Assembly (NCBI GenBank): GCA_007118145.1
Contig: SKSD01000015.1
Span: 75,268 to 139,267, forward strand
Origin: Halobacteriales archaeon
Lineage (GTDB): Archaea > Halobacteriota > Halobacteria > Halobacteriales > SKSH01
DNA length: 64,000 nucleotides
Direction: 5' to 3'
Both the position numbers and the translations under genes were made by a program. Positions 1 through 64,000 of this stretch are shown here, piece after piece (positions within the stretch are counted from its first letter, which is position 1; each line of letters opens with the position of its first letter). Under the pieces are notes generated by a model. That model did no database searches and was not told the origin of the DNA. It saw only the letters and a program-made list of their open reading frames with translations.

Positions 1-1005
1 AAGTCGGTTCGTCGCCGCGATGACGATCACCTGCCCGCGTGTCTCGAGGCCGTCCATCATCGTCAACAGCTGTGCGACAACGCGACGCTCGACCTCGCCG
101 GTCACATCCTCACGTTTCGGGGCGATCGAGTCCAACTCGTCGATGAAGATGATGCTCGGAGCATCCTCCGTGGCATCCTCGAAGATCTCCCTAAGTTGCT
201 GTTCACTCTCACCGTAATACTTGGAGATGATCTCCGGACCGGCGATCGAGAAGAAGCTTGCGGATGTCTCGTTCGCCACTGCCTTGGCAAGCAAGGTCTT
301 CCCGGTGCCCGGTGGGCCGTGGAGTAACACACCCTGCGGTGGTTCGATACCGAGCTTTTTGAAGATCTGCGGGTGCTTCATCGGCAGTTCGACCATCTCA
401 CGGACGCGCTGAATCTCACCGGTGAGGCCGCCGATATCCTCGTAGGTGATACCACTGCCTGAGCGCTCAAAGCCCGAGATGGGTTCCTCACGGAGGGTCA
501 CCTCGGTGTCCTCCGTGACGATGATGACACCCTCTGGGTCTGTCTCGATGGCGATCAGCGGGATCGCCTGACCTGGTGACCGCATGAACGGGTGGTTCGT
601 CGATGACATCACCGGGACGATGTCACCCTTTACGAGTGGTCGCTTGAGGATCTGGCGTTTGACCATCCCCGCCGCATCACTACCGAACTGGACGCTCGCG
701 TCCTCCGGCGGTGCCAGCACGAGTCGTTCAGCCTTCTCCGCCTCAGCTTTTCGGATGGAGACGCGCTCGCCGATACCGACGTTGGCATTTTGCCGGGTGA
801 AACCATCGATACGGACGGTATCGGTATTCCAGTCGTTCCGATCGGCACGCCACACCTTCGCCGCTGTCTTGCTCCCACCCTCGATCTCGATGATCTCACC
901 GGGGCTCAGCTTGAGATGCAAGAGCGTATCAGGGTCAAGTCTGGCGATACCACGTCCTGAGTCGTTCGGATAGGCCTTGTCGACTTCCAGTTGTACCTCG
1001 TTCAT
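1..1005 (-). CDS. cdc48: CDC48/VCP-type AAA+ ATPase, C-terminus cut by window edge
   Basis: This is an archaeal CDC48 (p97/VCP) unfoldase, an AAA+ ATPase that extracts and unfolds proteins, often for the proteasome. Only the first 335 codons lie in the window and the frame is open to base 1. Residues 1-190 are the double-psi barrel and CDC48 N-domain (start [19 protein letters not shown]). The first AAA module follows, with Walker A GPPGTGKT at about residues 230-237, then the Walker B segment IIFIDELDS and sensor IAATNR near the edge. The ATG at 1005-1003 gives the usual N-terminus. The family is normally about 740 residues, so the second AAA ring should lie to the left. Identification is firm; which of the several haloarchaeal paralogues it is cannot be told. 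Confidence 0.93.
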
Positions 1006-1219
1006 GATTCGTTAGCCATTATTTGAGGGCTACTCGTCGTATATCTCTCAGCGTTGAACACCGATAGATGTTGTGGATGAACCACCGGTTAGGTGGCACT
1101 GAGTGCACGCCGCCGGTCAGACAGCCGGCATACGTACCTCCGCCTCGACGACCGGTCACGTCGCGTACGTTCGGCCATGGCACACAACGGCTTTGACCAT
1201 GGCAATCAGGCCTCTGACT

Positions 1220-2404
1220 ATGGAGACACTCGCAGTCCAGGCATCGATGGGGGCCAGCGGCGACATGCTCCTGGGCATGCTCATCGATCTCGGTGGTGAT
1301 CGAGAGGCACTCGACCCGATCGAGCGGAGCCTCGGCGTGACATATTCAGTCGAGAGGGTCCATCGTGCAGGGGTCACGGCGACCAACGTGACCATCGAGG
1401 GGGCCGAATCCACCCATCGGACGGCCACCGATGTAATCGATATCATCACTGACCTCGACCTTGGGTCGTCGGTCACCACCCGTGCGCTGGCCATCGTCGA
1501 TCGATTGGCACGTGCAGAGGCGAAAGTGCATGGAACTGACCCGGAGGAGGTGCACTTCCATGAGGTCGGTGCAGATGACGCTATCGCGGATATCTGTGGG
1601 GCGGTTGTACTTAACGAGACGCTGTCATCACCGAGGGTGCTCATCACGCCCATCCGAACCGGTCATGGTGACGTCGACATGGCTCATGGAACCTACCAGA
1701 TCCCACCACCAGCAGTGATCGAGCTCGCAGCCGATGCTGACTGGGCGATCCAGGAGGGACCGGTGAAGGGTGAACTTCTCACGCCGACGGGTGCAGCCAT
1801 CCTGGCCGAGATAGCCGAGGGTGTGAGCTATCTTCCAGCGATGCACATCGAGCGCGTTGGCTACGGTGCAGGAGACCGTTCGTACAGTGAGCGGCCCAAC
1901 GTGCTTCGTGGTATGTTCGGGACGGTGCGAGGTGCGTTGCCTCGCGATGAGGTGACACTCCTCGAGACGGTGATCGACGACACCACACCCGAGATCCTCG
2001 GCTCACTCCAATCGACACTCGCAGACGATGGTGTTCGAGATGTGACGATCCTCCCGGCCACCATGAAGAAATCACGCCCGGGACACCTGCTGCAGGTGAT
2101 CGTCGATCCGTCGGCCGCCAAGGCGGTGGCCCGCCGGCTGGCCGAGGAGACTGGCACCCTCGGTGTGCGTGAGATACCGATGCGTCATCGGTGGCTGGCC
2201 AACCGGCGTCTCGAAGTGGTTGCTATCGAACTCGAGGGTCAGACGTACGAGGTCAGGGTCAAGGTGGCCACCGATGATGCAGGTGATATCGTCGATATCA
2301 GTGCAGAATACGATGATGCCCTCGAAGTCGCCAGCAGGATCGGACTCCCGTTACGAGAGGTATGTCGTCGTGTGGAGTCGGTCGCCGCAAAACGGTGGGG
2401 TTGA
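1220..2404 (+). CDS. larC: LarC, nickel insertion protein for the nickel-pincer cofactor
   Basis: LarC (DUF111) inserts nickel into pyridinium-3,5-bisthiocarboxylic acid mononucleotide, completing the nickel-pincer cofactor of LarA-type racemases and epimerases. The product has 394 residues with the family N-terminus METLAVQASMGASGDMLLG and a histidine-rich HFHEVGADD motif near residues 111-119. I chose the ATG at 1220 because homologues begin just before MGASGDM; an in-frame ATG at 1199 would add seven residues. Here the protein is one continuous reading frame, unlike bacteria where LarC is made by ribosomal frameshift. larB and larE are also in this window but some 57-61 kb away, and no larA is seen. 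Confidence 0.9.
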   Translation: METLAVQASMGASGDMLLGMLIDLGGDREALDPIERSLGVTYSVERVHRAGVTATNVTIEGAESTHRTATDVIDIITDLDLGSSVTTRALAIVDRLARAEAKVHGTDPEEVHFHEVGADDAIADICGAVVLNETLSSPRVLITPIRTGHGDVDMAHGTYQIPPPAVIELAADADWAIQEGPVKGELLTPTGAAILAEIAEGVSYLPAMHIERVGYGAGDRSYSERPNVLRGMFGTVRGALPRDEVTLLETVIDDTTPEILGSLQSTLADDGVRDVTILPATMKKSRPGHLLQVIVDPSAAKAVARRLAEETGTLGVREIPMRHRWLANRRLEVVAIELEGQTYEVRVKVATDDAGDIVDISAEYDDALEVASRIGLPLREVCRRVESVAAKRWG

Positions 2405-2464
2405 CTGGACAGGGTGCTTGAGACACCACAACGGTTTACACAGGCTCGAGACGGCCTACCTCAC

Positions 2465-2857
2465 ATGGAACGACGATCGATATCGTCTGGGACGCCATGG
2501 GAATCGAGGGTCGGATACAGTCGTGCCGTACGAATCGGTGATCGCGTCATCGTGTCAGGGACGACCGCTACGGATGATGCGGGTGAGGTCGTGGGGGATG
2601 ACGACCCGTATACACAGACGATAGTGGCATTGTCAAACATCGAGGACGCACTCGAGGAGGCCGGTGCGACATTCGAAGATGTGGTGAGAACACGTGTCTA
2701 CGTGACAGATATCGGCCGATGGGAGGAGGTTGGCCGTGCACATGGCGAGCACTTCGCCGAGGTACGCCCGGCGACATCGATGCTCGAGGTACGAGCGCTG
2801 ATCGATCCGGCGATGCTCGTCGAGATCGAGGCCGAGGCGATCATCTCTCGACCGTGA
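2465..2857 (+). CDS. RidA/YjgF-family enamine/imine deaminase
   Basis: This 130-residue protein belongs to the RidA (YjgF/YER057c/UK114) family, small trimeric enzymes that hydrolyse reactive enamines and imines to ketones. The core VIVSGTTATDDAG followed by YTQTIVALSNIEDALEEAG, then RTRVYVTDI and a C-terminal RPATSMLEVRALIDPAMLVEIEAEAI, is typical. The ATG at 2465 fits homologues better than an upstream ATG at 2414. It lies 60 bases after larC on the same strand and ends one base before the convergent gene at 2858. The substrate is unknown. A second RidA paralogue in the catabolic island (46161-46586) is more divergent. Confidence 0.83.
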   Translation: MERRSISSGTPWESRVGYSRAVRIGDRVIVSGTTATDDAGEVVGDDDPYTQTIVALSNIEDALEEAGATFEDVVRTRVYVTDIGRWEEVGRAHGEHFAEVRPATSMLEVRALIDPAMLVEIEAEAIISRP

Positions 2858-3589
2858 TTAACGCTGCTTGTGACGCGAGAGTGCCTCCTCGATGGTGAGT
2901 TCACCGCGTGCGACACGGGCGGCGAGTGCCTCATCAATCGCCCGGTTCACTTCAGAGACCTCTCTCGAGCGGTGTTGAATGATGGCGAGTTCGCCCTCAG
3001 TCGGCTCGATTTGGCGGTCGACCACTGGCTCACCATCGATCCTCGCGATATTGACGGCGGCGAGGAGATCGCCAAGCCCTCTGGCACCCTGTCCGAGGTA
3101 AGGCGTCGTCCCTGTCTCGTCAACCAACTCGATAGGTACGCCCTCGAGTTCGTTGATGAGCTGGGCACCTTTTAGACGGGCTCCATCACCGATCCGAACG
3201 ATCGCATCCGGTTCGTCCGCCACCTCTGACTGGATCACCTCGACCGCCTCCTCGAGTGGCACCTGAAATGCGGCGACCACCATCTCACCGTGTAACACGG
3301 CGATACCGGGGCGCTCGCCGGGATCGATGCCGATGATGGTTCGACCCTCACCACCTCGCAACATGGCGAGGACGCGTTCGACCGTCTGTCGGGCTGTGGT
3401 AGGTGTTGCAGTGAATATGGGAAGGTCGGTACCCGCCTCGATGTGTTCCTCACGGGCGGTGATGAGTGCCGTGGCTCCCTCGGGGATGTCGTCAGTCGGC
3501 TCGATGGTCGTAAAGCCCACCTCTCGAGCTCGAAGTTCCTTGACGACATCGTGATAGAGCTCAAAGTCCCTCGTCGCGACGACGATCAC
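2858..3589 (-). CDS. Haloarchaeal protein with a RuvC/RNase H-like domain
   Basis: I do not recognise a named function. The 243-residue protein has an N-terminal region of about 85 residues (MIVVATRDFELYHDVVKEL) and then a segment IIGIDPGERPGIAVLHGE at about residues 86-103, which resembles the first strand and acidic residue of RNase H/RuvC-fold proteins. Later come GDGARLKG and the pattern QHRSREVSEVNRAIDEALAARVARGELTIEEAL at the C-terminus. The only possible start near the expected N-terminus is GTG at 3589-3587, because an in-frame TAG lies two codons upstream. It is divergent from radB with an 80-base gap, so a nucleic-acid role is an inference only. Confidence 0.7.
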   Translation of the reverse strand: MIVVATRDFELYHDVVKELRAREVGFTTIEPTDDIPEGATALITAREEHIEAGTDLPIFTATPTTARQTVERVLAMLRGGEGRTIIGIDPGERPGIAVLHGEMVVAAFQVPLEEAVEVIQSEVADEPDAIVRIGDGARLKGAQLINELEGVPIELVDETGTTPYLGQGARGLGDLLAAVNIARIDGEPVVDRQIEPTEGELAIIQHRSREVSEVNRAIDEALAARVARGELTIEEALSRHKQR

Positions 3590-3669
3590 ACCCTAATGTA
3601 GGTGCTCGCTCATTCATAAGACTGCTTGAGACGGACTCTTTTTGCCATGACGGCGTGTAGGCTAACACC

Positions 3670-4380
3670 GTGCAGGCTGCAGGACCACTCCCCACTGGAT
3701 GCGCAGCCATCGATTCGCTCCTCGGCGGTGGGTTCGAGCGGGGGACAGTCACCCAGGTCTACGGTGCTCCAGCAGCTGGTAAGACGAACCTCGTGTTGAA
3801 CGCCGTGGTCGCTACGCTCGCTGGCGATGGCCGGGCACATTACATCGATACTGAGGGACTCTCCTCGGAGCGATTTGAGCAACTCGCTCGGGCATACAGT
3901 GATGATGTGGATACGCTGGCATCCCGATTGTCCATATCGGAGGTGCACGATTTCGACGGGCAGGAGGTCGCCGTAAGGGAGGTAGCCCACGTGGCAGAGG
4001 AGGTCGATCTAATCGTTCTCGACAGTGCGACCGGGTTCTACCGGCTCGAACGCGTCGATGAGCCCGAGGACGAGGCAGGCGACTCACTGCGACGCCTCGC
4101 TAACCAGGTGGCTCACCTCCTCGGTCTTGCCAGGCGCTTCGACCTGGCCGTCGTACTCACCAATCAGGTATTCACCGATCCCGAGGGTGATAGCATCAAG
4201 CCGTTGGGAGGATATACCCTCCAACACTGGAGCGGGACGATCTTGAGAATGGACCGCTATCGCGGTGGTAATCGGCGGGTGGTGCTCGAGAAACATCGAT
4301 CGCAATCGGCCGGAGATGCCGTGCGTGTGCAGATCACGCCCACTGGTATCGATGCCAAAGAGACGGTCGGAGGTCCGTGA
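3670..4380 (+). CDS. radB: RadB, archaeal RecA/Rad51 paralogue
   Basis: RadB is a single-domain RecA-family ATPase that assists RadA in homologous recombination in euryarchaea. The 236-residue length matches the family, which lacks the N-terminal DNA-binding domain of RadA. Walker A is GAPAAGKT at residues 32-39 and Walker B is the hydrophobic stretch DLIVLDSATG near residue 115. A QVFTDPEGD and LGGYTLQHWSGTILRM segment matches the RadA/RadB core. The start is GTG at 3670; an in-frame TAG sits 12 bases upstream, which excludes longer versions. It is divergent from the RNase H-fold gene and convergent, with six bases between, to the CBS gene. Confidence 0.93.
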   Translation: MQAAGPLPTGCAAIDSLLGGGFERGTVTQVYGAPAAGKTNLVLNAVVATLAGDGRAHYIDTEGLSSERFEQLARAYSDDVDTLASRLSISEVHDFDGQEVAVREVAHVAEEVDLIVLDSATGFYRLERVDEPEDEAGDSLRRLANQVAHLLGLARRFDLAVVLTNQVFTDPEGDSIKPLGGYTLQHWSGTILRMDRYRGGNRRVVLEKHRSQSAGDAVRVQITPTGIDAKETVGGP

Positions 4381-4386
4381 GTGTCG

Positions 4387-5544
4387 TCAGAGTTCGCCGA
4401 GTTTCCTGAGTAGGTTCGCCTCGACCTCTCGATCGCGCTTGATACCCTTTCGTTCGAGTACGTTACGCTCGAGCTTATCGAGAGCGACATGGAACGCGTT
4501 GCTCGCACCGTATCCCTCGCCTGTACCGGCAAGTTGCCCCTTGTTCGTCCGGAGTCGGATGCGACATTGCAACAGCGGCGTCCCCCGCAGCTTCTCCTTG
4601 TGCTCATGGAACCTGACGTGGGCGTGAACCACCTGCATACGTTGATACTTGTCAGCCACCGATTCGATCGCCTCTCGGATATCCTGTCTCGAGAGCGAAT
4701 CGAGCAGATGGATGTTCGTGACCTGCACGTCGAGGTGTTCCTCTTCGGTGAAAGAGAGTGCGCGAAGCACGTCCGTCTTCGCGATCATGCCGATGATGTC
4801 ACGGTCATCGTCCGCCCTAGTGACCGGTAGTCCACCGTAATCGAACTTGAGCATCTCCTCGACTGCATCGTGAACTGATCGCTCAAGCGAGGTGGTCGTC
4901 ACCGGGGTGTTCATGATGTTCGACACGGGGATATCCAGGATGCGATCAGTATCACCAGCTCGATCACCGGTCGTGAGCTTACTCATCTGACGAACAGCCA
5001 CATCGGCGATATCATGGGTGGTCACCATCCCAACAAGGTTGCCAGTATCCGCTAGTACCGGGAGGCGAGAGACACCATGTTCGCGGAGTCGGTTGATCGC
5101 CTTGCCGATGCCGTCGTCCTCGTAGACTGCGATGACCTCGTCGGTGTAGATATCCTCGACGGTGAGTGCGTCCAGATTCTCGAGTACCGCCTCGAGGATG
5201 AGGTCCTCGGTGATGATACCCCAGAGCTCACCGTGTTCGAAGACTGGTGCCACCTTGGTGCCACCCTCGACCATATACCGTGCCACGGTGCGGACATCCT
5301 CGTGGCGATCGATCTTCGGGACAGGATTGTTGCGACTGGGTTTGATCAGTGCTGATGCCTTCGCATTGTCCTCGACGTGTGATTGCAACAAGACCCGCTC
5401 ACCGATCACGCCGACGTATTCGCCATCGTCGGTGACGATGACCCCCTTTGGGTTCTCCTCATCAAACAGAGCTCGAACCTTCCCGAGGCGGGTGTCAACG
5501 TCGACGGCGAGGAAATCAGGTGTCGCGATATCGGAGATGTCCAT
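4387..5544 (-). CDS. Four-CBS-domain protein with C-terminal S30AE/HPF-like domain
   Basis: The protein has 385 residues. Residues 1-260 carry four CBS repeats in two Bateman pairs, which in this family bind adenine nucleotides; the repeats IITEDLILEAV, MVTTHDIADVA and MIAKTDVLRAL mark repeat ends. Residues 275-370 form a different domain (TNIHLLDSLSRQDIREAIE, then VHAHVRFHEHKEKLRGTPLL, then GTGEGYGASNAFHVALDKLE) that resembles the S30AE fold of ribosome hibernation factors. I infer a role in stabilising or silencing ribosomes in response to energy charge. The ATG at 5544 is preferred to the TTG at 5559. A TATA-like box lies 31 bases upstream (5571-5580). Confidence 0.82.
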   Translation of the reverse strand: MDISDIATPDFLAVDVDTRLGKVRALFDEENPKGVIVTDDGEYVGVIGERVLLQSHVEDNAKASALIKPSRNNPVPKIDRHEDVRTVARYMVEGGTKVAPVFEHGELWGIITEDLILEAVLENLDALTVEDIYTDEVIAVYEDDGIGKAINRLREHGVSRLPVLADTGNLVGMVTTHDIADVAVRQMSKLTTGDRAGDTDRILDIPVSNIMNTPVTTTSLERSVHDAVEEMLKFDYGGLPVTRADDDRDIIGMIAKTDVLRALSFTEEEHLDVQVTNIHLLDSLSRQDIREAIESVADKYQRMQVVHAHVRFHEHKEKLRGTPLLQCRIRLRTNKGQLAGTGEGYGASNAFHVALDKLERNVLERKGIKRDREVEANLLRKLGEL

Positions 5545-5570
5545 ACTCAGGGGAAACAAATGGTCGGTGG

Positions 5571-5580
5571 CTATTTTAAC
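5571..5580 (-). promoter_or_regulatory. TATA-like box of the CBS/S30AE gene
   Basis: The minus strand reads GTTAAAATAG, centred about 31 bases before the ATG at 5544. This is the spacing of haloarchaeal leaderless promoters and supports that start. Confidence 0.5.
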
Positions 5581-5711
5581 GTCCCCCTTCTGGCCACCGT
5601 ATCGCTCAGTCGGTTCACCGGGTAGACCACTGACAGTGTGCTCTTTGGGTTGCCCTAGCCGGGTGAGGGTCGACCTAGTGAGCTTTTTGCAGGAGACATC
5701 GCAATGGGGGT

Positions 5712-6041
5712 ATGGTACCAGATATCACGGTCTTTGGAGCGTACACCTACCTGGTTACCCTCATCTTCTGGGGATCGATCGCCTTCATCCTGCTCTGGCG
5801 GGCAGATATCCTCAAAAAGGCAGGGATCACCGTCGTCGCACTCTATCCGATCGGCTTCATCTGGGACTGGTATACACTGACCGTTGGCGTCTTCGATATC
5901 ACACTCAATATAGGCATCACCATCCTCGGTATACCGCTCGAGGAACATCTGTTCATCATCGTGGTTCCATCACTCGTCATCGCCGTGCACGAGACGATCC
6001 ACGGTGAGATACTCGCCCATGATCGAGATGGCAATCTCTAG
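5712..6041 (+). CDS. Lycopene cyclase-domain membrane protein (small)
   Basis: This 109-residue protein is a single lycopene-cyclase-like domain with three predicted membrane segments (about residues 10-28, 38-60 and 66-95). The diagnostic features are WDWYTLTVGVFDI, in place of the usual WD...W...P region, and LGIPLEEHLFIIVVPSL, matching the family pattern G.PLEE..F. Haloarchaeal lycopene cyclases (CrtY) carry two such domains in about 220-240 residues, while bacterial CrtYc/CrtYd are separate single-domain partners. This protein has only one, and no other carotenoid gene is nearby. It could be half of a heterodimeric cyclase or a relative with another role. Confidence 0.68.
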   Translation: MVPDITVFGAYTYLVTLIFWGSIAFILLWRADILKKAGITVVALYPIGFIWDWYTLTVGVFDITLNIGITILGIPLEEHLFIIVVPSLVIAVHETIHGEILAHDRDGNL

Positions 6042-6075
6042 CCCTTTTTGGTTTCCGCCACGTTCGTAGCTCCAT

Positions 6076-8904
6076 ATGGAATACGATCCGGCGACGATCG
6101 AAGACAAGTGGCGAGATCGATGGGCGAGCGAAGGCTGGTACGAGGTCGACCCGGATGCTGACCAGGAGGCGACGTTCGTCACGGTCGCCTATCCGTACCC
6201 GAACGGGGCGATGCACGTCGGTCACATCCGGACCTACACCGTACCGGACGTGTACGCACGGTATCGCCGCATGCAGGGTGACAACGTGCTGTACCCGATG
6301 GCGTGGCACGTCACGGGGACGCCCATCATCGGTGCGGTTGAACGGCTGAAATCCGGCGAACCCGAGCAGTTGCGTATCCTGCAAGAGGTGTTCGAGGTAC
6401 CTGAGGAGGACCTCGAGGAACTCGAGACACCGATGGGCTTCGCCGAGTACTTCATCGAGAACTCTTACAAGCGTTCGATGCAACTTCTCGGTCTCTCTAT
6501 CGACTGGCGCAGGGAGTTCACGACGAACGACAGACCGTATCAGGAGTTCATCAGTTGGCAGTATGAGACATTGCTCGATCACGACCGGCTCGTCAAAGAC
6601 ACGCACCCGGTCAATTTCTGTACTAACGAACGTCAGCCGGTGACCACGCACGACCTCCTCGAGGGAGAGGAGGCCGAGTTTCAAGAGTACACGCTCATCA
6701 AGTTCGACCTAGATGGTACCACCGTCCCGATGGGGACGCTGCGTCCTGAGACGGTCAGGGGGGTGACCAACGCGTTCGTCAACCCTGATGCAGAGTACGT
6801 CCGTGCACGTATCGACGGTGAGGAGTGGATCGTCTCCGAAGCCGCAGCAGAGAAACTCACGCTCCAGTTGTACGACGTAGAGATAGAATCGCACCTCACG
6901 GGACGCGAATTGGTCGGCTCGACCGTGACGAATCCGGTCACCGAGACAACCTTCCCGATACTCCCTGCCGGATTCGTCGATGCGGACAACGCCACTGGTG
7001 TGGTCATGTCGGTCCCAGCACACAGTCCGGACGACTGGGTCGCCCTTGAAGAGCTTAAACGTGACCCGAGTCGACTCGATGAGTTCGATCTCGACCCATC
7101 GATCCTTGACGACCTCGATCCCATCACGATCATCGAACTGGCTGGTTTCGATGACATCCCTGCGAAGGTGGTCGTCGAGGCACACGATATCGATGACCAG
7201 CACGACCCCGCACTGGCTGATGCCACACAGGAACTGTACAACCGAGAGTTCCATGAGGGGCGGTTGACCGATGCATATGGTGCGTTCGCCGGTGAGACCA
7301 TCGAAGACATCCGTGACGATTTCCGTCAACATTACACTGATGCCGGGGCGTTCACCTCGATGTACGACTTCACGGAGGAGGTTGTCTGTCGCTGTGGCGG
7401 CGAGGTCGAGGTCGCCCAGCAGGATACCTGGTTCCTCACCTACAATGATCCCGACTGGCAGGATCGGACGCTACAGGTACTCGACCAGGTTGAGATACTC
7501 CCTGCTGGTTCACGCGACCAGTTCGAACACACGATCGACTGGCTCGAGGAGTGGCCATGTATCCGTAACTACGGCTTGGGTACACCGCTCCCCTGGGATG
7601 ATGACTTCATCATCGAGCCACTGTCCGACTCGACCATCTACATGGCGTACTATACGATCGCACATCACCTCGAGTCACTCGACCAGTCGGTCGACCGTCA
7701 CCTGTTCGCAGAGGTGTTCGAGGAGGATGGGTCGGGAGAGTTCTCCCGGTCGTTACGTGAAGAGTTCGAGTACTGGTATCCCGTCGATGTGCGCTTCTCA
7801 GCGAGTGAACTCATCGCCAACCATCTCACCTTCTACCTGTATCACCACGCTGAGTTGTTCGAGGAGGAGCACTGGCCGAGGGGGATCACCTCTCTTGGCA
7901 TGGGACTGGTTCGTGGGAAGTCGATGAGTTCATCGGCTGGGCGGGTCGTCCTCGCAGATAAGACGGTTCAGGAACACGGCGCGGATACGGTCAGATTCTT
8001 CCTGCTCAATTCTGCAGAACCCTGGCAGGATTTCGACTGGCGAGCAGACCCCGTCTCGAACACCCGCTCACAGTTGGAACGGTTCTGGCATCGGGCGGTC
8101 GAGCTCATCGACGGACCCGAGGGTGCTCGAGAACTCAGACCGATCGATCAATGGATGCTCGGACGATTGCAGGTGGCCATCAAAGAGGCGACCGATGCGT
8201 TCGAAGATTACGAGATGCGACGGGTGAGTCAGATCGCGTTCTTCGAACTCGAAGATCAACTGCGATGGTATCGCCGACGGACGGACCTCGATCGTCCTGG
8301 TGCACAATGGACAGTACGCGAGGTGCTCCGGGTACGTCTCTTGTTGCTCGCTCCGTTCATCCCGTTCATGTCCAACGAGCTTCACGAGCGTCTCACCGGT
8401 ATCGCCGCCGAGCGGGCTGGGTGGCCGACAGCAGATGATGACCTCATCAGCCCCACTCGTGATGCTGCTGAGACGCTGTTAGCCGATCTCGTCGACGACA
8501 TAAGCTCGATCGTCGATGTGACGGGGACCGATCCCGAGGTCATCCGCATCTACACTGCGGCCGAATGGAAACGTTCGATCCTGGAGGAGGTGCTCGATGC
8601 TGAGGAGCCGAATCAGGGTCGGATCATCAGCAAGCTGATGCAACGAGAGCGATTCCGCCGACGCGGCGATGCGGTACCTGGCGTCGTCGCCGATGTGATC
8701 GATCTCGTCCACGAGCGGTCTCGAGAGACCCTCGATGCACTCGCCGGGGCGGACGAATTGGAGATGCTCGAGCAGGCGAGGCGATTCCTCGAGCACGAGT
8801 TCAACGCATCGATCGAGATCTACCGAGAGGATGGCGACCTCGTCGACCCGGCCGACCGTGCCAAGAACGCGCTCCCGGGACGACCAGCCATCCATATCGA
8901 CTGA
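6076..8904 (+). CDS. leuS: Leucyl-tRNA synthetase, archaeal type
   Basis: Leucyl-tRNA synthetase charges tRNA-Leu with leucine in the cytoplasm. It is a class I enzyme of 942 residues, within the archaeal/eukaryotic range. The HIGH-type motif is HVGH at residues 47-50 inside PYPNGAMHVGHIRTY. The KMSKS-type loop is KSMSSS at about residues 615-620. Between them lies the CP1 editing domain (LRPETVRGVTNAFVNP at the editing site, about residues 222-237). The C-terminal part is the anticodon-binding and tail domain. The ATG at 6076 follows 34 bases after the lycopene cyclase-like gene, so co-transcription is possible. Confidence 0.97.
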   Translation: MEYDPATIEDKWRDRWASEGWYEVDPDADQEATFVTVAYPYPNGAMHVGHIRTYTVPDVYARYRRMQGDNVLYPMAWHVTGTPIIGAVERLKSGEPEQLRILQEVFEVPEEDLEELETPMGFAEYFIENSYKRSMQLLGLSIDWRREFTTNDRPYQEFISWQYETLLDHDRLVKDTHPVNFCTNERQPVTTHDLLEGEEAEFQEYTLIKFDLDGTTVPMGTLRPETVRGVTNAFVNPDAEYVRARIDGEEWIVSEAAAEKLTLQLYDVEIESHLTGRELVGSTVTNPVTETTFPILPAGFVDADNATGVVMSVPAHSPDDWVALEELKRDPSRLDEFDLDPSILDDLDPITIIELAGFDDIPAKVVVEAHDIDDQHDPALADATQELYNREFHEGRLTDAYGAFAGETIEDIRDDFRQHYTDAGAFTSMYDFTEEVVCRCGGEVEVAQQDTWFLTYNDPDWQDRTLQVLDQVEILPAGSRDQFEHTIDWLEEWPCIRNYGLGTPLPWDDDFIIEPLSDSTIYMAYYTIAHHLESLDQSVDRHLFAEVFEEDGSGEFSRSLREEFEYWYPVDVRFSASELIANHLTFYLYHHAELFEEEHWPRGITSLGMGLVRGKSMSSSAGRVVLADKTVQEHGADTVRFFLLNSAEPWQDFDWRADPVSNTRSQLERFWHRAVELIDGPEGARELRPIDQWMLGRLQVAIKEATDAFEDYEMRRVSQIAFFELEDQLRWYRRRTDLDRPGAQWTVREVLRVRLLLLAPFIPFMSNELHERLTGIAAERAGWPTADDDLISPTRDAAETLLADLVDDISSIVDVTGTDPEVIRIYTAAEWKRSILEEVLDAEEPNQGRIISKLMQRERFRRRGDAVPGVVADVIDLVHERSRETLDALAGADELEMLEQARRFLEHEFNASIEIYREDGDLVDPADRAKNALPGRPAIHID

Positions 8905-8943
8905 GTGATCCATCGATCCCACCCAGGAGGGTTGTATACGTGC

Positions 8944-9930
8944 TCAGACCTGGAGGAGGTCGATCCCCGTTCCGAGGTCACCACCCTCTGCTGCCTCGAA
9001 GACGACTCGGGCGGTCGCAATATCCTGGATGGCGAGACCGGTGCTATCGAAGACGGTCACACCGTCATCCGATGTCCGCCCAGGTAGCTCGCCGATGACC
9101 ACCTCACCGAGCTCACCATCGAGATCAGCATCATCGAGCTCTCCTGCCGCCCATGGGACGTTGATCTCACCAGAGTGAGTACACTGCTCGTAATCATCGA
9201 TGACGAGGCGACCTTGACGTAACAGTGCTGGATCGAGCTCTTGCTTACCCGCAGCATCGGCACCCATGGCGTTGATGTGGGTGTGCGCACCCACCATCTC
9301 CGCATCGACGATCGGTTCGTTGACTGGTGTGACGGTCGAGAGGATATCACACGATGCAGCTGTTGCGATCGACCCTGCCTCCATATCGAAGCGGTGGTCG
9401 TACCGGTCGATGAAGGCCTCCACGGCAGCATCATCGATATCATTGACGACCACCCGTTCGATCGACCTGACCGAGGCGATCGCCTCGAGCTGTGTCACGG
9501 CCTGATCACCGGCACCGATCAACCCTAATGAGGTCGCATCCTCGAGTGCGAGATACTTCGTCGCGACGGCAGCTGCAGCACCGGTACGCAACAGGGTGAC
9601 AGATGTGCCGTCCATGATGGCCAACGGGTAGGCCGTCTCGGGGTCTGAGTAGATGATCGTCGCCATCACCGTCGGGAGGTCGAACCGATCTGGGTTATCA
9701 GGGTGCACGTTCACCCACTTGATACCGGCCGCATCCCACGATTGGGCATCCATGTACGCTGGCATCGACCTGAAATCGCCGTTGTACTCGTCGAGTTCGA
9801 TGTACGATTTGGCTGGCATCAACACGTCGCCACGGGCGTATGCGGCGAATGCTTCCTCGACCGCGGCGACCACGTCCTCGATACCGGCAGCTGATTCAAC
9901 AGCAGACCGATCAAGCAACAGCGTCTCCAT
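8944..9930 (-). CDS. Ornithine cyclodeaminase/archaeal alanine dehydrogenase family enzyme
   Basis: The product (328 residues) belongs to the ornithine cyclodeaminase/mu-crystallin family of NAD(P)-dependent enzymes. In archaea some members are alanine dehydrogenases and others deaminate ornithine or reduce cyclic imines. Visible marks are the catalytic-lysine region AAGIKWVNVHPDNP near residue 70, the Rossmann motif LGLIGAGDQAVTQLEA near residues 134-149, and the family signature FDSTGLAIQDIA near residue 293. The substrate cannot be read from sequence. A TATA-like box sits 29 bases before the ATG. It stands alone between leuS (convergent) and the thermosome gene. Confidence 0.8.
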   Translation of the reverse strand: METLLLDRSAVESAAGIEDVVAAVEEAFAAYARGDVLMPAKSYIELDEYNGDFRSMPAYMDAQSWDAAGIKWVNVHPDNPDRFDLPTVMATIIYSDPETAYPLAIMDGTSVTLLRTGAAAAVATKYLALEDATSLGLIGAGDQAVTQLEAIASVRSIERVVVNDIDDAAVEAFIDRYDHRFDMEAGSIATAASCDILSTVTPVNEPIVDAEMVGAHTHINAMGADAAGKQELDPALLRQGRLVIDDYEQCTHSGEINVPWAAGELDDADLDGELGEVVIGELPGRTSDDGVTVFDSTGLAIQDIATARVVFEAAEGGDLGTGIDLLQV

Positions 9931-9954
9931 GCCTGCGGCTACCGAGTGATGTGA

Positions 9955-9965
9955 CTTAAGAAAAT
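9955..9965 (-). promoter_or_regulatory. TATA-like box of the ornithine cyclodeaminase-family gene
   Basis: The minus strand reads TTTTCTTAAG about 29 bases before the ATG at 9930, a good position for a leaderless transcript. Confidence 0.45.
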
Positions 9966-9984
9966 CGGAGCGGTGGGACGACGC

Positions 9985-11619
9985 CTAGAAACCGCCAGCC
10001 GGACTCGGCGTCTCACCAGTCGGGTCGTCCTCGTCGCGCTCTGCCCGGAGGTCACCGGCAGCGATGACGTCATCGATCCGGAGGATCATCACCGCTGCAT
10101 CGGTCGCACTCTCGATGGCCTGTGTCTTGACGCGAAGCGGCTCGAACACACCCTCTTCGGTCATATCGACCACGCGACCGGTGTAGGCATCGAGCCCGGC
10201 GGCGAACTGCCCATCATCATGCGTGCTGCGAAGCTCAACGAGGCTATCGATCGGGTCGTGACCGGCGTTCTCTGCTAGCGTCCGTGGGATGACCTCAAGA
10301 GAGTCTGCGAACGCCTCAACGGCGAGTTGCTCGCGGCCTCCAACACCCTCGGCGAAATCACGCAGACGCATCGCGAGTTCCGTCTCTGGGGCACCCCCAC
10401 CCGGGAGGACCAGACCGTCCTCGAGGGTCACCTTGACGACACCCATGCTGTCGATGACCGCGCGTTCGACCTCGTCGACGACGTGTTCGGTGCCTCCACG
10501 CAGATAGAGCGAGACCGCCTTCCCGTCCTCGACCTCCTCAACGATGATCTGCTCCTCGTCGTCCATCACCCGCTCTTCGACACGACCGGCATATCCGAGG
10601 TCATCCTCGGTGAGTGAGCTGATATCGTGGACGAGGGTGGCACCGGTGGCTCGTGCCACCTTGCGGAGGTCACCCTGTGTGACACGTCGCACGGCCAGGA
10701 TACCGTGTTGTGCGAGGTGGTGCTGGGCGTAATCCATGATCGCACCCTTGACGAGGACGACATCGGCACCAGCCTCTGCGATCGTCTCGACCTGCTCGCG
10801 CATAATCGACTTCTCCTTCTCGACAAGCTCCTCGAGTTGAGTCGGGTCGGTGACGTTGACCTCTGCACTTACCTCGGTGTCCTCGAATTCGAGCGCGCTC
10901 TCGATCAGGGCGATCTTCGCATCCTCGACAAGGGTGGGCATGTTCTGATTGACACGACCCTTGCCGACGATGACGCCATCGATGAGCTCTGACTCGTTGA
11001 TGGATGCACCGGTGTCAGTTCGTATCTTGATGTGATCGAGGTTGATCCCGTCATCGTCCGCGATCGCCGTCACCGCATCGACGACAAGCCGGGCCAAAAT
11101 TTCCTTCGCCCCCTCAGCACCCTTGCCGGTCATCGCGGTCCCGGCGATATCGAGCAAGATCTCCTCGTCGTCAGTGGAGACCTCGATAGCGTTCTCTTCG
11201 AGGATGGATTCGACCTCGGCAGCGGCCTGTCGGAACCCCTGGGTGAGGGTCGTGGCGTGGATATCTTGATCGAGCAGGTCCTCTGCTCGCTTGAGCAACT
11301 CACCGGTGATGACCACCGCTGTGGTCGTCCCGTCGGCCACCTCATCCTCCTGAGTCTCGGCGACATCAACGATCATGTTGGCGGCCGGGTGGTCGATATC
11401 CATATCCTTCAGGATGGTCACCCCGTCGTTGGTGACGATCACATCGCCACCCGAGTCGACCAACATTTTGTCCATTCCTTTCGGCCCGAGGGTCGTCCTG
11501 ACCGCCTCGGCGACAGCCTGTCCTGCTGTGATGTTCATCGACTGAGCATCCCGCCCGGAGGTTCGCTGTGATTCCTCCGAGAGGACGATCAGTGGCATGC
11601 CTCCCATTCGCTGAGCCAT
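9985..11619 (-). CDS. ths: Thermosome subunit (group II chaperonin)
   Basis: This is a subunit of the thermosome, the ATP-driven double-ring chaperonin of archaea. It has the full family architecture in 544 residues: [13 protein letters not shown] near the N-terminus, the ATP loop [12 protein letters not shown], the catalytic DGTTTAVVI segment, the apical domain with [15 protein letters not shown], and the GGGAPE motif near residue 400. The C-terminus is PAGGF, a short Gly-rich tail. I place the start at the ATG 11619-11617, which gives the standard [13 protein letters not shown]. An ATG at 11643 is closer to the TATA box than transcription would allow. Paralogous subunits probably exist elsewhere. 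Confidence 0.96.
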
Positions 11620-11645
11620 AGTCGGTTGAGGATTGTTTGTCATTC

Positions 11646-11654
11646 AATATAAGG
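11646..11654 (-). promoter_or_regulatory. TATA box of the thermosome gene
   Basis: The minus strand reads CCTTATATT. The TTATAT core (11652-11647) is 31 bases before the ATG at 11619 but only about 7 from the ATG at 11643. That spacing decides in favour of the downstream start for a leaderless message. Confidence 0.6.
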
Positions 11655-11729
11655 TGTGTGGTTCATGCTGAATCCTCCGCTCCTCTGTGCTGAATTCAGG
11701 CGTGTCAACCATCGACACAGTTGGATTTA

Positions 11730-11757
11730 AAAGGGAGACTGGCCTCGGTATCCAGTC
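11730..11757 (-). terminator. Possible hairpin terminator after the Pno1 gene
   Basis: On the minus strand GACTGG and CCAGTC form a 6-base stem around a 9-base loop (11757-11737), followed by TCCCTTTT. It begins 12 bases after the stop codon of the KH-domain gene. Archaeal termination mainly needs the T-run, so the hairpin may be incidental. Confidence 0.35.
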
Positions 11758-11768
11758 CAGGTGGGTCT

Positions 11769-12320
11769 TCAACCGGTCGTGTATGGGTGGTACCCGAGTC
11801 CGCCTTGCTGGCGTTCACGGCGTTGGTCTTCAAGGAAGCTGTAGACCGTTCCGTGAGGTGCACCATCGAGGAGCATCTCGGCCGCACGCCGGACGGTCTC
11901 GACCTGTGTGGGATCGCCGATCGTTGCGAGTGTCGAACCATAGATGACGACCGAGGCACCGGTGAGCTCCTCCATCAGTTCCCTCGTGCGTCCACCCTCA
12001 CCGATGAGCCGTCCCTTCTGACGCTGAAGGTCGTTCTTGTTCCGGGCGTGAGCGTCGATATCGACGATATCGAGCATCATCATATCGCCATCGAGGAGAC
12101 GAAACGCATCCTCCGGGGTAAACCCTCGTCCGATCGCACGCACGATGTCCGGCCCTTTCAGGCCACGTAACGGATCGCCGACCGTCTCGATGCTTACCGA
12201 GCCGTTCTCTGAATCCACGTTCAATCGAACCTCTGCCCTCGCCTCTATCTCACGCAGCGTCTCCCCACCTTCACCGATGAGCACACCGATCCTGTCCTGC
12301 GGAATCTTCACGTGCTGCAT
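11769..12320 (-). CDS. Pno1/Dim2-like KH-domain ribosome biogenesis protein
   Basis: This 183-residue protein is the archaeal homologue of Pno1/Dim2, a two-KH-domain RNA-binding factor that acts with RIO1 and Nob1 in maturation of the small ribosomal subunit. The two KH GXXG loops are IGEGGETLREIE at about residues 15-26 and IGEGGRTRELMEELTGA at about residues 105-121. The C-terminal part (VRRAAEMLLDGAPHGTVYSFLEDQR) matches the family. It begins 63 bases after the RIO kinase gene on the same strand; the order eIF1A-RIO1-Pno1 is a conserved haloarchaeal operon and supports the call. Confidence 0.9.
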   Translation of the reverse strand: MQHVKIPQDRIGVLIGEGGETLREIEARAEVRLNVDSENGSVSIETVGDPLRGLKGPDIVRAIGRGFTPEDAFRLLDGDMMMLDIVDIDAHARNKNDLQRQKGRLIGEGGRTRELMEELTGASVVIYGSTLATIGDPTQVETVRRAAEMLLDGAPHGTVYSFLEDQRRERQQGGLGYHPYTTG

Positions 12321-12383
12321 GCTCGGTAGCTATGATGTGAGGCATTTTAAGGCTTCGCTGGATGGGACTGTCACGACTCGAAG

Positions 12384-13250
12384 TTACGACTCAGTGATGT
12401 ACTCATAGAGTGCATCCGGGTCTGCAGATGCCCCCTGTTTGGTGAAGAACGTTGAGACGTTTCGACAGTCGCGTTGGAGGAAATCGTCAGCGTTCGGGTG
12501 ATGCACTGTCGTCGCCTGGCCGACATCGATGATGACCAACTCACCCTCATAGACGAGGATGTTATACTCACTCAGATCGCCGTGGACGAGGCCTGCTCGG
12601 TAGAGGCGGCGCATGTACTCTCGGATCACCTCATAGGCGGTCTCCGGGTTCTCGATATGTACCTCGGTCAGCCGGTGGGCGCGGTCGACCTCCTTCCCGA
12701 TGAGTTCCATGACCAGTGCGTTTCGCTCAACGGCGATCGGCGTTGGCACGCGTACACCTGCCGCCTTTGCCCGTTCGAGGTTGGCAAACTCCTTGCGTGT
12801 CCAGGCGAGGACGACCGACTTCTTGTCACCACGGATATCGTGGAACCGTGGGTCGCCCTCGAGATAATCGCGCATGTCCCTGAAGTCGCTCGCACTGATC
12901 CGGTAGACCTTCAACGCGACATCCTCGTCGTCGACGACCTTGCGCGAGCGTGGCCCCGCGAGCGCGACGAAGACGTTCGCCTCCTTGCCGGTCGATATCG
13001 GGCCACCGAGGGCATCGAGATAGCCGTCCTGAACGAGTTTGTAAAGTGCTGCATAGGTAGCATCATCGAAGACCGATGCATCGACCTTGAACCCCTCTGA
13101 GTCCTTGATTCGTTTCCTGAATTCGTCGAAGGCACGGTCTTGCCTACCAGCGATACGATCGGCTTCCGTCTCGGTGACATCAATCGACTCCCACTCATCA
13201 CCGTCAATCTCGTGTCCGGTGTCGTCAATGAGGTCATACTCCTCGCTCAT
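12384..13250 (-). CDS. rio1: RIO1-type serine/threonine protein kinase
   Basis: RIO1 is an atypical kinase/ATPase of small ribosomal subunit maturation. The protein has 288 residues. An acidic N-terminal extension of about 50 residues is followed by the RIO signature: the P-loop STGKEANVF near residues 86-94, the lysine in VALKVYR, the catalytic loop VHGDLSEYNIL near residues 218-228, and the metal-binding IIDVGQATTVHHPNA. The ATG at 13250 is 31 bases after the eIF1A stop, so the two are very likely co-transcribed. Confidence 0.94.
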   Translation of the reverse strand: MSEEYDLIDDTGHEIDGDEWESIDVTETEADRIAGRQDRAFDEFRKRIKDSEGFKVDASVFDDATYAALYKLVQDGYLDALGGPISTGKEANVFVALAGPRSRKVVDDEDVALKVYRISASDFRDMRDYLEGDPRFHDIRGDKKSVVLAWTRKEFANLERAKAAGVRVPTPIAVERNALVMELIGKEVDRAHRLTEVHIENPETAYEVIREYMRRLYRAGLVHGDLSEYNILVYEGELVIIDVGQATTVHHPNADDFLQRDCRNVSTFFTKQGASADPDALYEYITES

Positions 13251-13281
13251 GTGGTCGCCACCGGTCCGGACATGGAGAGAA

Positions 13282-13572
13282 TCAGTTGATCAGACCCTCG
13301 TCGCGTAACTTCTCTGCCTCTTGTTTCTCGTAACGCCATTCGATATCCGCCTTTTCATCCTGCCAATCCCATGGTTTCACGATGACGACATCATCCTCAC
13401 GGATCCATACACGTTTTTGCATGCGACCTGGGATGCGGGCAGTTCGTTCGACGCCATCTGCGCATCGAACCTTGACTCGATTGGCTCCGAGCATCTGCGT
13501 CACGATGGCGAACACCTCACCATCGCTCGGCATGCGGATGTCATCGAGATCTGCCTCAGCCTCCTCGCTCAT
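13282..13572 (-). CDS. eif1a: Translation initiation factor aIF1A
   Basis: aIF1A binds the A-site region of the small ribosomal subunit and aids scanning and start-site selection. The 96-residue product has the S1-like OB fold core ([17 protein letters not shown], then [21 protein letters not shown], then [21 protein letters not shown]) that is nearly invariant in archaea. It heads an operon with RIO1 and Pno1 on the minus strand. A TATA-like box is found 28 bases upstream of the ATG. Confidence 0.96.
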
Positions 13573-13596
13573 TGCGCAACAGTTGGTGCTTCCTGC

Positions 13597-13604
13597 CTAT
13601 AAAC
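13597..13604 (-). promoter_or_regulatory. TATA box of the eIF1A-RIO1-Pno1 operon
   Basis: The minus strand reads GTTTATAG, centred about 28 bases before the ATG at 13572. It is the only good TATA match upstream of the three-gene operon. Confidence 0.55.
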
Positions 13605-13674
13605 CCGAGGGAGGTCGACTCGGAGACGACCGTACACCGTCGCGTTTATGGCACACCGCATCGCCCTGAGACGC

Positions 13675-13863
13675 ATGCTCAGGAATATCGGTATAGGCGG
13701 TCTCGTCGGTATCGTCGCACTGCTCGCGGGGTTCGGTGTCGTCGCGTATATCGATCCGATCATCGCAGGTGGCGTTGCACTGATCTTCATCGGTGCGGCG
13801 TTGCTTGTCCATGCCATCATCAAGGCAATCGCCACCCAGTTCGGTATGGGTGATATGGTATAA
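13675..13863 (+). CDS. Small two-helix membrane protein (haloarchaeal DUF7470-like)
   Basis: This hydrophobic protein of 62 residues has two membrane helices (roughly residues 6-26 and 31-52) and the short C-terminus QFGMGDMV. I recall a haloarchaeal family (DUF7470) with the same GIGGLVGIVALLAG...AYIDPIIAGGVALIFIGAALLV pattern; its function is unknown. I prefer the ATG at 13675 because a TTTATGG element lies about 29 bases before it; an in-frame ATG at 13648 would add nine residues. It lies alone between eIF1A (divergent) and the DUF460 gene (convergent). Confidence 0.65.
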   Translation: MLRNIGIGGLVGIVALLAGFGVVAYIDPIIAGGVALIFIGAALLVHAIIKAIATQFGMGDMV

Positions 13864-13886
13864 GCCTCGGAGAACGAATCAATCGG

Positions 13887-15857
13887 CTACGGACGGCCTC
13901 CTGATCGGTGTTCGTCGATCAACTCATCGACGAGCCGGCGTTTATCCTCAAGCCGACGGTCAGCAGCGTACTCCCGCCACCTGCTCAGCTCAGCTTCTAC
14001 ATCCGACTCCCTCGCGACAGCGAGTTCGTCTACCTCCTGCATGGCGACCTCGTCGATTGACCCGACGGGGACATCGTGTTCGAAGAGGATTCGTTCGGCG
14101 ACATCGGAGAAGCGACCGGATTTCAGGACGATACGAGGATCGAGCATGGCGAGGTGCTTGGCTGCAGCCTCGCCCGCCCCACTCGCGTCTCGGAGGTAGA
14201 TCACGTCATCTGGTGCAAGACCGTAGGAGGCATCGGCCCGATCCATCGCTTCGATCGTGAACTTATCGATCGGCTTGACTGGCACGAGGTCGCTCTGGCG
14301 TTCCTCCACATCGGCGAAGTTGGAGTGGTCGAGGCGCCAGAGTGTCTTCATCCGCTCGATCTTGGTCTCGAGTGCTACAACCGTCTCCTCGAGGTCATCG
14401 ATTGTCCGCTCAAGCCGATTCTTCTCACGTTGTAATCGTGTCACCTCTCGCTCTCTGCGGACGGCTCGTCGCTGTTCCGATCGAGCCTCGGTGAGCTTGC
14501 GTTCAAGCTCCTCGATGCGTGTATCCCGCTCGGCAAGTTCCTCCTTGAGGGATGCGATATGTTCGCTTTGTCGAGATGTCTGTGTCTCGAGCGTCGCGAT
14601 ACGCCGACGCTCAGGGTTCGGGTCATTCTGCGGGGTGGGTTCGGCGGTGGGTTCCGGTTCGGGTTGTTCTACTAGCTGTTCGATGGCAGCCTCGATCGAG
14701 AGCCCCTCTCCGATCACGAGTCTGGTGATCGCACCTGTCTCGAGCATCGGTGGTGTCTTGTCCTTGATCCGATTGAGTTGATCGGCGTAGTCATCGTATG
14801 CAAACAACGCTGCCGCCATCGCGTCGCGTTCGTGGTCATTCGCCACATCGATCTCTCGACATCGGTGTAGCTTCTCGTCGACGGGAAGGTCGACCGCGGG
14901 AGTCCAGCCCACGGCATCGAAGCTCCTGCGGACTTGCTCGACCGTGGTCGGCATTGAGGCAACATCACCTGCCACGATAAGTGGTCGGCCCCGCTCGATG
15001 ATCCACTCGACCACATCGCTCAGATCATTCGTACGAGAACTCCACATATCAAGCGCCGACCCGGAGAGGTCGACCAGGCCGACAGCTGTGTTCGTCCCGG
15101 GATCGATCCCGACGATCACGTCATCGCGCCCCTGCGTGAGTGGTTCGAACCTGATACCCTCAGAGCGGATCGGTTCCACCTCGACCCTGATATCTCCCCC
15201 ACGCTCACTCGAGATCGGTACATCTGCGGGAGCTTCATCCACTGTAAAGACGGCACGTGACCAGCCACCGTACTTCTCGGTCACCTCTCGCTCGAAGGCG
15301 ATGCCGCGGTCATCAAGAAGATCGGATATCTCTCGGGCACGACGTCTGACCGACCCGTGGATACGACGGGTGAATCGATCCTCACTCGAACCACCCTTTC
15401 CAGGCGACCGACCCCTGGTCACTCGTATCTCCGTCGCATCCTCGAATGCCCGTACGACCGACCCGATACCGGCCGCTGCGAGCTGTGCAGATGCCTCTGC
15501 CTCACCCATCGGTGAGGAATCGTACGGGACATCGTGGCGGTGAGCGACCCGCGAGAGTGGCTCGGGTCGTTGGTCACCGGTGACCTGGACGAACCGTGTC
15601 TCATCCGGCAGCTGTCGGAGGAAGGCGATGAGATCGTCACGATCGCTGGCCAGTTCATAGATATTGTCGACGGCGAGTATTGCTGGTCGATGGTCATCGA
15701 TCAGCCTGAAGAGCTTCCTCGCCGAGACAGTATCACGCTCGATGATATCACCGTTGAATCTGACGAGTGCGAAGGTGGGAGATTCCCCACGGATATCGCC
15801 ACTATGGACATCGACACCGAAAATCTCGGTTCGCAGTTCCACCGGACGCTCAGTCAC
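13887..15857 (-). CDS. DUF460 protein: RNase H-like domain plus coiled coil
   Basis: The 656-residue protein matches the archaeal DUF460 family. Residues 1-250 and 250-400 contain two RNase H/RuvC-like segments; the second includes VIVGIDPGTNTAVGLVDLSG with the typical DPG motif, and REIDVANDHERDAMAAALFAYDDY, which resembles the last acidic cluster of the fold. Residues about 410-530 form a long coiled coil rich in Arg, Glu and Leu. The C-terminal domain (VKPIDKFTIEAMDRADASYGL, ILFEHDVPVGSIDEV) is specific to the family. It may be a nuclease or a structural nucleic-acid protein; no experimental role is known to me. Confidence 0.83.
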   Translation of the reverse strand: MTERPVELRTEIFGVDVHSGDIRGESPTFALVRFNGDIIERDTVSARKLFRLIDDHRPAILAVDNIYELASDRDDLIAFLRQLPDETRFVQVTGDQRPEPLSRVAHRHDVPYDSSPMGEAEASAQLAAAGIGSVVRAFEDATEIRVTRGRSPGKGGSSEDRFTRRIHGSVRRRAREISDLLDDRGIAFEREVTEKYGGWSRAVFTVDEAPADVPISSERGGDIRVEVEPIRSEGIRFEPLTQGRDDVIVGIDPGTNTAVGLVDLSGSALDMWSSRTNDLSDVVEWIIERGRPLIVAGDVASMPTTVEQVRRSFDAVGWTPAVDLPVDEKLHRCREIDVANDHERDAMAAALFAYDDYADQLNRIKDKTPPMLETGAITRLVIGEGLSIEAAIEQLVEQPEPEPTAEPTPQNDPNPERRRIATLETQTSRQSEHIASLKEELAERDTRIEELERKLTEARSEQRRAVRREREVTRLQREKNRLERTIDDLEETVVALETKIERMKTLWRLDHSNFADVEERQSDLVPVKPIDKFTIEAMDRADASYGLAPDDVIYLRDASGAGEAAAKHLAMLDPRIVLKSGRFSDVAERILFEHDVPVGSIDEVAMQEVDELAVARESDVEAELSRWREYAADRRLEDKRRLVDELIDEHRSGGRP

Positions 15858-15909
15858 GTACTTGAGTAAGTCCCGGTCACATTAAAGTGCATCTTCGAAG
15901 GTGGAAGGC

Positions 15910-16845
15910 TCACCGGGGAATGTGGTCTCGTAGTGAGATCGAGAGCTCATCACCGTCATCGGGGAGCAGGCACTCGCCGTCGAATGCCTCCTGTGCCTCA
16001 CGGAGCAGTCGATCGCGCTGGCCGGCATAACGAGAGGAGATGTGGACGAGTGCGAGGCGGTCGACATCTGCCCGGTTAGCAACCACGCCCGCCTGTCTCG
16101 CGGTTGAGTGTGCGGTCTCCTCGGCACGATCGACCCTATCGTCACCAAAGGTCGCCTCGTGAATGAGTAAATCTGCACGGCTCGCCTCATCGACAGTTGC
16201 CTCACTGGGCCGGGTGTCGCCGGTATAGACGAGCTTCCGTCCAGGACGTGGCGGTCCGAGGACTGCATCTGGATCGACGACCGATCCGTCGTCGAGTTCC
16301 ACCGGCGAACCCCGTTGGAGGCGACCAAACATGGGCCCCTCAGGGACACCCAGTTCGATTGCCTGTTCACGGTTGAAACGACCCGGACGTTCGTCCTCCT
16401 CAAGAACGTATCCAACAGAGCGGGCATCGTGATCGGTCGCGAATGCCCTGAGCTCATAACCTGCCGAACGGATGACCACATCGCCCGGCTCAACAGGGGC
16501 AACGTTGATGGGGAAGGTCGTCTCACCGATGGTCACCCGGATCAGAGCCCGCATCCGGTCGGTGGTTCCCCTGGGGACAAAAATCGAAAGTGGTGCCTCT
16601 CGCTCGGTGAACTCCAGCGTCTCGAGGAGGCCGGGAATCCCGTAGTAGTGATCGCCGTGAAGGTGAGTGATACAGATATAGTCGAATGAGAGCCCCGTCC
16701 CGAACTTCATGATCTGTCGCTGGATGCCCTCACCAACGTCGAACAAGATCCCATCACCCTCTCGATTGACAAAGATACCGATCGGGTTGCGATCCGGTGT
16801 GGGGACGGCACCACTCGTCCCGAGGAACGTCACCCGAAAGGTCAT
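15910..16845 (-). CDS. rnz: Ribonuclease Z (tRNA 3'-processing endonuclease)
   Basis: RNase Z cuts the 3' trailer from tRNA precursors. The 311-residue protein is the short single-domain form of the metallo-beta-lactamase fold. The signature HLHGDHYYGIPGLL carries the zinc ligands and the exosite motif, and later ligands appear in TGDTRPSE and ADLLIHEATFGDD, with LVHISSRY near the end. The ATG at 16845 gives MTFRVTFLGTSGAVPTPDRN, the normal N-terminus; the GTG at 16866 would add seven residues. It is divergent from the clamp-loader paralogue. Confidence 0.95.
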   Translation of the reverse strand: MTFRVTFLGTSGAVPTPDRNPIGIFVNREGDGILFDVGEGIQRQIMKFGTGLSFDYICITHLHGDHYYGIPGLLETLEFTEREAPLSIFVPRGTTDRMRALIRVTIGETTFPINVAPVEPGDVVIRSAGYELRAFATDHDARSVGYVLEEDERPGRFNREQAIELGVPEGPMFGRLQRGSPVELDDGSVVDPDAVLGPPRPGRKLVYTGDTRPSEATVDEASRADLLIHEATFGDDRVDRAEETAHSTARQAGVVANRADVDRLALVHISSRYAGQRDRLLREAQEAFDGECLLPDDGDELSISLRDHIPR

Positions 16846-16867
16846 CGCCTCGGCAAATGCTCGCACT

Positions 16868-16877
16868 CCATTTACCC
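16868..16877 (-). promoter_or_regulatory. TATA-like box of the RNase Z gene
   Basis: The minus strand reads GGGTAAATGG about 27 bases before the ATG at 16845, which supports that start rather than the GTG at 16866. Confidence 0.45.
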
Positions 16878-16935
16878 CCTTCGGAACGAACGCCGACCGC
16901 GTCTTTCAAGGGTGATCCTCACCTCGGTATAGGCG

Positions 16936-17976
16936 ATGGAATCGCCGTTGTGGACGGATCGGTATGCGCCGACTATCGATGAGCTTCCACAGGCACACCT
17001 TCGCACCTATCTCGATCACGCCACACAGCGGCCAATCAACCTCCTTCTGCACGGACCTCCGGGTGTGGGCAAGACGGCTGCCGTCTTCGCCCTGGCAACG
17101 GCTGCCCATGCCAATCCCGAGACCGATCTCCTCGTCATCAACGTGGCTGACTTTTTCAGTCGAACCAAACGTGAGATCGGGAACGACCCCCGCTTCGCGC
17201 ATTTTCTTGATGACGGTGTGAATCGGTCAAAACGAGAGATGATCACACACGTATTCCGTGAATCGGTCGCACATGCACCGGTGTCTGGGAGTTATCGCAC
17301 CGTACTGCTCGACAATGCAGAGTCCGTTCGGGAGGACTTTCAACAGGCGCTCAGACGCATCATCGAACGACACCACCAGACGACGCAGTTTATTCTCACC
17401 ACTCGCCAACTCGGGAAGATCATCCCCGCACTCCAGTCACGCTGTCTCCCGGTGGCCGTACCGCCACCCGATGATGCTGCCGTCATCGAGAGAATCGAGA
17501 CCATCCTCAAGGCAGAGGGTCGGGCGTACGACGCATCGGCCCTTGCCCTACTCACCGAACACGGTCAGGGGAACCTGCGACGAGCTATCCTCGCCGCGCA
17601 AGCCAGTGCGATCGAGGCAGACCGACGAGATAAGCAGACTGTGAGTGAGTCTATCGTCTTCGAGACACTCAGTGGACTCGGCCACACCGACGAGATCGAC
17701 ACCCTACTCTCACAGGCCGAGGGAGGCGAGTTCGATGCTGCACGGACGACGCTCGACGACCTGCTCGTCGATGTCGGTCTCGATGGGGAGGAAATCCTCG
17801 ACGAGCTCGTGGCTGTCGGTCGGTCGAGATATGACGAGGCTATGCTCACCGCATTGACTGTCCATGCCGCGGAGACCGATGCCATGCTCGCAACAGGTGG
17901 TGATGACCGTGTGCAGTTATCTCGATTACTCGCGGAGGTCGGAGCTGGCGGGCTGGGTCAGACGCCCCAGAAGTAG
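16936..17976 (+). CDS. Replication factor C small-subunit paralogue
   Basis: This 346-residue AAA+ protein resembles a clamp-loader small subunit. It starts MESPLWTDRYAPTIDELPQ, and has Walker A HGPPGVGKTAAV at about residues 39-50 and the SRC motif LQSRCLPV near residue 170. Walker B reads RTVLLDNAES, so the usual DEAD is replaced by DNAE and the metal-contacting acidic pair is altered. Haloarchaea have two small RFC subunits and one large; this looks like the divergent small one (RfcC type), while the gene at 57622-58608 is the canonical one. The last 19 bases overlap the convergent SLC13 gene. Confidence 0.85.
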   Translation: MESPLWTDRYAPTIDELPQAHLRTYLDHATQRPINLLLHGPPGVGKTAAVFALATAAHANPETDLLVINVADFFSRTKREIGNDPRFAHFLDDGVNRSKREMITHVFRESVAHAPVSGSYRTVLLDNAESVREDFQQALRRIIERHHQTTQFILTTRQLGKIIPALQSRCLPVAVPPPDDAAVIERIETILKAEGRAYDASALALLTEHGQGNLRRAILAAQASAIEADRRDKQTVSESIVFETLSGLGHTDEIDTLLSQAEGGEFDAARTTLDDLLVDVGLDGEEILDELVAVGRSRYDEAMLTALTVHAAETDAMLATGGDDRVQLSRLLAEVGAGGLGQTPQK

Positions 17977-19913
17977 GAGATCCCCAGTGCAGTCACCACG
18001 GTGAGGAGTAACTGGAGGGGGACACCCACTCGAGCGTAGTCTGTGAATTGATACCCACCCGGGCCATAGACCATGAGGTTCGTCTGGTAGCCAACCGGCG
18101 TCATGAACGCGGTCGAGGCAGCGAAGGTGACTGCGAGTGCGAACGCGAAGGGGCTGGCCCCGATGCTGACGGCGAAATCGACAGCAACAGGAACCATCAA
18201 TACCACAGAGGCGTTGTTACTGACCGCCTCAGTGATAATCGCCGTGAAGAGGTAAAACACACCTAGGAGTAAGACGGGATGGAGATCCCCAAATCCGGTC
18301 ATGGCAAGCCCCGCGACGTACGCAGCCGTACCGGTTCGTTCCATCGCGATGCCGAGTGGGATCAATCCAGCTAGCAGGAATATCACACTCCAATCGACCG
18401 ACTCATAGATCTCACCTGGTCTGAGACACCCGGTGACCACCATCGCTACCATGCCACCGAGCGCGCTGTGAACGATCGGGACGATTCCGAGGCCTGGCAG
18501 CGCAACGACTAATGCGATGATGCCGAGGGCGATCGGCAGTTTCTCCCGACGGTACTCTGGTAGTTCGAACTCCCCGATGACGACGAAGAAACGACTTCTG
18601 ACGAACCGTCTGGTGGTCTGTTCGTCACCCTGGATGAGCAGTGTGTCACCAGCACGAAGGGGCCGTTCAGCCATCCTTGCCCGGATGATTCGACCACCTC
18701 GACGGATGGCGAGTACCGTCGCTCGATACCGTTCGCGAAATGCAGCCGACTCGAGTGTCTCCCCGATCAGTGGTGACTCGGGTGCGATCACCACCTCAAG
18801 GAGCTTGAGTTCGGGTTCAATACGTTCCCCGTACTCGAATTGAAGTTGCTCGTCAGTCACCTCCTCAGCATCCGGTGCGAGATCCAGTCCCTCGTCATCG
18901 ATGAGTGCGAGGAGGCTCTCGCGATCGGTCCGTAAGACGAGAATATCACCGGATTGGATCTGCCTCGTCATCAGCGGCCCCCCGAAGGCAACACCACCTC
19001 GTACGAGTTGGACGACATCAGCATCGATGCCAAGGTTCGCGATACTCTCACCAACAGATTGACCGACGAAATCTGAGTCCGGCCGGACGATGACCTCGGT
19101 TAGATATTCCGACATGTTGTAGGCATCAGTGAGTCCCGCGCCCCCAGCCAATCGCTCTGGGACCAGCCGCTGGCCGACGGTCATGAGGTACACGACCCCG
19201 ACGATCAGGACGACGATGCCGAGCTGCGTGAACTCGAACATGGTGAACGCGTCGAACTCGGCACCCATCTGGTCGAACACATCACTCGCGAGCAGGTTCG
19301 TCGATGTCCCTATCAACGTCAACATCCCACCCATCATCGCGGCGAATGAGATCGGCATAAGCAATCTCGACGGTGAAACACCGGTCCGTTGTGAGAGTTC
19401 GTTGACCAGCGGAATCATCACAGCGACGACCGGTGTGTTGTTGACGAACCCAGCCGACCCTCCAGCCAGACCAAGCACGGAGGCGAGTTGTTTGGTCGGG
19501 CTGTCACCAAAGCGCCTGGCGATTTGTTTCCCAATGACGCTGATCACACCGGTCCGACGGATGCCCTCGCTCAGGATGAACATGGCCAGGACCGTGATCG
19601 TCGCCGGACTCGAGAACCCAGAGATGCCATCTGCCGGGGTGACCCCGGTCCAAGGTTCGAGTGCAATCAACGCGACTAGCACCCCGATCGCAGTCACATC
19701 GAGCGGGACGGGTTCGGTCACGAACAGTACGACAGCAACCGCGATGATCGCAAAGATGACGAGTATGTTGATATCGAGCTGTGGAGCCTCCACACCCGTC
19801 TGTAGCAACACGTCGTCGACGAGGGCCATCGGTGAACTGGATCCCGCTGTCATGTGCTCGCTATATTCGAGGACATCACAGTCACCGTGTATCAAACCTT
19901 CCCGCAACGTCAT
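17958..19913 (-). CDS. SLC13/DASS-type anion permease with two RCK-C domains
   Basis: The 651-residue membrane protein belongs to the divalent anion/sodium symporter (SLC13, SAC1-like) family, which imports sulphate or dicarboxylates. N-terminal helices start near residue 48; NNTPVVAVMIPLV and GTSTNLLASD match the two helix-breaking anion sites, and the C-terminal half repeats them with SNNASVVLMVPVAV and VGYQTNLMVYGPGGY. Residues about 265-440 hold two TrkA-C (RCK-C) regulatory domains. The start is uncertain: ATG 19913 overlaps the upstream stop as ATGA, which suggests coupling, but ATG 19853 or 19829 also precede the first helix. Confidence 0.83.
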   Translation of the reverse strand: MTLREGLIHGDCDVLEYSEHMTAGSSSPMALVDDVLLQTGVEAPQLDINILVIFAIIAVAVVLFVTEPVPLDVTAIGVLVALIALEPWTGVTPADGISGFSSPATITVLAMFILSEGIRRTGVISVIGKQIARRFGDSPTKQLASVLGLAGGSAGFVNNTPVVAVMIPLVNELSQRTGVSPSRLLMPISFAAMMGGMLTLIGTSTNLLASDVFDQMGAEFDAFTMFEFTQLGIVVLIVGVVYLMTVGQRLVPERLAGGAGLTDAYNMSEYLTEVIVRPDSDFVGQSVGESIANLGIDADVVQLVRGGVAFGGPLMTRQIQSGDILVLRTDRESLLALIDDEGLDLAPDAEEVTDEQLQFEYGERIEPELKLLEVVIAPESPLIGETLESAAFRERYRATVLAIRRGGRIIRARMAERPLRAGDTLLIQGDEQTTRRFVRSRFFVVIGEFELPEYRREKLPIALGIIALVVALPGLGIVPIVHSALGGMVAMVVTGCLRPGEIYESVDWSVIFLLAGLIPLGIAMERTGTAAYVAGLAMTGFGDLHPVLLLGVFYLFTAIITEAVSNNASVVLMVPVAVDFAVSIGASPFAFALAVTFAASTAFMTPVGYQTNLMVYGPGGYQFTDYARVGVPLQLLLTVVTALGISYFWGV

Positions 19914-20899
19914 CGGTCCTGCGACTGCAAGCAGCTAATATATCTGGTGAGCGACCGGTGCACCCTGCGTTCGAATGTATCGATGACCGACCAGCCACAC
20001 GCCGTCGCTAACGCATCGATCGGGGCATCGAACACCGCCACGCACCGATCGGTTACCTCGATCGCCTCGTTGAGCGTCGCCTCAACGAGCTCGTTGGCAG
20101 AGGTATGCTCGATCGGTGATTGTCTGCCATAGGGTGCGTCGAACACGATCGCGTCAACAGCTCGTATCGGGAGTTGCGCAGCTGTTCCCTGAACGATGTC
20201 GGCTGGGTGGGTCGGGTCGACGATCGCCTCGATGTTCTGGCGTGCCCCTCGCACCATCTTGCGTTGGACATCGATACCGATCGGCTCGACACCGACGAGG
20301 GCTGCCTCGATGAGTACACCACCTGGACCACACATCGGATCGAGGAGTCGATCACCGGGGTGGACCCCTGTGAGATTGACGAGCACACGGGCGAGGAGTG
20401 GATCCATAGTCCCGGGTTGTCGAAACGGCCGCAGGGGCGGTGCACGGTGCGTATACTCACGCGGTGTCTCGAGCAGTAACCAACCGATGAACCACCTCGG
20501 TCGATCTTGCGAGGCCGTCGCCAGTACGCGAAACTCCCGATCCGGTGACTCGAGATCGATGGTATGGCCATGTCTGACCAATACATCACCGATACGACGC
20601 TCGGTTGTCTGGGTATCCACATCGCCCAGGCCACGTACATCCCTCGCTCTGACCGCGACGGTACTCTCAGCGTCGGGCGCTAGCGACTCGACGTACGAGA
20701 CGAGGTCATCGAGCGTACCCTCGACCACGCCGAGTGAGCGATTGATACGCCTCGTGAGAGCAAGACGGTCCGCCTCCTCGAGGGCTACCTTATCGGCGAG
20801 ACCGATGCCCGGGGCAACGGAATGACAGCCATCGGTGACCACCTTGGCCTCGGCGACAGCGAGGTGGTCATCCTCTCCGGCGAACTCGAGGAGATACAC
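19910..20899 (-). CDS. tRNA (guanine-10-N2) methyltransferase, Trm-G10 type
   Basis: This 329-residue protein is the archaeal Trm-G10 (Trm11 homologue), which makes N2-methyl- or N2,N2-dimethylguanosine at position 10 of tRNA. The N-terminal half contains a THUMP-type RNA-binding region; the C-terminal half is a Rossmann methyltransferase with LDPMCGPGGVLIEAALVG for S-adenosylmethionine and FDAPYGRQS as the catalytic (D/N)PP(Y/F) variant. The start is GTG at 20899 because an in-frame TAA lies two codons upstream. It is divergent from tbp and its stop overlaps the SLC13 start as ATGA. Confidence 0.9.
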   Translation of the reverse strand: MYLLEFAGEDDHLAVAEAKVVTDGCHSVAPGIGLADKVALEEADRLALTRRINRSLGVVEGTLDDLVSYVESLAPDAESTVAVRARDVRGLGDVDTQTTERRIGDVLVRHGHTIDLESPDREFRVLATASQDRPRWFIGWLLLETPREYTHRAPPLRPFRQPGTMDPLLARVLVNLTGVHPGDRLLDPMCGPGGVLIEAALVGVEPIGIDVQRKMVRGARQNIEAIVDPTHPADIVQGTAAQLPIRAVDAIVFDAPYGRQSPIEHTSANELVEATLNEAIEVTDRCVAVFDAPIDALATACGWSVIDTFERRVHRSLTRYISCLQSQDR

Positions 20900-20972
20900 G
20901 AGTTACATCCCGTATCGCGGGGAAAAATGCGTACTGGTCTACTTTGTAGGGTATGCACGGTGCGTATCAACC

Positions 20973-20980
20973 TTTATAAA
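20973..20980 (+). promoter_or_regulatory. TATA box of the tbp gene
   Basis: TTTATAAA is centred 30 bases before the tbp ATG at 21007. A second AT-rich element TTAAATAC follows at 20983-20990. The strong consensus fits a highly expressed, leaderless and possibly autoregulated factor gene. Confidence 0.6.
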
Positions 20981-21006
20981 CCTTAAATACAACCTTAAAA
21001 GCACGC

Positions 21007-21567
21007 ATGGACGACCCAAAGAAAACCATCAACATTGAAAATGTCGTTGCATCAACAGGAATTGGGCAGGAACTCGATTTGCAGAGTGTAGCGATGGATC
21101 TCGAGGGTGCAGATTATGACCCCGAACAGTTCCCTGGACTCGTCTATCGGACACAGAATCCAAAATCAGCCGCTCTCATCTTCCGCTCAGGCAAGATCGT
21201 CTGCACCGGAGCGAAGTCCACCGAGGACGTGCATGAGAGCCTCCGTATCGTGTTCGACAAGCTTCGGGAGCTCGATATCGAGGTCGATGAAGATCCCGAG
21301 ATAGTGGTCCAGAATATCGTGACCAGCGCCGACTTGGGAACGAACCTCAACCTCAATGCAATCGCTATCGGACTCGGTCTCGAGAATATCGAGTACGAAC
21401 CGGAGCAGTTCCCCGGGCTCGTCTACCGACTCGATGAACCCAAGGTAGTCGCGTTGTTGTTCGGCAGTGGGAAGCTCGTCATCACCGGAGGCAAGCGCCC
21501 GGTCGATGCTGAACATGCGGTCGATAAGATCGTGTCGCGTCTCGACGAGATGGGATTGCTCGAATAA
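21007..21567 (+). CDS. tbp: TATA-binding protein (general transcription factor)
   Basis: TBP binds the TATA box and recruits TFB and RNA polymerase. The 186-residue product is made of two direct repeats, each with the EQFPGLVYR motif and an IVCTGAK or LVITGGK strand, forming the saddle. The sequence [20 protein letters not shown] is almost identical to haloarchaeal TBP as I remember it, which is the strongest single taxonomic marker in the window. The C-terminus is acidic. Haloarchaea often have several TBPs; this one looks like the core, chromosomal form. Confidence 0.97.
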
Positions 21568-21635
21568 CGCCGACGCGCTTGTTTCTGACTGTTGTGGAGT
21601 ATATCGGTAGCGCTGACCAGGCTCGCGATAGTTCG

Positions 21636-22247
21636 CTATGGTTGCTCCGAGCCAATATCTGGATAGAGCGTCTCTAAGAGCCAGACGGTGACGTGCACCT
21701 CGATAGCCGCGGCGATGGCGAGGACGACCCAGGCAGCTACGAGCAACATGACGATCCGTTTGAGCTCACCTTCATCGAGCAAGCGCTCGCGTCGATTGGT
21801 TATCCGAAGGATGAATCTGTGTAACAGCCTGAAGGTGACAGCGGAGGCGACGAAGAATGCCGGTAGTTCGAGTATACCGTGTGGGAGTAAGCCGACGAGG
21901 AGAAAATCGATGCCAACGTCCTGGGCGATCGGTGTCGCGATGTATCCGACCAGGATGCCGTTGGTCAAGAGGATCATCACGGTCAGTAGCCCAAACGAGA
22001 GCACGCCGACCAACGCGAGGATGAACACGATCGAGTTATTGACGAGGATGACGAGTGTGGTGAACTCCTCGGGGAAAACCTCATCCAGCTCCTCGACACC
22101 CAGTATGGCCAGGAGGTCGACTCGATCGACCATCAAGATGCCGATGAGGATACCGATGGTGAAGAGGGCGACAGCGAGCTTGAAATACGGCCAATGCTCG
22201 TAGAAGGCGAGGCGTAACTCACCTAGCTGGTTGCGAGGTGATGCCAT
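21636..22247 (-). CDS. SpoIIM/DUF95-family integral membrane protein
   Basis: The 203-residue protein has five or so membrane segments and the family pattern NNSIVFILALVGVLSFGLLTVMILLTNGILVGYIA followed by LLPHGILELPAFFVASAVTFRL. The HGxxE(L/I)PA motif is diagnostic for the DUF95/SpoIIM family, whose role in archaea is unknown. The ATG at 22247 gives MASPRNQLGELRLAFYEHW; the open frame upstream has no signal of coding. A TATA-like element stands 28 bases before it, in the gap shared with the divergent deaminase gene. Confidence 0.87.
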   Translation of the reverse strand: MASPRNQLGELRLAFYEHWPYFKLAVALFTIGILIGILMVDRVDLLAILGVEELDEVFPEEFTTLVILVNNSIVFILALVGVLSFGLLTVMILLTNGILVGYIATPIAQDVGIDFLLVGLLPHGILELPAFFVASAVTFRLLHRFILRITNRRERLLDEGELKRIVMLLVAAWVVLAIAAAIEVHVTVWLLETLYPDIGSEQP

Positions 22248-22270
22248 CACGACGACATTCTCGGTGGACA

Positions 22271-22280
22271 CTCTTAAGCG
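22271..22280 (-). promoter_or_regulatory. TATA-like box of the DUF95 gene
   Basis: The minus strand reads CGCTTAAGAG about 28 bases before the ATG at 22247 and supports that start over any upstream codon. Confidence 0.45.
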
Positions 22281-22344
22281 CGGTTGCCTGTACCCTCTCA
22301 GCCAGTCGCTGCTTACTTGGCAGGTCGACCGGAAGCAACCACCG

Positions 22345-23637
22345 ATGGGAACGCTCACAATCGCGGGTGGACAGGTGCTATTACCCGACGGGTCGATCGA
22401 ACGGGGTGATGTCGTCATCGATACCGCTGATGGTGTTATCAGGAGTATCGAGGAAGCAACAGAGCGACATGGTAACGTCCTCGATGCCAGTGATGGGCTC
22501 GTCATCCCAGGACTGGTGAACGCGCACTGTCACGTGGCGATGACGCTCCTCAGGGGACATGCTGATGACAAACCGTTGCATGAGTGGCTCGAGGAGGATA
22601 TCTTCCCTGTCGAGGCCCAGCTGACAGAGGCAGATGTCCGGGTCGGCGCACAACTCGGGATGGTCGAGATGATCAAATCTGGCACAACCGGTTTTTGTGA
22701 CATGTACTTCTTCGAGGAGGAGATAGCCGATGTCGCGAAGACGAGTGGGTTGCGTGCCTTGCTGGGGTATGGCATCATCACCCTCGGGAAGGACGACGAC
22801 GATATCGAGGCCGAGCTCGAGGCGACAAAAGCGTTCATCGAGTACTGCAGAGAGCTTGAATCGGACCGGATACATGGGGCAGTGATGCCTCATGCTGTTC
22901 GAACGGTCGATCCGGAGACGTTACACACCACCGCCCGACTTGCTGCCGCCCTCGACGCACCGATTCACATCCACATGAGTGAGACGATCGATGATGTTGA
23001 GGTGGTCTTAGACCGCGACGGCCAACGCCCCCCAGCAACAGCAGCTGAGCAGGGCATCCTCGGCGAGAACCGATTCGTCGCACACGGGGTTCATCTTAAT
23101 ACTGAAGATATTGAGATGATGGCCACCACAGGGACCGGTGTTGCCCACTGCCCGAGTGCCAACATGAAACTGGCCAGCGGTATCGCCCCGGTGGCATCGC
23201 TCCTCGAGTATGACGTTCCTGTCGGTATCGGGACAGACGGACCTGCATCGAACAACGACCTCGATATGTTCGAGGAGATGCGATTGGCCGCACTATTGGC
23301 CAAGGTCGCAACCGATGATGCCAGTGTGCTCCCTGCTGCGACCGCATTTCACCTCGCCACGAGGGGTGGCGCAGCGCTCCTCGGGATGCCGGGTGGCCAG
23401 CTCGAGGCAGGTGCCGCCGCCGATCTAGCTGTCATCGACTGCTCAGCCCCACATTTCATCCCCCCACATGACCTGCTCAGCCATCTCGTCTACACCGCTA
23501 AGGGTGCAGATGTGCGACATACGGTCTGTGATGGGACTGTCCTCATGCGCGATCGTGAGGTGCTCACCCTCGACGAACTCGCCATACGTAACGAGGCTAG
23601 TGAACGGGCAGCAGCACTGGTCGACCGGGCTGCCTGA
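22345..23637 (+). CDS. mtaD: 5'-methylthioadenosine/S-adenosylhomocysteine deaminase
   Basis: This amidohydrolase (430 residues) deaminates S-adenosylhomocysteine, methylthioadenosine or related nucleosides to their inosyl forms. The metal-binding HxH is in GLVNAHCHVAMTLLRGH near residue 60, with further ligands in HIHMSET, HGVHLN and the GTDGPASNNDLDMFEEMR motif near residue 295, all typical of MTA/SAH deaminase. The ATG at 22345 precedes MGTLTIAGGQVLL. It lies 41 bases upstream of adenosylhomocysteinase on the same strand, which ties it to methyl-cycle recycling. Confidence 0.91.
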   Translation: MGTLTIAGGQVLLPDGSIERGDVVIDTADGVIRSIEEATERHGNVLDASDGLVIPGLVNAHCHVAMTLLRGHADDKPLHEWLEEDIFPVEAQLTEADVRVGAQLGMVEMIKSGTTGFCDMYFFEEEIADVAKTSGLRALLGYGIITLGKDDDDIEAELEATKAFIEYCRELESDRIHGAVMPHAVRTVDPETLHTTARLAAALDAPIHIHMSETIDDVEVVLDRDGQRPPATAAEQGILGENRFVAHGVHLNTEDIEMMATTGTGVAHCPSANMKLASGIAPVASLLEYDVPVGIGTDGPASNNDLDMFEEMRLAALLAKVATDDASVLPAATAFHLATRGGAALLGMPGGQLEAGAAADLAVIDCSAPHFIPPHDLLSHLVYTAKGADVRHTVCDGTVLMRDREVLTLDELAIRNEASERAAALVDRAA

Positions 23638-23678
23638 GTGTCGGTAGGGTTTTCCCCCACCTGGTCCGACAAGCAGAT

Positions 23679-24965
23679 ATGGCCGACCACACCACATCGA
23701 TTGCGAGACAAATTGATGATGTCACATCGCTCGCAACCGAGGGGACTCGTAAGCTGGATTGGGTTCGCCAGTACATGCCGATCCTCGATCACCTCCGGGA
23801 CACGTTCATGCAGGAACGACCGCTCGAGGGTGAGACCATCGCAATGGCGATGCACGTCGAGGCGAAGACTGGTGTACTCGTCGAGGTGCTCGAGGCAGCC
23901 GGCGCAGAGGTGGCACTCACCGGGTGTAACCCACTCTCGACGCACGACGATGTGAGCGTGGCACTGGACCAACTCGACGGGATACACAGCTACGCACGAC
24001 GCGGTGTCGACGATGAGGCATACTATGGGGCGATCGATGCCGTCCTCGACCATGACCCCACGATCACCATCGATGATGGCGGTGACCTCATCTTCAGAAT
24101 CCACGAGCATCGGAGGGACCTCCTGGATACGATCCTGGGCGGGTGTGAGGAGACCACCACCGGTGTGAAGCGACTGAGACACATGGCGGCTGACGATGCC
24201 CTTGAGTACCCCGTCTTCGCGGTGAACGATACGCCGATGAAGCGACTCTTCGATAACGTCCATGGCACAGGGGAGGCATCCCTCGCGAGTATGGCCATGT
24301 CGACGAACCTCTCCTGGGCTGGCAAGGTGGTCGTCGTCGCCGGGTTCGGCTACTGCGGCAAAGGTATCGCTCGGAAGGCGAGTGGACAAAATGCGCGTGT
24401 GATTGTCACCGAGATCGACCCACGGATCGCCCTGGAGGCGCACATGGAGGGTTTCGAGGTCATGCCGATGCGTGAGGCGGCAAAGCTCGGCGATATCTTC
24501 ATCACCACGACGGGCAACCGTGACATCATCACCGAATCCCATTTCGAGGTGATGCAAGACGGGGCCGTCATGGCCAACGCAGGGCACTTCGATGTGGAGA
24601 TCAATCTGGATGACCTTGAGCGGCTCGCTGACACACGCTTCGAAGCACGTGATGGGGTGACATCGTACGAGATGGGTGACGGGCGTGTGTTGAGCGTCCT
24701 CGCTGAGGGGCGACTGGTCAACCTTGCCACACCGATCTCACTGGGACACCCAATCGAGGTGATGGATCAGAGTTTCGGTATCCAAGCAGTCTGTGCACGT
24801 GAACTCGCCACCAACGCTGGAGCGTATGGACCTGGTGTACACGATGTACCCGATGAATTAGATCGCGAGATCGCCGAGGTGAAGCTCCATGCAGAGGGTA
24901 TCCAGATCGACGAGCTGAGCGAACGTCAACAGGCGTACCTCTCCTCGTGGGAACACGGTACCTAA
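23679..24965 (+). CDS. ahcY: Adenosylhomocysteinase (or S-inosylhomocysteine hydrolase)
   Basis: The 428-residue enzyme removes S-adenosylhomocysteine, the product inhibitor of methyltransferases, by splitting it to homocysteine and the nucleoside. The NAD-binding motif VVVAGFGYCGKGIARKASG is near residues 218-236; the substrate segment AMHVEAKTGVLVEVL and the C-terminal domain are conserved. The archaeal form lacks the long insertion and C-terminal tail of the animal enzyme. Since a deaminase precedes it, the true substrate could be S-inosylhomocysteine, as known for some methanogen homologues; that is inference. Confidence 0.95.
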   Translation: MADHTTSIARQIDDVTSLATEGTRKLDWVRQYMPILDHLRDTFMQERPLEGETIAMAMHVEAKTGVLVEVLEAAGAEVALTGCNPLSTHDDVSVALDQLDGIHSYARRGVDDEAYYGAIDAVLDHDPTITIDDGGDLIFRIHEHRRDLLDTILGGCEETTTGVKRLRHMAADDALEYPVFAVNDTPMKRLFDNVHGTGEASLASMAMSTNLSWAGKVVVVAGFGYCGKGIARKASGQNARVIVTEIDPRIALEAHMEGFEVMPMREAAKLGDIFITTTGNRDIITESHFEVMQDGAVMANAGHFDVEINLDDLERLADTRFEARDGVTSYEMGDGRVLSVLAEGRLVNLATPISLGHPIEVMDQSFGIQAVCARELATNAGAYGPGVHDVPDELDREIAEVKLHAEGIQIDELSERQQAYLSSWEHGT

Positions 24966-25022
24966 GAGTGGTGATGCCAACACGGTCGTCGTGTTTTTGT
25001 ATGATGGTGCGTGAGTGTCGGT

Positions 25023-25412
25023 ATGGCCAACCTCAAGGGAGAGCGTCGCGAGCGGGAGTTGGTCAACCGTCTCGACGATGCTGGCTTCGCCGTAGTTCGC
25101 TCCCCGGCGAGTGGCAGTGGGACGAGTCGACACCAGCCCGATCTACTCGCAGGCAACGGTGAGGACTTCTACGCGATCGAGGCGAAGTCATCGAGCGGCG
25201 ACCCGATCTACATCAATGGCGAGGAGCTCGAGGGGTTGCTCTATTTCTCCCAACAGTTCGGTGCCAGGCCACGAGTCGGTGTTCGATTCGACCGCGAGGA
25301 CTGGTACTTCTTCCACCCTGGAGAACTCTACCGAACACCAGGTGGTAACTACAGAGTTAAACGTGAGACCGCGATCGACGACGGAGAGCCGTTTGAGAGC
25401 CTGGTAAGCTGA
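25023..25412 (+). CDS. hjc: Holliday junction resolvase Hjc
   Basis: Hjc cuts four-way DNA junctions at the end of homologous recombination. The 129-residue protein has the restriction-nuclease-like core: [28 protein letters not shown] with the catalytic Glu, [22 protein letters not shown] with the D...ExK motif, and [19 protein letters not shown]. The ATG at 25023 gives [14 protein letters not shown], the family start. It lies 57 bases after adenosylhomocysteinase. Confidence 0.95.
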
Positions 25413-25462
25413 AACCATCGTGTCGAAGTCCTTATCTGAAAAGGCGAGAAACGAGCGTGGTA

Positions 25463-25705
25463 ATGATCGAACGCGAGCGAGTTATCGAGATCGTCGCCTC
25501 CGTCGTCGCTGTTGGTCTCATGATCGGAATCATGGTACTGATCGGACGACAGTACACACAAAACGGAGAGTTCGGCGATTCGGGTGGCCTCATGCTGGTT
25601 GTCGCCATCATCCTGTTCGTGCTCTTGATGGCAGTCATCGGGTACGTACTCGCGTTCACGGTCACCGATAGCGGTGACAACAATACGGCTGATGCACCGG
25701 ATTAA
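25463..25705 (+). CDS. Small two-helix haloarchaeal membrane protein
   Basis: The product has 80 residues: a short charged N-terminus (MIERERVIEIV), two membrane helices at about residues 10-28 and 44-66, and an acidic tail TDSGDNNTADAPD. Its place before priL on the opposite strand and its length recall a conserved haloarchaeal family of unknown function. The ATG at 25463 is two codons after a possible GTG start at 25457. The stop codon overlaps the priL stop region by four bases (25702-25705). Confidence 0.68.
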   Translation: MIERERVIEIVASVVAVGLMIGIMVLIGRQYTQNGEFGDSGGLMLVVAIILFVLLMAVIGYVLAFTVTDSGDNNTADAPD

Positions 25706-26703
25706 TCCTGCTCAGCCAGGGCCGCATCGTAATACGCCAGTGGGTTGGTGATTTGTGAACACAGTTCGTCGGGGTCGATACAGTCACCAAAGGCGACCAT
25801 CGTCTCGCACGAACCTGGCGGAAACTGTGTGGGACCCTCCTCCCCGATGACAGCCTCAGCCATCGTTCGAAGTTCCACCGGCACCTCGTTCTCGATCACT
25901 GCATCGAGATCAGCAGGCGATAGCCCGATGCTCGTCAGAAACGTCACAAGCGCGAACCGCGAGTGACTCGAGAGACGGTCGCCTGCCTCGACTCGACCCA
26001 GCAACGCCTGCATACACGGTGGGAACAATGAAGGATCGATCCGATCGAACGAGTCAGGAAGTTTCGTATGCCCGAGTCGACGCTCGATCGCCCTCGTCGC
26101 ATCCTCGAGTGCGTCTGCAAGGTGTGGCGGTACCTCGAGGGGGATGCCGTCACCCACCCGCACACGAACAGCCGCCTCAATCACGTTGAACAGCTCATCC
26201 TCGGTGATCCTCACGAGACCATCGTGCACCGGGCGGTTCACCAGACGCCATCGTGACCCCTCAAGCTCGCTACTCAGTTGCAGATATCGCGTCACATCGA
26301 TGCCAAGTCCATCACCGAGATCTTCCAACTCAAGCTCGAACTCATCGAGTACGTGAGCTCGAGCTATGGCATGCGTCGGTGGCTGTGTCGCCTCGAGGTC
26401 GTTACGGATGCGTATCGTTGCGGTCCGTGCTTCGGCGTTTGTGAACCGACGCGTCACTCGGCGGTCATCGATGAGTGATACCAGGATACGCGCCAGAGGA
26501 TAGGAGAGGACCTCCACCTCGGTATCTGCATGTATATCGCCGACGGTCTCACCCGTGAGGGCATTTTCAAGTCGGTCGATAGCCCGGTCGAGCGCTGCCG
26601 ATCGAGAACCGGTCTCGAGAAGTTCATCGATCGGGGGCGCCTCGTCCCTCACAGCCTCGCGGGCTGACTCGAGGAACGGGTACCGGGCGAGCAACGCGTC
26701 CAT
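25702..26703 (-). CDS. priL: DNA primase large subunit PriL
   Basis: PriL is the iron-sulphur regulatory subunit of archaeal/eukaryotic primase and works with PriS to make RNA primers. The 333-residue protein starts MDALLARYPFLESAREAV and ends with the C-terminal helical domain in which four cysteines that would hold a 4Fe-4S cluster can be seen: FPPCMQALL near residue 245, then PGSCETMVAFGDC and DPDELCSQITNPLAYY. No priS is present in the window. Downstream of its promoter region on the other strand lie a conserved hypothetical gene and PCNA, a grouping seen in haloarchaea. Confidence 0.93.
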   Translation of the reverse strand: MDALLARYPFLESAREAVRDEAPPIDELLETGSRSAALDRAIDRLENALTGETVGDIHADTEVEVLSYPLARILVSLIDDRRVTRRFTNAEARTATIRIRNDLEATQPPTHAIARAHVLDEFELELEDLGDGLGIDVTRYLQLSSELEGSRWRLVNRPVHDGLVRITEDELFNVIEAAVRVRVGDGIPLEVPPHLADALEDATRAIERRLGHTKLPDSFDRIDPSLFPPCMQALLGRVEAGDRLSSHSRFALVTFLTSIGLSPADLDAVIENEVPVELRTMAEAVIGEEGPTQFPPGSCETMVAFGDCIDPDELCSQITNPLAYYDAALAEQD

Positions 26704-26800
26704 GCTCTGTCGCTCATAGGCGGTGAGGGACGGTTAAACCAACCGATGGGCGTGAAAGACAGGTACAAGCTTACCGAGAATGAATCACCCCAATAGCTGT

Positions 26801-27394
26801 ATGGGGTATTTCACATATCCATGCCCGGGTTGTGGCACGAGTGGGTCGATCCACGATCCATCGTGTGGTTTCGGAGACCGTACACGGTCTACCATCGAGC
26901 AGGCATATATCGATCTCATCGCCACGCTCGGGGATGACCCTCGCGGCGAGGCTGATCTCAAGACAGTCATCGGGGGCTGGTCGAGCGTCCATGCCGCCGC
27001 ACTCACCAGGCTACGACGTGAGGGTAGGATACGCGAGACAGATGCGAGCGATCTCGAGGTGGCACCGGCTGCGGTGCAGGCCGAGCGACTCATCGAGCCG
27101 ACGGTCGAACCCATCCGGACGGTACACCGACATGGAAGTGTCCCCGGGTGTCACGATAACGCCGTGTTCGCCCTCATCGCCTGGTACGAGATGGTCGGTC
27201 TCTCTTGGGCTGAGACCCGGGAACGTATGCTCCAGTGGCTCGATGAGAGTGGGACATGGGCCAGGGGCGGCTTCGATGAACACACACCTGAAGAGCTCAT
27301 CGATGGAAAACGACATGTCTACGAGCAGGGGTACGGATGGCGTGAGAAGGCAGAGGCAGCTAAGCGGGTGATCGAGCGAACACTCGACCTATGA
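26801..27394 (+). CDS. Conserved haloarchaeal protein with N-terminal zinc-ribbon motif
   Basis: No function is recognised. The 197-residue protein opens with [15 protein letters not shown], a likely metal-binding knuckle, then a winged-helix-like stretch ([41 protein letters not shown]). The C-terminal half ([32 protein letters not shown]...[30 protein letters not shown]) is strongly conserved in my memory of haloarchaeal homologues next to priL and pcn. That context suggests a replication-linked role. ATG 26801 is preferred to ATG 26780. The last six bases overlap the convergent PCNA gene. Confidence 0.75.
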
Positions 27395-28132
27395 ACTTTG
27401 AATCCTCGGTGCGAGCATGTAGGTCACCTGTCCACGACCCTCGGCATAGGGGAACGTGAACTTCACCGGATACTCATCACCGAGGCGGATCTGTACCTCG
27501 GTGTCACGGGGGATCGCCTTGTTGATATCGCGGAGGTAGTCGAGGCTGAACAGGGACGATGCCTCTCCAACATCGAACTCGATGAGCTCATCGCGAGAGA
27601 GCTCGAGGTGGATATCGTCCGTGTCACCATGCGCGTCGACATAGAAGACCTCACGCTCGACATCGACACCGAGCTCCATGTGATCGGAGACCATGTCTGC
27701 AGCGGTGATGGCGCGATTGAGATCGCGTCCCTCGAGGACGATCGTCGCTGGAAGGTCGAGGTCAGGGATATCTGGTTCCTCGCGGATCGAGTTTGGATCG
27801 ATCAAACCCATCGTCGCCTCAAGACCGTCCATCCTGAGGCGTAGCTTCTGTATCTCCTCGTCGAGCTCGATATCGATCAACTGGCCACTATCGGCCATCC
27901 CGGCGATATCCTCCAGCCTGGTCAGATCGACACCGATCACCACGTCATCAGCCTCATACGACTCGAACGCCGATGCATCGAGTCGGAGGTCGACCATGCC
28001 CACATTGGCCGGATCGACCGCCCGAATAGTGAGACCGTCCTCGTTCAGATGTATCTTGCACTCATCGACCAACACACTCACGGAGTCGAGCGTACTTCGG
28101 AGCGTCTCCGAACCCACGATCGCAGTAAACAT
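27389..28132 (-). CDS. pcn: PCNA sliding clamp
   Basis: PCNA is the ring-shaped processivity factor for archaeal DNA polymerases and many repair enzymes. The 247-residue product has the two-domain clamp fold: [50 protein letters not shown] at the N-terminus and the C-terminal strand [24 protein letters not shown]. It is highly acidic, as usual for haloarchaeal PCNA. The ATG at 28132 is supported by the fold and by a TATA box 29 bases upstream; the frame stays open for 30 more codons without homology. The stop codon is TAG. Confidence 0.96.
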
Positions 28133-28156
28133 ACCAGGTGTGACAAAGCCACTCGG

Positions 28157-28164
28157 CATAAAAC
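28157..28164 (-). promoter_or_regulatory. TATA box of the PCNA gene
   Basis: The minus strand reads GTTTTATG about 29 bases before the ATG at 28132. It confirms that start against the longer open frame. Confidence 0.5.
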
Positions 28165-28226
28165 AATTGAATCCGGCCGGCGTCCGATACGTCTTAACGT
28201 CAGTATCAATTACATATCCCATTAGA

Positions 28227-29003
28227 ATGGCTAGACCTGATTCCTGGGCGAAGCGGGCAAGGCAGGCTGGTTACCGGAGCCGAGCTGCGTTCAAACTCCG
28301 TCAGCTCGATGACTCGTTCGACCTCTTCGCAGACGGGCAGACGGTGGTCGATCTGGGTGCTGCTCCAGGTGGGTGGATGCAGGTCGCCATCGAGCGGGTC
28401 GGAGCTGGGGGTGCGGTCATCGGTGTCGACCGTCGTCGCATCGAACCGCTCGAGGCTGACCAGTCTGTACGGGTCGAGTTACTGCACGGTGACATCACTG
28501 ATGAGGATACCCACCAACGGATCCGTGAACTCGCCGACGATGGGGTCGGCCTCGTCTTATCTGACATGGCACCGGATATGTCCGGTGAGTACGATCTCGA
28601 TCACGCACGTTCAGTCCATCTGGCTCAACAGGCGTTCGAGGTGGCACAGACACTGCTCAAACCGGGTGGTGACTTCGTGGTGAAGGTGTTCGAGGGGCGA
28701 GATCTTGACAACTTTCGCTCCGAGCTCGAAGCGTCCTTCGAGTACGTCGCAACCGCGAGACCCAAGGCGACGAGACAGGCATCTTCAGAGGTATATCTCA
28801 TCGGAAAAGGACTTCTGACTGCACCTGTCAATATCGGTGACCGATACACAGTCACAATCGAGGCCGAGGGTGATGAGGGCGACGGTATCGCCAAAGTCGA
28901 GGGGTTCACCGTCTTCGTACCTGACACGCACGTCGGCGAGACACTCGAGATAGCGATCACGGATGTCAAGGCGAGATTCGGATTCGCGAGACGATCGACC
29001 TGA
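28227..29003 (+). CDS. rlmE: RlmE/FtsJ 23S rRNA 2'-O-methyltransferase with TRAM domain
   Basis: RlmE methylates a uridine 2'-OH in the A-loop of large-subunit rRNA. The 258-residue protein has the FtsJ catalytic domain: [13 protein letters not shown] with the first catalytic Lys, [15 protein letters not shown] for S-adenosylmethionine, [10 protein letters not shown] with the Asp, and VVKVFEG with the second Lys. Residues about 205-258 form a TRAM domain ([27 protein letters not shown]), an RNA-binding extension found in haloarchaeal RlmE. The start ATG 28227 follows homologues; the frame is open far upstream across the antisense of PCNA, which I ignore. Confidence 0.94.
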
Positions 29004-29056
29004 GGAAAGGTGCCCTTACATAAGCTGGCGTGCCTGCTAGATGGTGAATAGCAACC

Positions 29057-30139
29057 GTGATACAATCGAGAGGGTTTTGCCCACGCTGTGGCGAGAAGAC
29101 TGATCCGGATGTGGGTGCAGACAGACCCACACGTGAGCGCGGGCTGTGTCGAGCATGTTACCTCGAGGAACAGGATCTACTCGAGACCCCAGAGCTAATC
29201 TCCATCGAGCTATGTACTGGGTGTGGATCATATCGTGTCTCAGGAGAGTGGATCGATACAAGCGATGGGATGCCCGAGATTGCACTCAAGATCGTCGCAG
29301 ACAGGATCGGTATCCACAGGGCTGTCGATGATTTCGATTGGTACGCCGAGCCATCGATGGTCGATACAACGACGGTGGCCGTCGAGTGTGAGTTTGATAT
29401 CCTCGTTGAGGGCGGCTATGAACACAGGACGCATAGCATCACGGTGCGGTTCGAACCGACGACATGTACCCGTTGCTCGCGTATCGCTGGCAAGAGCTAT
29501 GCGAGTACGGTTCAGATACGTGCAACAGAACGCACGCCTAGTGAGGATGAACTAGACAGGGCACGGTCGATCACGGCAGCCATCTTGAATGAGCGTGTCG
29601 ATCTCGGCGATAGGGATGCGTTCCTGACCGATGTGATCGAGCGACCTGAGGGGCTCGACCTCAGACTCTCGACGACGCGTCTTGGCTCGAAGGTGGCAAG
29701 CGCCATCCATGCGGACCTCGGTGGATCGCTCGATACGACGAGTACGCTCGTGACGACCGATAGCGACGGACAGGACGTCTACAGGACGACCCATGCGATC
29801 AGACTCCCATACGTACGTGTGGATGACATCATCACCGTTGAGGGGGATGTCTACCTCGTCGAGTCAGTCAACCGGCGAGTCGGTGCGCGACACCTCACGA
29901 CCGGCGAGCGTCAGTACTTCGATACCACCGATATCGTGGACGCCATCGTCGCCCACCGAGACGATGCTGAGCAAGCCACCATCGTCGACGTCACTGATCA
30001 ACACGCCGTCCAGGTGATCGATCCCACAACGTACGAGGCGGTCACCGTCGCCAGATATAAAGGGGTCGATGTCGGTGGTGAGTCGGTCGAGGCCATTCAC
30101 CTCGGGGGAACTCTCTATCTGCTTCCAAGTGATGAGTGA
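29057..30139 (+). CDS. nmd3: NMD3-family ribosomal large-subunit assembly factor
   Basis: Archaeal NMD3 is related to the eukaryotic export adaptor of the 60S subunit and probably acts in late large-subunit assembly. The 360-residue protein starts with zinc-binding pairs (CPRCGEK, CRACYLEEQ, CTGCGSY, and CTRCSRIAG near residue 137), followed by the SH3- and OB-like domains. The start is GTG at 29057, since the nearby ATG at 29041 is in another frame. Its last eight bases overlap the start of the Taw2-like gene, so the two are translated from one message. Confidence 0.9.
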   Translation: MIQSRGFCPRCGEKTDPDVGADRPTRERGLCRACYLEEQDLLETPELISIELCTGCGSYRVSGEWIDTSDGMPEIALKIVADRIGIHRAVDDFDWYAEPSMVDTTTVAVECEFDILVEGGYEHRTHSITVRFEPTTCTRCSRIAGKSYASTVQIRATERTPSEDELDRARSITAAILNERVDLGDRDAFLTDVIERPEGLDLRLSTTRLGSKVASAIHADLGGSLDTTSTLVTTDSDGQDVYRTTHAIRLPYVRVDDIITVEGDVYLVESVNRRVGARHLTTGERQYFDTTDIVDAIVAHRDDAEQATIVDVTDQHAVQVIDPTTYEAVTVARYKGVDVGGESVEAIHLGGTLYLLPSDE

Positions 30140-31166
30140 CGAGATCGCCGCCATCGTTCGGAAGCGGGATGTCGATGCAGCTTTGACCTATCTGGAGGAC
30201 GAGAGTGTGTACGATCAAACCCGTCGCATCGCCAGGTACGATGCCGAATACGTGGCCATCCCGATTCGACAGGCGATTGAACACCCGCTCATCAAGCGGA
30301 TCGATACCGGTGTCGCAGGGGAACCTCGGGCACACTCGCTTGAAGACCATCTGCGACGCAGGGGGTGGTCGGACACAGAGATCGAGCGGATCCCGACCTC
30401 GTACGCACGCATCGGGGGATGTATCGTGTTTAGTGAGCCCATCAGATACCAACCTGAGGTGGTCGCAGAGGCACTCTTTGCTATCCACGGTGAGGCGAAG
30501 GCCGTGGTTGAACAGCGAGCGATCACCGGTTCCCATCGACGCCCCCAGATCGGTCACATCGCCGGTATCGATGACACGCATACGATCCACCGCGAACACG
30601 GGATTGTCTACGAGCTTGATCTATCGGAGGTGATGTTCAGCCCGGGTAATCAGCACGAACGAAAACGCATGGGTGACGTGGTTGTCCCCGGTGAGCGTGT
30701 GCTTGACATGTGCGCTGGGATCGGATATTTCACACTGCCGATGGCGGTCAACGGTGCACAGGTCACCGCCATCGAGCGAAACCCACTCTCGTTTCGGTGG
30801 TTATCACGCAATCTCACACACAACGGGGTCGATGCGCGGGTAATGCCAATCTGTGGTGACTGTCGCGAGACCCCGGTAACGGCTGATCGTGTCGTCCTTG
30901 GGTTTCTCGATGCTCACGACGCACGTGATGGGCGTCCCGAGTCGAAGGGTTACATTGCATCAGCTGTCAACGCCGTCGATACGGTTGGTACCATCCACAT
31001 CCATGGAATCGCCTGGACTGGTGAGCACGAAGATGCGCGTGTATCACTAATCGATCGGATTGAAAGTCTCGATGCCACGGTACGGTCGATGTCTGTACAT
31101 ACCGTCAAGACCATCGCTCCAGGGACGGAACATATCGTGTTCGATGTGAATCTCAAGTCGCGGTGA
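30132..31166 (+). CDS. taw2: Taw2/Trm5-family tRNA-modifying transferase
   Basis: The 344-residue enzyme belongs to the Trm5/Taw2 family that modifies guanosine 37 of tRNA-Phe in the wyosine pathway. It carries MFSPGNQHERKRMGDVV and VLDMCAGIGYFTLPMAVNG near residue 195. The YFTLP wording and the absence of the Trm5-type catalytic NPP motif (here the corresponding segment reads LGFLDAHD) favour Taw2, the 3-amino-3-carboxypropyl transferase, over the m1G methyltransferase. The ATG at 30132 overlaps the end of nmd3 by eight bases. Confidence 0.84.
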   Translation: MSDEIAAIVRKRDVDAALTYLEDESVYDQTRRIARYDAEYVAIPIRQAIEHPLIKRIDTGVAGEPRAHSLEDHLRRRGWSDTEIERIPTSYARIGGCIVFSEPIRYQPEVVAEALFAIHGEAKAVVEQRAITGSHRRPQIGHIAGIDDTHTIHREHGIVYELDLSEVMFSPGNQHERKRMGDVVVPGERVLDMCAGIGYFTLPMAVNGAQVTAIERNPLSFRWLSRNLTHNGVDARVMPICGDCRETPVTADRVVLGFLDAHDARDGRPESKGYIASAVNAVDTVGTIHIHGIAWTGEHEDARVSLIDRIESLDATVRSMSVHTVKTIAPGTEHIVFDVNLKSR

Positions 31167-31245
31167 GGTATCGGCTATGTTCGGTGCGCATCATGAGCTG
31201 ACAATCGACCGATAAGAAAAAGTGTGTGCAACACCTATCCTAGGT

Positions 31246-31329
31246 ATGAACCGTCAGAAACTGTTCGCCCTCTTCTTCGCTTTCATGATGGTCTCATCGA
31301 TGATCGCGTTCGGGGCGCTCATCATCTGA
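31246..31329 (+). CDS. Putative 27-residue hydrophobic microprotein
   Basis: A complete reading frame of 28 codons runs from ATG 31246 to TGA 31329. It encodes MNRQKLFALFFAFMMVSSM then IAFGALII: a short positive N-terminus and one hydrophobic helix, so it should sit in or be inserted into the membrane. An AT-rich element GATAAGAAAAA lies about 30 bases upstream. Haloarchaea have similar very short KLFALFFA-type proteins as I recall. It could also be a chance frame, but the layout argues for a gene. Confidence 0.5.
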   Translation: MNRQKLFALFFAFMMVSSMIAFGALII

Positions 31330-31368
31330 ACTGGTTGCTACGCTGGGTTCAACCGAGGTTCGACCGTC

Positions 31369-31581
31369 CTACGTGTCGGTATGGTCGGCGAGTGTGTTGA
31401 CGTCATCAGCCGTTGGTTCGCTGGGAAGACGCTCTAAACAGCTGTAACACAGGGTGAACTCAGCATCCTCGAGTTCGAGAATGAGGCCTCCGGATCGTTG
31501 ACCCTGCATGATCCAGAGGTTCTCGCGCCCGGTTGCGAGTGAGAACTGGCTGCTACACACATCACACTGAGGTCGTCCCAT
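31369..31581 (-). CDS. Small zinc-finger protein
   Basis: This 70-residue protein has two cysteine pairs, CDVCSSQF near residue 6 and CYSCLERLP near residue 45, spaced as in a treble-clef or zinc-ribbon unit. Between them is an acidic, strand-rich segment (LWIMQGQRSGGLILELEDAEFTL). The ATG is at 31581. It is convergent with the microprotein and 57 bases upstream of nothing on its own strand except the DUF5786 gene behind it. Function unknown; short haloarchaeal zinc proteins are often regulators or assembly factors. Confidence 0.68.
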   Translation of the reverse strand: MGRPQCDVCSSQFSLATGRENLWIMQGQRSGGLILELEDAEFTLCYSCLERLPSEPTADDVNTLADHTDT

Positions 31582-31637
31582 ACCGTCGACTAATCAATGA
31601 ACCAAAACGAACGGAAAGCGATGGTTGTCGTTAAATT

Positions 31638-31811
31638 TCACTTCGATTTGATTTCTTTGAACTTGGCGAGCAGATCCTCTGTCGAATCGCCGGTCTCGTA
31701 TTCGATCGATCCCTCGTAGACAGTTCGTTCGTTGTCGAAGTCGGCATCAACCGCCGTCGCTTTCATTTCACGGCGCTCGTGCTCGTCTTCATCGTACGCA
31801 CCCATCGACAT
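31638..31811 (-). CDS. DUF5786-type small acidic haloarchaeal protein
   Basis: The 57-residue, very acidic protein begins MSMGAYDEDEHERRE and ends with STEDLLAKFKEIKSK, matching what I remember of haloarchaeal family DUF5786, whose function is unknown. I place the start at ATG 31811 rather than at the end of the longer open frame (to 31913), which would overlap the divergent PHP gene. It is 56 bases upstream of the zinc-finger gene on the same strand. Confidence 0.75.
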   Translation of the reverse strand: MSMGAYDEDEHERREMKATAVDADFDNERTVYEGSIEYETGDSTEDLLAKFKEIKSK

Positions 31812-31876
31812 GGTAAGCGTCCTGAAGATACGTTCGAGACAACTATAGATGTGTCGGTGGCTATCATACCACAAAC

Positions 31877-32671
31877 ATGTCGGCGATTGTTGCAGATTTG
31901 CACGTCCACACAACGCGCTCAGATGGGACGATACACCCCGAGGACATCCCTCGTCTCGCCTTAGACCATGATCTCGTGGCTATTGCAGTGACCGACCACG
32001 ACCGGATGCCTCCGTGGGATCGGCCCATCAATGTACGAGAGGGGGTAATCTGTATCGCTGCGATCGAATTGCGGGTGGAATCGCACGACGCAGGTCGGGT
32101 CGATCTCCTAGGATACGGGCTCAGACAGACTGACGAACTAGCCGATGAGATCGAACGGCTGCAACGAGATCGCCGAGAACGGGCGCAGCAGATGGGGATG
32201 CTACTCGCCGAGGAACTCGATATCGATCTCGATGTCGACTACGGTGTCGGTGTTGGGCGGCCACATATCGCAAAGGCTGTTGCAAATGCAACCGAACTGG
32301 ACGAACAGACGGTCTTCGATCGCTACATCGGTGATAATGGACCCTGTTACGTGGCTAGACAGGTACCCTCGTTCGAAACCGGAGCCAAACTCTTGAAGAC
32401 GGCGTGTGCGTTCGTCGTCCTCGCACATCCTCTCCGATATGATGATGTCAACGCTGCATTGGCACTTGTTGACGGCCTCGATGGCGTCGAGGTCGCATAT
32501 CCCTACGGTGAGTCGGTGGATCAATCAATCCTCGATGAATTTCTCTCCACCAGGCAAGTCATCCAGACAGGTGGGAGTGATGCACATGATGAGGTGTCCA
32601 TCGCCAGTGCCGGGCTTGATCATGATGACTTCGAACCCGTGGCGAGACGGCTGGGTATCACGGTAGATTGA
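31877..32671 (+). CDS. PHP-domain phosphoesterase
   Basis: The 264-residue protein has the polymerase-and-histidinol-phosphatase fold with its metal-binding motifs in order: DLHVHTTRSDG at residues 7-17, VTDHD near residue 40, AAIELRV, VGVGRPHIA near residue 128, VLAHPLRYDD and GGSDAHDE near residue 233. Such stand-alone PHP proteins cleave nucleotide or sugar phosphates (for example the 3',5'-bisphosphate phosphatase of the YciV/RNase AM type). The exact substrate is not visible. It is followed after 26 bases by a small zinc protein. Confidence 0.86.
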   Translation: MSAIVADLHVHTTRSDGTIHPEDIPRLALDHDLVAIAVTDHDRMPPWDRPINVREGVICIAAIELRVESHDAGRVDLLGYGLRQTDELADEIERLQRDRRERAQQMGMLLAEELDIDLDVDYGVGVGRPHIAKAVANATELDEQTVFDRYIGDNGPCYVARQVPSFETGAKLLKTACAFVVLAHPLRYDDVNAALALVDGLDGVEVAYPYGESVDQSILDEFLSTRQVIQTGGSDAHDEVSIASAGLDHDDFEPVARRLGITVD

Positions 32672-32697
32672 TAGAAGACGAGACCATCTGAAACGAT

Positions 32698-32850
32698 ATG
32701 CAGTGTCATTACTGCGACGCCGATGCCGTCGTGGCACCAGAGCATGATGGCATCAAAGTCGGGCTCTGTAGGGACCATTTTCAACAGAGCATCGAGTCAT
32801 TCTCCACTGAGCCTCACCTCAAAGAGTTTGAACACCGATTCGAAACGTAG
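32698..32850 (+). CDS. DUF6757-type small zinc-binding protein
   Basis: This 50-residue protein begins MQCHYCDADAVVAPEHDG and continues IKVGLCRDHFQQSIESF. Cys-X2-Cys and Cys-X2-His (CRDH) form a likely zinc knuckle. It matches my memory of haloarchaeal family DUF6757, in which the N-terminal MQCHYC and the segment VGLC are nearly invariant. Function unknown. The stop codon is TAG. It lies 26 bases after the PHP gene and may be co-transcribed. It marks the last core gene before the catabolic island. Confidence 0.75.
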   Translation: MQCHYCDADAVVAPEHDGIKVGLCRDHFQQSIESFSTEPHLKEFEHRFET

Positions 32851-33092
32851 GTTGTGATACAGCTAGCTTGGTGTCCGATCAGCGTGTTCGCCACGGAGTA
32901 TGCACGAACGTTGGGTGTGGCAAGCATGTGCCAACGAGAGATGGACTCAATCTGAACCAGCCACAGTGGTCTCGATCATCCCATAATTGCGAGAATCGAA
33001 TTTCTGCAAGGTATGCATCTCACCTGTGCTCCGCTTGCAGCAGACCTGCCAGTTTGCCATCTGTTGTGAAAATTGCAGCGACTGAGAAGACA

Positions 33093-33131
33093 TTGACATC
33101 CTCCCCGCCCTGAAGGGCGAGGCTTTCGCAT
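33093..33131 (-). mobile_element. IS200/IS605 (TnpB-type) right-end remnant, copy 1
   Basis: The plus strand reads TTGACATCCTCCCCGCCCTG then AAGGGCGAGGCTTTC, with an inner stem CGCCC/GGGCG around TGAA. Haloarchaeal IS200/IS605 elements end with this hairpin (read on the other strand as a CCCCGCCC-type stem followed by GGATGTCAA), which is also the 3' part of the TnpB guide RNA. The element would therefore lie to the right on the minus strand, yet the ferredoxin stop is only 15 bases away, so no transposase remains. The first 20 bases are identical to copy 2 at 40678. The 295-base gap 32851-33145 holds nothing else I can identify. Confidence 0.5.
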
Positions 33132-33145
33132 CGTTTTCTTCGTAA

Positions 33146-33469
<324 letters not shown>

Positions 33470-33548
33470 TCAGACAAATCACCGGTGATAGAAAAGGGTA
33501 GCACTCTCATTCGCTGTATACCCGGCCCTCACGATCGCGAGTGATCAC

Positions 33549-34013
33549 TCAACTATCGAGGTGATACCCCTCACCCTTGCGTCCGGTCGCCTCATCAATA
33601 CGAAGAACCATCCGATGGAAGCCTGTGATCGGGCGGTTCGGTGGGAAGATACTCGGGAACCAGGCATTGTCCTTGAGAACTCCCTCCGCACGGTCAAATT
33701 CATCCTCGGGGACGGGCTGCAGTGTCCCGTGGACGATCGCACTCTTCCAGACATGTCTGGTCTCGACATGATACGTGATCAAACACGCCTGGTCGGTCTC
33801 CTCGATGAAATCGAGCTTCTTGCTCGTATCACCGAATTCGATGAGCGAGAGGTAGATTGCCTCGCCATCGTACCCGAAGGAGATGGGGATACCGTAGCTC
33901 GTCCCATCATGGGCGAGGGTCAACACACCATGACCCCGTTCGTAGAGGTACTCGGCCACCTCATCATCCGACATCTCTATCCCACGTAACGATGTCGCCT
34001 CATCAGCTGACAT
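33549..34013 (-). CDS. Pyridoxamine 5'-phosphate oxidase-like FMN-binding protein
   Basis: The 154-residue protein has the split-barrel FMN-binding fold of the pyridoxamine 5'-phosphate oxidase superfamily: GHGVLTLAHDGTSYGIPISFGYDGEAIYLSL then CLITYHVETRHVWKSAIVHGTLQPVPE. Haloarchaea have many such flavin- or F420-related proteins. The start at ATG 34013 is chosen because the longer open frame upstream runs antisense through the next gene. It lies 88 bases downstream of the glutaryl-CoA dehydrogenase gene on the same strand. Its substrate is unknown; a flavin reductase role for the neighbouring oxygenases is possible. Confidence 0.78.
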   Translation of the reverse strand: MSADEATSLRGIEMSDDEVAEYLYERGHGVLTLAHDGTSYGIPISFGYDGEAIYLSLIEFGDTSKKLDFIEETDQACLITYHVETRHVWKSAIVHGTLQPVPEDEFDRAEGVLKDNAWFPSIFPPNRPITGFHRMVLRIDEATGRKGEGYHLDS

Positions 34014-34101
34014 GACACTCGTACTCACCTTCTCAGGCAGTGATGAAAAAGCCGACCCATACAACCGATACCTCCTCAAGTGCGAATCAGGTACATGTCG
34101 A

Positions 34102-35265
34102 TCAGCTGAATGAGGCGATACCGGTGAGATCCTCACCAAGGATGAGGGTGTGGATATCGTGTGTACCTTCATAGGTGTAGACTGTCTCCATATTGACCAT
34201 GTGACGGATTGGAGAGTAAGACAGCATGATACCGTTGCCACCGAGCATCTCTCTCGCGATGCGCGCCTGGTCTCTCGCCATGCGAACGTTGTTGCGTTTG
34301 GCCATCGAGACATGCTGCGGTCTGAGGTCACCACGTTCTTTGAGCTCTGCGAGGCGATAGGAGAGCAACTGCCCGGTCGTGATCTGCGTTGCCATCTCTG
34401 CGAGCTTATCCTGTTGGAGTTGGAACCGGGCGATCGGGCCGCCAAACTGCTCGCGTTCGAGTGCGTACTCACGCGCTGTTTCGAAACAATCCCTTGCGGC
34501 ACCGACCGCACCCCAGGCGATCCCATAGCGTGCCTGTGTGAGACATGATAACGGTCCTTTCATACCCTCGACATGCGGGAGGACGTCCTCCTCGGGGGCG
34601 TACACATCGTTCATCCCAATCTCACCGGTGACCGATGCACGTAGCGATAGCTTACCCTCGAGCTTGTTCGTCGACAACCCATCTCGGTCGGATTCGACGA
34701 GGAATCCTCGAACGGGGTGCTCTTCTGCCGATCGGTCGCGCGCCCAGATGACACAGACATCGGCGATCGGTGAGTTCGTGATCCAGGTCTTCGAGCCGTT
34801 GAGGACGTATCCATCACCATCGCGCACGGCGTACGACTCCATCCCAGCCGGGTTCGACCCATGGGCGGGCTCGGTGAGACCGAAGCAACCGACCGCATCA
34901 CCGGTCGCAAGGGCGGGAAGCCAACGTTCCTTCTGCTCAGCTGAACCGTACGCATGGATTGGGTACATCACGAGTGCACCCTGGACAGATGCCATCGAAC
35001 GGACGCCCGAGTCACCAGCCTCGAGTTCCTGCATCAAGAGCCCATAGCCCTTCTCAGAGATATTCGGCAGGCCATACCCATCGAGATTCGGGGCATAGAA
35101 TCCGAGCTCGCCCATCTCGTCGATCAGCTCCATCGGGAAGGTACCGTCCTCGAAATGCTCCTCGATATCTGGCTTGATACGTTCAGCGACGAACTCTCGG
35201 GCCGTCTCGAGGATCATCCGCTCCTCTTGGTTGAGATCCTGTTCCAAGTCGACGTAATCGAGCAT
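34102..35265 (-). CDS. gcdH: Glutaryl-CoA dehydrogenase (decarboxylating)
   Basis: This acyl-CoA dehydrogenase (387 residues) converts glutaryl-CoA to crotonyl-CoA and carbon dioxide. It is more specific than a generic family member: the Arg that binds the distal carboxylate is present (Arg89 in SGVRSMASVQ), and the catalytic base is Glu366 in TYEGTHDIHTLILG, both as in mammalian GCDH. Long stretches such as ARYGIAWGAVGAA and RNNVRMARDQARIAREMLGG also follow GCDH. ATG 35265 is preferred to the TTG at 35292. It lies 75 bases after the monooxygenase/reductase gene, linking it to aromatic degradation. Confidence 0.9.
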   Translation of the reverse strand: MLDYVDLEQDLNQEERMILETAREFVAERIKPDIEEHFEDGTFPMELIDEMGELGFYAPNLDGYGLPNISEKGYGLLMQELEAGDSGVRSMASVQGALVMYPIHAYGSAEQKERWLPALATGDAVGCFGLTEPAHGSNPAGMESYAVRDGDGYVLNGSKTWITNSPIADVCVIWARDRSAEEHPVRGFLVESDRDGLSTNKLEGKLSLRASVTGEIGMNDVYAPEEDVLPHVEGMKGPLSCLTQARYGIAWGAVGAARDCFETAREYALEREQFGGPIARFQLQQDKLAEMATQITTGQLLSYRLAELKERGDLRPQHVSMAKRNNVRMARDQARIAREMLGGNGIMLSYSPIRHMVNMETVYTYEGTHDIHTLILGEDLTGIASFS

Positions 35266-35340
35266 ACACGGTGGCTTGACGGCGACGGACAAATACCCCG
35301 ACCATCTGCAACGGACGACGTGATGGATTGTGCAGGTGAC

Positions 35341-37506
35341 TCACTCGGGAAGTGGTGTGAACGTACAGAGATCGGCCCGTCCCGCACCGACAAGCGTGTT
35401 CACCTCATCGTACGTGGTGACGTAGTTGGTGGCGAGCACCGGGATATCGAGTTCGTTCCTGAACGATTCGGTAAAGTCTGCGAGCACGGTCGGGTCGTAC
35501 TTCGGCCGCTCACGTATGGTCGCCTGCCCGGCGACGAGTGAGAGAAGATCACAGCCATGTGATTTGAGTGCGGCACCAACCTCCTGTGCCTCGTAGGTCT
35601 TGAAGCCATTGAGATTCCAGTCGGTCGACTGCAGGGTGACACCGACCGGTCGCTCATCTGGCCATACCGAACGCACCTGGTCGAATATCTCCAGGGGGTA
35701 GCGCATCCGGTTCTCGAGCGAGCCGCCATATACGTCGTCGCGCTCGTTACTCAGAGGTGAGAGATAGCTCGAGAGGAGGTACCCATGTCCGGCATGCAGT
35801 TGAACCATATCAAAGCCCGCCTCGACCGCCCGCTCGGTGGCGGCCGAATATGCCATCCGTACCGCCTCGAGATCTTCGTCGTCCATCTCCCTCGGGACGT
35901 GACCCCCGGGTGTGTATGGTATCGCCGACGGTGCGAGCAATTCCCATGCCTGTGTGTTGGGCAGCGGTCGGTCGAGACCGTGATGGCGGTCGCGCATCGC
36001 ACCTCGACGTCCGGCATGGACGAGATGGATACCGATGCTGATATCGGCCGATGCAGTGATCGACTCGATCGCCTCGGCCCATGCGTCGACATGTTCGTCG
36101 GTATAGATACCGGGGGTGCCAGAGGTAATACGACCCTCTGGGCTGACCGCCACAGGATCGGTCAATAACAGTCCAGGACCTCGGCTACCTCGTTCGATCA
36201 ATGCCTCCAGATAGGTAGACGACGGCATGCCATCATCGCTCGATGAGGTCGGCTGTTCGGTGATCGCGATGCGGTTCGAGATGGTGAGATCGCGTAACTT
36301 CAGAGGTTGATGTAAGGGTTGATTGGCAGCGATGGGAAGCGATTCGGCAGGTGTACCATCACCCGGTGTGTATTGATAGCGTTGGAACCACCGGTCAAAT
36401 CCATCGGCATACGACACATCTCGCATCTTCAGACTGTCGTACGAGATTCGACCGCTTCTGGTCAGCAAGTTGTATGCGAACTGCTGTGGTGGCAAGTCCC
36501 AGTAGCGCTCGACGTTCTCGAAGTACTGCTGGCTTCGATCAGCAGCTGCCTGTAACGCCTCGACGCGGGGTCGACGCTCCTTCTCGTACCAGTTGAGTGC
36601 GGCATCGACATCCTGACCGTGCTCTCGAAAGCCCTCAAGCAAGGCAATCGCGTCCTCCATGGCGAGTTTCGTCCCTGACCCGATGGAGTAGTGAGCTGTG
36701 TGGACTGCATCACCGAGGAGGACGACCCGATCTTCGATCGACCACCGCCGGCAGTTGACGACTGGGAAGTTACGCCACGAGTAGAGCTTCGCCAACAGGT
36801 CGTACCCCGCGAGATGGTCGTCGAAGAGGTCCTCGAAGTATGCCAACGCTTCTGTCTCACCAAGCTCATCCATGTCGGCGTTCGTCCAGGTCTCCTCGGT
36901 GCACTCGACGATGAACGTGCTCTTGGTACCTGGATAGGCATGTATCCGCCAGAGACCGTGTTCATTCTCGCGGAAGATGAAGGTGAACACATCGAACGGT
37001 TTCTCAGTCCCGAACCATGCGAACTTGGCCGAGCCGGTCTCGATCCGTGGTTGGAAACGTTCCTCGTAGGCATCCCGAACGACGCTGTTGAGGCCATCGG
37101 CACCGATGAGCAGATCGACCTCATCTGCGAGTTCGGTTGGTTCCTCAATGGTCGTCTCATGATGCATCTCGACCCCGAGGTCTCGACATCGATCCTGGAG
37201 GATAGCGAGGAGATCGCTTCGCATGATACCGGCGAAGGTGTGTCCCCCACACCGGATATGCTCGTCCTCATAGAAGATATCTATCGGATCCCATCTGACG
37301 AACGTATCTGTGAGACGTTCATGTGTCTCGTGGTCTGCCTCGCGGAGATTGCTCAACGTTGCATCAGAGAAGACCACTCCCCAACCGTAGGTGTTGTCGG
37401 CCGGGTCTCGTTCGTAGACGGAGATGTCCCACGAGGGATACTCCTTTTTCAACAGGAGACTGGCGTAGAGACCTGCTGGGCCACCGCCGACGACTGCGAT
37501 CTTCAC
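35341..37506 (-). CDS. Anthraniloyl-CoA (2-aminobenzoyl-CoA) monooxygenase/reductase, two-domain flavoenzyme
   Basis: The 721-residue protein fuses two flavin domains. Residues 1-370 form an FAD monooxygenase: VVGGGPAGLYASLL, DNTYGWGVVFSD, LIGADGLNSVVRD and LLGDAVHTAHYSIGSG. Residues 380-721 form an old-yellow-enzyme barrel: LRDLTISNRIAIT, QLHAGHGYLLSSYLSPLSNER and DVYGGSLENRMRYP. This architecture is that of 2-aminobenzoyl-CoA monooxygenase/reductase of aerobic bacteria, which hydroxylates and then reduces the ring; salicylyl-CoA 5-hydroxylase is the close alternative. Three GTG codons could start it; 37506 matches homologues, while 37515 overlaps the LLM stop as GTGA. Confidence 0.85.
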   Translation of the reverse strand: MKIAVVGGGPAGLYASLLLKKEYPSWDISVYERDPADNTYGWGVVFSDATLSNLREADHETHERLTDTFVRWDPIDIFYEDEHIRCGGHTFAGIMRSDLLAILQDRCRDLGVEMHHETTIEEPTELADEVDLLIGADGLNSVVRDAYEERFQPRIETGSAKFAWFGTEKPFDVFTFIFRENEHGLWRIHAYPGTKSTFIVECTEETWTNADMDELGETEALAYFEDLFDDHLAGYDLLAKLYSWRNFPVVNCRRWSIEDRVVLLGDAVHTAHYSIGSGTKLAMEDAIALLEGFREHGQDVDAALNWYEKERRPRVEALQAAADRSQQYFENVERYWDLPPQQFAYNLLTRSGRISYDSLKMRDVSYADGFDRWFQRYQYTPGDGTPAESLPIAANQPLHQPLKLRDLTISNRIAITEQPTSSSDDGMPSSTYLEALIERGSRGPGLLLTDPVAVSPEGRITSGTPGIYTDEHVDAWAEAIESITASADISIGIHLVHAGRRGAMRDRHHGLDRPLPNTQAWELLAPSAIPYTPGGHVPREMDDEDLEAVRMAYSAATERAVEAGFDMVQLHAGHGYLLSSYLSPLSNERDDVYGGSLENRMRYPLEIFDQVRSVWPDERPVGVTLQSTDWNLNGFKTYEAQEVGAALKSHGCDLLSLVAGQATIRERPKYDPTVLADFTESFRNELDIPVLATNYVTTYDEVNTLVGAGRADLCTFTPLPE

Positions 37507-37511
37507 CCGTG

Positions 37512-38366
37512 TCACCTCCACTCGTTCTTGAGAATCCTCTCGAGACGGTCGTACTGTGACATATCAGCGACAGTCGGGAAGAGGATGAGTTCGTCACATC
37601 CCGCGTCCTCATAGCCTCGCACGAACTGGAGCACCTCCTGAGGCGTCGTCAGCAACCCCTCGGCGATTCGTTCGGCGAACGGGCCGGTGAACTCGTAGTA
37701 ATCGAGCAGGTATGCACGGCCGAGTTCGGCTGCCTCCTCACCTAGGGCGAAGTAGCCATGCCCCCAGAGGGCTGGTTCGCCAGGGCGGCCCGACTCCTGC
37801 CACGCGGCACGTGCCTTCTCAGCCTGGCGTTCGAACGCACGTGGTGGTCCACCACCATGGATGTAGCCATCACCATATCGACCAACCCGCTGGAACGTGG
37901 GATCGCTTTGTCCACCGATGAGCAGTTCAGGACCACCCTCCTGGACCGGTTCGGGGCCGATATCGTCACCCTCCCAGATCTCACGTAACCGGTGAAGCTG
38001 TCTCGAGAAGCGTCGACCACGGTCGTTGAAACTCGCACCGGCCTCCTCGTAATCCTCACGTCTGGCACCAAGTGCGAGGCCGAGGGTCAATCGACCATCT
38101 GAGATGCTATCGACAGTAGCAGCCTTCTTCGCCAAGAGTGCATCACTTCGCAGCGGGCCAGCGACAATCGAGGTAGCGAGGCGAACCTCCTCGGTCACAC
38201 CTGCACACGCCGCCAACGTGGCCAGTGGATCAGTACCATGGTACACCAGTCGATCGAATACACCTACGCTCGTGAACGGACCATCGTCAGCCCGTCTCGC
38301 CCACGACAACAGCATGTCACCGTCGGCAGCATCGAGCGTGTTCGGTAGGCCGATTCCGACACGCAT
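37512..38366 (-). CDS. LLM-class (luciferase-like) flavin- or F420-dependent oxidoreductase
   Basis: The 284-residue protein is a luciferase-like monooxygenase-family barrel: MRVGIGLPNTLDAADGDMLLSWARRAD at the start, TDPLATLAACAGVTEEVRLATSIVAGPLR, then DSISDGRLTLGLALGARREDYEEAGASFNDRGRR, and PELLIGGQSDPTFQRVGRYGDGYI. Members use FMN or F420 and act as oxygenases or dehydrogenases. It is the first gene of a minus-strand operon; its stop lies within a few bases of the anthraniloyl-CoA monooxygenase start, so it most likely acts on the same pathway. The ATG at 38366 is supported by a TATA-like element 32 bases upstream. Confidence 0.84.
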   Translation of the reverse strand: MRVGIGLPNTLDAADGDMLLSWARRADDGPFTSVGVFDRLVYHGTDPLATLAACAGVTEEVRLATSIVAGPLRSDALLAKKAATVDSISDGRLTLGLALGARREDYEEAGASFNDRGRRFSRQLHRLREIWEGDDIGPEPVQEGGPELLIGGQSDPTFQRVGRYGDGYIHGGGPPRAFERQAEKARAAWQESGRPGEPALWGHGYFALGEEAAELGRAYLLDYYEFTGPFAERIAEGLLTTPQEVLQFVRGYEDAGCDELILFPTVADMSQYDRLERILKNEWR

Positions 38367-38394
38367 GTCACTGCTAGCCAGGGAGATGATTGAC

Positions 38395-38402
38395 CTATAA
38401 GT
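38395..38402. promoter_or_regulatory. Shared TATA-like element between the LLM and IDO genes
   Basis: The 88-base gap between the divergent genes contains CTATAAGT at 38395-38402. On the minus strand it reads ACTTATAG about 32 bases before the LLM ATG. On the plus strand its TATAAG would place transcription start near 38425, about 30 bases before the IDO start codon. The same box could serve both directions. Confidence 0.45.
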
Positions 38403-38443
38403 ATCGGCTTCGAGCGAGATAACATCGACATGCATCGCCTGAT

Positions 38444-38449
38444 GGGAGG
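38444..38449 (+). promoter_or_regulatory. Shine-Dalgarno site that fixes a TTG start
   Basis: GGGAGG ends five bases before TTG 38455-38457, an ideal ribosome-binding site in a genome where most messages look leaderless. No in-frame ATG or GTG lies upstream, so TTG is the best start for the dioxygenase gene. Confidence 0.6.
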
Positions 38450-38454
38450 ACCCA

Positions 38455-39672
38455 TTGCAACCTATCAAGGTTCTTAACGCCAACCCGTGTAATTGGGATA
38501 TGGGACAGATACGTGGGGACGTTCTCGATGCCCACGGTATCACCTCGTCACGTGGTTTTCTCCCAGAGAGCGATCCGCTTCGAGCCTTCGAGACGGGCGA
38601 TCACGACCCGGATATCGCCCGCTACCTTGAGGAACTCGATCGTCTCGGTGACGCACTGCCTGAGCTACTCGACGATGGCATGTTCCGGGAAGTGGGTGAT
38701 GCACTTCCATCACCACCGCCGGGTACGTTCGACGAACTCTCAACAGAGGAGGTTAAACGGCTGTGTCTCCTCGCCTCGTTCTTCGCCAGTGGGTATGTCC
38801 ATCAGACCGGTGACGGGGAGGTAGATCGACTTCCGGCTGGTATCGCCATCCCGTTGTATCACAGTTCGAAACGGATCGGGAGGAAACCAATCGCTGCGTA
38901 CGACACGATCTGTCTGCGTAACTACGAGCTGATCGATGACACGCATGGATTCCAAGTCGAGAACATCCGGCCGGTTCAGCGCTTTACCGACCTCGCCGAT
39001 GAGACCTGGTTCGTGGCCATCCACGTCGCGATCGAGGCGGCAGCAGGAGAGGCATTGACGGCCTGTGCATTGGCGCAGGAGGCGATCGAAGCAGGAAACC
39101 CTGCGGAGGTACATTCGGCGCTGTCGGATATCGAGACATCGCTCGAGAGACAGACGGCAATCATGCAACGGATGACCGAAGGGAACGACCCGCAGGCATT
39201 CGTCGACGGGTTTCGGCCGTACTACCAGGGTTTCGATGGTATCGTGTTCGAGGGTGTATCAGCGATAGCGAGTGAGCCGCAACATCTCAGAGGTGGTTCG
39301 GGAGCGCAAAGTTCTGCCCTGCCATCGATCGATGCCGCGTTCGGTATCGATCACGAGCAGACCGAGTTGATCGACAAACTGGACGACATGCGCAGTTACA
39401 TGCCGGCGGTGCACAGAGAGGCAATCGAGGCGTTTGCTGACGGCCCTGATATCCTTGCATTCGTCCAGTCAACTGGTGATCCAGAGCTGGTCGATGCATT
39501 CAATCGGTGTATCGATGGCATCGTGGCGTTTCGTGAGGTACATTTCACACAGGTAGCACAGTACATCCGTGAGCTTGCTGAGGATGCCACGGGGACTGGT
39601 GGCACGGATTACATGACCTTCCTACCGAAGATGAAACACGAGACCGAGCGACAGCGGTTACCAATGCCATGA
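38455..39672 (+). CDS. Indoleamine/tryptophan 2,3-dioxygenase of the IDO family
   Basis: This 405-residue protein belongs to the haem-containing indoleamine 2,3-dioxygenase family, which opens the indole ring of tryptophan to N-formylkynurenine. Family marks are RGFLPESDPL near residue 24, IPLYHSSKRIGRKPIAAYD, LRGGSGAQSSALPSID, DDMRSYMPAVHREAIEAF, and the C-terminal GTGGTDYMTFLPKMK. The proximal haem histidine should be His363 in REVHFTQVAQYI. The start is TTG with a strong Shine-Dalgarno site. It heads a plus-strand cluster with a hydrolase, a CoA ligase and CoA-transferase genes. IDO is rare in archaea to my knowledge. Confidence 0.9.
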   Translation: MQPIKVLNANPCNWDMGQIRGDVLDAHGITSSRGFLPESDPLRAFETGDHDPDIARYLEELDRLGDALPELLDDGMFREVGDALPSPPPGTFDELSTEEVKRLCLLASFFASGYVHQTGDGEVDRLPAGIAIPLYHSSKRIGRKPIAAYDTICLRNYELIDDTHGFQVENIRPVQRFTDLADETWFVAIHVAIEAAAGEALTACALAQEAIEAGNPAEVHSALSDIETSLERQTAIMQRMTEGNDPQAFVDGFRPYYQGFDGIVFEGVSAIASEPQHLRGGSGAQSSALPSIDAAFGIDHEQTELIDKLDDMRSYMPAVHREAIEAFADGPDILAFVQSTGDPELVDAFNRCIDGIVAFREVHFTQVAQYIRELAEDATGTGGTDYMTFLPKMKHETERQRLPMP

Positions 39673-39742
39673 GCTTTGTTCAATACGTTCGAGACGTGAT
39701 TGCTCCCCCGCCCCCATCACCGCATATCCCCGTCACGATCAC

Positions 39743-40681
39743 ATGAGCGACACGTACGAAGCGCTAGACCCAGAGGCAGCGACGATTATCGAGGAGTTCC
39801 AATCGGTTGGCCTACCACCGTGGCATAGCCTCGATGTCGAGAGTGCGCGCACTCTCGAGGACGAGCTCTTCTCAGCAGGGAGTGGGCCAGACATGGCCTC
39901 GGTCCGTGACATGGCCATTGAGCACGATGGTAGGTCTGTTGAGATTCGTGTGTTTCGACCGACCGAATCCCAGCATGGGACACTCGTCTTTTTCCACGGT
40001 GGAGGGTGGACGCTAGGTACACTCGATTCAGCAGACGATATCTGTCGCAACCTGGCAGCTCGTGGACGATGTCTCGTCATCTCGGTCGATTACCGACTCT
40101 CCCCTGAACACCCGTTCCCCGCAGCGCTTGACGACGCCATCACGGTGGTCAACTGGGCGAGTGCGTACGCTGATACCGTCGGCGGTGATCGTTCGAGACT
40201 TGGAGTGGCTGGGACGAGCGCAGGAGGTAACCTCGCCGCAGCAACAGCGATCTACGCTCGTGAGCTATCTCTCGACGTGCAGGGGCAGTTCCTCCTCTAC
40301 CCGATCACCGATTGTCGTTTTGATACTGAATCGTACCAGCAGTTCGCCGACGCACCACTGCTCTCGTTGGCTGACATGCGTTGGTTCTGGGAGAACTATC
40401 TCAGGAGCCCCGTGGATGCATATCATCCCTTCACATCCGTCCTGCGAGCGCCTGATCTGACCGGGGTGGCTCCAGCAGTCGTCTTAACCGCCGGTATCGA
40501 TGTCCTTCGCGATGAGGGTATCGCGTATGCTGAGCGGTTATCGACATCAGGCGTCGAGGTCGACCACCACCATTACCCCAGCTTACCCCACGGCTTTCTC
40601 AGCCTCGCCGACCGGGTTGATCGTGCCGATGAGGCGATGGACCACCTCGGTGTGAGTATCCAGACACGACTGAGAGATTGA
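39743..40681 (+). CDS. Alpha/beta hydrolase, HSL type; candidate N-formylkynurenine formamidase
   Basis: The 312-residue protein is a hormone-sensitive-lipase-type hydrolase. The oxyanion motif HGGGW is at residues 85-89, the nucleophile Ser159 is in GTSAGG, and the triad is completed by Asp253 (AGIDVLRDEG) and His283 (LPHGF). It follows the dioxygenase by 70 bases on the same strand, the position expected for a kynurenine formamidase, and formamidases of animals and yeast have this fold; the assignment is inference. The TGA stop is the first part of the insertion-element end (TTGACATCC), so the original C-terminus may have been altered. Confidence 0.8.
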   Translation: MSDTYEALDPEAATIIEEFQSVGLPPWHSLDVESARTLEDELFSAGSGPDMASVRDMAIEHDGRSVEIRVFRPTESQHGTLVFFHGGGWTLGTLDSADDICRNLAARGRCLVISVDYRLSPEHPFPAALDDAITVVNWASAYADTVGGDRSRLGVAGTSAGGNLAAATAIYARELSLDVQGQFLLYPITDCRFDTESYQQFADAPLLSLADMRWFWENYLRSPVDAYHPFTSVLRAPDLTGVAPAVVLTAGIDVLRDEGIAYAERLSTSGVEVDHHHYPSLPHGFLSLADRVDRADEAMDHLGVSIQTRLRD

Positions 40682-41032
40682 CATCCTCCCCGCCCTGCAG
40701 GTCGAGGATTCCTTCGTGGGACAGCAAGGCAGTTCCATCGACCCGACTCCACCTCGGTGGTCGAGTCGCCATCCGACGCAGGGGTGCCTATTATTCGCGG
40801 TGGCATCAACCCAACTCCAATTTTTGTCTGAAGTGCGTACGTTACGATTGCCCTCAGGCATGGTACACCCGTTGTCAGTGTTCCTGTTTCTGGATTCTTC
40901 TCCCAGCTAAAAGATGGGGCATTATCCGCAAGTTTCGGTAATTCACCGCACCTTGGGTTTTTCCCGATCGGGTCTGTCGTGGCTCCATTGCGTATACGCT
41001 TAACACCCTTCAGGGTCGATTCACTCCTAAGC
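40678..41032 (-). mobile_element. Decayed IS200/IS605 (TnpB-type) right end, copy 2, and gap
   Basis: The plus strand begins TTGACATCCTCCCCGCCCTG, identical over 20 bases to copy 1 at 33093, then CAGGTCGAGGATTCC. Read on the minus strand, the next 100 or so bases give a frame whose end (DGDSTTEVESG, then RNPRPAGRGGCQ) resembles the poorly conserved tail of haloarchaeal TnpB proteins; no catalytic RuvC motif survives. The remainder of this 351-base gap to 41032 has no gene I can support, apart from the promoter of the CoA ligase. The outward-facing guide segment would be the 3' end of the hydrolase gene. Confidence 0.45.
40997..41006 (+). promoter_or_regulatory. TATA-like box of the CoA ligase gene
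   Basis: ACGCTTAACA lies about 30 bases before the ATG at 41033, suggesting that the ligase and CoA-transferase genes have their own promoter despite following the dioxygenase and hydrolase. Confidence 0.4.
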
Positions 41033-42688
41033 ATGCAGGGAAACGTACCGACTGAGTATCTCCCAGACGAATCGGAGCCGGATATCTTCTATGCGCTGCC
41101 AGAACTTCACTATCCGGAGTCGCTCAACGCTGCGTATGAGATGGTTGATCGACATGTCGACCACGGACTGGGTGACAAACCTGCCATCATCTTCGAGGGC
41201 GAGACCATCACCTACCAGGAGCTTCAGACCAGGGTCAACAAGGTGGCGAACGCATTGCTCAAACTCGGGGTTGAGCCTGGTGACAGAGTCTACGTCCGTT
41301 TCCCGAACCGACCAGAGTACGTCGTAAGCTGCCTCGCCACCCAGAAGCTCGGTGCAATCACCGTCCCGTCGATGAAGCTGTTGCGTGCCAAGGAGATCAG
41401 TTACGTGATCGATAATGCCGAGGTGAAACTCGCCATCGTCTACGATGAGCTGCTTGATGAGGTGGACAAGGCACGAGCTGAACACGGTCTCGAGAGCCTG
41501 AGTGACATCGTTGTGGTCGGTTCGACGGGTGTCGAGCACGACCATCATACACTCGACGAGTTGCTCGAGGACGTCGATGCTGACCTTCCCGAACCCGATA
41601 CACACCGAGACGACCTGGTTATGATCGCCTATACCAGCGGTACCACCGGTCGACCGAAGGGTACCGTCCACACCCATAGGCAGATGATGGCCATCTGTGA
41701 CGGGTATGCCAACTACTGCCTTGACGTGCAGGTGGATGACGTCTTCACGAGCAACGCACCGATCGCCTTCACGTTCGGGTATGGTCTCCTCGTCGCATTC
41801 CCCCTCAGGTTCGGTGCCACGACGGTCATCATCGAAAATCCAACGCCGAAGAAACTCCTCGACGCAGTCCAGGATCATGACGTGTCTGTCCTCGGGTCGA
41901 TCCCAACGGCGTACAATCAGATGTTCTCAGAGCATGCCGACCTGATCGAATCGTACGACCTGGACTCGCTTCGTTGCTGTGTCAGTGCAGGTGAGCCACT
42001 CCCACCGAAGACGTTCGAGCAGGTGAGAGACCACTTCGGGGTTGAACCGATGGATGGGATTGGGTCGACAGAGATGCTACACATCTTCATCAGCCACCGC
42101 ATCAAGGATGACGAGATCGACCCGACGGCGACTGGGAAGCCTGTACCGGGCTATGAGTGTAAGGTGGTCGACCCAGACACGTACGAGGAACTGCCCCGGG
42201 GCGAGCCTGGCCTCCTTCTGGTCAGAGGGCCCACAGGGGTGACCTACTGGAACCGACCTGAGAAACAAAATGAGGTGGTCATCGACGGCTGGAGCCATCC
42301 TGGTGACATGTACATCCACCGTGAGGACGACCGGTTCGAGTATGTCTCACGTAGCGACGATCTGATCATCACGGGTGGGCACAACGTACCTGGACCTGAG
42401 GTCGAGGATGTCCTTCTCGAACGTGATGAGGTCTTCCAGGCGGCTGTAGTCGGCAGTCCAGATGAGGAACGGGGTCAGATCGTCAAGGCGTTCATCATCC
42501 TCAACGACGGGTTCGAACCCTCTGACGAACTTACGCGTGAGTTGCAGGACTTCGTCAAGGAGTCCATCGCCCCGTACAAGTATCCCCGCGAGGTCGAGTA
42601 CGTGGACGACCTGCCCACGACGGAGACCGGGAAGATACAACGTCGGAAACTTCGCGAGCGAGAGAAGGAGAGGAAGCTCGGGGTGTAG
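41033..42688 (+). CDS. AMP-forming benzoate/2-aminobenzoate-type CoA ligase
   Basis: The 551-residue enzyme is an ANL-superfamily acyl-CoA synthetase. The P-loop TSGTTGRPKGT is at residues 201-211 with HTHRQMM after it; DGIGSTEMLHIFISHR near residue 342 is the motif typical of the benzoate-CoA ligase branch; SRSDDLIITGGHNVPGPEVE and the catalytic-lysine region LPTTETGKIQRRKLRE near the end are also present. Given its neighbours, anthranilate is the most likely substrate, giving 2-aminobenzoyl-CoA, with benzoate or another aryl acid as alternatives. The ATG at 41033 has a TATA-like box about 30 bases upstream. Confidence 0.87.
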   Translation: MQGNVPTEYLPDESEPDIFYALPELHYPESLNAAYEMVDRHVDHGLGDKPAIIFEGETITYQELQTRVNKVANALLKLGVEPGDRVYVRFPNRPEYVVSCLATQKLGAITVPSMKLLRAKEISYVIDNAEVKLAIVYDELLDEVDKARAEHGLESLSDIVVVGSTGVEHDHHTLDELLEDVDADLPEPDTHRDDLVMIAYTSGTTGRPKGTVHTHRQMMAICDGYANYCLDVQVDDVFTSNAPIAFTFGYGLLVAFPLRFGATTVIIENPTPKKLLDAVQDHDVSVLGSIPTAYNQMFSEHADLIESYDLDSLRCCVSAGEPLPPKTFEQVRDHFGVEPMDGIGSTEMLHIFISHRIKDDEIDPTATGKPVPGYECKVVDPDTYEELPRGEPGLLLVRGPTGVTYWNRPEKQNEVVIDGWSHPGDMYIHREDDRFEYVSRSDDLIITGGHNVPGPEVEDVLLERDEVFQAAVVGSPDEERGQIVKAFIILNDGFEPSDELTRELQDFVKESIAPYKYPREVEYVDDLPTTETGKIQRRKLREREKERKLGV

Positions 42689-42751
42689 GCTGGAGACAAT
42701 CGCGAGGAACATAGCACGGGATACGCAGATGGAGGACACAATCACATCACC

Positions 42752-43645
42752 ATGACTGTAGACAAGCGAATCACCCTCGAGGAGGCCATCGAGAGAATCG
42801 AGCCAGGCGAGTCGATCGCCCTCGGGTTGGCACTTGAGCACGCGATCCCATTCGCCGCGGGACACGAGTTGATTCGACAAGGCACCGATGAGCTCACACT
42901 GATCGGTCCCATCAGCGATATCCTGTTCGACCAGTTGGTCGGTGCAGGTCTCGTGTCGAATATCCAGGCGGCGTGGGTTGGTAATGTCAGTATCGGCTCG
43001 GGCTATCGCTTCCGTGAGGCCATCGAGGGAGACGAGCTCACCATCGAGAATCACTCGAATCTCAGCATCGCCACAGCGCTCGAAGCTGGGCGACTTGGCC
43101 TTCCATCGATGCCGACCAGATCACTCCTCGGCAGCGATATCCTCGAAGAGGGTCCGTTCGAGACGTACTGTGACCCGGTTGATGGCGAGGAACACGTGCT
43201 CGTCCCGGCGATCACACCCGACTGGGCGATCGTCCATGCCCAACGTGCGAGTCCTGCGGGTGATGTCCACCTCTGGGGGAACGTCGGCGTCACCCCCCAG
43301 GCAGTTGGGGCTGCGAGTGATGTCATCGTCACGGTAGAGGAGATCGTCGATCCGAGCGTCATCAAGAGCGACCCGAGTCGTGTGGCGATCACACGCGAGC
43401 AGGTGACCGCCGTCGTCGAGTGCCCATTCGGGGCACATCCATCTCCGCTGGCGGGATATTATCGGCGTGATCACGGGCATTACATCAGTTACGGCCAGCA
43501 CACGAAGACACAGGGAGGATACGATACATGGGTCAAGGAATGGATCTTCGATATCGAGGACCGTGCGGCGTACACCGAACGCCTCGATACATCTCTCGAA
43601 CCCGTATCGGCCGATCGAGCCGCGGAGGTGAGGTATGGACGCTGA
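42752..43645 (+). CDS. Class I CoA-transferase family, subunit A (GctA/IpdA-like)
   Basis: The 297-residue protein is the alpha-type subunit of a glutaconate CoA-transferase-like enzyme. It has the N-terminal nucleotide-fold start TLEEAIERIEPGESIALGLALEHAIPFAAGHELIRQG, the middle ALEAGRLGLPSMPTRSLLGSDIL, and VPAITPDWAIVHAQRASPAGDVHLWGN. The same family includes IpdA, part of a hydrolase that opens an oxo-cyclohexene carboxyl-CoA ring in steroid breakdown. Its last 11 bases overlap the subunit B gene. Which activity this pair has cannot be read with certainty. Confidence 0.82.
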   Translation: MTVDKRITLEEAIERIEPGESIALGLALEHAIPFAAGHELIRQGTDELTLIGPISDILFDQLVGAGLVSNIQAAWVGNVSIGSGYRFREAIEGDELTIENHSNLSIATALEAGRLGLPSMPTRSLLGSDILEEGPFETYCDPVDGEEHVLVPAITPDWAIVHAQRASPAGDVHLWGNVGVTPQAVGAASDVIVTVEEIVDPSVIKSDPSRVAITREQVTAVVECPFGAHPSPLAGYYRRDHGHYISYGQHTKTQGGYDTWVKEWIFDIEDRAAYTERLDTSLEPVSADRAAEVRYGR

Positions 43646-44435
43646 TCAGTCGTCTGCAACCGAAGGGACCGAATACACACCGCAAGAGCTCATGGTCGCC
43701 GCTGCCGCACGGGAGATTTACGATGGCGATACCGTCTTCGTCGGGATGCGACTGCCGATGCTGGCGTACCAACTGGCCGTCTCGACTCATGCACCGAACG
43801 CATTGGCGCTGTTTGAGAGTGGCGTCATCCGCGACGATCCGGCAGGGACGTTCATCCATACGATGTGTGATCTACCCAACCAGTTCGAGGCAGTCGCGAC
43901 GACCGACATGCTCGCGGTGATGGGTCGGTTGCAACGCGGTGATGTCGACCTGGGCTTTCTCGGGACAGCTGAGATAGACCGGTTTGGCAACCTCAATACC
44001 ACGAGGGTCGGACCCTCCGATGATCCGATCAGGCTACCTGGCAGTGGTGGAGCCTGTGATATCGCCTGTCTTGCCCATGAAACGGTCGTCCTGATGCGAC
44101 ACGAACCACGCCGGTTCGTCGACCAGGTGACCTATGTTACCAGCCCAGGCTATCCCACAGATGGCTCAGGTGCTGATGGACGGCCGAGCCCGGGAGCCGG
44201 ACCCCGTCGGCTGGTTACATCGAAGGCCACCTTCGGATTCGACGATTGCGGTGAGTTGTACCTACGAACGGTCCACCCCGGTGTCGATCCACAGAGCATC
44301 CATGACGACATGCCGTGGGAGCTCAAGACTCGAGAGACGGTAGATGAAGAACCGGTCGGTCAGACTGCCCCACCAACCCCCGACGAACTCGAACTCATCC
44401 GGACGTTCGATCCGGAGGGATTCTGGACGAGTTAG
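43635..44435 (+). CDS. Class I CoA-transferase family, subunit B (GctB/IpdB-like)
   Basis: The 266-residue partner of the preceding gene has ELMVAAAAREIYDGDTVFVGMRLPMLAYQLA, then LALFESGVIRDDPAG with Glu61 at the position of the catalytic Glu of glutaconate CoA-transferase, then GFLGTAEIDRFGNLNTTRVG and RLPGSGGACDIA. The C-terminus (LRTVHPGVDPQSIHDD, TPDELELIRTFDPEGF) is standard. The Glu supports true CoA transfer; IpdB-type ring hydrolases lack it as far as I know. The TAG stop overlaps the stop of the convergent hydratase gene. Confidence 0.82.
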   Translation: MDADQSSATEGTEYTPQELMVAAAAREIYDGDTVFVGMRLPMLAYQLAVSTHAPNALALFESGVIRDDPAGTFIHTMCDLPNQFEAVATTDMLAVMGRLQRGDVDLGFLGTAEIDRFGNLNTTRVGPSDDPIRLPGSGGACDIACLAHETVVLMRHEPRRFVDQVTYVTSPGYPTDGSGADGRPSPGAGPRRLVTSKATFGFDDCGELYLRTVHPGVDPQSIHDDMPWELKTRETVDEEPVGQTAPPTPDELELIRTFDPEGFWTS

Positions 44436-45196
44436 GGCCACTCTGGTTCGCGGCGTTCGAGTTGTGCGAGGACGCCCTCGCGATAATCAGGCTCGTTTCG
44501 AGCTGCATCAAGAGCGATCGTCTCGAGATATGAGCGCGCAGCACGGGGCGACATCTCTGCGGTAGCATACAGTCCGTCTTTCAGTTTACGCATCACCCTC
44601 GGGCTCATGCCAACGAGTCGTTCGGCCACCCTGTCGACTTCGGCATCAAGCGCTGACTCCGGAACGGCTCTGGCGACGAGGCCGATCTCAGCTGCCTCCT
44701 CACCGGAAATCGTCTCACCTGTAAGCATCATATCGACCGTTTTCGTCAAGCCAATCCGGGACATCAACATCGGTGGTGAGAAATGGTTGACGATCCCGAG
44801 ACCCACCTCGGGCTGTCCAAGTTGAGCGTCGGTTGCGGCGACCGGGATATCCGTGTGTAACATCAAGTCGAACCCCCCGCCGAGAGCGTAGCCATCGACC
44901 CTGGCGATCGTCGGTTTTCCGAGGTGCATCATGGCCTCGAACAGATCCTCCCAGGTGTCGGTGAACGGCTGCAGGGCGAAGTCCCGCTCTCGCACCTCCT
45001 CGATATCGCCACCGGCGCAGAATGCGTCACCCTCGCTCTGTATGACCACCACACGGACATCATCATTATCGCGATATGACCTGATACGATCGGTGATCTC
45101 GAGCTTCGTCGGAAGGTCGACAGCGTTGAGTTTCTCTGGTCGCTGTAGTGTCACCCGTGCGATACCATCCACGATCTCAAACCCGACGTTCACCAT
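44432..45196 (-). CDS. Enoyl-CoA hydratase/isomerase (crotonase) family
   Basis: The 254-residue crotonase-fold protein begins MVNVGFEIVDGIARVTLQRPEKLNAVD. The oxyanion-hole segments are FCAGGDIEEV and YALGGGFDLML; in the second the usual catalytic Glu of GGGCEL is Asp, while the other Glu is kept in QPEVGLGIV. Altered Glu residues are common in crotonases with other reactions, so besides hydration of an enoyl-CoA a ring-opening reaction like that of 2-ketocyclohexanecarboxyl-CoA hydrolase is possible. It lies 62 bases after the SDR gene on the same strand, and its start gives the family N-terminus. Confidence 0.86.
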   Translation of the reverse strand: MVNVGFEIVDGIARVTLQRPEKLNAVDLPTKLEITDRIRSYRDNDDVRVVVIQSEGDAFCAGGDIEEVRERDFALQPFTDTWEDLFEAMMHLGKPTIARVDGYALGGGFDLMLHTDIPVAATDAQLGQPEVGLGIVNHFSPPMLMSRIGLTKTVDMMLTGETISGEEAAEIGLVARAVPESALDAEVDRVAERLVGMSPRVMRKLKDGLYATAEMSPRAARSYLETIALDAARNEPDYREGVLAQLERREPEWP

Positions 45197-45258
45197 GTTA
45201 CCGAAGGCAAGAAGCTGAGGTATTGTAGCTACGTCGAAATCATGTCGACTCGTCTCAC

Positions 45259-46023
45259 CTAGACGGTCAACCCGCCGTCGACGACGATACACTCACCGGT
45301 GATGAACGAGGCAAGGTCACTCGCGAGAAACACAGCCACGTTCGCCACCTCCGCTGGTGACCCGAACCGACCCGCAGGTGTCTGATCGAGGATCCGTTGA
45401 TACAGCTCATCCATGTCCATCACGGGTTCAGTGAGATCTGTCTCGATATAGCCAGGTGCGATGGCGTTGACCCGTACCGAGGGTGCCCAGTCCATGGCCA
45501 TGCTCTTGGTCAGCCCCACGAGTCCATGCTTTGAGGCGACGTAAGCATGTTGGCGCTTAACACCGACGAGTCCGGCCGTGCTCGCAACGTTGATGACCGA
45601 ACCATCACGTTCGAGCAAGTGTTCACCCGCCATGTGCGAGCAGTTGAACGCACCGATGAGGTTGACAGAGATGGGGCGTTCGAACGCTGTCAAATCGACG
45701 GTCTCGGGTGTACCCATCGCTTCTACCGGGTTGATACCTGCATTATTCACCAGGAGATCGAGGTGGCCAAACTCATCGATGACGGAATCGACCAATGACT
45801 CGACCGCCTCCACATCGGTCACATCGGTTGGGTGACCGATCGCACGCACCCCCTCGTCCGCCAGGGATGAGACAGCCACATCGACGTCGTCAGCGGTGCG
45901 TGACACAGGGACGACATCGGCGCCTGCCTCACCAAGGGTTCGAGATATCTCCCACCCAATACCTCGGGTCCCACCGGTCACGATCGCCACCCGGCCCGAG
46001 AGGTCGATCTCAATACTGGACAC
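45259..46023 (-). CDS. Short-chain dehydrogenase/reductase (SDR)
   Basis: The 254-residue protein is a classical SDR: cofactor motif TGGTRGIG at residues 16-23, LVNNAGI near residue 90, catalytic Ser in VASTAG, and YVASK with Tyr and Lys near residue 160, followed by NAIAPGYIETDL. The C-terminus GECIVVDGGLTV is typical of the FabG-like group, so an acyl-CoA-linked 3-hydroxy/3-oxo step is a good guess. The start is GTG at 46023. It forms an operon with the crotonase and is divergent from the RidA-dehydrogenase-MaoC operon. Confidence 0.88.
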   Translation of the reverse strand: MSSIEIDLSGRVAIVTGGTRGIGWEISRTLGEAGADVVPVSRTADDVDVAVSSLADEGVRAIGHPTDVTDVEAVESLVDSVIDEFGHLDLLVNNAGINPVEAMGTPETVDLTAFERPISVNLIGAFNCSHMAGEHLLERDGSVINVASTAGLVGVKRQHAYVASKHGLVGLTKSMAMDWAPSVRVNAIAPGYIETDLTEPVMDMDELYQRILDQTPAGRFGSPAEVANVAVFLASDLASFITGECIVVDGGLTV

Positions 46024-46160
46024 ACTTATCCCCTCCGGTCGATCGGGTTCGAGTCGGGTCGACTGAATCGCTCATCGACATCGCATGTGACTGCCAACGT
46101 GATGCGTCTTTCCCCATGTGATGCACGACGTTTCCTCCACCTTCAATACGGTCGCTTTCG

Positions 46161-46586
46161 ATGTCGGCTTCAATGCAACGAGAAGTACTCGTCCCTGAAG
46201 GGTTGGCTCCACCACGAGGGTTCAACCACGGTATCGCGGTCGAGGGGGGTAAGTTGGTCTTCCTCGCAGGACAGGATGCCTCCGGGCCAGATGGAGACAT
46301 CGTCGCTCCTGGTGAACTTCTCCCACAGTTCGAACAGGTATTGGAGAACCTACGGGCGGTCGTCGAGGCGGCTGGAGGCTCGAGTGAGGACATCGTCAAA
46401 CTGAACATCTTCGTGTCCGATGCGGATGAGTATCGGGCGAACCTCGCTGCACTCGGCGAGATATTCCAACGCTATATCGATACCTACCCAGCCATGGCCC
46501 TGTTCGAGGTGAGTGGCTTTTTCAAACCCGGTGCGGTCGTCGAACTCGAGGGTTTCGCCGTGGTCGATCCAGAACAGGACGGATGA
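46161..46586 (+). CDS. RidA-family enamine/imine deaminase, island copy
   Basis: The 141-residue protein has the RidA fold: GFNHGIAVEGGKLVFLAGQDASGPDGDIV, FEQVLENLRAVVEAAGGSSEDIVKLNIFVSD and a C-terminal MALFEVSGFFKPGAVVELEGFAVVD. It differs from the copy at 2465-2857. It starts an operon with an acyl-CoA dehydrogenase only one base downstream. The ring product of anthraniloyl-CoA monooxygenase carries an enamine, so hydrolysis of that enamine with release of ammonia is an attractive but unproved role. ATG 46161 and ATG 46173 are both possible. Confidence 0.83.
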   Translation: MSASMQREVLVPEGLAPPRGFNHGIAVEGGKLVFLAGQDASGPDGDIVAPGELLPQFEQVLENLRAVVEAAGGSSEDIVKLNIFVSDADEYRANLAALGEIFQRYIDTYPAMALFEVSGFFKPGAVVELEGFAVVDPEQDG

Positions 46587-46587
46587 C

Positions 46588-47739
46588 ATGATCGAACAGC
46601 TGTCACTCGAAGAGCGTCACAAACGCCATCGCGAGCGTGTCCGCGAGTATTGTGAGCAACACGTCGAGCCCGTGATCGAACAACACGAGCGTGACGGGAC
46701 GTTCCCCGAGGGACTGGTGAGATCGATCGGTGAAGCTGGGTTAACCGGTGTGCCATACCCGACAGCGCACGGTGGACTCGGCGCTGACTATCGCTCCTTC
46801 GCGATCACAGTCGAGGAGTTCGCCCGCTCGTGGAAACTCGTCGCAGGGGCGATCAATATCGCGTGCGGTCTTGTCGGATACCCGATCGCCCAATTCGGCA
46901 ACGATGAGCAACGAGATGAGTGGTTGACCTCCATCTGCACAGGAGAATGGATCCCTGCCTTCTCGCTCACCGAACCCGAGGCTGGGAGCGATGCGGCAGC
47001 GATCTCCACGACGGCCACAAGAGATGGTGATGAGTGGGTGCTCAACGGAGAGAAGATCTGGACGACACATGGTTCGGTCGCAGACTTTCTCACCGTCGTT
47101 GTACGCACCGATGAGACGACAGATCACCGTGGTATCAGCCTGATCGGTGTCCCCAATCCACACGAGATAGATGGTTTCTCTGTCGAACGAGATATCCCAT
47201 GTATGGAGGGTGCTGCTGCGATCGAGAGTGAGCTTCGTTTCGATGATGTCCGGGTACCTGTCGGTCACCTGATCGGCGAGGAGGGCCATGGCTTCCGGTA
47301 TATCATGGAGGGACTCGATATAGGCCGTATCGGGACGGCTGCACAAGGCGTGGGGATCTCCCAGGGTGCCTTCGAGGTGAGCAGTACATACGCCGACGAA
47401 CGTGAGCAGTTCGGTCAGCCAATTCGCGACTTCCAGGGGATCGGGTTCAAGCTTGCGGATATGGCATCCGCTACCGAGGCAGCTCGATTGCTCACCCTGG
47501 CAGCTGCAGACCAACGTGACCGTGGTGAACGTGTCACCAAACGCGCAGCCATGGCGAAGACGTTCGCCACCGACGTGGCGATGGAGGTATCAACCGAGGC
47601 AGTGCAGGTACTCGGTGCTCGGGGGTACTCACACGATTACCCGGTCGAGCGGTACATGCGTGAGGCGAAAGGCACCCAAATCTACGATGGCACCAACGAG
47701 ATCAACCGACTCGTGATCGTTAACCGCATGTATGACTGA
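46588..47739 (+). CDS. Acyl-CoA dehydrogenase
   Basis: The 383-residue flavoenzyme is a standard acyl-CoA dehydrogenase: AFSLTEPEAGSDAAAISTTA near residue 125, WVLNGEKIWTTHGSVADFLTVVVRT, ADEREQFGQPIRDFQGIGFKLADMA near residue 267, and the catalytic-base region YDGTNEINRLVIVNR at the end, where the Glu position of YEGT is Asp in YDGTNEI; related enzymes keep activity through this or a neighbouring acidic residue. The start ATG 46588 lies one base after the RidA stop. It probably desaturates an alicyclic or dicarboxylyl-CoA intermediate. Confidence 0.88.
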   Translation: MIEQLSLEERHKRHRERVREYCEQHVEPVIEQHERDGTFPEGLVRSIGEAGLTGVPYPTAHGGLGADYRSFAITVEEFARSWKLVAGAINIACGLVGYPIAQFGNDEQRDEWLTSICTGEWIPAFSLTEPEAGSDAAAISTTATRDGDEWVLNGEKIWTTHGSVADFLTVVVRTDETTDHRGISLIGVPNPHEIDGFSVERDIPCMEGAAAIESELRFDDVRVPVGHLIGEEGHGFRYIMEGLDIGRIGTAAQGVGISQGAFEVSSTYADEREQFGQPIRDFQGIGFKLADMASATEAARLLTLAAADQRDRGERVTKRAAMAKTFATDVAMEVSTEAVQVLGARGYSHDYPVERYMREAKGTQIYDGTNEINRLVIVNRMYD

Positions 47740-48178
47740 CCAAGGGACAATGCAGTACTTCGAGGATTTGTCAATCGGTGATTCGTGGGAACCCGGCTCA
47801 GTGACGTTCACCAAGGAGGAGATCATCGAGTTTGCAAGGCGGTACGATCCCCAACCGTTCCACCTCGATGATACCGCTGGTGAACGACATTTCGAGGGGG
47901 TCATCGCAAGCGGATGGCACACGGCTGCAGCATGTATGCGACCATTCGCTGAGGCGGTGTTGACTGATGTGGCCATCATAGCTGCCCTCGGCATCGAGAA
48001 TCTCGTCTGGAGGCGAGCGGTGAGACCGGGAGATACGTTAGCTATCAGTGTCACGTTACACGACAAGCAGCCATGGGACGATGGTCGCGGGCAGGTCACC
48101 TTCAAGCTCGTCGCCAAGAACCAGGCCGACGAACGGGTTCACTCGCGGTTGGATCACGTGCTGGTCGAACGTGCATAG
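47732..48178 (+). CDS. MaoC-like hot-dog-fold hydratase
   Basis: The 148-residue protein has the hot-dog fold of MaoC/(R)-specific enoyl-CoA hydratases: MQYFEDLSIGDSWEPGSVTFTKEEIIEFARRYDPQPFHLDD contains the catalytic Asp-X4-His dyad (DPQPFH), followed by SGWHTAAACMRPFAEA. It overlaps the end of the acyl-CoA dehydrogenase gene by eight bases, so the two are translated together and should act in sequence, adding or removing water after desaturation. Confidence 0.86.
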   Translation: MTDQGTMQYFEDLSIGDSWEPGSVTFTKEEIIEFARRYDPQPFHLDDTAGERHFEGVIASGWHTAAACMRPFAEAVLTDVAIIAALGIENLVWRRAVRPGDTLAISVTLHDKQPWDDGRGQVTFKLVAKNQADERVHSRLDHVLVERA

Positions 48179-48264
48179 ACTCGGCCGGATCGAACCCGGT
48201 CAGCCAGGAAAATCGATAGACGCGACAGTTACCATCAGGAATTTCATCCTGCATATTTACCGTA

Positions 48265-48274
48265 ATTATATATG
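48265..48274 (+). promoter_or_regulatory. TATA box of the livK gene
   Basis: ATTATATATG is centred 28 bases before the ATG at 48298, in a strongly AT-rich stretch. It is one of the best TATA matches in the window. Confidence 0.6.
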
Positions 48275-48297
48275 ATATCCCATCACCTTGTTAACTG

Positions 48298-49524
48298 ATG
48301 CCGGACTCCACATCCAACCAATCGACGGAAACTGGTATACGACGACGGTCATTCCTCGCTGCAGCAGGTCTGTCTGCTACAGGGATGTTTGCGGGGTGTC
48401 TCGGTGGTGACGATGATGACGTAATCACGATCGGAGCGATTCAGCCGTTCACCGGCTCCTTCGCCCCGTGGGGCGAGGCACACTCCGCCGGATTGAACTT
48501 CGCGATCGACGAGGTCAACGAGAACGGTGGTGTTCTCGGGATGGAGGTGCAGGTCACCGAATCGGATACGGGGAGTGATCCGAGCGAGGCAGACACCATC
48601 TTCAGACAGCAGGTGGAGGAACAACACGCTGTTGCGATCACCGGTGCTGTCTCGAGCGACGTCGGTGTTGCTACACGACAGACAGCCGAGGATCTCATGG
48701 TGCCGAACATCCTGCATATGGCAGGATCACCCGGTGTGATCGGCCGGGATACACGGTTCGTCTTCCGAGTTGGTTCACACTCGAACGTGACGGACGGGAT
48801 GGCCATCCGCGGTCTCATCGAAGACCAAGGGTATACCAATGTCGCTGCGATACACGCTGCCTACGAATGGGGTCGAAGCTTCGAGGCAGCGTTGGGGCAG
48901 CTACTTCCCGACGGTGTTGAACTCCATGAGGCTGAAGCGGCGGTCGCTGAGAGCGATTTCACCCCCTACCTCTCAGGCTTCCCGGACGATATCGAACTAA
49001 TCGTCGCTACTGGCCATCCACCTGGCTCCGTTGCGATCCATTCCCAGGCACTCGAGCTTGGGTTCGAGCACGACTTCACCACCGGCGCCGGCGTGCCACC
49101 TGGGACGTTGTACGGTGGTCTCGGTGAGGACGCAGCGACCTTCGCACATCAACACGTCGCAGATCCGTTTTCCGATGACTTCATCGATGTGGCGAGCAGG
49201 TACGCCGAACAAGAGGGTGGCCGGTTCGATACCCACGAAGCATACGGGTATGTCGCTGGGCAGATCATCACCGACTCGATCGAGGCCGCCGGGTCGACTG
49301 ATCCGATCGACATCGCAGATGCGATCAGAGACAACTCACACGACACATTACTCGCCAACCCGATCGAGTACGCTGAGTGGGGTGAGGTGGATAATCTCAT
49401 TCACATGTTATCGACGTTTGAGTTCAGTGAACCACCGTATTACGAGGGCGGTGAGTGGCAACTCGAAAATCAGTTCAGAAGCGACCCACTCGACGCGTTC
49501 GACCCTGGTGAGTGGGACTTCTAG
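48298..49524 (+). CDS. livK: Liv-type ABC transporter substrate-binding lipoprotein
   Basis: The 408-residue protein is a periplasmic-binding-fold receptor of the branched-chain amino acid/amide (HAAT) family. The N-terminus holds a twin-arginine signal RRRSFL at residues 15-20 and a lipobox FAGC with Cys34 as the lipidated residue, the usual haloarchaeal arrangement. The mature part has VITIGAIQPFTGSFAPWGEAHSAGLNFAIDEVNENGG and VAITGAVSSDVGVATRQTAEDLMVPNI. The ligand is not visible; in this setting an aromatic amino acid or acid is as likely as leucine. The transporter genes follow, in mixed orientation. Confidence 0.92.
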   Translation: MPDSTSNQSTETGIRRRSFLAAAGLSATGMFAGCLGGDDDDVITIGAIQPFTGSFAPWGEAHSAGLNFAIDEVNENGGVLGMEVQVTESDTGSDPSEADTIFRQQVEEQHAVAITGAVSSDVGVATRQTAEDLMVPNILHMAGSPGVIGRDTRFVFRVGSHSNVTDGMAIRGLIEDQGYTNVAAIHAAYEWGRSFEAALGQLLPDGVELHEAEAAVAESDFTPYLSGFPDDIELIVATGHPPGSVAIHSQALELGFEHDFTTGAGVPPGTLYGGLGEDAATFAHQHVADPFSDDFIDVASRYAEQEGGRFDTHEAYGYVAGQIITDSIEAAGSTDPIDIADAIRDNSHDTLLANPIEYAEWGEVDNLIHMLSTFEFSEPPYYEGGEWQLENQFRSDPLDAFDPGEWDF

Positions 49525-49567
49525 ACCCCTGTACTGACTGGATTCCGCTATTTGTGAACCGTCGAGA

Positions 49568-50263
49568 TTAGCGGAGATAGGTTCGGATGATCCGATTGTC
49601 ATCCAATAACGCATCCGCATCATCCTCAGCGATAATCCTACCATTTTCCAAGAGGTACGCACGATCAGCGAGTTCTAACGCCTCGTTGACGTGTTGTTCG
49701 GTCAAGATCACGGTCACCTCCTCGCTGATCGCCTCGACTTTCTCGAACACACGCCGTGTAAGCATCGGCGCGAGTCCAACTGAGAGCTCATCCAGTGCCA
49801 GCACCTTCGGCTGTGCCATCAGTCCCCTGCCGATGGCCAACATCTGTTGTTCGCCACCGCTGAGCGTCCCAGCTTGTTGCTTTCGACGCTCTTGTAACAC
49901 CGGGAAGAGTTCGAACACATCGTCCATGATCCGCTGGCGTTCTTCTCGGTTCGTGTACGCACCCATCTCGATGTTCTCGATGACGGTCATCTCGGTGAAC
50001 AGGTTTCTTGCCTCAGGTACGTGCACGAACCCCTGTCGGACGATATCTTCCGGGGATAGTGTGTTGATATCCTCTTCAAAGAGCGTGACCGAACCTGATT
50101 TCGGCTTGATGAGACCGGAGAGCGTCTTCAGCAACGTGGTCTTGCCAGCACCGTTCGATCCGACGATCGCAACGATTCCGTCTGATTCGGTCACCTCCAT
50201 CGAGATGTCCCACAAAACCTGAAGATCACCGTACGCAACGCTCAGCTCATCGACAGTGATCAT
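49568..50263 (-). CDS. livF: Liv-type ABC transporter ATP-binding protein LivF
   Basis: The 231-residue ATPase has Walker A GSNGAGKTTLL near residue 35, the signature LSGGEQQML near residue 133, and Walker B KVLALDELSVGLAP. The wording GLAPMLTRRVFEKVEAI and the short C-terminus place it in the LivF branch. Its start overlaps the end of livG as ATGA (50260-50263). It is transcribed away from livH/livM although their products form one complex at the inner face of the membrane. Confidence 0.93.
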   Translation of the reverse strand: MITVDELSVAYGDLQVLWDISMEVTESDGIVAIVGSNGAGKTTLLKTLSGLIKPKSGSVTLFEEDINTLSPEDIVRQGFVHVPEARNLFTEMTVIENIEMGAYTNREERQRIMDDVFELFPVLQERRKQQAGTLSGGEQQMLAIGRGLMAQPKVLALDELSVGLAPMLTRRVFEKVEAISEEVTVILTEQHVNEALELADRAYLLENGRIIAEDDADALLDDNRIIRTYLR

Positions 50264-50982
50264 ACCGCATCACCGAGGTATGCCTCGATGACCTCGTCAT
50301 CGCTCTTGATCTGCTCGGGGGTCCCCCTGGCGATCAACGAACCTTTATGGAGTACGAGAATACGGTCGGTGCTCCCGAGGATGGCCTCCATGACGTGCTC
50401 GATCCAGAGCACCGAGATGTCACGCTCGCTTCGTATGCGTTCGATCGTCTCCACGAGCTGATCAAGTTCCGCAGGTGTCAACCCTGCACCCATCTCGTCT
50501 ATCATCAACAAATCCGGGTCACAGGCGACCCCACGGGCGAGTTCCACGAGCTTTCGTTGTGCGATGGGGAGTTCACTCGTGTGTTGATCGCGTTGCTGAT
50601 CCAGGCCAAGAAACTCCAACACCTCGGTAGCCTGTTGTTCGGCTGCATCTCGTGAGCGTGTCTCACCAGAGCCAAAGGTCGCACCGGTGAGTACGTTCTC
50701 GAAGACGGTTGATTCATCGAACGTTCTGACGATCTGAAACGTGCGTACGAGGCCAGCATGACAGATCGCACTGGTTCGCATACCGGTGATATCTTGATCG
50801 TTGAATCTGATCTCCCCATGATCGGGTTTGTAGATGCCAGAGATGGTGTTGAAAAGCGTGGTCTTGCCCGCTCCGTTTGGACCGATGAGCCCGACGATCT
50901 CTCCGTGATCAACAGAGAAGCTGACACCATCGACCGCAGTTAACCCGCCAAACGACTTCGTCACGTCGGACACCTGCAGCAT
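50260..50982 (-). CDS. livG: Liv-type ABC transporter ATP-binding protein LivG
   Basis: The 240-residue ATPase has Walker A GPNGAGKTTLFNTISGIY near residue 35, GLVRTFQIVRTFDESTVFENV, a Q-rich signature region LPIAQRKLVELARGVACDPDLLMIDEMGAGLTP, and the LivG-type end PEQIKSDDEVIEAYLG. The signature LSGGQ is replaced by LPIAQ, an unusual change at a functionally important site. A TATA-like box lies 31 bases before the ATG. Confidence 0.9.
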   Translation of the reverse strand: MLQVSDVTKSFGGLTAVDGVSFSVDHGEIVGLIGPNGAGKTTLFNTISGIYKPDHGEIRFNDQDITGMRTSAICHAGLVRTFQIVRTFDESTVFENVLTGATFGSGETRSRDAAEQQATEVLEFLGLDQQRDQHTSELPIAQRKLVELARGVACDPDLLMIDEMGAGLTPAELDQLVETIERIRSERDISVLWIEHVMEAILGSTDRILVLHKGSLIARGTPEQIKSDDEVIEAYLGDAV

Positions 50983-51010
50983 GCGTCGGATGTTTTGACA
51001 CTCAGCGCGT

Positions 51011-51020
51011 TATAGTTTTT
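51011..51020 (-). promoter_or_regulatory. TATA-like box of the livG-livF operon
   Basis: The minus strand reads AAAAACTATA about 31 bases before the livG ATG at 50982, within the 142-base gap shared with divergent livH. Confidence 0.45.
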
Positions 51021-51124
51021 GACGTCGGTTGGTCACCAGCTGTGAGATGTTAAGAAAAGCTTAACGGGTTCGGTATCTCATCCATTTTCAGCTGCATGAC
51101 GTTCGAAGTTGGAGTGGTCAGTCG

Positions 51125-51979
51125 ATGATTTCATCGTTTGTTCAGGTGTCAATCGACGGATTCGCTCGGGGACTCATCCTGGCGATGCTCGGTGCGGCGA
51201 TCACCCTGGTATTCGGTCTTGGGAGTATCCTCAACATCGCCATTGGTGCGTTCACCGTCTTCGCAGTCATCGTTGCAGTATGGTCGACGACGGTCGTCGT
51301 CCATCCATTCGCTGGTGCGATCGTTGGTATCGCCGCGGTCGCGCTCTTGTCCCTCGTCGTCGATCAGGTGATGCTGTCTAGTGTCTACCGGTCTGAGGGC
51401 GAAGAACGTATCACCGTCGGCATTTTCACCACCCTTGGGCTCGAGATCATGCTGGCAAGTATGCTCGCCGTGATGTTCACGGCATCATACGGGGTCTCAC
51501 ACGACTCGTTCTTACTCCACGTCGGCGATGTGCGCATTCGGAGTTCATCGCTGCTCATCATCGCAGTAGCGAGTGCTGTACTCGGTGTGTTATTCCTCTT
51601 CCTTCGCAACACCTACCTCGGCAAAGCGACCAGGACGGTCTTTCAAGATGAGATCGGTGCCCAGCTTTGCGGGATAAATCCCAGGCGGATCAGGACACTG
51701 ATCTTCGTACTGAGTGGGATACTTGCAGGCATAGCTGGGATCCTCTGGAGCGTCCAGGCACCGATGCGACCCGGCGATGCGTTCACGTTCACGGTGTTTG
51801 CGATTATCGTCTCGATCGTCGGTGGTGTCAGAAACATCCGCGGGACTATCGCAGCTGGCGTGTTACTTGGTCTCGTCTGGACGTATGCGAACTTCTGGAT
51901 CGGATCGTGGATCGCCATGGTGATATTGTTCAGCGTGGCCATCGTGGTGTTGATCCTCCGCCCGGAGGAGATATCATGA
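51125..51979 (+). CDS. livH: Liv-type ABC transporter permease LivH
   Basis: The 284-residue membrane protein has about eight helices and the family marks GLGSILNIAIGAFTVFAVIVA near residue 35, and SGILAGIAGILWSVQAPMRPGD with IVSIVGGVRNIRGTIAAGVLLGL in the cytoplasmic coupling region and last helices. It forms one half of the membrane channel. Its stop overlaps the livM start as ATGA. Confidence 0.92.
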   Translation: MISSFVQVSIDGFARGLILAMLGAAITLVFGLGSILNIAIGAFTVFAVIVAVWSTTVVVHPFAGAIVGIAAVALLSLVVDQVMLSSVYRSEGEERITVGIFTTLGLEIMLASMLAVMFTASYGVSHDSFLLHVGDVRIRSSSLLIIAVASAVLGVLFLFLRNTYLGKATRTVFQDEIGAQLCGINPRRIRTLIFVLSGILAGIAGILWSVQAPMRPGDAFTFTVFAIIVSIVGGVRNIRGTIAAGVLLGLVWTYANFWIGSWIAMVILFSVAIVVLILRPEEIS

Positions 51980-53025
51980 CCGAGGCGATCGCGGGAGGGC
52001 ACGAGCGCGCGTCGTCTCTGTGGCTAGCTGCTGTATTCGGTATCCTCGCGGTGGCACCGTTCATCATTGTCGGACCGGGGGCGACCTTCCGGGCACGACT
52101 GCTCTTGACGGTCTTGATCTTTGCCTGCTTTGCCATCGCCCTGGATATCGTGTTCGGTCAGACCGACCAGTTGTTCCTCTTCCTGGGTGCCTTGGCTGGG
52201 GTTGGCGCCTACTCCGTCGCCGGCGTGACAGACTGGATGGGAATCAGCCCGTGGATTGTGCTCCCTTTCGCCGCCTTGTTGGCTGGTCTCATCGGCCTCA
52301 CTGTGAGCTACGTCGCATCACGTCGACGGATGACCATCATCGTCATCGCGATCCTCACGTTAAGTCTCCAATTGGTATCGGAGGTGGTCTTTGACTCATG
52401 GATTAGCCTGACCGGTGGGACCACCGGCATATTTTTTGATGGGCTCGAGATTCCGTTCCTCATCGGCCTGTTCGATTCAATTTTCGATCCCCGCGTCGGC
52501 GGCCGTATCGCGACCTACTACTTCCTCCTCTTCGGTCTCGTGATCATCGTCCTATTGTATCGGCATATGATGCGGTCGAAGTACGGTCTCGCCTATCGTG
52601 CGATCCGACAGGACGAGATCGCTGCAGAATCGGTCGGTATCAATGTCATCAAATACAAGGTGATCGCTGGATTCTCTGCTGCGTTCATCGTCGGTGCAGT
52701 CGGGCCGTTTTACGCTCAATCAGAGGCAGTGGTGACCCCCTCGTTGTTCACCTTCGTCAGGGTCGACGTCATCGTACTCATCATGCTGGTCTTGGGTGGG
52801 ATGCGCACGCTGACCGGGCCGATCATCGGTGCCGCGTTCGTGGTTTATCTTAACGAACTACTCCGATTCGCAGAGCGATGGACAACCGCCATCTTCGGGT
52901 TCTTGTTAATTATCCTCTTCCTGTACTTCAGAGAGGGTGTGATACCGAAGGGTCGCGAACTCTGGTATGAACGAGGTGGTCAGGCACTCATGAGGAACCT
53001 ACGGATGCGCCTTTCTGGTGGCTAG
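51976..53025 (+). CDS. livM: Liv-type ABC transporter permease LivM
   Basis: The 349-residue permease has about nine to ten helices, with FGQTDQLFLFLGALAGVGAYSVA near residue 57, YGLAYRAIRQDEIAAESVGINVIKYKVIAGFSAAFIVG near residue 205 as the coupling region, and VLIMLVLGGMRTLTGPIIGAAFVVYLNELL. The ATG at 51976 overlaps the livH stop; a longer frame upstream runs across livH and is not coding. With livH it forms the transmembrane dimer. Confidence 0.92.
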   Translation: MTEAIAGGHERASSLWLAAVFGILAVAPFIIVGPGATFRARLLLTVLIFACFAIALDIVFGQTDQLFLFLGALAGVGAYSVAGVTDWMGISPWIVLPFAALLAGLIGLTVSYVASRRRMTIIVIAILTLSLQLVSEVVFDSWISLTGGTTGIFFDGLEIPFLIGLFDSIFDPRVGGRIATYYFLLFGLVIIVLLYRHMMRSKYGLAYRAIRQDEIAAESVGINVIKYKVIAGFSAAFIVGAVGPFYAQSEAVVTPSLFTFVRVDVIVLIMLVLGGMRTLTGPIIGAAFVVYLNELLRFAERWTTAIFGFLLIILFLYFREGVIPKGRELWYERGGQALMRNLRMRLSGG

Positions 53026-53041
53026 TTCGTCGAGGTGTGAC

Positions 53042-53974
53042 TCAGTGCAATGACCGCCTGACGGGCATGGCTATCTCTGCGAGTGCCTCAGGCGTCACTG
53101 AGAGATCTGGAAAGGAGAGGAACGCATGGTGTAAGTCAGGGTAATGGAGGTGTTCGACAGGGACATCATCTGCCGCCATGCGCTGTGCGTAGACTGTCCC
53201 CTCATCACGTAACGGGTCGTACCCAGCCGTCACGACCACTGCCTCCGGTAGTTTTTCGAGCGAACGTGCCTGCAACGGTGACGCATAGGGATGTCGACCA
53301 AACAGTGGCCGGGGGAGGTAGTGATCCCAGTACCACCGCATACCATCACGTGTGAGCATGAATCCCTCCGCGTTCTCGTGATACGAAGTGGTGTTGAATG
53401 CATGATCGGTGATCGGATACAACAGTAGTTGAAGATCGATCTCCGGGCCGTCAACGTCTCGTGCCATGAGGCTGACCGCTGTGGCCAGGTTCCCTCCGGC
53501 ACTGTCTCCACCGACCGCCAGCCTCGAGGGGTCACCACCGATCACATCCGCATAAGAAACCGCCCACTCCATCGCAGCGTACGAATCCAGTAACGGCCCC
53601 GGGAAGGGATGTTCAGGGGCACGACGGTAATCGACCGAGAGGACGACCGCGTCCAACGCGTTGGTCAGTCGGCGACAGAGGTCGTCATGGGTATCGATGT
53701 TGCCTCGGACCCAACCCCCGCCGTGGAAGTAGACGAGTATCGGATGCGTCACTGTTCGGTCAGGCGAGTAGGCACGGACCGTGACACCACCACCCTCGAC
53801 GGGGATCTCGAACTCGGTGACGTGGTCGACCGGGGTTCGTGGTTCGTCATCGATCAGTACTGCATCGAGTGCCTCACGCGATGCCTTCACCGTCTGTGCA
53901 CGCCTTGGTGGCAGTTCCATCCCATCCAGTAACTCACGTACCTCGGGATCCAACTCTGCTGCTCGCTCAGCCAT
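53042..53974 (-). CDS. Alpha/beta hydrolase, HSL type, second copy
   Basis: The 310-residue protein is a paralogue of the hydrolase at 39743-40681: HGGGW at residues 84-88, Ser158 in GDSAGG, Asp253 in AGYDPLRDEG and His283 in LHHAF. Both carry YPITD near residue 186 and ENYL/DHYL near 217, so spacing is almost identical. It could be an esterase, lactonase or an alternative kynurenine formamidase. It is convergent with livM (16 bases). The ATG at 53974 is preferred to the GTG at 53989. Confidence 0.84.
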   Translation of the reverse strand: MAERAAELDPEVRELLDGMELPPRRAQTVKASREALDAVLIDDEPRTPVDHVTEFEIPVEGGGVTVRAYSPDRTVTHPILVYFHGGGWVRGNIDTHDDLCRRLTNALDAVVLSVDYRRAPEHPFPGPLLDSYAAMEWAVSYADVIGGDPSRLAVGGDSAGGNLATAVSLMARDVDGPEIDLQLLLYPITDHAFNTTSYHENAEGFMLTRDGMRWYWDHYLPRPLFGRHPYASPLQARSLEKLPEAVVVTAGYDPLRDEGTVYAQRMAADDVPVEHLHYPDLHHAFLSFPDLSVTPEALAEIAMPVRRSLH

Positions 53975-54067
53975 GTCACATTTCACCACGATGGGTCACC
54001 TTATTGATGTTGTGACAGCAGACAACCTACCTGGGCGAGACGTACTATATGTGAGACCACACCCGCG

Positions 54068-54742
54068 TCAGGTGCCGGCTAGTCTAGCGAAATTGTCGAA
54101 CACCTGTTTCGCGTGTGCAGCCAAGCGGTAGTTCGATGGGGTGATACTCTCGAGGGCGCGTTGCTTGCGCCCCTCGTCGAGGTCGTCCTTCTGGAGGGTC
54201 ACCTCACGTGCGGTCTCCATATCGTATTCAGGATGGAACTGGACAGCCCACACGTGCTCTCCCTCGAACCCCTGTATCCCCACATCGTTCTCAGCGATCA
54301 GCCTGGTCCCTGGTGGTAACTCGACGACCGCGTCGGAATGGGTAGTGAACGCCAGGAAGTGATCATCGATACCATCGAGAATCTCGCTCTCGCCACGGCG
54401 GTTGATCGTCCGGTAACCTATCTCGTATTGACCCATCGCCGTTACCGTCCCACCGAGCACCTCTGCGAGGAGTTGGTGTCCCCAGCAGATGCCGAGTGTT
54501 GGTACCCCCTCATCGATGAATCGATCGACCACCTGCTTCGTCTGCTCGATCCAGGTGTCGTCCCAGTAGACAGACGAACGTGAACCAGTGACGACCACGC
54601 CATCGTACGTCACCTTTCGTGGAAACTGACCGCTGGTGACATCAAACTCGGCGAGAGAACCCTCGAGTTCACGTCGGAAATTCCGACTAGTCGAGGCAGA
54701 AGCGAACGAGGCGTTCAACAGCGCCAACCGCGGTCTATCCAT
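54068..54742 (-). CDS. Class I glutamine amidotransferase (GMP synthase-like)
   Basis: The 224-residue protein is a stand-alone class I glutaminase domain. The triad is Cys86 in GICWGHQ, and His170 and Glu172 in VQFHPEYD. Such single-domain proteins hydrolyse glutamine or gamma-glutamyl compounds, for example gamma-glutamyl amines in polyamine breakdown. It is not the archaeal GMP synthase subunit A, which is shorter and more conserved. A GTG at 54745 precedes the ATG by one codon. No partner synthetase domain lies nearby. Confidence 0.82.
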   Translation of the reverse strand: MDRPRLALLNASFASASTSRNFRRELEGSLAEFDVTSGQFPRKVTYDGVVVTGSRSSVYWDDTWIEQTKQVVDRFIDEGVPTLGICWGHQLLAEVLGGTVTAMGQYEIGYRTINRRGESEILDGIDDHFLAFTTHSDAVVELPPGTRLIAENDVGIQGFEGEHVWAVQFHPEYDMETAREVTLQKDDLDEGRKQRALESITPSNYRLAAHAKQVFDNFARLAGT

Positions 54743-54788
54743 CACCGGTAGCTAACTGGGGGTTGCACAAATGCCTAGCGTCGACCGA

Positions 54789-55988
54789 TCACGCCTCGAT
54801 CTCCCCACGGATGAGATCGGGTGCTCGTTCGAGCAGTTGCTCAAGTCTGTCCGCCGCAGGGCCACCACCCTCGGCGAAGTCAGGAGGTCCACCACCGCCG
54901 CCATCCACGTGTTCGGCGAGCGTCCCGACGAGTGCCCCTGCGTCGAGTGTCGCACTCTCGGGTCGGGCAACAACGATGTGGACACCAGATCCGGTATCTC
55001 CAGCGACGACCGCGACAGCACCATCCTCAACGATAGCGTTTGCGGTCGCCCGGATGTCCGCCTTCGAACCGTCGACACGCTGGATGACCGCCTTGAACGC
55101 CCCAAGATCGATCGTCTCCGCGTCATCTGCCGAGCCAGCCCGAAGTGTGGCTAGTTCGGCCGATATCTCCTCGATTCGCTTGCCACGATCCTTCCATGCC
55201 TCGAAAAACCGCTCTGCTGTCTCGGGTACCTCTGGTGGGCTCACATCGAGTACCTCTGCGGTATCCAGCAGGAGGTCCTCACGGCGTTGCATGCGTTCAA
55301 CCGCGGCAGATCCGGCAGAGAACACCAGGCGTTCGACACCGTCTTGGACACGCTCGGTACGGTTGATCGAGATGAGGCCGATATCGCCAGTGCGTTTGAC
55401 ATGCGTCCCCCCACATGCCTGGATGTCGTCACCGACCTCGATGGTTCGGATATGCCTCCCCGGTGGAATGCCGCCCTGATAGAGGTCAAATCCGTGTTCT
55501 GCCTCCGCCTCGTGACGGTCAGGCCAGCGCTGCTTGACGAAGAGGTTCCTTCTGACCACCTCGTTCGCTCGACGCTCGATCGCCTTGACCTCGCTACGGT
55601 CGATGCGCTCGAAATGCTCGATATCGATCCGAGAGTTCGACACCCCCTTCCTGGCTCCGGCCTGGTGGATGTGATCGCCAAGTTCCTTTCGCGCAGCGTC
55701 GATGAGGATGTGCGTCGCGGTATGATTACGCATCAACTGACGTCGACGTGACTGATCGAGCCGGCCATCGACGATGGTACCCTTCTCCAATGGCTCATCC
55801 GTTCGGTGAAGGATCACCCCATCGACCGACTGGACATCGGTCACACGTACGGAGGAATCCTGATCGGAGATCGTCCCAACGTCTGGCGGTTGGCCACCAC
55901 CCTCGGGGTAGAACATCGTCTGGTCGAGGACGATATCGTAGCCATCGTCCGTCTCGAACACGTCGAGCACGACCGCCTCGAACGACAT
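54789..55988 (-). CDS. alaS: Alanyl-tRNA synthetase, C-terminal (editing) part of a split gene
   Basis: The 399-residue product matches the C-terminal half of archaeal AlaRS. It starts MSFEAVVLDVFETDDGYDIVLDQTMFYPEGGGQPPD, then RNHTATHILIDAARKELG with the editing-site zinc ligands, CGGTHVKRTGDIG, a helical linker, and a C-Ala domain ending GGGGGPPDFAEGGGPAADRLEQLL. The frame is the same as that of the upstream synthetase part; the two are separated only by TAG and one codon (CGG) before this ATG. It could be made by re-initiation, by readthrough, or the TAG could be an error. On its own it would resemble a trans-editing AlaX with a C-Ala tail. Confidence 0.88.
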   Translation of the reverse strand: MSFEAVVLDVFETDDGYDIVLDQTMFYPEGGGQPPDVGTISDQDSSVRVTDVQSVDGVILHRTDEPLEKGTIVDGRLDQSRRRQLMRNHTATHILIDAARKELGDHIHQAGARKGVSNSRIDIEHFERIDRSEVKAIERRANEVVRRNLFVKQRWPDRHEAEAEHGFDLYQGGIPPGRHIRTIEVGDDIQACGGTHVKRTGDIGLISINRTERVQDGVERLVFSAGSAAVERMQRREDLLLDTAEVLDVSPPEVPETAERFFEAWKDRGKRIEEISAELATLRAGSADDAETIDLGAFKAVIQRVDGSKADIRATANAIVEDGAVAVVAGDTGSGVHIVVARPESATLDAGALVGTLAEHVDGGGGGPPDFAEGGGPAADRLEQLLERAPDLIRGEIEA

Positions 55989-55991
55989 CCG

Positions 55992-57569
55992 CTATTGGTC
56001 GTCATAATAGAGCTTCTCCGTCTCAGGTAGGTCTCGTACCCGGTCGTACCCTTCATCCTGCTCGTGTGTCACCTCGGCTGTCTCGTGTCGCTGTGCCACC
56101 TTGGCGAAGAAGTCATCAGGGACGGTGACCGGGACGCCACGCTCACTGGCGATAGCCGCGACCGTCTCGGGCTGGATACCGTGTGAATCGTACAGTTCAA
56201 TGAGTTCTTCGACAGGTATCTCCTCACCGCGATCACTGTACCGATCGGCGAGTTGTCGAACTCGACGGGTACCACGCTCGAGCGTTTCGTCGTACTTGTT
56301 GACCTCGGATTCGACCATCCGTCTGATGGTCGATCGATTCCGATAGCCCAGTCGCTTGGCTTGTGCATCGACGAGTTCGACGATCGGTCGCTCGAGTTCG
56401 AGCTCATTTGCAAGGCGGACCGACCGCCTAAGGACCATCCGTGCAAGATAGCCCGATCCAACGTTGCTTGGTACGATACCATCACCGAGCATGTACGCGA
56501 GTGCACGCGAATGATCAGCGAGGGCATAGACGTGTTCCAGCGGCCGTTGCATCTCTGCGAGCGTATCCGGTTCGACCCCGAGGTCTTCGGCGATACTCTC
56601 TCTTGCGACATCAACATCGTCCACCTCTTCGAGGTCGAGTCGACCAGCCATCCCCGCCGCAGCATCGAGAAGTTGTCGCTCGTGATCATCGAACCCGAGG
56701 TCGAGTTCATCAAGTAGCTCCTCGATCAGATCGGGGTAGACCGAGTCATAGATCGTTGGGGTGCCCTGACTCACCCAAACCCAGCGCTCGAGGCCATACC
56801 CTGTGTCGACGATGTAGGTATCCATCTCCGTGTAGCGGTTCCCATCCTTGAGCTCGTACTCGCCGCTGTCGTCCTGTTCGAGCGACATGAAGACGAGTGT
56901 GGCGAGTTCTGCTCCCTTGTAGATGACCTCGAGTGCAGGTCCAGCGTTTCCTCCACCAACCCACGGATCTTCGATATACGTGAGTTGATCGAGATCTGCA
57001 CCCATGGACTCGAAGAACGCGTCGCAGTACCTGACGGTCTGATCCTTCCAGTAAACCTCACCCTGGTAGGCGTACTGGTCGGGGTCGTCGAGATCCTCTC
57101 GGGTGTTGAACGCATGATGAGCCATCATCTCGAACGCCATCGTATGGCGCCCGGTCTTGCCAACGTTGTCGATATCCTGCATCCGGATGCATGGTTGGGA
57201 GATCGTCAGCGGGTTCGCCGGTGGTGGTGTTGTCCCGCTGGTGACAAGCGGTTGGAAGTCGTAGATGGACGCCTGTGTGAGTAAGACGTCGTCCCGCCAG
57301 CGGTGTGCCGCGACTGGGTATGGGTCGATCCGGGTATGATTGTTAGCCTCGAAGAAGCTGAGAAACTCCTCACGCATCGACTCGAGGGTATGCTCCTCGG
57401 CGAAGCCAGGGTCACCGATGAAGGTGTACGACGCACACGGTGGTTCACCACAGGTGGACATATTCGCGTCACGGGCCCAGTAGTGACGTCCGCATGATGG
57501 ACACGCTGATCGGGTGAAGCCCTCCTCCTCGAAGTATGCGAGCCGATAGGCCCCCTCATCCAACGGCAT
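55992..57569 (-). CDS. alaS: Alanyl-tRNA synthetase, N-terminal (aminoacylation) part of a split gene
   Basis: The 525-residue product carries the class II aminoacylation domain and tRNA-recognition region of archaeal AlaRS. It starts [32 protein letters not shown] with the zinc-like cysteines, has [42 protein letters not shown] and [33 protein letters not shown]. It ends [10 protein letters not shown] followed by TAG, where intact haloarchaeal enzymes continue directly into the editing domain. The sum of the two parts (about 924 residues) equals a normal AlaRS. Confidence 0.92.
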
Positions 57570-57597
57570 TTGTTATTGGTTGGATAGGTCCGTGCGA

Positions 57598-57607
57598 TTG
57601 TAAAACA
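57598..57607 (-). promoter_or_regulatory. TATA-like box of the alanyl-tRNA synthetase locus
   Basis: The minus strand reads TGTTTTACAA about 33 bases before the ATG at 57569, in the 52-base gap after rfcS. No comparable element precedes the second AlaRS part, which fits a single message. Confidence 0.4.
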
Positions 57608-57621
57608 GTTCCGTCCGGGAG

Positions 57622-58608
57622 CTACGCGTTGGCTTCACCCCTGGCGAGCCTCGCCAGGAGCGATTCGAGTTGCAACCGCTCGTTCGCACCCTCTGCGATG
57701 CGATAGTCGATCTCGCCAAGGAATTCAAGCAATGCCACCGCTCGCTCATCATCGAGTCCAAGATCCCACACCGAGCGGTGGATCTGTTCGATGATATCGT
57801 CTGCGGCGATCGCCTGATCGATGAGTAACGTCTCAAGCGTACTTCGCGCGGTGAGGAACTCGCCCTCGACAGCCCGATTAATCATCTCAGAGACCTGCTC
57901 AGGGCGAGCCGTGGAGGTGATCTGATAGACCGCATCCTCGTCGACCGCCTCTCCGAGCACTGCTGCTGCCTGTAACGCGTTTATCGCACGGCGCATATCG
58001 CCGTCTGCCACGTACGTGATCGCCTCCATACCCTCGGGATCGACCTCGATTCCCTCGTCCTCGGCGATCTCAAGGACGACCTCGCGGATGGCATCTTCGG
58101 GAAGGGGCCTGAATCGGAAGACGGCACATCGGGATTGGATTGGGTCGATGATCCTACTCGAGTAATTACACGAGAGGATGAAACGCGTCTGGCCTGAGAA
58201 CTGTTCCATCGTCCGACGGAGGGCAGATTGGGCGTCGTTGGTGAGCGAGTCAGCCTCATCGAGGAAGACGATACGGTAATCGAAACCACCGAAGCTCGCC
58301 CTGGCAAAGTCTTTGATTCTGCCTCGAACCACATCGATCCCTCTGTCATCCGACGCGTTGAGTTCGAGGAAGTTCGCTCGCCATTCATCCCCGTACAGTT
58401 CGCGAGCGATGGCGATCGATGCGGTGGTCTTGCCAACACCGCTTGGCCCCGCGAACAGCATGTTCGGGAGGTCGTCCTGCTCGACGTATCGTCGCAACCG
58501 CTCGACGATCTCGTCCTGTCCCTTGATGTCGTCGAGACTGCTGGGTCGGTACCGCTCGATCCAGATATCAGAGCCGGTGGTCGCTCCCTCAGCACCAGCG
58601 TCGCTCAT
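57622..58608 (-). CDS. rfcS: Replication factor C small subunit (clamp loader)
   Basis: The canonical clamp-loader small subunit (328 residues) loads PCNA onto primed DNA. It has [16 protein letters not shown], Walker [15 protein letters not shown] near residues 54-67, [14 protein letters not shown], an intact Walker [13 protein letters not shown], and the SRC motif [12 protein letters not shown]. Compared with the paralogue at 16936, all ATPase residues are present. A TATA-like box is located 28 bases upstream in the gap shared with the SAMP2 gene. Confidence 0.96.
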
Positions 58609-58630
58609 GGGTCAACGGGGGGGTCGAACA

Positions 58631-58640
58631 CATCATAAAC
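58631..58640 (-). promoter_or_regulatory. TATA-like box of rfcS
   Basis: The minus strand reads GTTTATGATG about 28 bases before the ATG at 58608. Confidence 0.45.
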
Positions 58641-58717
58641 CCCCCGGTTATGCCATGATATGGCCGGCCACTGTGTGGCTCGATACGCTCAAGAGTGCAG
58701 CCACATATCATCCGGTG

Positions 58718-58915
58718 ATGGAAATCCTCGTGACCGTCGCCGGTGTGGGTGAGCAGACGGTTGAACTCGACGGCGGAACATACGGTGACGTCATTGAGGC
58801 TGTCGGGCTCACCACAGAGGAGGCGACCGTACTCGTTGACGGACGACCGGTCCCCGATGATCAAGCCGTGACGCAGTCAGCGGTGACCGTGCTTCGACTC
58901 ATCCACGGTGGATGA
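58718..58915 (+). CDS. samp2: Small archaeal modifier protein of SAMP2 type
   Basis: The 65-residue beta-grasp protein starts MEILVTVAGVGEQTVELDGG and ends VTVLRLIHGG. A C-terminal diglycine exposed after cleavage-free maturation allows adenylation by UbaA and transfer of sulphur to tRNA (URM1-like) or conjugation to protein lysines. The segment EEATVLVDGRPVPDDQ matches Haloferax SAMP2 closely as I remember it. It is divergent from rfcS with a 109-base gap. Confidence 0.9.
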   Translation: MEILVTVAGVGEQTVELDGGTYGDVIEAVGLTTEEATVLVDGRPVPDDQAVTQSAVTVLRLIHGG

Positions 58916-58994
58916 GCGTATGCGAGATGACCAACAAGGCAAGCAGCCTGGGCTTGGTTGCATACCCTGAGGTCGATACACGGCAGAAAATCGA

Positions 58995-59144
58995 CTAGTG
59001 TTCTTCGGCTCTTCCTCGGGCTGAATCGGCGATCCCAGCATTTGATGCACAGCTCGGGCAGGCGAGGACACGTCCACCCTGGTCTGCGAAGACACGGGCG
59101 AAACCCTCCGAAACGTGTGCATGACAGTTGTCGCAACGTGGCAT
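58995..59144 (-). CDS. Small zinc-ribbon protein (DUF7563-like)
   Basis: A complete 50-codon frame runs on the minus strand from ATG 59144 to TAG 58995. It encodes MPRCDNCHAHVSEGFARVF then ADQGGRVLACPSCASNAGI and ADSARGRAEEH. Two Cys-X2-Cys pairs make a clear zinc ribbon, matching what I recall of haloarchaeal DUF7563. It is placed between SAMP2 and larB. The 71 bases upstream are very AT-rich, with TATTTATTAA on the minus strand about 39 bases before the ATG. Confidence 0.75.
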   Translation of the reverse strand: MPRCDNCHAHVSEGFARVFADQGGRVLACPSCASNAGIADSARGRAEEH

Positions 59145-59215
59145 AGTGGATCCGTATCGGACGTGTGATTACGCTCCCTATTAATAAATATATTATGTTT
59201 GTTAATATTATGACT

Positions 59216-59971
59216 TCACCTAACCGACGAAATGGCGTTGGCGATCAGTGCGGCCTGCGCACCCGCGACGAATCCGGCATCGATGTTCACCGTCGTGAGC
59301 ACCGTGCAAGATTGCAGCGCACTGAGGAGCGCCGCCTCACCAGCACCACCCTCGCCATAGCCACTCGAGACCGGTAACGCGATGACCGGTGCCTCGACCA
59401 ATCCCGCCACCACCGTCGGGAGTGATCCCTCGCGGCCAGCTGCCACGATCAGTACATCGCACGATCGGAGGTGCTCGACCTGGTCGAGTAGGCGATCGAT
59501 CGAAGCAACTCCCACGTCCTCGATGAGCTCCGCGTCGACACCGACCACGCTGAGGGTCAATGATGCCTCACGAGCTGCCTGTGCGTCGGCGGTTCCCCCG
59601 GTGACTATACCGACACATGCATCGATCTGGCTTGGTGGTGCGCGACGAATCGCCATGGCTCGAGCGCGAGCGTCGACCCGTACGGTGGTATCTGGGAACG
59701 CATCGCTGACGTGCTCTTTGACTCGCTCTCGTACCTGTACATCTGCGCGTGTGACGAGTGCCATCTCGGTCGTCTCCAGGGCGAGCTCGACTAGCTCGAC
59801 TACCTCCGAGGGTGTTTTACCCTCGGCGAGAATCGCCTCGGGTATGCCTCGGCGTGCCGGTCGGGCTGCATCGTATCGACCTGAAATCCCCTCTACATAG
59901 CCGCGTAACGAGGCCTCGACCTCACGTGGCGTGAGTTCGCCGTCGGCCAGCGCTTCGAGTAGTTCTCGCAT
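59216..59971 (-). CDS. larB: LarB, pyridinium-3,5-biscarboxylic acid mononucleotide synthase
   Basis: LarB carboxylates nicotinic acid adenine dinucleotide in the first step of nickel-pincer cofactor synthesis. The 251-residue protein has the LarB N-terminal domain (MRELLEALADGELTPREVEASLRG) and the PurE-like C-terminal domain with GIVTGGTADAQAAREA near residue 122, LIVAAGREGSLPTVVAGLVEAPVIALPVSSGYGEGG, and NIDAGFVAGAQAALIAN. The same strand upstream gap contains the divergent promoter of the histone-fold gene. larC (1220) and larE (62347) complete the set. Confidence 0.92.
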   Translation of the reverse strand: MRELLEALADGELTPREVEASLRGYVEGISGRYDAARPARRGIPEAILAEGKTPSEVVELVELALETTEMALVTRADVQVRERVKEHVSDAFPDTTVRVDARARAMAIRRAPPSQIDACVGIVTGGTADAQAAREASLTLSVVGVDAELIEDVGVASIDRLLDQVEHLRSCDVLIVAAGREGSLPTVVAGLVEAPVIALPVSSGYGEGGAGEAALLSALQSCTVLTTVNIDAGFVAGAQAALIANAISSVR

Positions 59972-60090
59972 GGTGTTACCCTCATTCGTGGTGTATTCTT
60001 ATGCATCGTACGGGTATCGACCCCCGAAATCGATACGATTTCGACCGAGATGGCCTCATATAGCCGTTTCAGCCCGGTATTTTGAGAAAT

Positions 60091-60100
60091 CTTATAAAGG
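60091..60100 (+). promoter_or_regulatory. TATA box of the histone-fold gene
   Basis: CTTATAAAGG is centred 29 bases before the ATG at 60124, a near-consensus haloarchaeal promoter that suggests high expression and fixes the start. Confidence 0.6.
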
Positions 60101-60123
60101 GTGCGGGGGTATACGAGCGATGT

Positions 60124-60291
60124 ATGGCAGACCTCATTGTCAAAGCAGCCGTAAAAGAAGAGCTCGGGAACCACAACGTCGCTTCGGACTTCTATGATGC
60201 CCTTGACGAGGAGGTTCGAGCCCTCCTCCAGGATGCAGCACGTCGGGCTGATGCAAACGACCGAAAAACCGTCCAGCCACGCGACCTCTAG
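60124..60291 (+). CDS. Histone-fold protein of the DUF1931 type
   Basis: The 55-residue protein begins MADLIVKAAVKEELGNHNV and continues ASDFYDALDEEVRALLQDA and ARRADANDRKTVQPRDL. The helix pattern and the last motif (RKTVQPRDL) are those of a histone-fold half, and haloarchaea carry an almost identical small DUF1931 protein. It may dimerise and bind DNA or act as a regulator. The chosen ATG is supported by the TATA box; the longer frame to 60082 overlaps the promoter. Confidence 0.87.
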   Translation: MADLIVKAAVKEELGNHNVASDFYDALDEEVRALLQDAARRADANDRKTVQPRDL

Positions 60292-60316
60292 CGACGAGGC
60301 GTAGACCTACCTCTCT

Positions 60317-60994
60317 TCACTCAAGAAGCTCAACGCCATCAGCCTTGCCGATGGCTATCACATCGGCAACGCCGATGAATAACCCATGATCGAGGACACC
60401 CGGAGTCGCCCACAGTTCGTTGGCGAGCGTCTCTGGTCGCTCGATCACGCCGAAGTCGGCATCGACCAGCAGGTTGCCCCGTTCTGTGTACGCTGGTCCG
60501 TCGGTGGTCGTGCTCGTTCGGATGGTTGACTTCCCACCGAGTGTATCGATCCCGGATAACACCGATGGAATCGCCTCCGGCAGTACCTCAAGTGCAACAT
60601 GGCCATCCAGCTTGGTCGATACCTTGCGCTCGTCGACGACCACGATGAACCGATCGGCACTCGTGTCTATCACGCGTTCGCGTGTGTGTGCACCGCCGCC
60701 ACCTTTGAGGAGGACGGTGTCGCACACTTGATCGGCTCCATCGATCGCGACATCGACCGTCGTCACCTCGTCGAGTGAGGTCATCGTGATACCTGCCTCG
60801 ATCGCACGATCTCTCGAGGCGTGTGAAGTCGGGATACCCTCGATGGCCAACCCGGCATCGACCCGCTTGCCGAGTTCGTCGATGGCGAACGCGGTAGTCG
60901 AACCGGTACCGAGCCCGACGACCATACCGTCATCGACCTGTTCGACCGCCCAACGAGCCGCCCGACGTTTCATCGAAGCGTACTCATCGCCCAT
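60317..60994 (-). CDS. rpiA: Ribose-5-phosphate isomerase A
   Basis: RpiA interconverts ribose 5-phosphate and ribulose 5-phosphate. The 225-residue protein has VGLGTGSTTAFAIDELG near residue 26, DVAIDGADQVCDTVLLKGGGGAHTRERVID near residue 85, VVVDERKVSTKLD and an ending GLFIGVADVIAIG. The catalytic Asp, Glu and Lys positions of the family are all present. The ATG at 60994 is preferred to the TTG at 61021. It follows orc1/cdc6 by 42 bases on the same strand. Confidence 0.95.
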   Translation of the reverse strand: MGDEYASMKRRAARWAVEQVDDGMVVGLGTGSTTAFAIDELGKRVDAGLAIEGIPTSHASRDRAIEAGITMTSLDEVTTVDVAIDGADQVCDTVLLKGGGGAHTRERVIDTSADRFIVVVDERKVSTKLDGHVALEVLPEAIPSVLSGIDTLGGKSTIRTSTTTDGPAYTERGNLLVDADFGVIERPETLANELWATPGVLDHGLFIGVADVIAIGKADGVELLE

Positions 60995-61036
60995 GATGAC
61001 CCGGTCGTTCGAACGTGACAAAAGCGTTGACCTTGC

Positions 61037-62164
61037 TCAATCAAGACGGGCGATGACGGCATCGGCGTCATATGCGAGTGTCAGCGCACGCGAGCGACCC
61101 CGGCCATCGAGGTCGGCATACTCAGCGCGAAGGATACCGAGGTTATCGAGCTTATTGATGATCTCTGAGTACCTGGTGTATCCCAGGCCGGTGGCCTCGT
61201 GAAACGCATCGTACACCGGGCCGGCTTGTTCACCCTCATGTTCGGCCACAACGCGCAACAGGGCACGTTCGTTCTCACCCAACGTCTGGAGGCTACGTGA
61301 GAGGTGGACATATTTCGAGGTCTCGTAGGCGGTCTCAACGTCATCGACCGAGACCTCTCGGCTCGCACGCATCTCGGCGTTCAATCCCGCACGGTGCAGG
61401 AGGTCGATCCCCACGCGGAGGTCGCCACTCTCGGCAGTGAGTTCGGCGACACGCTCGAGTACCGAGGTTGGTACGGCGTCACGATAGAACCCCCGATTGA
61501 CCCGCTCTTGAAGGATATCGATGATCGCCGGTTCATCGTAGACAGGGAAATACACCTCCTCGGGGTGGAACACACTCTGTACCCGATTGTCGAGCTCACC
61601 GAGTACCTGTAGTTCCGGATCAGACGACACGACCATGACGCCGATCTTCGCGCCAGTGTACTCCTCGTGTGCTCGAAGCAGAGAGTACAACGCATCGGAT
61701 GCCTCGTTATCGTAATAGAGGTAGTTGACATCGTCGAGTGCGACGACGAGGACGCGCTCGGCATCGATGAGGTGGTCGGCAACCTGGCCGAACAGCTCCT
61801 TGAACGCCTTACCACTTGATGGGGGGACCATCTCGAAGATCTCCTCGTAGATCTTCGCGAAGACAGCATATCTCGTCGAGTTGACCTGACAGTTCACGCG
61901 AACCGCATAGATGTCCGTCTCCTGCTCAAGCTGTTCGAATAGCTTCAAGATCGCAGTGGTCTTGCCCGTCCCTGGGGGACCTCTGATGGAGGCGTTCACA
62001 GGGCGAGCACCACGCACCGCTGGGCGCAGACAGTAACGGAGGTTTTGCATCTGTGACTCGCGGTGCATGAATGTCTCAGGGACGTAATCAGCATCGAGCA
62101 CGCGCTCGTCTCGGAAGACGGACTCGTCCCATGCCAGCATGTCATCTTCGGGGCGATCCGTCAT
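61037..62164 (-). CDS. orc: Orc1/Cdc6 replication initiator
   Basis: The 375-residue protein is an Orc1/Cdc6-type initiator: Walker [12 protein letters not shown] at residues 61-71, Walker B VLVVALDDVNYL near residue 145, a sensor VVSSDPELQ, and a C-terminal winged-helix domain (LGENERALLRVVAEHE then GLGYTRYSEIINKLDNLGIL). Haloarchaea carry many such genes, only some linked to active origins. I could not find inverted or repeated origin-recognition boxes in the 182 bases upstream of it. Start ATG 62164 gives MTDRPEDDMLAWDESVFRDE; the longer frame is antisense to larE. Confidence 0.93.
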   Translation of the reverse strand: MTDRPEDDMLAWDESVFRDERVLDADYVPETFMHRESQMQNLRYCLRPAVRGARPVNASIRGPPGTGKTTAILKLFEQLEQETDIYAVRVNCQVNSTRYAVFAKIYEEIFEMVPPSSGKAFKELFGQVADHLIDAERVLVVALDDVNYLYYDNEASDALYSLLRAHEEYTGAKIGVMVVSSDPELQVLGELDNRVQSVFHPEEVYFPVYDEPAIIDILQERVNRGFYRDAVPTSVLERVAELTAESGDLRVGIDLLHRAGLNAEMRASREVSVDDVETAYETSKYVHLSRSLQTLGENERALLRVVAEHEGEQAGPVYDAFHEATGLGYTRYSEIINKLDNLGILRAEYADLDGRGRSRALTLAYDADAVIARLD

Positions 62165-62346
62165 TACTTTCACTAAGCTCGGGCGAGCACTTAGACCTTC
62201 GGACAGGCGTGTCCGTGGAGATGAGCACACCGATGCTCGAATCACCACTCCTACGGCGGTCCTCAGCCGGTGTGATTTTGAACGGTGCACGTGATGGATA
62301 CGAGAGTATCGCGTGGGTTTTTCATCCACGTGGCGTTGACGGTGGT

Positions 62347-63150
62347 ATGGAAGCGCTCCACCGCAAGGCATCATCGATGCGAGACGACCTCGCCAGGAGG
62401 GACGGTGTCGTCGTTGCATTCTCAGGTGGCGTCGACTCGAGCGTCGTTGCAGCCATAGCGGCCGATGCGCTGGGAGACGATGCCATCGCCTGTACAGCCA
62501 TCAGTGAGACCCTCCCGGCGAGCGAACTCGCCGGTGCAAAACGTGTCGCAGCGGAGATCGGTATCCTCCACGAGGTGGTCAGGTTCTCAGAACTCGACGA
62601 TCCGAACTTCGTTGAGAACGACGATCGCCGGTGTTACCATTGCCGCACGATGCGTCTTGGTCGCCTGTTCGACTTCGCCAGCGAGCGAGGTATCGAGACC
62701 GTCTGTGATGGTACCAACGCGTCCGATCCACAGGCTGGACACCGCCCAGGGCTGGCGGCTGTCGAGGAGGTCGGTGCGTATTCACCACTCCTGCAACACG
62801 GTGTCACCAAGCCCGAGGTACGTCAGCTAGCCCGGGACCTTGGCCTGTCCGTTGCCGACAAGCCATCCATGGCCTGTCTGTCCTCGCGCATCCCCACCGG
62901 CATCAGGGTGACCGCATCGAAACTCGACCGTATCGAACGTGCTGAACGACTGCTTCGGACCTGGGGGTTCGAGCAGTTCCGAGTCCGGGATCATGACGGT
63001 CTCGCGAGAATCGAAATCGGTGCAGATGAACTCACCACCGCGCTCGATAGTGAGTTTGCAGAGGTGGCAGACACGTACCTGAGAGACCTCGGATTCGAAC
63101 ATGTCAGTCTCGACCTACGTGGCTACGAGATGGGGAGCGTCAGCCCCTGA
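62347..63150 (+). CDS. larE: LarE, sulphur transferase of nickel-pincer cofactor synthesis
   Basis: LarE inserts sulphur into the pincer cofactor precursor using ATP. The 267-residue protein has the PP-loop SGGVDSS at residues 26-32 and the family segments DDRRCYHCRTMRLGRLFDFA (Cys96 and Cys99) and PSMACLSSRIPTG with Cys177, the position of the sacrificial cysteine of Lactobacillus LarE. The extra Cys pair is common in the family and may hold an iron-sulphur cluster instead. A 5-base inverted repeat (CGTGG 62312, CCACG 62326) lies just before the start. The frame is open far upstream but the ATG at 62347 fits homologues. Confidence 0.9.
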   Translation: MEALHRKASSMRDDLARRDGVVVAFSGGVDSSVVAAIAADALGDDAIACTAISETLPASELAGAKRVAAEIGILHEVVRFSELDDPNFVENDDRRCYHCRTMRLGRLFDFASERGIETVCDGTNASDPQAGHRPGLAAVEEVGAYSPLLQHGVTKPEVRQLARDLGLSVADKPSMACLSSRIPTGIRVTASKLDRIERAERLLRTWGFEQFRVRDHDGLARIEIGADELTTALDSEFAEVADTYLRDLGFEHVSLDLRGYEMGSVSP

Positions 63151-63180
63151 TCAACCGCCGGTGTTGCCACTAGCTGACCT

Positions 63181-64000
63181 TCAGCGACCAGTCCACCGAA
63201 GCATGAGTAACGTCCCTTCGAACAGGAAGACCATCGTCACCCCCACGAGGACTGGAGCCATCCCGGTGGGGTCTGGGCTGAAGATGAACGCGATACCTCC
63301 GAACGCGATCCAGAAGTAGATACGTCGGCTCTCGAGCCATTGCCGGGTGGTGACACCCATCATTATCGCGAGCATGATGAATAGCGGGATCTGGAACACG
63401 ATGGCGAGGACGGCCATCAGCATCAGCATGATATCGAACGTCTCGACCAGTGCGAAGTGGATATCGGCCGACCCCTCAGAGTAAAACAGGAAGTACGAGA
63501 ACAGCAACGGGAGGATAGCGAAGTAGGCGAATGCCATCCCAATCAACGCGAGAACGAGGCTTGTCGGGATCGATGCGAGATAGTACCGTCGCTCGTTCGG
63601 ATACAACCCTGGTCGCATGAACTGATACGTCTGATAGACGAACACCGGGAGAGCCACGACGATGCCAGCCAGTGCGGCCACGCGTATCTCGGTGAGTAGG
63701 AGATCAAGTGGTGCGTAGACGTGGGGTGGCACACACCCATCAGTATCCGGGTTTGGTACGCACGTCGATGTCGAGCCTGGGTGGATATCATACCACATGA
63801 TCGTCACGATGTCTCCAGCGAAGGGGAACGCCAGCAGTGTGGCCAGACCTCCGACGACGGCGACAAGCACGATACGACTGAGCATCTCCTCGATGTGCTC
63901 CGTCAGGGGCATTTCGACATCATCAGGTGGCTCGGATGACTCACGTCGCAAGGCAGGTGGTTTGTACTTCTCGGGGAGTCGACCTTCCTCGAGGTTCGTC
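63181..64000 (-). CDS. tatC: TatC twin-arginine translocase subunit, N-terminus beyond window edge
   Basis: TatC is the receptor and core of the twin-arginine export machine. The segment has EMPLTEHIEEMLSRIVLVAVV, FVYQTYQFMRPGLYPNERRYYL with the conserved Glu and Pro of the family, and five to six membrane helices ending TMVFLFEGTLLMLRW. The frame stays open to base 64000 with NLEEGRLPEKYKPPALRRESSEPPDD before the first motif and no clear start, so the protein continues to the right. That, and the cytoplasmic linker-like sequence, suggest the second TatC unit of the double-length haloarchaeal TatCt. Tat is the main export route in haloarchaea and would carry LivK. Confidence 0.88.
   Translation of the reverse strand, partial: TNLEEGRLPEKYKPPALRRESSEPPDDVEMPLTEHIEEMLSRIVLVAVVGGLATLLAFPFAGDIVTIMWYDIHPGSTSTCVPNPDTDGCVPPHVYAPLDLLLTEIRVAALAGIVVALPVFVYQTYQFMRPGLYPNERRYYLASIPTSLVLALIGMAFAYFAILPLLFSYFLFYSEGSADIHFALVETFDIMLMLMAVLAIVFQIPLFIMLAIMMGVTTRQWLESRRIYFWIAFGGIAFIFSPDPTGMAPVLVGVTMVFLFEGTLLMLRWTGR

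Follow-up and report, generated by a model that had tools for sequence, protein, structure and literature searches.

An alanyl-tRNA synthetase gene divided by one TAG codon

The minus strand of positions 57569..54789 of the window, the 64,000-nucleotide stretch of DNA analysed here, carries a haloarchaeal alanyl-tRNA synthetase (AlaRS) gene that is intact apart from a single in-frame TAG. The first open reading frame (ORF; 55992..57569, minus strand) encodes 525 amino acids comprising the catalytic and tRNA-recognition domains of an archaeal AlaRS, its alpha part, as judged from TIGR03683, Pfam family tRNA-synt_2c and alignment to PDB entry 3wqy, and it ends DDQ-TAG. The TAG (55992..55994, minus strand) is codon 526. 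It is followed by a CGG spacer codon (55989..55991, minus strand) and by an in-frame ATG (Met528; 55986..55988, minus strand), the probable re-initiation codon. At this ATG begins the second ORF (54789..55988, minus strand), which runs for 399 amino acids from MSFEAVVLDVF to a TGA and encodes the beta part, namely the editing domain and the DHHA1/C-Ala region, recognized by TIGR03683 and by Pfam families tRNA_SAD and DHHA1. The TAG, the CGG, the ATG, and both ORFs share one frame, whose read-through length is 926 codons. The stop-to-start gap, with both ORFs on the same strand, is +3 nt, inside the range of about -8 to +10 nt for termination-reinitiation.

The first ORF matches positions 3-509 of the 902-position archaeal AlaRS profile TIGR03683 (738 bits, E-value 1.4e-221), and the second matches positions 512-901 (430 bits). 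Neither reaches the curated cut-off of 744.7 singly; jointly they span the profile end to end, a full-length family match in two pieces. These results confirm the observation made in a preliminary description of this DNA, that one in-frame TAG parts two otherwise complete AlaRS halves.

Key residues of the archaeal AlaRS family are all present. N369 and D461, both in the first ORF, align with N359 and D450 of the Archaeoglobus fulgidus enzyme in the alignment to 3wqy, and the second ORF contains the editing motifs HTATH (residues 616-620) and CGGTH (residues 719-723). N369, D461, H616, H620, C719 and H723 are invariant in an alignment of 32 rows. Recognition of G3:U70 by an Asn and an Asp of AlaRS is an established role.

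The cut at residue 526 falls after the tRNA-recognition domain. A predicted structure, used for the loop only (its catalytic domain is poorly modelled, with pTM 0.44, and the block around residues 514-528 has pLDDT of about 80), places the TAG in a connector or loop at 514-528, just before the first long strand of the editing domain at 529-540. The N-termini of stand-alone AlaX-M proteins in PDB correspond to residue 517 or 518, and the AlaX-M of this genome opens with TERLYLDDAY. The corresponding conserved TEKLYYDD segment of AlaRS remains on the first chain, so that the cut lies about ten residues inside the usual AlaX start and is imperfectly clean.

The host assembly is a 1.72 Mb draft in 88 contigs, 79% complete, with the window on a contig of 151.8 kb. 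No other AlaRS was found in this 79%-complete assembly, where the enzyme is represented by the two ORFs and by no single-ORF copy; two further matches are one AlaX-M and one AlaX-L-like protein. The upstream neighbour of AlaRS is the gene for the replication factor C small subunit (RFC-small; 57622..58608, minus strand), which adjoins AlaRS also in a sister genome, an uncultured member of the Halobacteriales. This common adjacency shows the locus to be orthologous rather than a stray copy. Of 110 haloarchaeal loci examined, 44, the sister's included, have RFC-small next to AlaRS. An RpiA gene is also found near AlaRS in the sister; the window stretches concerned are 57622-58608 and 60317-60994. 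Elsewhere in the assembly, an intron-bearing tRNA-Arg(TCT) occurs in identical form and with equal scores at two contig ends (G000:C45:14-118 and G000:C81:151699-151803; L133 and L134), which suggests either that these contigs join or that a tRNA repeat broke the assembly.

The interrupted site in related genomes

The sister genome (G001), the one other genome of the family that was compared, encodes an AlaRS that is 77% identical to that of the window over residues 1-757 and whose frame is uninterrupted at the site. It reads CAA GAG CGG ATG where the window reads CAA TAG CGG ATG. One base is therefore sufficient to make the stop, and the ATG is inherited, as is the identical CGG before it. 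In 101 distinct sequence contexts from haloarchaea, one being that of the window, the residue at this position is Gln in 36, Glu in 26, Gly in 14 and Tyr in 7, with CAG, GAG and CAA as the main codons. The preliminary description had supposed that homologues usually have Tyr here, with TAG arising from TAC. That supposition was wrong, and an origin of the amber codon from Tyr is dismissed, given the predominance of Gln and Glu at this position and the GAG codon (Glu) of the sister. It had also named an intact gene in strains of the same species as a refuting observation; the comparison made here, which extends to a sister genus, shows an intact gene in that relative.

Among the matches listed, no in-frame stop inside AlaRS occurs in any of about 371 other archaeal genomes. 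A second apparent split, in genome G410, is dismissed because both pieces reach contig ends. A haloarchaeal genome that is 96% complete (G157) has an AlaRS match in three pieces on one contig (L272, G157:C12:80655-83252). This pattern suggests frameshifts, gene decay or misassembly, and it was not counted as a fission. Another haloarchaeal genome (G293) has two full-length AlaRS genes (L149 and L165), 65% and 58% identical to the AlaRS of the window.

Reality and reading of the TAG codon

The main rival to a genuine split is that the TAG is a wrong consensus base, whether introduced in sequencing or assembly or taken by the assembler from a minority strain, in a population whose AlaRS is in one piece. 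We regard this as distinctly possible, if doubtful. The source is a fragmented draft from a single assembly, one base is enough, the only other family genome compared is intact, and the absence of internal stops elsewhere makes a true split rare a priori. Against this, the contig is long, and the assembly is otherwise clean where it was sampled. The sampled stretches, totalling 509 kb, contain about 100 conserved genes (32,496 codons), and AlaRS is the only one with a stop or frameshift after antisense ORFs and leader extensions have been set aside. On this sample, a generally decaying genome or an unreliable consensus is accordingly rejected, six flagged cases having shrunk to AlaRS alone; the others were upstream leader extensions, one end-of-gene case and antisense ORFs, of which one was checked against a ferredoxin on the opposite strand.

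The position of the stop also argues against a random error. There are 290 single-base changes that could make a stop in the gene, and just two of them lie within residues 510-530 with an in-frame ATG no more than 6 nt away, a chance of about 0.7% for the combination of domain border and nearby ATG, to be taken loosely as about 1-3% because the test was framed after the site was seen. Column 526 is, moreover, among the 2% most variable of the AlaRS alignment, and a random change would strike a column this variable about 2% of the time. Besides the TAG, no other lesion is found across the 926 codons. At conserved columns, the window and the sister lineage show 14 and 12 changes, respectively, in the first part and 4 and 3 in the second, so that neither half has an excess of change or has accelerated. 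These three indirect tests, namely the clean assembly, the location and variability of the site, and the unaccelerated halves, lead us to favour the base as a real mutation that is probably present in the cell.

If the base is real, an amber suppressor or a near-cognate tRNA might decode it often enough to yield a one-piece enzyme, the split products being by-products. The frame does stay in phase beyond the TAG, and many amino acids are tolerated at the site. The use of TAG elsewhere in the genome speaks against this: it terminates 22 of 105 conserved genes, 20 of which end no more than 15 residues from where the homologue ends, and strong suppression would therefore harm many proteins. The preliminary description had recommended a search for an amber-suppressor tRNA or pyrrolysine genes, and the search came back empty: the best PylS profile score was 23.5 bits, where the cut-off is 178, and none of the 25 tRNA genes found, a set from which many tRNAs are missing in this draft, has a CTA anticodon. 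TAG is thus an ordinary stop here, and general recoding or pyrrolysine use, which that description had already thought unlikely, is dismissed. Read-through of this one codon is less likely than re-initiation beyond it, and we rate it as improbable. Least probable of all, and in our view very unlikely, is a real TAG in a dying gene, with an intact second AlaRS in the part of the genome that the draft lacks: that part does amount to about 21%, and two AlaRS genes do exist in some haloarchaea, whereas the locus is the orthologous one beside RFC-small, the gene shows neither further lesions nor acceleration of either half, and two full-length AlaRS genes occur in only one genome among those searched.

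A candidate two-chain AlaRS

The best single explanation, which we hold to be slightly better than an even proposition, is that a nonsense mutation genuinely and recently split the gene, and that termination-reinitiation now yields a two-chain AlaRS. Our confidence is kept close to even because a survey of archaeal gene fusions and fissions warned that many apparent fissions may be artefacts of wrongly assembled metagenomic records (PMC11237513). According to this explanation, a single substitution, GAG or CAG to TAG, would recently have cut the canonical AlaRS gene of this uncultured haloarchaeon into two adjacent cistrons. Ribosomes would terminate the 525-residue aminoacylation chain at the TAG, and many of them would re-initiate 3 nt on, at the pre-existing ATG, to make the 399-residue chain with the editing and C-Ala domains. 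The two chains may then cooperate, as the subunits of Nanoarchaeum equitans AlaRS do, or the second may serve as a trans-editor resembling AlaX-L.

Re-initiation at the ATG 3 nt past the TAG, as raised in the preliminary description, is plausible mechanistically from what is known of Haloferax volcanii. Re-initiation there works at overlaps and at very short gaps, and a spacing of 0 to +6 nt is common among natural gene pairs; efficiency depends on distance, with a gap of 13 nt causing a loss of about 60% and a gap of 22 nt abolishing the process (PMC10666635). These data put a gap of +3 nt within the working range. The H. volcanii pairs resemble the pair in the window in lying on the same strand at -8 to +6 nt and in often encoding subunits of one complex (PMC10666635). 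They differ in consisting of two ordinary, separate genes, whose overlap is typically 4 or 1 nt, whereas the pair in the window is one cut gene at +3 nt. No Shine-Dalgarno motif is found within 20 nt upstream of the ATG; in H. volcanii such a motif is helpful and not essential (PMC6728339). An internal leaderless promoter for the second ORF was considered and rejected, as inspection by eye found no TATA-like box at the usual distance. Two TAT codons 16-21 nt upstream of the second ORF are too close to serve as a promoter and encode a conserved Tyr-Tyr.

A split archaeal AlaRS is already known from N. equitans, cut at a different site. The preliminary description had drawn this parallel, and it holds as far as the division of labour: NEQ211 and NEQ547, like the two ORFs of the window, supply an aminoacylation chain and an editing/C-Ala chain, which in N. 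equitans act as one enzyme (PMC10036535, PMC3655853). The parallel fails for the architecture of the cut. The break in N. equitans interrupts the tRNA-recognition domain, and the genes there are non-adjacent and far apart, whereas in the window a one-base cut in place, after that domain at residue 526, leaves two ORFs 3 nt apart in one frame. The N. equitans alpha chain alone is weak and not specific for G3:U70, and adding beta restores both activity and specificity (PMC10036535). In the window, by contrast, the first chain retains both counterparts, by alignment, of the Asn and Asp that read G3:U70, and for this reason it would be expected, from its sequence, to charge tRNA-Ala specifically by itself. 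The genomic settings differ too. The N. equitans split occurs in the highly reduced genome of a symbiont and is absent from its relative Nst1, whose AlaRS is unsplit (PMC3655853).

AlaRS is described as having one prototype structure nearly everywhere, with N. equitans the exception named in the literature consulted. The proposition in full is that a free-living haloarchaeon has a two-chain AlaRS produced by one nonsense mutation at the junction of its tRNA-recognition and editing modules and rescued at once, through termination-reinitiation, by a ready-made ATG; we consider its chances evenly balanced. If true, an essential one-chain synthetase would have become a two-subunit enzyme in one mutational step, and fission by one base outside extremely reduced symbionts would uncouple gene splitting from genome reduction. 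The locus would also be a minimal natural test case for two questions: can alanylation, editing and tRNA binding by C-Ala proceed on separate chains, and can an essential gene survive a nonsense mutation by means of termination-reinitiation?

Each chain, if functional as we suppose, has a known counterpart. The first is like the mini-AlaRS of Tupanvirus and the N461 fragment of Escherichia coli AlaRS, in which the catalytic and tRNA-recognition domains lack editing and C-Ala domains on the same chain (PMC10036535); in mini-AlaRS those domains are wholly lost, whereas the window still encodes both next door. The second ORF is like AlaX-L, with the same order of domains (an editing barrel with HxxxH and CxxxH motifs, then C-Ala), and it aligns over nearly its full length to the genome's own AlaX-L-like protein of 407 amino acids (residues 1-376 to residues 13-383). 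It differs in belonging by sequence to the AlaRS family TIGR03683 and in starting about 12 residues later. The AlaX-L-like trans-editing protein shares its contig with the split AlaRS, being encoded from G000:C81:4591 onward (L119), and is a possible back-up for editing.
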